This document shows positions 1-10,696 of a stretch of DNA of 10,696 nt, in pieces (the stretch's first letter is position 1; the number at the start of each line of letters is the position of its first letter). The notes under the pieces are model-generated. The model saw only the letters and a program-made list of their open reading frames with translations. It ran no database searches and was not told where the DNA came from. Both the position numbers and the translations under genes were made by a program. Origin of the DNA: an archaeon (GTDB lineage Archaea > Hydrothermarchaeota > Hydrothermarchaeia > JALTZZ01 > JALUTC01); assembly GCA_027051265.1 (NCBI GenBank), contig JALTZH010000196.1, forward strand, positions 1 to 10,696, in the 5' to 3' direction.

Positions 1-2
1 GT

Positions 3-185
3 ATAAAAGAGCTACCTGGAACGTTAAAGGAAGCAATAGAGGAATTATTATCAGATAATGAATATCTTAAACCAATATTTCCTAAAGAATTAATAGAAAC
101 GTGGATCGAACTTAAGATGGACGAGTACTTAGAAAATAACAAAAGACCAACACCATATGAGTTTTATCTCTATCTAGATATATAA
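3..185 (+). CDS. glnA: Glutamine synthetase type I, C-terminal fragment (5' end outside window)
   Basis: Glutamine synthetase makes glutamine from glutamate, ammonia and ATP in the cytoplasm and is the main route of ammonia assimilation. Only the last 60 codons are present, in frame from base 3 to a TAA at 183-185. The tail begins with the family's LPGTLKEAIEEL helix, which in type I enzymes follows the last part of the active-site domain. It continues through SDNEYLKPIFPKELIE and ends in RPTPYEFYLYLDI, an ending I recognise from thermophilic crenarchaeal enzymes. No catalytic residues lie in this fragment, so activity cannot be judged. The gene converges with pstA, whose stop is 13 bases away. 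The assignment rests on a short but characteristic C-terminus; the start, promoter and regulation lie outside the window. Confidence 0.85.
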   Translation: MKELPGTLKEAIEELLSDNEYLKPIFPKELIETWIELKMDEYLENNKRPTPYEFYLYLDI

Positions 186-195
186 GCATATCTTA

Positions 196-224
196 ATTTA
201 AATTTTTATTTCTCTCAATTTTAA
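196..224 (+). terminator. T-rich putative terminator after glnA
   Basis: Just past the glnA stop the plus strand becomes T-rich, with a TTTTT run at 203-207 and further T clusters up to 224. Archaeal RNA polymerase commonly stops at such U-tracts without a hairpin. The element lies inside the 3' end of the convergent pstA gene. It is a composition call in an AT-rich genome, so it is weak. Confidence 0.35.
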
Positions 225-1070
225 TCTTATAGGTATAAATATTAACAAATATATTAAAAGTAGGAGAAGTGCAGCACCCCAAGCTATTTGATGATAATTC
301 TCATAAGGTTGTTGAACCAAATTATATATTAATAGTGGTATAGCACCTATTGGTTTATCTATTCCTTCAAAAAATACCCGTGTAGAACCACCAATCGTAA
401 AGAGAAGTGGTGCTGTTTCACCCGCTGCTTTTGCCATTCCTATTAGAATCCCAGTTAATATGCCTCTTCTTGCAATCTTAATCAAAACTCTGAAGATTAC
501 TTGAGACTTTGTTAATCCTAAACTATAAGCTGCCTCTTTATAGTCTTTTGGAACCTCTCTTAAAGCTTCTTCTGTAGCTATTGCAACATATGGCATTATT
601 ATAATCGCAAGAGCAAAAGCTCCAGCTATTGCAGAATAAGTACCAAGTGGTACTACAACAATATACATTGCAAACAATCCTACTAAAATTGTTGGAAATT
701 CCATCATTATCTGTAGTAGCAATTTGGTCCCCCTACCTATAAAACTATTGGGATACTCATATGCAAAGATTCCAGCTATTACTGCAATCGGTATTCCAAG
801 AATCGATGATAAAAACACGAGTAAAAATGTTCCAACAATTGCTGGTCCTATACCACCTAACTCTTGACCAGGTGGTGGTAAAGTTCCGGTTAAGAAATCT
901 ATACCTCCTTTAATTAAAACAGGAAAACCTTTCACGAACACACTTATCAATATATGAAACAAAGGCAGTATTGTTAAAAAAGATAATATAAAAATAGTTA
1001 TCAGGAAAATTTTTTCCTTTAATTTTCTTTTATTCGTTATAATATTCATTTTTATTTTAGAACGTTTCAT
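198..1070 (-). CDS. pstA: Phosphate ABC transporter permease PstA
   Basis: One of the two membrane subunits of the PstSCAB phosphate importer; with PstC it forms the channel through the cytoplasmic membrane. The 290-residue protein is mostly hydrophobic, with membrane segments near residues 20-46, 75-104, 116-141, 143-165, 201-220 and 267-283. The EAA loop that docks to the ATPase is clear at 169-190 (EAAYSLGLTKSQ), and MAKAAGETAPLL near 212-223 is a PstA hallmark. The ATG at 1070 lies inside the end of pstC (14-base overlap) and follows a strong ribosome binding site, AGGTGGAGAT, at 1071-1080, which fixes this start over the internal ATG at codon 8. It is the last gene of the pstS-pstC-pstA operon. 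The expected pstB does not follow: the next gene is the convergent glnA. Confidence 0.95.
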   Translation of the reverse strand: MKRSKIKMNIITNKRKLKEKIFLITIFILSFLTILPLFHILISVFVKGFPVLIKGGIDFLTGTLPPPGQELGGIGPAIVGTFLLVFLSSILGIPIAVIAGIFAYEYPNSFIGRGTKLLLQIMMEFPTILVGLFAMYIVVVPLGTYSAIAGAFALAIIIMPYVAIATEEALREVPKDYKEAAYSLGLTKSQVIFRVLIKIARRGILTGILIGMAKAAGETAPLLFTIGGSTRVFFEGIDKPIGAIPLLIYNLVQQPYENYHQIAWGAALLLLLIYLLIFIPIRLKLREIKI

Positions 1071-1968
1071 ATCTCCACCTTTTCAATATGTATAATGCTA
1101 AAATATTTATTACTAAACCTATAAAGAAAAGAGATAGTCCAGCAGCAAATAATGCTGAGACCATATATTCGTAGATGAACGCATTACCGAATTGATTTGC
1201 TATGAGTGAAGAAATCGTATATCCAGGAGCAAATAAACTGATATCAATATTAAACGTATTTCCTATAACTAAAGATACCGCAACCGTTTCACCAATTGCT
1301 CTTCCAAAAGCAAGAATTGTACCAGCAACTATTGCGGGTTTTATATATTTTATCAGTACTTTAGTAGCTTCATATCTTGTAGCTCCTAGAGAATATAAGC
1401 CCTCCTTATATGTATGAGGTATCATTCTATATGCTTCTCTTATAATTGCTGTTGCAAAAGGTGTAACCATAATTCCAAGTAAAACACCAGCGGATAGATA
1501 ACTGAAACCTGTTGTTGGTGGATAAGAGAATAGAGGAATAAACGAGAAATTTTCGTATAAAGGTTCCATTATATATTTCTTTAAGAATGGAACTAGTATA
1601 AATGCACCCCATATTCCATAAAGAATTGTTGGTAATCCAGCCATTATATCACTAGCTATTATTAGCCATTCTCTAATTTTACGAGGAGCATAATCCACTA
1701 TGAATATAGCATAAGAGATGGATAATGGTAAAGCTATTAAAATTGCAATTACAGAAGTATAGATACTTCCATATATTGCTGCCAATACACCGTAGAATTC
1801 TTCTTCAGGAACTTCAGCAGCATTCCAAACATTTGTAAAATATATCGCTAATCCTTCCTTTTCAAATATTTTTAAAGAGTTTATAAAATAGACTATAAGC
1901 ATCAATATGAAAATTCCAAAAACTAAAGATGTAAAAGGAAGAAGATATAATTTAAATTTATCTTTCAT
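1057..1968 (-). CDS. pstC: Phosphate ABC transporter permease PstC
   Basis: Partner of PstA in the membrane channel of the high-affinity phosphate importer. The 303-residue protein has about six membrane segments (near 8-30, 60-90, 97-129, 154-177, 212-236, 270-296) with an outside loop between the first two, as in PstC. The EAA docking loop runs from residue 189 (EGLYSLGATRYEA), followed by FGRAIGETVAV at 221-231, the PstC counterpart of the PstA signature. The ATG is two bases after the TAG of pstS (TAG, GG, ATG), so its translation is probably coupled to pstS; the only ribosome-binding-like bases overlap that stop codon. Length and motifs fit an intact gene. Gene order and the distinct signatures separate it from PstA with confidence. 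Confidence 0.95.
   Translation of the reverse strand: MKDKFKLYLLPFTSLVFGIFILMLIVYFINSLKIFEKEGLAIYFTNVWNAAEVPEEEFYGVLAAIYGSIYTSVIAILIALPLSISYAIFIVDYAPRKIREWLIIASDIMAGLPTILYGIWGAFILVPFLKKYIMEPLYENFSFIPLFSYPPTTGFSYLSAGVLLGIMVTPFATAIIREAYRMIPHTYKEGLYSLGATRYEATKVLIKYIKPAIVAGTILAFGRAIGETVAVSLVIGNTFNIDISLFAPGYTISSLIANQFGNAFIYEYMVSALFAAGLSLFFIGLVINILALYILKRWRYETF
1071..1080 (-). promoter_or_regulatory. Strong ribosome binding site for pstA
   Basis: Read on the minus strand the bases before the pstA ATG are AGGTGGAGAT, a close match to the archaeal anti-16S consensus GGAGGTGA. The site lies within the last codons of pstC and decides the pstA start at 1070. It contrasts with pstS, the operon's first gene, which has no such site. 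Confidence 0.75.
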
Positions 1969-1970
1969 CC

Positions 1971-3047
1971 CTATTCAATTATTTCTGCTGCTTTTAGTCC
2001 AAGTTCTGCTATTCTCGTAGGTAGAGAGACGTATCCTGTTACGATGTATTTATCCTCTTGACCTTTTGTCATGATCCATCTTATGAAATTCTTTATAACT
2101 TCTGCTTTTTCGTCAGGATAATCTTTCCAGACAATCATATGACTGAAAGCAACTATAGGATAAGAGTTCTTACCCTTAGCATTTAAGAACATCTCTACTT
2201 TTTCCTCATATCCTCTTGTTATATCTGGTACAAATGCGGCAACGTTTTCCATCGCCTCCTTTATGGTATCTTTATTTGGTTTAACAAAGTTTCCTTCTGC
2301 ATTCTCGATATAAGCGATTTGTAAGTTCTCTTTTATTGCATAAGCTAATTCAACATACCCAATAGTATAAGGAGTTTGCTTCAATATTGCAACTACGCCT
2401 TGATTTCCTCTACCACCTAAACCTCTTCCCAATTTATCAACCGGCCAATCAACAACTTTTCCAGAACCAACTTTTTTCTTCCATTCATCGCTTATTAAGC
2501 TTAGATATGTTGTAAACACTTCTGTAGTACCACTACTATCACTTCTATGAACTACAATGATTTTTTCATGTGGTAGATTTTTATCGGGATTTAATTCCTT
2601 TATTCTCTTATCATCCCAATATTCAATTTTTCCTAGAAATATATCAACCAATACGTCTTTACTCAACTTTAAATCATCAACACCGGGGATATTATAAACT
2701 ATAGCAATCGCTCCTACTATTATTGGAAACTGTAAAACTTGTCCTTTCTTTTCAAGTTCTCTCCATAAACTTTCTTTTACAGGAGGGTCACTCAACGCAA
2801 AGTCAACTAGTCCCTTTTTAAAGTCGTTTAATCCTTTACCACTACCACCACCGTAGTATTCAATTTTCACGTTAGGATATTCTTTCATGAACTCTGTTAT
2901 CCATTTTTCAAGTTGAGGTTGTGGAAAAGTTGCACCACTACCCGAGATTGTTATGTATTTTTTTTCTTTCTCTGCACACATTGGTAGTAGTATAAGGATA
3001 GAAAGTATTAGTAGCAATGAAAGCTTAAACCTTTTATTAGCCATCAT
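1971..3047 (-). CDS. pstS: Phosphate-binding lipoprotein PstS
   Basis: Extracellular phosphate-binding subunit that delivers phosphate to PstC/PstA. The 358-residue protein starts with a basic patch and a hydrophobic stretch (residues 7-22) ending in a lipobox-like LPMC, so Cys24 probably becomes the lipid anchor on the outer face of the membrane. The mature part has PstS motifs: GSGATFPQPQ just after the anchor, ALSDPP in the first lobe, the phosphate-contacting RSDSSGTTEVFT in the middle, and GNQGVV near the hinge. Two ATG codons stand at the start (3047 and 3044); either is possible. There is no ribosome binding site, and a TATA-like box about 28 bases upstream suggests a leaderless message starting at or near the ATG. 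It is the first gene of pstSCA and is divergent from the AbrB-PhoU regulator, so phosphate-dependent control from the shared region is likely. Confidence 0.95.
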   Translation of the reverse strand: MMANKRFKLSLLLILSILILLPMCAEKEKKYITISGSGATFPQPQLEKWITEFMKEYPNVKIEYYGGGSGKGLNDFKKGLVDFALSDPPVKESLWRELEKKGQVLQFPIIVGAIAIVYNIPGVDDLKLSKDVLVDIFLGKIEYWDDKRIKELNPDKNLPHEKIIVVHRSDSSGTTEVFTTYLSLISDEWKKKVGSGKVVDWPVDKLGRGLGGRGNQGVVAILKQTPYTIGYVELAYAIKENLQIAYIENAEGNFVKPNKDTIKEAMENVAAFVPDITRGYEEKVEMFLNAKGKNSYPIVAFSHMIVWKDYPDEKAEVIKNFIRWIMTKGQEDKYIVTGYVSLPTRIAELGLKAAEIIE

Positions 3048-3068
3048 ATTTTATTTAATTTTACTCTT

Positions 3069-3080
3069 TTCTTAAATACT
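3069..3080 (-). promoter_or_regulatory. Putative TATA box of the pstS operon
   Basis: On the minus strand AGTATTTAAG (3080-3071) is centred about 28 bases before the pstS ATG, the usual distance of an archaeal TATA box from the start site, and is preceded by an A/G-rich stretch that could serve as the TFB recognition element. With no ribosome binding site before the ATG this fits a leaderless transcript. The position is convincing; the sequence alone is not, because the region is almost all A and T. Confidence 0.5.
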
Positions 3081-3099
3081 TTACTTAAATAATTTAAAT
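3071..3099. repeat. TTAAAT repeats and 13-bp inverted repeat between pstS and the PhoU-like gene
   Basis: CTTAAAT occurs twice in direct orientation at 3071-3077 and 3084-3090 (13-base period), and TTAAAT again at 3094-3099. Bases 3085-3097 form an inverted repeat, TTAAAT-A-ATTTAA, broken only at its central base. It lies between the two putative TATA boxes, where a regulator could block or help both promoters. The AbrB-type DNA-binding domain encoded next door is a candidate ligand, by inference only. Chance is a serious alternative in such AT-rich DNA. Confidence 0.4.
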
Positions 3100-3110
3100 A
3101 AATTTTTATT
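3096..3110 (+). promoter_or_regulatory. Putative promoter of the AbrB-PhoU gene
   Basis: TTTTTATT at 3103-3110, preceded by AAATAAA at 3096-3102, lies 26-33 bases before the ATG at 3136. That is the geometry of an archaeal BRE/TATA pair driving a leaderless message. No ribosome binding site is seen before the ATG, which supports this. An alternative box, TTTAAATA at 3093-3100, would give a short leader. Confidence 0.45.
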
Positions 3111-3135
3111 TTATGTAAGTACATATAATTTATAT

Positions 3136-4128
3136 ATGGAATATAGGAAGATTTTTTTAAGTGGGAAGGCTAGCTATATTATCTCTCTACCAAAAAGATG
3201 GATTAAAAGAATGCAGTTAAAACCAGGAGATTTAGTTATTGTTGAAGAAGAGAACTCAAAACTCATAATTTATCCAAAAGAAGTAGGTATAAGATATGAT
3301 AAAGAAGTTTCAATAAGTGTTAAAGATTATGACATGGAAAATATTTTGAGAGAAGTAATTGCTTATTATCTCTCTGGAGTAAATAAAATAAAAGTAGATT
3401 TCAGCGAATTAGATAGAAAAAACGATGTTAAAGATTTCCTAAGAAAAATACCTCAAAGATTAATAGGAGTAGAAATTTTGGAGGAATATGAAAATTATAT
3501 ACTATTTGAAATCGTTTTGGATGATAACAGGTTGAAGATAAATGAAATCCTAAGAAAAATGGCCACAATCATTAAATCAATGTTGCAAGAATTAAAAGAA
3601 TCCTTAAGCGAAAGTAATAATGAAACCGTTAGAGATATATTAAGTAAGGAGAATACAGTTGATAAATTATACTTTTTACTTGTAAGAAAGATAAAAACCC
3701 TATTAAATCAAGGAGGAAAGGATGAGGTGGAAGATTTAAGGGATTTGCTTGGTTATAGAATTGTAGCCAAAAGCCTAGAAAGGATAAGTGATCATATTGA
3801 AAACATTTCGAAAAGTTTATTAAACTTAAAGGAAATGAGGTATAGCGTATCGAATGATATAAAAGAAATAATTTCAGATGTAATAACCATATATGAAAAA
3901 ACTATATCTTCTCTACTAATAAAGCAGATAAATGAAGATATATTTAAGACGTGTTACAATCTAAAAATGAAATGTGATGAAATAATATTGAATGTTGGTT
4001 GTGAAAATAAAACTGAAATGATTAACGTTACAATGATTATCTATAGTCTTAAAAGAATAATAAGCTATCTAACGGATATTGCAGAAATCTCACTAAATAT
4101 TTCAATCAATAAAAAATTGAAAGATTAG
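3136..4128 (+). CDS. AbrB-PhoU phosphate uptake regulator
   Basis: Archaeal relative of PhoU with a DNA-binding head, expected to tie pst expression or transport to phosphate supply. Residues 1-48 form a SpoVT/AbrB swapped-hairpin domain (YIISLPKRWIKRMQLKPGD, then VIVEE and LIIYPKE strands). A linker of about 80 residues follows, then a helical PhoU-like region from about 130 to 325. The first PhoU repeat is well kept, with ENTVDKLYFLLVRKI near 172-186 and the metal-binding ExxxD as E215-RIS-D219, followed by HIENI. The matching site of the second repeat (306-319, KRIISYLTDIAE) has K and S where the acidic pair should be. The gene is divergent from pstS across 88 bases and is probably leaderless. 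A paralogue-like role outside phosphate control is possible, but the neighbourhood supports phosphate. Confidence 0.88.
   Translation: MEYRKIFLSGKASYIISLPKRWIKRMQLKPGDLVIVEEENSKLIIYPKEVGIRYDKEVSISVKDYDMENILREVIAYYLSGVNKIKVDFSELDRKNDVKDFLRKIPQRLIGVEILEEYENYILFEIVLDDNRLKINEILRKMATIIKSMLQELKESLSESNNETVRDILSKENTVDKLYFLLVRKIKTLLNQGGKDEVEDLRDLLGYRIVAKSLERISDHIENISKSLLNLKEMRYSVSNDIKEIISDVITIYEKTISSLLIKQINEDIFKTCYNLKMKCDEIILNVGCENKTEMINVTMIIYSLKRIISYLTDIAEISLNISINKKLKD
4111..4116 (-). terminator. Possible U-tract terminator after the KorB-like gene
   Basis: On the minus strand a run of six T (AAAAAA on plus) lies 14 bases past the TAA of the KorB-like gene, inside the 3' end of the convergent AbrB-PhoU gene. 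With the T-run on the other strand the two transcripts would overlap at their ends. The run is short, so confidence is low. Confidence 0.3.
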
Positions 4129-4129
4129 A

Positions 4130-5107
4130 TTATTTATTCTTTTTTTCAAAAATTCTTCTTTCAATTTCAATTACTTCTTTTTCTTCTTCTATCATCCTTC
4201 TTATAATCGGTGAATGAAGCTTTTCAATTACTTCAAGTAATTTCTTATCTTCTTTTATCTCTACTTTTCTCTTAATCATTTTATGTTCGGTAATCTCTAC
4301 TTTTTTCTTATCTTTAGTAAGTCCCATTAATCTCAACAACCCTGGTCTATCTCGATCAACATATTCTCCTATAATTATTTTATCGGATAGATCAATTCCT
4401 TTCTTCTCTAATTCAACAGCTTCATGAATCGATATTATACGATCTTTTATCCAATTTAACATGTCTATAGGTTTTGATAGCTTATTTCTCTTCCCAAGCC
4501 CAGTGACACATTGTGTAATAACTTCTATGTAAGATAGACCTTCTTTAAATAATGCCTTTTTAATGCATTCTTTTATTAAATCTGGTGTTAATATCGTATA
4601 TCTTGCAACATAATTCGCTCCAGCTGCTACTGCGAGTTTACATAAATCGAATGGTGGTTCATAATTTCCATAAGGTGTCGTTGTCGTTCTTAAATCTTTA
4701 AACGTTGTAGGTGATACTTGACCTCCTGTCATTCCATAGTTAAAATTATTAGCACATATTATAACTAAATCAATGTTTCTTCGACATGCGTGTATAAAAT
4801 GATTACCACCTATTGCTGCTAAGTCACCATCTCCAGTTATAACGATAACTTTTAACTCCGGATTTGCAAGCTTTATACCAGTAGCAAATGCAACAGCTCT
4901 TCCATGTGTTGTATGTAAGGAGTCAAGTCTAACATAACCAGGTATTCTAGAGGAACATCCTATCCCAGACACTAATACGACTTTATCCAGATCTATATTG
5001 CTTTCATCCAATGCTTTTAGTAATGAATACATTAACGTTCCTAATCCACATCCATCGCAAAATATCGTTGGAAATCTCTCAAGTCTTAATAATTCCTCTA
5101 CCTGCAT
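4130..5107 (-). CDS. 2-oxoacid:ferredoxin oxidoreductase beta subunit (KorB-like)
   Basis: Beta subunit that holds thiamine diphosphate and one 4Fe-4S cluster in enzymes that oxidise 2-oxoacids, probably 2-oxoglutarate, to acyl-CoA with ferredoxin as acceptor. Numbered from the ATG at 5107 (325 residues), the cluster cysteines known from archaeal OFOR structures are all present: C17 and C20 (FCDGCG), C51 (GIGCSS) and C200 (TQCVTG). The cofactor site shows GDGD at 92-95 and NNFNYGMTGGQ at 120-130. The SGIGCSSRIPGY and TLHTTHGRA-type block (here SLHTTHGRAVAFATG) is KorB-like rather than PorB-like. A TTG at 5116, overlapping the PAC2 stop, would add three residues, but AGGTTGA at 5114-5120 is better spaced for the ATG. 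The last 45 or so residues form a long, highly charged, probably helical tail. No alpha or gamma subunit gene is in the window; the cotranscribed partner is a PAC2 protein. Confidence 0.88.
   Translation of the reverse strand: MQVEELLRLERFPTIFCDGCGLGTLMYSLLKALDESNIDLDKVVLVSGIGCSSRIPGYVRLDSLHTTHGRAVAFATGIKLANPELKVIVITGDGDLAAIGGNHFIHACRRNIDLVIICANNFNYGMTGGQVSPTTFKDLRTTTTPYGNYEPPFDLCKLAVAAGANYVARYTILTPDLIKECIKKALFKEGLSYIEVITQCVTGLGKRNKLSKPIDMLNWIKDRIISIHEAVELEKKGIDLSDKIIIGEYVDRDRPGLLRLMGLTKDKKKVEITEHKMIKRKVEIKEDKKLLEVIEKLHSPIIRRMIEEEKEVIEIERRIFEKKNK
4131..4148 (+). terminator. T-rich putative terminator after the AbrB-PhoU gene
   Basis: Directly after the TAG at 4126-4128 the plus strand reads TATTTATTCTTTTTTTC, including an unbroken run of seven T, typical of archaeal U-tract termination. 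It lies within the last codons of the convergent KorB-like gene. Confidence 0.5.
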
Positions 5108-5112
5108 ATTTT

Positions 5113-5922
5113 TCAACCTATATATGGTAGAAATTCACCTTCCCTACTTGGTTTGAATTCTCTTATTATTCTTCTCGTATATTCCTCAGATTCTCTTAAC
5201 TCTCTTTCATAATCTTTAATTTGTTTATCCAGATCACTTGTATCTATATCCTCGATCTTCAATATTCGTGCTAAAGTTAATAACGCTGCTTTTGCTGCCT
5301 TTGGATCTGGGCCTGTTCCTGATGTCTCTCCTAACAAACAAATCGCAAATTTACCGTTTTTTGAAGCCATTGCAACAAGAATTCCAGCTAAACCAGTTAC
5401 TCCCAGAACACCTTCAGGTACTTTTAATAGTTCAACGTTTTCCCTGATTAATACTTCCTTTGCTTTTTCATCAGTAGCTACACCGAAAACCTTTGGCTTA
5501 TCAGGTACATAATTTACACCATAGCCTCCAATTGTATATATTTCGTTTATGTTAAATTCATCACAAAAGTCTAATATAGTATTTGCGATATCGAAATAAC
5601 TCTTAGGATCTACTCCTTGATATAAACCTGAAAGAATAAATATGTCATACTTTTCGGAATAATAAATTTCGTTTTTAGATAAATCAGCAATATGATTTTT
5701 ACCGAAGACAATTCCGGGAAGCATTGCACCTGGGTATAAAAAATCCGGACTATACATTTCAGCAATTTTCTTAGCATTTAGACTCTTTATAAGTTGTTTG
5801 CCAGCTAGATAACCAACATGTCCAACACCAAGTAATCCTTGAACAAGTTTTGGATTTCTAACTTTTGGCTTTTCATTTACAAATATAATTGTTGTTTTAG
5901 ATAATCTAAATTTTCTATTCAT
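5113..5922 (-). CDS. PAC2-family protein (proteasome assembly chaperone-like)
   Basis: Member of the PAC2 family, whose eukaryotic and some archaeal members help assemble or bind the 20S proteasome; many archaeal members have no known role. The 269-residue length is normal. Family landmarks are the GVGHVGYLA turn at 32-40 after the first strand, the FILSGLYQG block near 95-103, IGGYGVN at 131-137, GVLGVTGLAGIL at 171-182, CLLGETSG at 195-202 and the DPKAAKAALLTL helix at 206-217. The last 50 residues are charged and helical. There is no signal peptide, so it should be cytoplasmic. It is followed at once by the KorB-like gene (stop and possible TTG start overlap by four bases), which implies cotranslation. 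A leaderless start at 5922 is plausible. A role in building the oxidoreductase rather than the proteasome is possible but unproven. Confidence 0.82.
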   Translation of the reverse strand: MNRKFRLSKTTIIFVNEKPKVRNPKLVQGLLGVGHVGYLAGKQLIKSLNAKKIAEMYSPDFLYPGAMLPGIVFGKNHIADLSKNEIYYSEKYDIFILSGLYQGVDPKSYFDIANTILDFCDEFNINEIYTIGGYGVNYVPDKPKVFGVATDEKAKEVLIRENVELLKVPEGVLGVTGLAGILVAMASKNGKFAICLLGETSGTGPDPKAAKAALLTLARILKIEDIDTSDLDKQIKDYERELRESEEYTRRIIREFKPSREGEFLPYIG

Positions 5923-5948
5923 AAGATATTTAATTAATTAATACCCTG

Positions 5949-6593
5949 TTAATAAATTTCAACATTATAAACAACATCTGATTCGATTAATTCCTTTCTT
6001 AGCTTTTCCAATCTCCTCCTATTAATATGGATTAAAGCTTGCCATTGTCCCTTTCCTTCACCGATACTTGTTAATGTTCCAGAAATTATATTTCCACCGT
6101 TTTTTGCTATTATTGAACATACTTTTGCCAATGATCCAGGTTTATCTTCTAAAATTACTCTTACCTCATGCATGTTCTCGCTACGTAGAATTTCATGCTC
6201 AACCCTTGGTGGATAAAATCTTAATACCAATAGTAAAGCTAGAATCAATACAGCAGCTGAGATAGCATTGATTAAGAGAGTCTCGTTGAATTCTATAAAA
6301 AGAATATGTCTGCAAACCGCAATCATAACGGCAACAACAACACCTCTGAGATAGAATGCTCTCTTTGTTATAAACGTTATTAACGTATCTGCTAGTTCCA
6401 GAATAATCATTATGAGTAAGACATCTCCAAGCAATAATCTAACATCACTTTCTGTTAATTTTATTTCTATTACTGGATAAATTCTTGATGTTAATATTAG
6501 CATAAGAAGCATTGCTAGAAAGATAAGTATTATTACAATTAAATATCGTACCATGTCCAAAAATTTTGAAATTCTTTCAGCAAACCTATGCAT
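5949..6593 (-). CDS. PsiE-like membrane protein fused to an ACT domain
   Basis: A two-part protein of 214 residues from the ATG at 6593. The first part has four hydrophobic segments (about 15-36, 52-75, 82-100, 104-125) and resembles the phosphate-starvation-inducible PsiE family: LLLGDVLLIMIILELADTLI in segment 2, then VAVMIAVCRHILFIEF in segment 3, matching the family's LxLLELxDT and AVxRxxxxxD-like blocks. The second part, 141-214, is an ACT domain with the ligand-loop motif LEDKPGSLAKV and the GGNIISGTL strand, facing the cytoplasm. ACT domains usually bind amino acids or similar small molecules. A GTG at 6608 would add five residues, but GGTGA at 6596-6600 fits the ATG better. The ATG overlaps the stop of the GPN GTPase by eight bases. 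The function is unknown; a membrane sensor is an inference. The PsiE match is by eye. Confidence 0.7.
   Translation of the reverse strand: MHRFAERISKFLDMVRYLIVIILIFLAMLLMLILTSRIYPVIEIKLTESDVRLLLGDVLLIMIILELADTLITFITKRAFYLRGVVVAVMIAVCRHILFIEFNETLLINAISAAVLILALLLVLRFYPPRVEHEILRSENMHEVRVILEDKPGSLAKVCSIIAKNGGNIISGTLTSIGEGKGQWQALIHINRRRLEKLRKELIESDVVYNVEIY
5951..5958 (-). promoter_or_regulatory. Possible TATA box of the PAC2-KorB pair
   Basis: On the minus strand AATTTATT (5958-5951) is centred about 32 bases before the PAC2 ATG and sits over the last codons of the PsiE-ACT gene. The 26-base gap before PAC2 holds no ribosome binding site, only TTAATTAATTAA-type bases, which fits a start of transcription close to the ATG. 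If real, PAC2-KorB is a separate transcript unit from the genes upstream. Confidence 0.35.
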
Positions 6594-7278
6594 AGTCACC
6601 ACATACACAAGAAATTTCGTATAACATGTTTAGCAAATCATCGTATCCTTCTTTTTTTATATTTGATACGTATATATCTCTAACTGGTATTTTAAATTCA
6701 ACAAAAATATCTTCCAATTTTTTATAAAGTTCTTCGATCATACCTTCTTCCTCTTCAGTTTTCATCTTAATCATATCACTTTTTGAGATAATGGAAAACG
6801 ATTTTATATCATACTTCAAATATATTATAATATTAAATAACTTTGATAAAAGAAATTCTTTTTTTGAATATTTTTCACCATCCAATAAAAATATCACAAC
6901 CGGTTGTCTTAATATTTTTGAAAATATTTTCAGAAACTCATGAAATAATACAATTTCCAATTGTCCAGATGTATCTATTATGCAAAAATCATTATCAAAG
7001 GATATCTTTCTTATAGCATTTAGGACATTTCTTCTCTTAAGCAGTTCCTCATATATCTTTATTATCGCACCATTTGGTCCAAGTTTGTTTTCCTGCATGT
7101 ATTTTAAATAGTTAAAATATTTTCTTATATCAAAATCTGGGGAATAAGGTAAATAGGTTGCTGCTGGATCTAAATTTATAATTTTGCATGTATATCCTCT
7201 TTCAATTAAATATTTAGAAAAATTGGCAGCAAGTGTAGATTTTCCACTTGCAGCACTACCAATTAGTATTAAATCCAT
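6586..7278 (-). CDS. GPN-loop GTPase
   Basis: Member of the GPN-loop family of dimeric GTPases. Eukaryotic members help assemble RNA polymerase; archaeal members are single-gene relatives with poorly known roles. The 230-residue protein has all family motifs: P-loop GSAASGKST at 7-15, LDPAA at 36-40, the defining GPN at 67-69 within LGPNGAI, the G3/Walker B-like DTSGQLE at 102-108, and a G4-like SKSD at 165-168 in place of the more usual NKxD/SKxD forms. No membrane segment is seen. It starts 28 bases after the secretion ATPase stop without a clear ribosome binding site, and its end overlaps the PsiE-ACT start by eight bases, so those two proteins are probably made together. At 230 residues it is slightly shorter than typical members of about 250. 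The assignment is secure; the cellular job is not. Confidence 0.93.
   Translation of the reverse strand: MDLILIGSAASGKSTLAANFSKYLIERGYTCKIINLDPAATYLPYSPDFDIRKYFNYLKYMQENKLGPNGAIIKIYEELLKRRNVLNAIRKISFDNDFCIIDTSGQLEIVLFHEFLKIFSKILRQPVVIFLLDGEKYSKKEFLLSKLFNIIIYLKYDIKSFSIISKSDMIKMKTEEEEGMIEELYKKLEDIFVEFKIPVRDIYVSNIKKEGYDDLLNMLYEISCVCGDYA
6596..6600 (-). promoter_or_regulatory. Ribosome binding site deciding the PsiE-ACT start
   Basis: GGTGA on the minus strand, two bases before the ATG at 6593, matches the 3' part of the archaeal GGAGGTGA consensus. Nothing similar precedes the in-frame GTG at 6608. The site lies inside the last codons of the GTPase gene, consistent with coupled translation. Confidence 0.5.
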
Positions 7279-7306
7279 TATATAATTATTTTGTAAGTAA
7301 CATCGT

Positions 7307-8920
7307 TCAGCTTTTCGTTACCAATTTTATTATAGCATCTCTGTTAATATAAAATCGTTTTATAAATTCTGCAACTCTGTCAAATTCTAATATTCTATTC
7401 TTAAGCATAAAATCGAGTATTTTTTTTCTCAACTCAACTTCTTCCCAGAATTCTGCTTCGTTTAGTAAAAATTTGGATTCTCCTCTTATTGCAATTATTT
7501 TCGGTATCTTTTCACTTCTACCAGTTAAATCAATACTATCCACATCAGGCTTCCATGAGAATACATCACTTCTAATAATCTTTCCATCTGTTGTTACATC
7601 GACGATTTCTGTAATAGATAAAACTCTTCTAGCAGGTTTTTCATGGACCTTTGTATGTGTTAAAAATACAACTAAATCTAATGCTGATAATAAGTTTACG
7701 GGTAAGTTTATTGGAGGCGTTGTTAATCGGTTTATAAGTTCATCTATATTTTCAGCGTGTATCGTTGCCATTCCACTATGACCGGTTGCCATTCCTTGAA
7801 ATAGAACATAAGCCTCTTGTCCTCTAACTTCTCCAACTATTATATAGTTTGGTCTTGCTCTCAATGCGGATTTAAGAAGATCGAACATATCAACTTCACC
7901 GAATTTTTTTCCTGTTACATCTTTTGGACCATAACCAGGTCTTGCAATCCATTGACTCCAATGTTCGTGAGGAAGATTGAGTTCCGGCGTATCCTCTATA
8001 GATATTATTTTCATTTCCGGTCTTATAAACAACGAAACAACGTTAAGAAACGTCGTCTTTCCTGTAGCTGTTCCACCAGATACTAGTATTGATGCACCAT
8101 ATTCTACAGCTATCCATAAATATGCTAGTGCATAACTTGATACCGTTCCATTTGCTATTATTTCTATAGGAGATAAGGGAACCTTTCTAAATTTTCTAAT
8201 CGTGAAGCTTGATCCTTTCTTCGAGATATCAGAGCCAAGTATTGCTTGAACACGATCTCCTGTTGGTAATGAACCATCGAGTAATGGTTCTGCTAAAGAT
8301 ATATGTCTATTACACCATTGTGCCAGTTTAATTACAAAGGATGCTAGATCTTCTTCATTTTCAAAGAGGATGTTTGTTTTAAGATAACCATAATTTTTAT
8401 GATATACATATATAGGAACACCAGCACCTACACAACTTATGTCTTCTATACTCTTATCTAAAAGTAGCGGATTTATTTTATCATATCCAAGTATATCTCT
8501 ATAAATATAATACATTATTTTATCCAATGAATCTTTAGTTAGATTGATTTTTAATTTTTTAACTAATTTCAAAACAAATTCCTTTATGTAGTTTTTAGCA
8601 ATACCTTTTTCTTTCAATTCTGTGATATCATATTCTATCTGATTTATTAAATGCTCTTTTAAAGTTTTTAGTACTTGTTTTTCTCTTTCAGTTAATTTTG
8701 GTTCAATAACTATATAGACCAACGATCTTTCGGATGGTTCATATCTTATATTAGCAAAACAGTATGGAGGTTCTATCGGATAAGTTATGTTTAACAATCC
8801 CTTTTCAACCTTTTTTTCTTCAACAACAAAACTCTCTTTTTTTATTTTATTACTTAACTCAAGCAATTTGTTACTTATATTTCTTCTTTTAATTTTCCTA
8901 AAGATATCGATTAAGGCCAT
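7307..8920 (-). CDS. Type II/IV secretion (pilus/archaellum-type) ATPase
   Basis: Hexameric motor ATPase of the GspE/VirB11/ArlI superfamily that powers assembly of type IV pili, archaella or related secretion machines from the inner face of the membrane. Of 537 residues, about 1-130 are an N-terminal charged region, 130-260 the conserved N-terminal ATPase lobe (DGSLPTGDRVQAILGS near 215-230), and 270-450 the catalytic lobe. Walker A is GGTATGKTT at 282-290, the Asp box is ISIEDTPEL at 306-314, Walker B is YIIVGEVRG at 359-367 with E364, and the His box is MATGHSGMATIHAE at 377-390. All catalytic parts look intact. The ATG at 8920 overlaps the HtrA stop by ten bases. No ArlJ/TadC-type membrane partner or pilin gene is in the window, so which surface structure it serves cannot be told. 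Confidence 0.92.
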   Translation of the reverse strand: MALIDIFRKIKRRNISNKLLELSNKIKKESFVVEEKKVEKGLLNITYPIEPPYCFANIRYEPSERSLVYIVIEPKLTEREKQVLKTLKEHLINQIEYDITELKEKGIAKNYIKEFVLKLVKKLKINLTKDSLDKIMYYIYRDILGYDKINPLLLDKSIEDISCVGAGVPIYVYHKNYGYLKTNILFENEEDLASFVIKLAQWCNRHISLAEPLLDGSLPTGDRVQAILGSDISKKGSSFTIRKFRKVPLSPIEIIANGTVSSYALAYLWIAVEYGASILVSGGTATGKTTFLNVVSLFIRPEMKIISIEDTPELNLPHEHWSQWIARPGYGPKDVTGKKFGEVDMFDLLKSALRARPNYIIVGEVRGQEAYVLFQGMATGHSGMATIHAENIDELINRLTTPPINLPVNLLSALDLVVFLTHTKVHEKPARRVLSITEIVDVTTDGKIIRSDVFSWKPDVDSIDLTGRSEKIPKIIAIRGESKFLLNEAEFWEEVELRKKILDFMLKNRILEFDRVAEFIKRFYINRDAIIKLVTKS

Positions 8921-10038
8921 GGTCTTTCGCCAAGTTTAACTTTAACATTATAATATTTACCTTCCCTATAGTATCTTATGTTTATTACATCACCAGGTTT
9001 TTTGGAGAGAATATAATCAACAAGATCATCAGCTGTTAATATTCTTTTACCATCAATTTCAGTAACAATATCTCCAAGAAATATTCTTCCATTAATCATC
9101 CTAGTTCCTCTAAGACCAGCTTTCTCAGCTGGACTGCCTTTTGCAACATCAATTATTAAAGCACCTTTAACTTTTAAATCGATATCGTAATATCTGAAGA
9201 AATCCGTAGATGTTACAACGGTAACACCTAACCATCCTCTTAAAACTTTTCCATACTTTATTATATCGTTGACAACTCTTTTGACCAAATTTATTGGAAT
9301 TGCAAAACCTATACCTTCAAAACCACCACTTGTTGTAAATATTGCAGTATTAATTCCTATGACTTCACCGTTTAGATTTATTAACGGCCCTCCGGAGTTT
9401 CCAGGATTTATAGCTGCATCTGTCTGAATAGCATTTCTTATTTTGTAATTTTCGAACGTTTGTAAAGTTCTATTTAATCCAGAGATTATTCCTTTAGTTA
9501 CAGTAAATTCTAACTGATATGGATGACCAATTGCAAGAACTGGTTGTCCAACTTTAAGTTTACTTGAATCACCAAGTCTTGCAGGTTTAAGATTTCTTGC
9601 GTTTATTTTAAGAACAGCTATATCGGTTATTGGATCGGAACCAATTAATTTGGCTTCATATTCTTTTTTATCATAGGTTGTTACGATGAATTTTTTACCA
9701 CCTGCTATTACATGATGATTTGTGACTATATAACCATTCCTACTTATTATTACTCCAGAACCAGATGAAATAGATTCCGTACTGAAAAAACCCTCTCCAG
9801 CAGTTTTATAAACCTTTATATGAACAACAGATTTTCTAACGTCTTCTATTATATCATATAAATAATCAGATTCAGATTTGTTAACGTAGACGATTTCACG
9901 TATGATTTCCTTCTCGATTGATGTTTCATACGATGGATTTATAAACTTAAATTTTACTTCAGTTAATACAAATGAGAATAGAAAAGAGAATAATACGATA
10001 AAAAATAAATTTATGAGAAAATATTTCCAAACCTTCAT
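8911..10038 (-). CDS. HtrA/DegP-type serine protease with PDZ domain, membrane-anchored
   Basis: S1C-family trypsin-like protease expected to degrade or refold damaged proteins outside the cytoplasmic membrane. The 375-residue protein begins with one hydrophobic segment (about 5-26) that acts as signal anchor or signal peptide, followed by a charged linker to about 60. The protease domain spans about 65-260 with the full catalytic triad: H109 in TNHHVIAG, D139 in TDIAVLKI and S215 in NPGNSGGPL. One PDZ domain covers about 268-370 (LRGWLGV, SPAEKAGLRG, LGDIVTEIDG). A good ribosome binding site, GAGG at 10043-10046, precedes the ATG, which overlaps the DUF59 stop by four bases (ATGA). It ends inside the start of the secretion ATPase gene. 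This arrangement suggests a role in quality control at the envelope, perhaps of exported subunits, by inference. Confidence 0.93.
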   Translation of the reverse strand: MKVWKYFLINLFFIVLFSFLFSFVLTEVKFKFINPSYETSIEKEIIREIVYVNKSESDYLYDIIEDVRKSVVHIKVYKTAGEGFFSTESISSGSGVIISRNGYIVTNHHVIAGGKKFIVTTYDKKEYEAKLIGSDPITDIAVLKINARNLKPARLGDSSKLKVGQPVLAIGHPYQLEFTVTKGIISGLNRTLQTFENYKIRNAIQTDAAINPGNSGGPLINLNGEVIGINTAIFTTSGGFEGIGFAIPINLVKRVVNDIIKYGKVLRGWLGVTVVTSTDFFRYYDIDLKVKGALIIDVAKGSPAEKAGLRGTRMINGRIFLGDIVTEIDGKRILTADDLVDYILSKKPGDVINIRYYREGKYYNVKVKLGERPWP

Positions 10039-10319
10039 TTTTCCTCTTTAAGCATTTTGTTTATCATTTCTTGTTGAACATGACCTTCTACTTTAATATC
10101 GACTTTCTTTATACCTTTCATGTTTTTAAGTCTTTCTTTTATAGCAAAAGCCAACTGTACACCTAAGGGACAAAAAGGACTTGATGGTGTGAATGTTAAT
10201 GAAACTGTATCTTCCTTAACTTCGATGTTCTTTACTAATCCCATTTCAACAATATTCATTCCAACTTCTGGGTCTATTATTTTCTTCAACTCATTTATGA
10301 CATCTTCTTTTGTAACCAT
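10035..10319 (-). CDS. DUF59/MIP18-family iron-sulfur assembly protein
   Basis: Small cytoplasmic protein of the MIP18/SufT (DUF59) family, whose members help deliver or mature iron-sulfur clusters. The 94 residues cover the whole domain: IIDPEVGMNIVEMGLV at 14-29, including the conserved DPE and GLV, and the loop FTPSSPFCPLG at 43-53 with the family's reactive cysteine C50. A short KMLKEEK tail follows. There is no fused Mrp-type ATPase. The ATG at 10319 has no ribosome binding site, and a TATA-like TTTAAAAT is centred 25 bases upstream, so this is probably the first, leaderless gene of a DUF59-HtrA-ATPase operon. Its link with a protease and a secretion motor is not explained by known biology. 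Confidence 0.88.
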   Translation of the reverse strand: MVTKEDVINELKKIIDPEVGMNIVEMGLVKNIEVKEDTVSLTFTPSSPFCPLGVQLAFAIKERLKNMKGIKKVDIKVEGHVQQEMINKMLKEEK

Positions 10320-10340
10320 AATATAAACAAAATAATCATA

Positions 10341-10348
10341 ATTTTAAA
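10341..10348 (-). promoter_or_regulatory. Putative TATA box of the DUF59-HtrA-ATPase operon
   Basis: TTTAAAAT on the minus strand is centred about 25 bases before the DUF59 ATG and overlaps the stop codon of the 105-residue gene upstream. The 24-base gap lacks a ribosome binding site, as expected for a leaderless message. Confidence 0.45.
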
Positions 10349-10661
10349 CAACTTCCTCTTTAACAATAGCGTTTAACTTTTGGGCTATGTTTATATAATA
10401 CTTCAAAATATCGAATACTTTATACATATGCTCTTTCAAATTCTTGCCTCTATTAATTTCTTTTAAGCTCAAATATATTTCGGTTAATAACGTATCTATA
10501 GTGATAATACAGTATTTATATATTTTTAAAAGATTTTCATTCTTTATTTTATCACATATTTCGTTATACTTTACAATTTCATTTATAGCTCGTTCAATAT
10601 GATAAATATCTTCCTTCGATAAAATATTGAAACTAGTTAATTTTTCCAAAATTTCTTTCAT
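10344..10661 (-). CDS. Hypothetical small helical protein, 105 residues
   Basis: I do not recognise this family. The protein is rich in Lys, Ile, Glu and Leu and looks all-helical, with likely helices at about 2-10, 16-32, 38-68 and 75-103. There is no signal peptide, no clear membrane segment and no metal-binding cysteine pattern; its two cysteines, C36 and C51, are isolated. Hydrophobic residues recur every three to four positions, as in a small four-helix bundle. The ATG at 10661 has no ribosome binding site, and an A/T-rich stretch precedes it to the window edge. Codon use (ATA, AGA, AAA) matches the neighbours and the reading frame is clean, so it is probably a real gene. It lies on the same strand 24 bases before the DUF59 gene, which seems to have its own promoter. 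Confidence 0.65.
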   Translation of the reverse strand: MKEILEKLTSFNILSKEDIYHIERAINEIVKYNEICDKIKNENLLKIYKYCIITIDTLLTEIYLSLKEINRGKNLKEHMYKVFDILKYYINIAQKLNAIVKEEVV

Positions 10662-10696
10662 AATTTTTTATTAATTTTCTGAGAGAATTCAGGATT

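Follow-up and report, generated by a model that had tools for sequence, protein, structure and literature searches.

The gene at positions 5949..6593 on the minus strand of the window (the whole stretch of 10,696 nt analyzed here, contig JALTZH010000196.1 of an archaeon of the Hydrothermarchaeota) encodes a protein of 214 aa in which a PsiE membrane domain and an ACT domain are joined, a domain architecture that is certain, and the resulting fusion is real, rare, and conserved in two distant archaeal lineages. The reading frame extends from an ATG at 6593 to a stop codon that ends at 5949, with an in-frame GTG upstream, at 6608, as an alternative start that would add five residues, and the gene is found at 100% identity in a second public contig, WAOB01000099.1. 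The PsiE family (PF06146) matches the protein with 36.7 bits (E 5.6e-9, curated cut-off 23.9), and the ACT family (PF01842) with 39.7 bits (E 4.2e-10, curated cut-off 27). No NCBIfam model spans its full length, and the best of them, that of the archaeal ACT protein PRK08577 (NF006352), reaches 38.8 bits against a cut-off of 140, in a match confined to the ACT part. A preliminary description of this DNA had located the frame and its conserved blocks correctly, and had seen in it a membrane protein with an ACT domain and no assigned role; the Pfam comparison that it called for places both families over their curated cut-offs, the fusion of the two known families is a rare combination not covered by any curated family, and ligand sensing by the ACT domain, as proposed there, is probable.

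The archaeal census of the fusion that had been suggested covered about 1,000 distinct genomes in partly overlapping samples, judged by the ranges of the matches and the lengths of the frames, which were in part also read. The fusion was found in five species of the two lineages, namely that of the window and four that belong to a single genus of a different phylum, and all five proteins match both Pfam families. Within the phylum of the window, a PsiE is present in 13 of 23 genomes and its fusion to ACT only in the genome of the window. A search of 394 archaeal genomes recovered full-length relatives, with 24–27% identity, in three genomes of the other genus, which also encode a separate, stand-alone PsiE, and a profile search of the phylum of this second lineage added the fourth, while in further archaeal phyla, sampled with 227, 29, and 392 genomes, each match covered only one of the two halves. 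In a tree of the PsiE domains, a single clade of fusions is not rejected (AU p 0.39), and one or two origins are both compatible with the data. A tblastn search for PsiE on plasmids returned cyanobacterial records only.

The PsiE domain lies at 6225..6542 on the minus strand (residues 18–123). The four membrane segments noticed earlier are recovered both as four hydrophobic segments predicted from the sequence and as four helices in an AlphaFold model (residues 2–44, 48–77, 82–99, and 106–126), which are followed by a linker helix (130–140) and then by the ACT domain; this model was built with 47 PsiE-family sequences from the loci fetched in this analysis and has a pLDDT of 88.9, against 69 with the five fusions alone. 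Common to the PsiE family (PF06146; E. coli PsiE, B. subtilis YrkR) are the four helices, with an acidic residue in helix 2 and a basic one in helix 3. This charged-position criterion was derived here from the alignment of 47 sequences, where position 66 is acidic (E or D) in 44 and position 95 basic (R or K) in 46. The two conserved blocks, GDVLLIMIILELADTLI and AVCRHILFIEF, hold the corresponding residues, E66 in helix 2 and R95 in helix 3. Of all charged positions in the alignment, these two are conserved best; they are kept in all five fusions and may pair inside the membrane. As the number of helices is even, and both the N-terminal segment and the loop between helices 2 and 3 are positively charged, the two termini of the protein are probably in the cytosol. 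Most of the archaeal PsiE frames found are of stand-alone size, whereas that of the window adds a cytosolic ACT domain; Methanosarcina acetivorans, with a match to PF06146, is one example of an archaeon that has a stand-alone PsiE. To our knowledge, a biochemical activity is known for no PsiE protein.

The ACT domain (5988..6170 on the minus strand, residues 142–202), described earlier as complete, passes the Pfam cut-off and shows the beta-alpha-beta-beta-alpha-beta fold in the model. Structure searches with the models of the fusion, in which relatives of the membrane part were sought as well, gave match lists filled by ACT-domain matches. For the ACT part of the 47-sequence model, the best were regulatory subunits of acetohydroxyacid synthase (Z 12.7, rmsd 2.1 over 80 residues), with the serine-responsive ACT domains of Ser33 and PGDH at Z about 11–12, and in Foldseek, with the first model, valine-bound IlvN was the first match. 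The loop of the form DKPG.L...NI can be aligned with structurally characterized ACT proteins, and none of the ligand-loop residues D150, G153, and N168 varies among the five fusions. With the acetohydroxyacid synthase regulatory subunit and PGDH, the fusion has in common the ACT fold, the glycine loop, and the asparagine of the ligand site, but in those proteins the ACT domain controls a soluble enzyme, whereas in the fusion its partner is a membrane module. The ACT domain is predicted to be likely to bind a ligand, for which an amino acid is plausible, and the nutrient sensing contemplated in the preliminary description would be, from the subtype of the domain, a sensing of amino acids. As a separate observation, in two other loci (L163 372-3182 and L164 336-3139) a PsiE gene lies directly upstream of the gene of the acetolactate synthase large subunit, followed by that of the ACT-bearing small subunit (by Pfam in L163), which the ACT domain of the window resembles.

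The fusion gene is the sixth of eight minus-strand genes that are separated by gaps of 28 nt or less or by small overlaps. The order of this directon is a 105-aa protein, a DUF59-like protein (named by reading its sequence), an HtrA/DegP-like protease with Trypsin_2 and PDZ domains and a hydrophobic N-terminal segment (8911..10038), an archaellum/type IV filament ATPase-like protein (7307..8920; best NCBIfam match FlaI, 424.8 bits, cut-off 550), a short paralogue of the GPN-loop GTPases (6586..7278), PsiE-ACT, a PAC2-family protein (5113..5922, next downstream after a gap of 26 nt), and, last, a 2-oxoacid:ferredoxin oxidoreductase beta-like protein (4130..5116). In a genome of the same genus (G022), the first five genes are kept, and the contig then ends inside the GPN gene; as this assembly is also without PAC2, its lack of PsiE-ACT carries no weight. 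The ATPase-like gene is conserved there together with GPN and HtrA. The surroundings of the fusion differ in the second lineage, with unrelated genes for a DUF1786 protein, a DnaJ-like protein (from reading the sequence), or an ABC-2 permease, and across archaea no convincing recurrent neighbor of PsiE was found except PsiE itself. Near the PAC2 gene of another genome (G021; L096 5900-12001), several frames contain short peptides that recur, a pattern suggestive of a CRISPR-like repeat array.

The protease of the directon offers a lead to the output of PsiE-ACT. The genome of the window has one Trypsin_2 match and one PsiE match, which are found 2.3 kb apart on the same strand of one directon, and the chance of a same-strand htrA this close is about 0.3%, a rough post hoc estimate that assumes one htrA in a 1.46-Mb assembly of 257 contigs, 95% complete. 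In four species of a genus of the same class (G006, G007, G008, and G010), the stop of htrA overlaps the start of psiE by 4 nt (the loci, listed by their own numbers, are L139 6758-8406, L159 7752-9421, L160 8231-9891, and L161 2990-4653), and in G009 the order is the same, also with overlapping frames. Genes of the HSP20 type accompany the pair in three of the four species: the two that adjoin it in G007 are HSP20 by Pfam, the neighbors in G008 and G010 read as the same proteins, and the ORFs called beside it in G006 are different. In terms of loci, two small-heat-shock-type genes stand beside htrA-psiE in L139, L160, and L161, and are confirmed as HSP20 by Pfam in the last. Bacterial heat-resistance islands (TLPQC/LHR) likewise carry sHsp20, PsiE, HtpX, and DegP (PMC5347186, PMC7685784), and the PsiE and DegP encoded by an island have been detected in E. 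coli by proteomics (PMC7010813), so that the company of psiE with degP and small heat-shock genes is common to these islands and to the same-class relatives of the archaeon of the window, with the difference that no ACT fusion is described in the islands. In the window, this pairing takes the form of one directon with two genes between its members; no hsp20, clpG, or ftsH was recognized among its ORFs, in a contig of 10.7 kb that is shorter than an island. Given that no HtrA lies near the sampled archaeal PsiE loci outside the phylum of the window, the link between HtrA and PsiE is suggestive only, and in the same measure the gene neighborhood favors protein quality control over phosphate.

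If these lines are taken together, the explanation that we consider best as a whole, and which we put forward tentatively, is that a cytosolic amino acid gates PsiE-ACT, which would be a membrane regulator with an output linked to HtrA. The ACT domains would pair and bind the amino acid at their dimer interface, a branched-chain amino acid or serine being the most likely candidates, and the linker helix 130–140 would pass the state of the ligand on to the membrane module. With less assurance, the PsiE module may act on the quality control of membrane or envelope proteins together with the HtrA/DegP of the same directon, in which case envelope proteolysis would follow the supply of amino acids and not that of phosphate. 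Against this explanation, no PsiE is known to have a biochemical activity, and the link to HtrA was noticed after the fact and does not extend to the second fusion lineage. Two other genes stand between PsiE-ACT and HtrA, so that the directon may be no more than a run of housekeeping genes. The loop that would bind the ligand is also changed in the other lineage (D-K-P-G in the protein of the window, D-E-V-G there), and ACT domains can be ligand-free dimerizers.

This last property leads to the alternative that the ACT domain is a ligand-free module that only dimerizes or anchors the membrane protein, a reading we find doubtful yet deserving of consideration. Divergent ACT-like domains have been described, among them the C-terminal domain of mycobacterial MgtC (by the title of Yang et al., 2012, as cited in PMC4469704), and 2lqj is among the top structural matches of the first model; however, D150, G153, and N168 are retained despite an overall identity of only about 25% to the other fusions, which speaks against this reading. 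MgtC itself (PMC4469704) has the same overall layout as the fusion, that is, a hydrophobic N-terminal part and a soluble, ACT-like C-terminal part, and the latter domain was the fifth-best match of the first model in Foldseek. The protein could on this basis be an MgtC-like regulator, a small membrane protein whose cytosolic ACT-like tail tunes a membrane complex, for instance an ATP synthase or a transporter, but its membrane part is PsiE, a family different from that of MgtC, and the profile of the MgtC membrane domain finds no match in the fusion proteins at E up to 1, so that such a role seems to us very improbable.

Two further alternatives look to the neighboring genes. That the GPN GTPase and PsiE-ACT work as a single module, in which the ACT protein might, for instance, recruit the GTPase to the membrane, would agree with the 8-nt overlap between the 3′ end of the GPN gene and the fusion gene, and with the nature of this GTPase, a divergent second copy of GPN in its genome. 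The coupling with the GTPase raised in the preliminary description holds to this extent in the window, but no GPN adjoins the fusion in the second lineage; moreover, the GPN paralogue stands without PsiE in G021 and G015, within the phylum the linkage is not kept in the genomes that allow a test, and in G022 the neighbor that is conserved is the gene of the ATPase, the assembly stopping short of the downstream side. We therefore give this module a small chance. On the GPN gene itself (6586-7278), it may be added that it is a short copy, with the canonical GPN elsewhere in the genome, and that similar second copies are found in G021 and G015. As for phosphate, the family owes its name to the fact that phosphate starvation induces PsiE in E. 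coli, and pstS, pstC, and pstA (198..3047 on the minus strand, named from reading the ORF translations) and phoU are situated 1.8–5.8 kb from the fusion gene, and on these grounds PsiE-ACT could work with the nearby Pst/PhoU and report phosphate status. But the pst genes, even if on the same strand, constitute a different transcription unit, because between them and the directon lies the plus-strand gene (3136..4128) of a PhoU with an N-terminal MazE/AbrB-type DNA-binding domain, convergent with the end of the directon. When the ORFs in stretches of 5–19 kb flanking about 40 further PsiE loci of archaea, among them those of the second fusion lineage, were compared with the pstS, pstC, pstA, and phoU of the window (E 1e-6, with pstB outside the query set), no homologue appeared, and a general linkage of PsiE to Pst/PhoU was rejected. 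As the ACT subtype also resembles amino-acid binders, a phosphate role for PsiE-ACT is unlikely, and a partnership with Pst/PhoU in particular is one to which hardly any weight can be given.

Returning to the amino-acid-gated regulator, the ACT domain is accompanied by a second type of sensor on the PsiE module. In three genomes of the same class, a protoglobin and PsiE form one protein of 300 aa (L008 1483-2394 on the minus strand, and also L009 and L010), which in G006 matches PF11563 with 89.8 bits and PF06146 with 70.9 bits, the other two copies being alike by sequence. As in the fusion of the window, a soluble sensor is joined to the PsiE membrane module, with the difference that the protoglobin is N-terminal and the ACT domain C-terminal, and consequently two kinds of sensor are found on this module in related archaea; a literature search for PsiE joined with ACT or globin gave no relevant paper. 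It could be imagined, although we think it unlikely, that archaea use PsiE as a general output module in the membrane and would swap its sensors, with ACT responding to amino acids and protoglobin to gas or redox, so as to set HtrA-dependent quality control of envelope proteins.

As far as we know, no function has been attributed to PsiE in the decades for which it has been known. The sensor fusions, and the company of HtrA and small heat-shock proteins in some archaea and in the bacterial islands, give a testable direction, in which PsiE would respond to signals as a membrane component of protein quality control, and the ACT fusion provides a soluble handle for finding the signal of PsiE and a useful pointer to its role.
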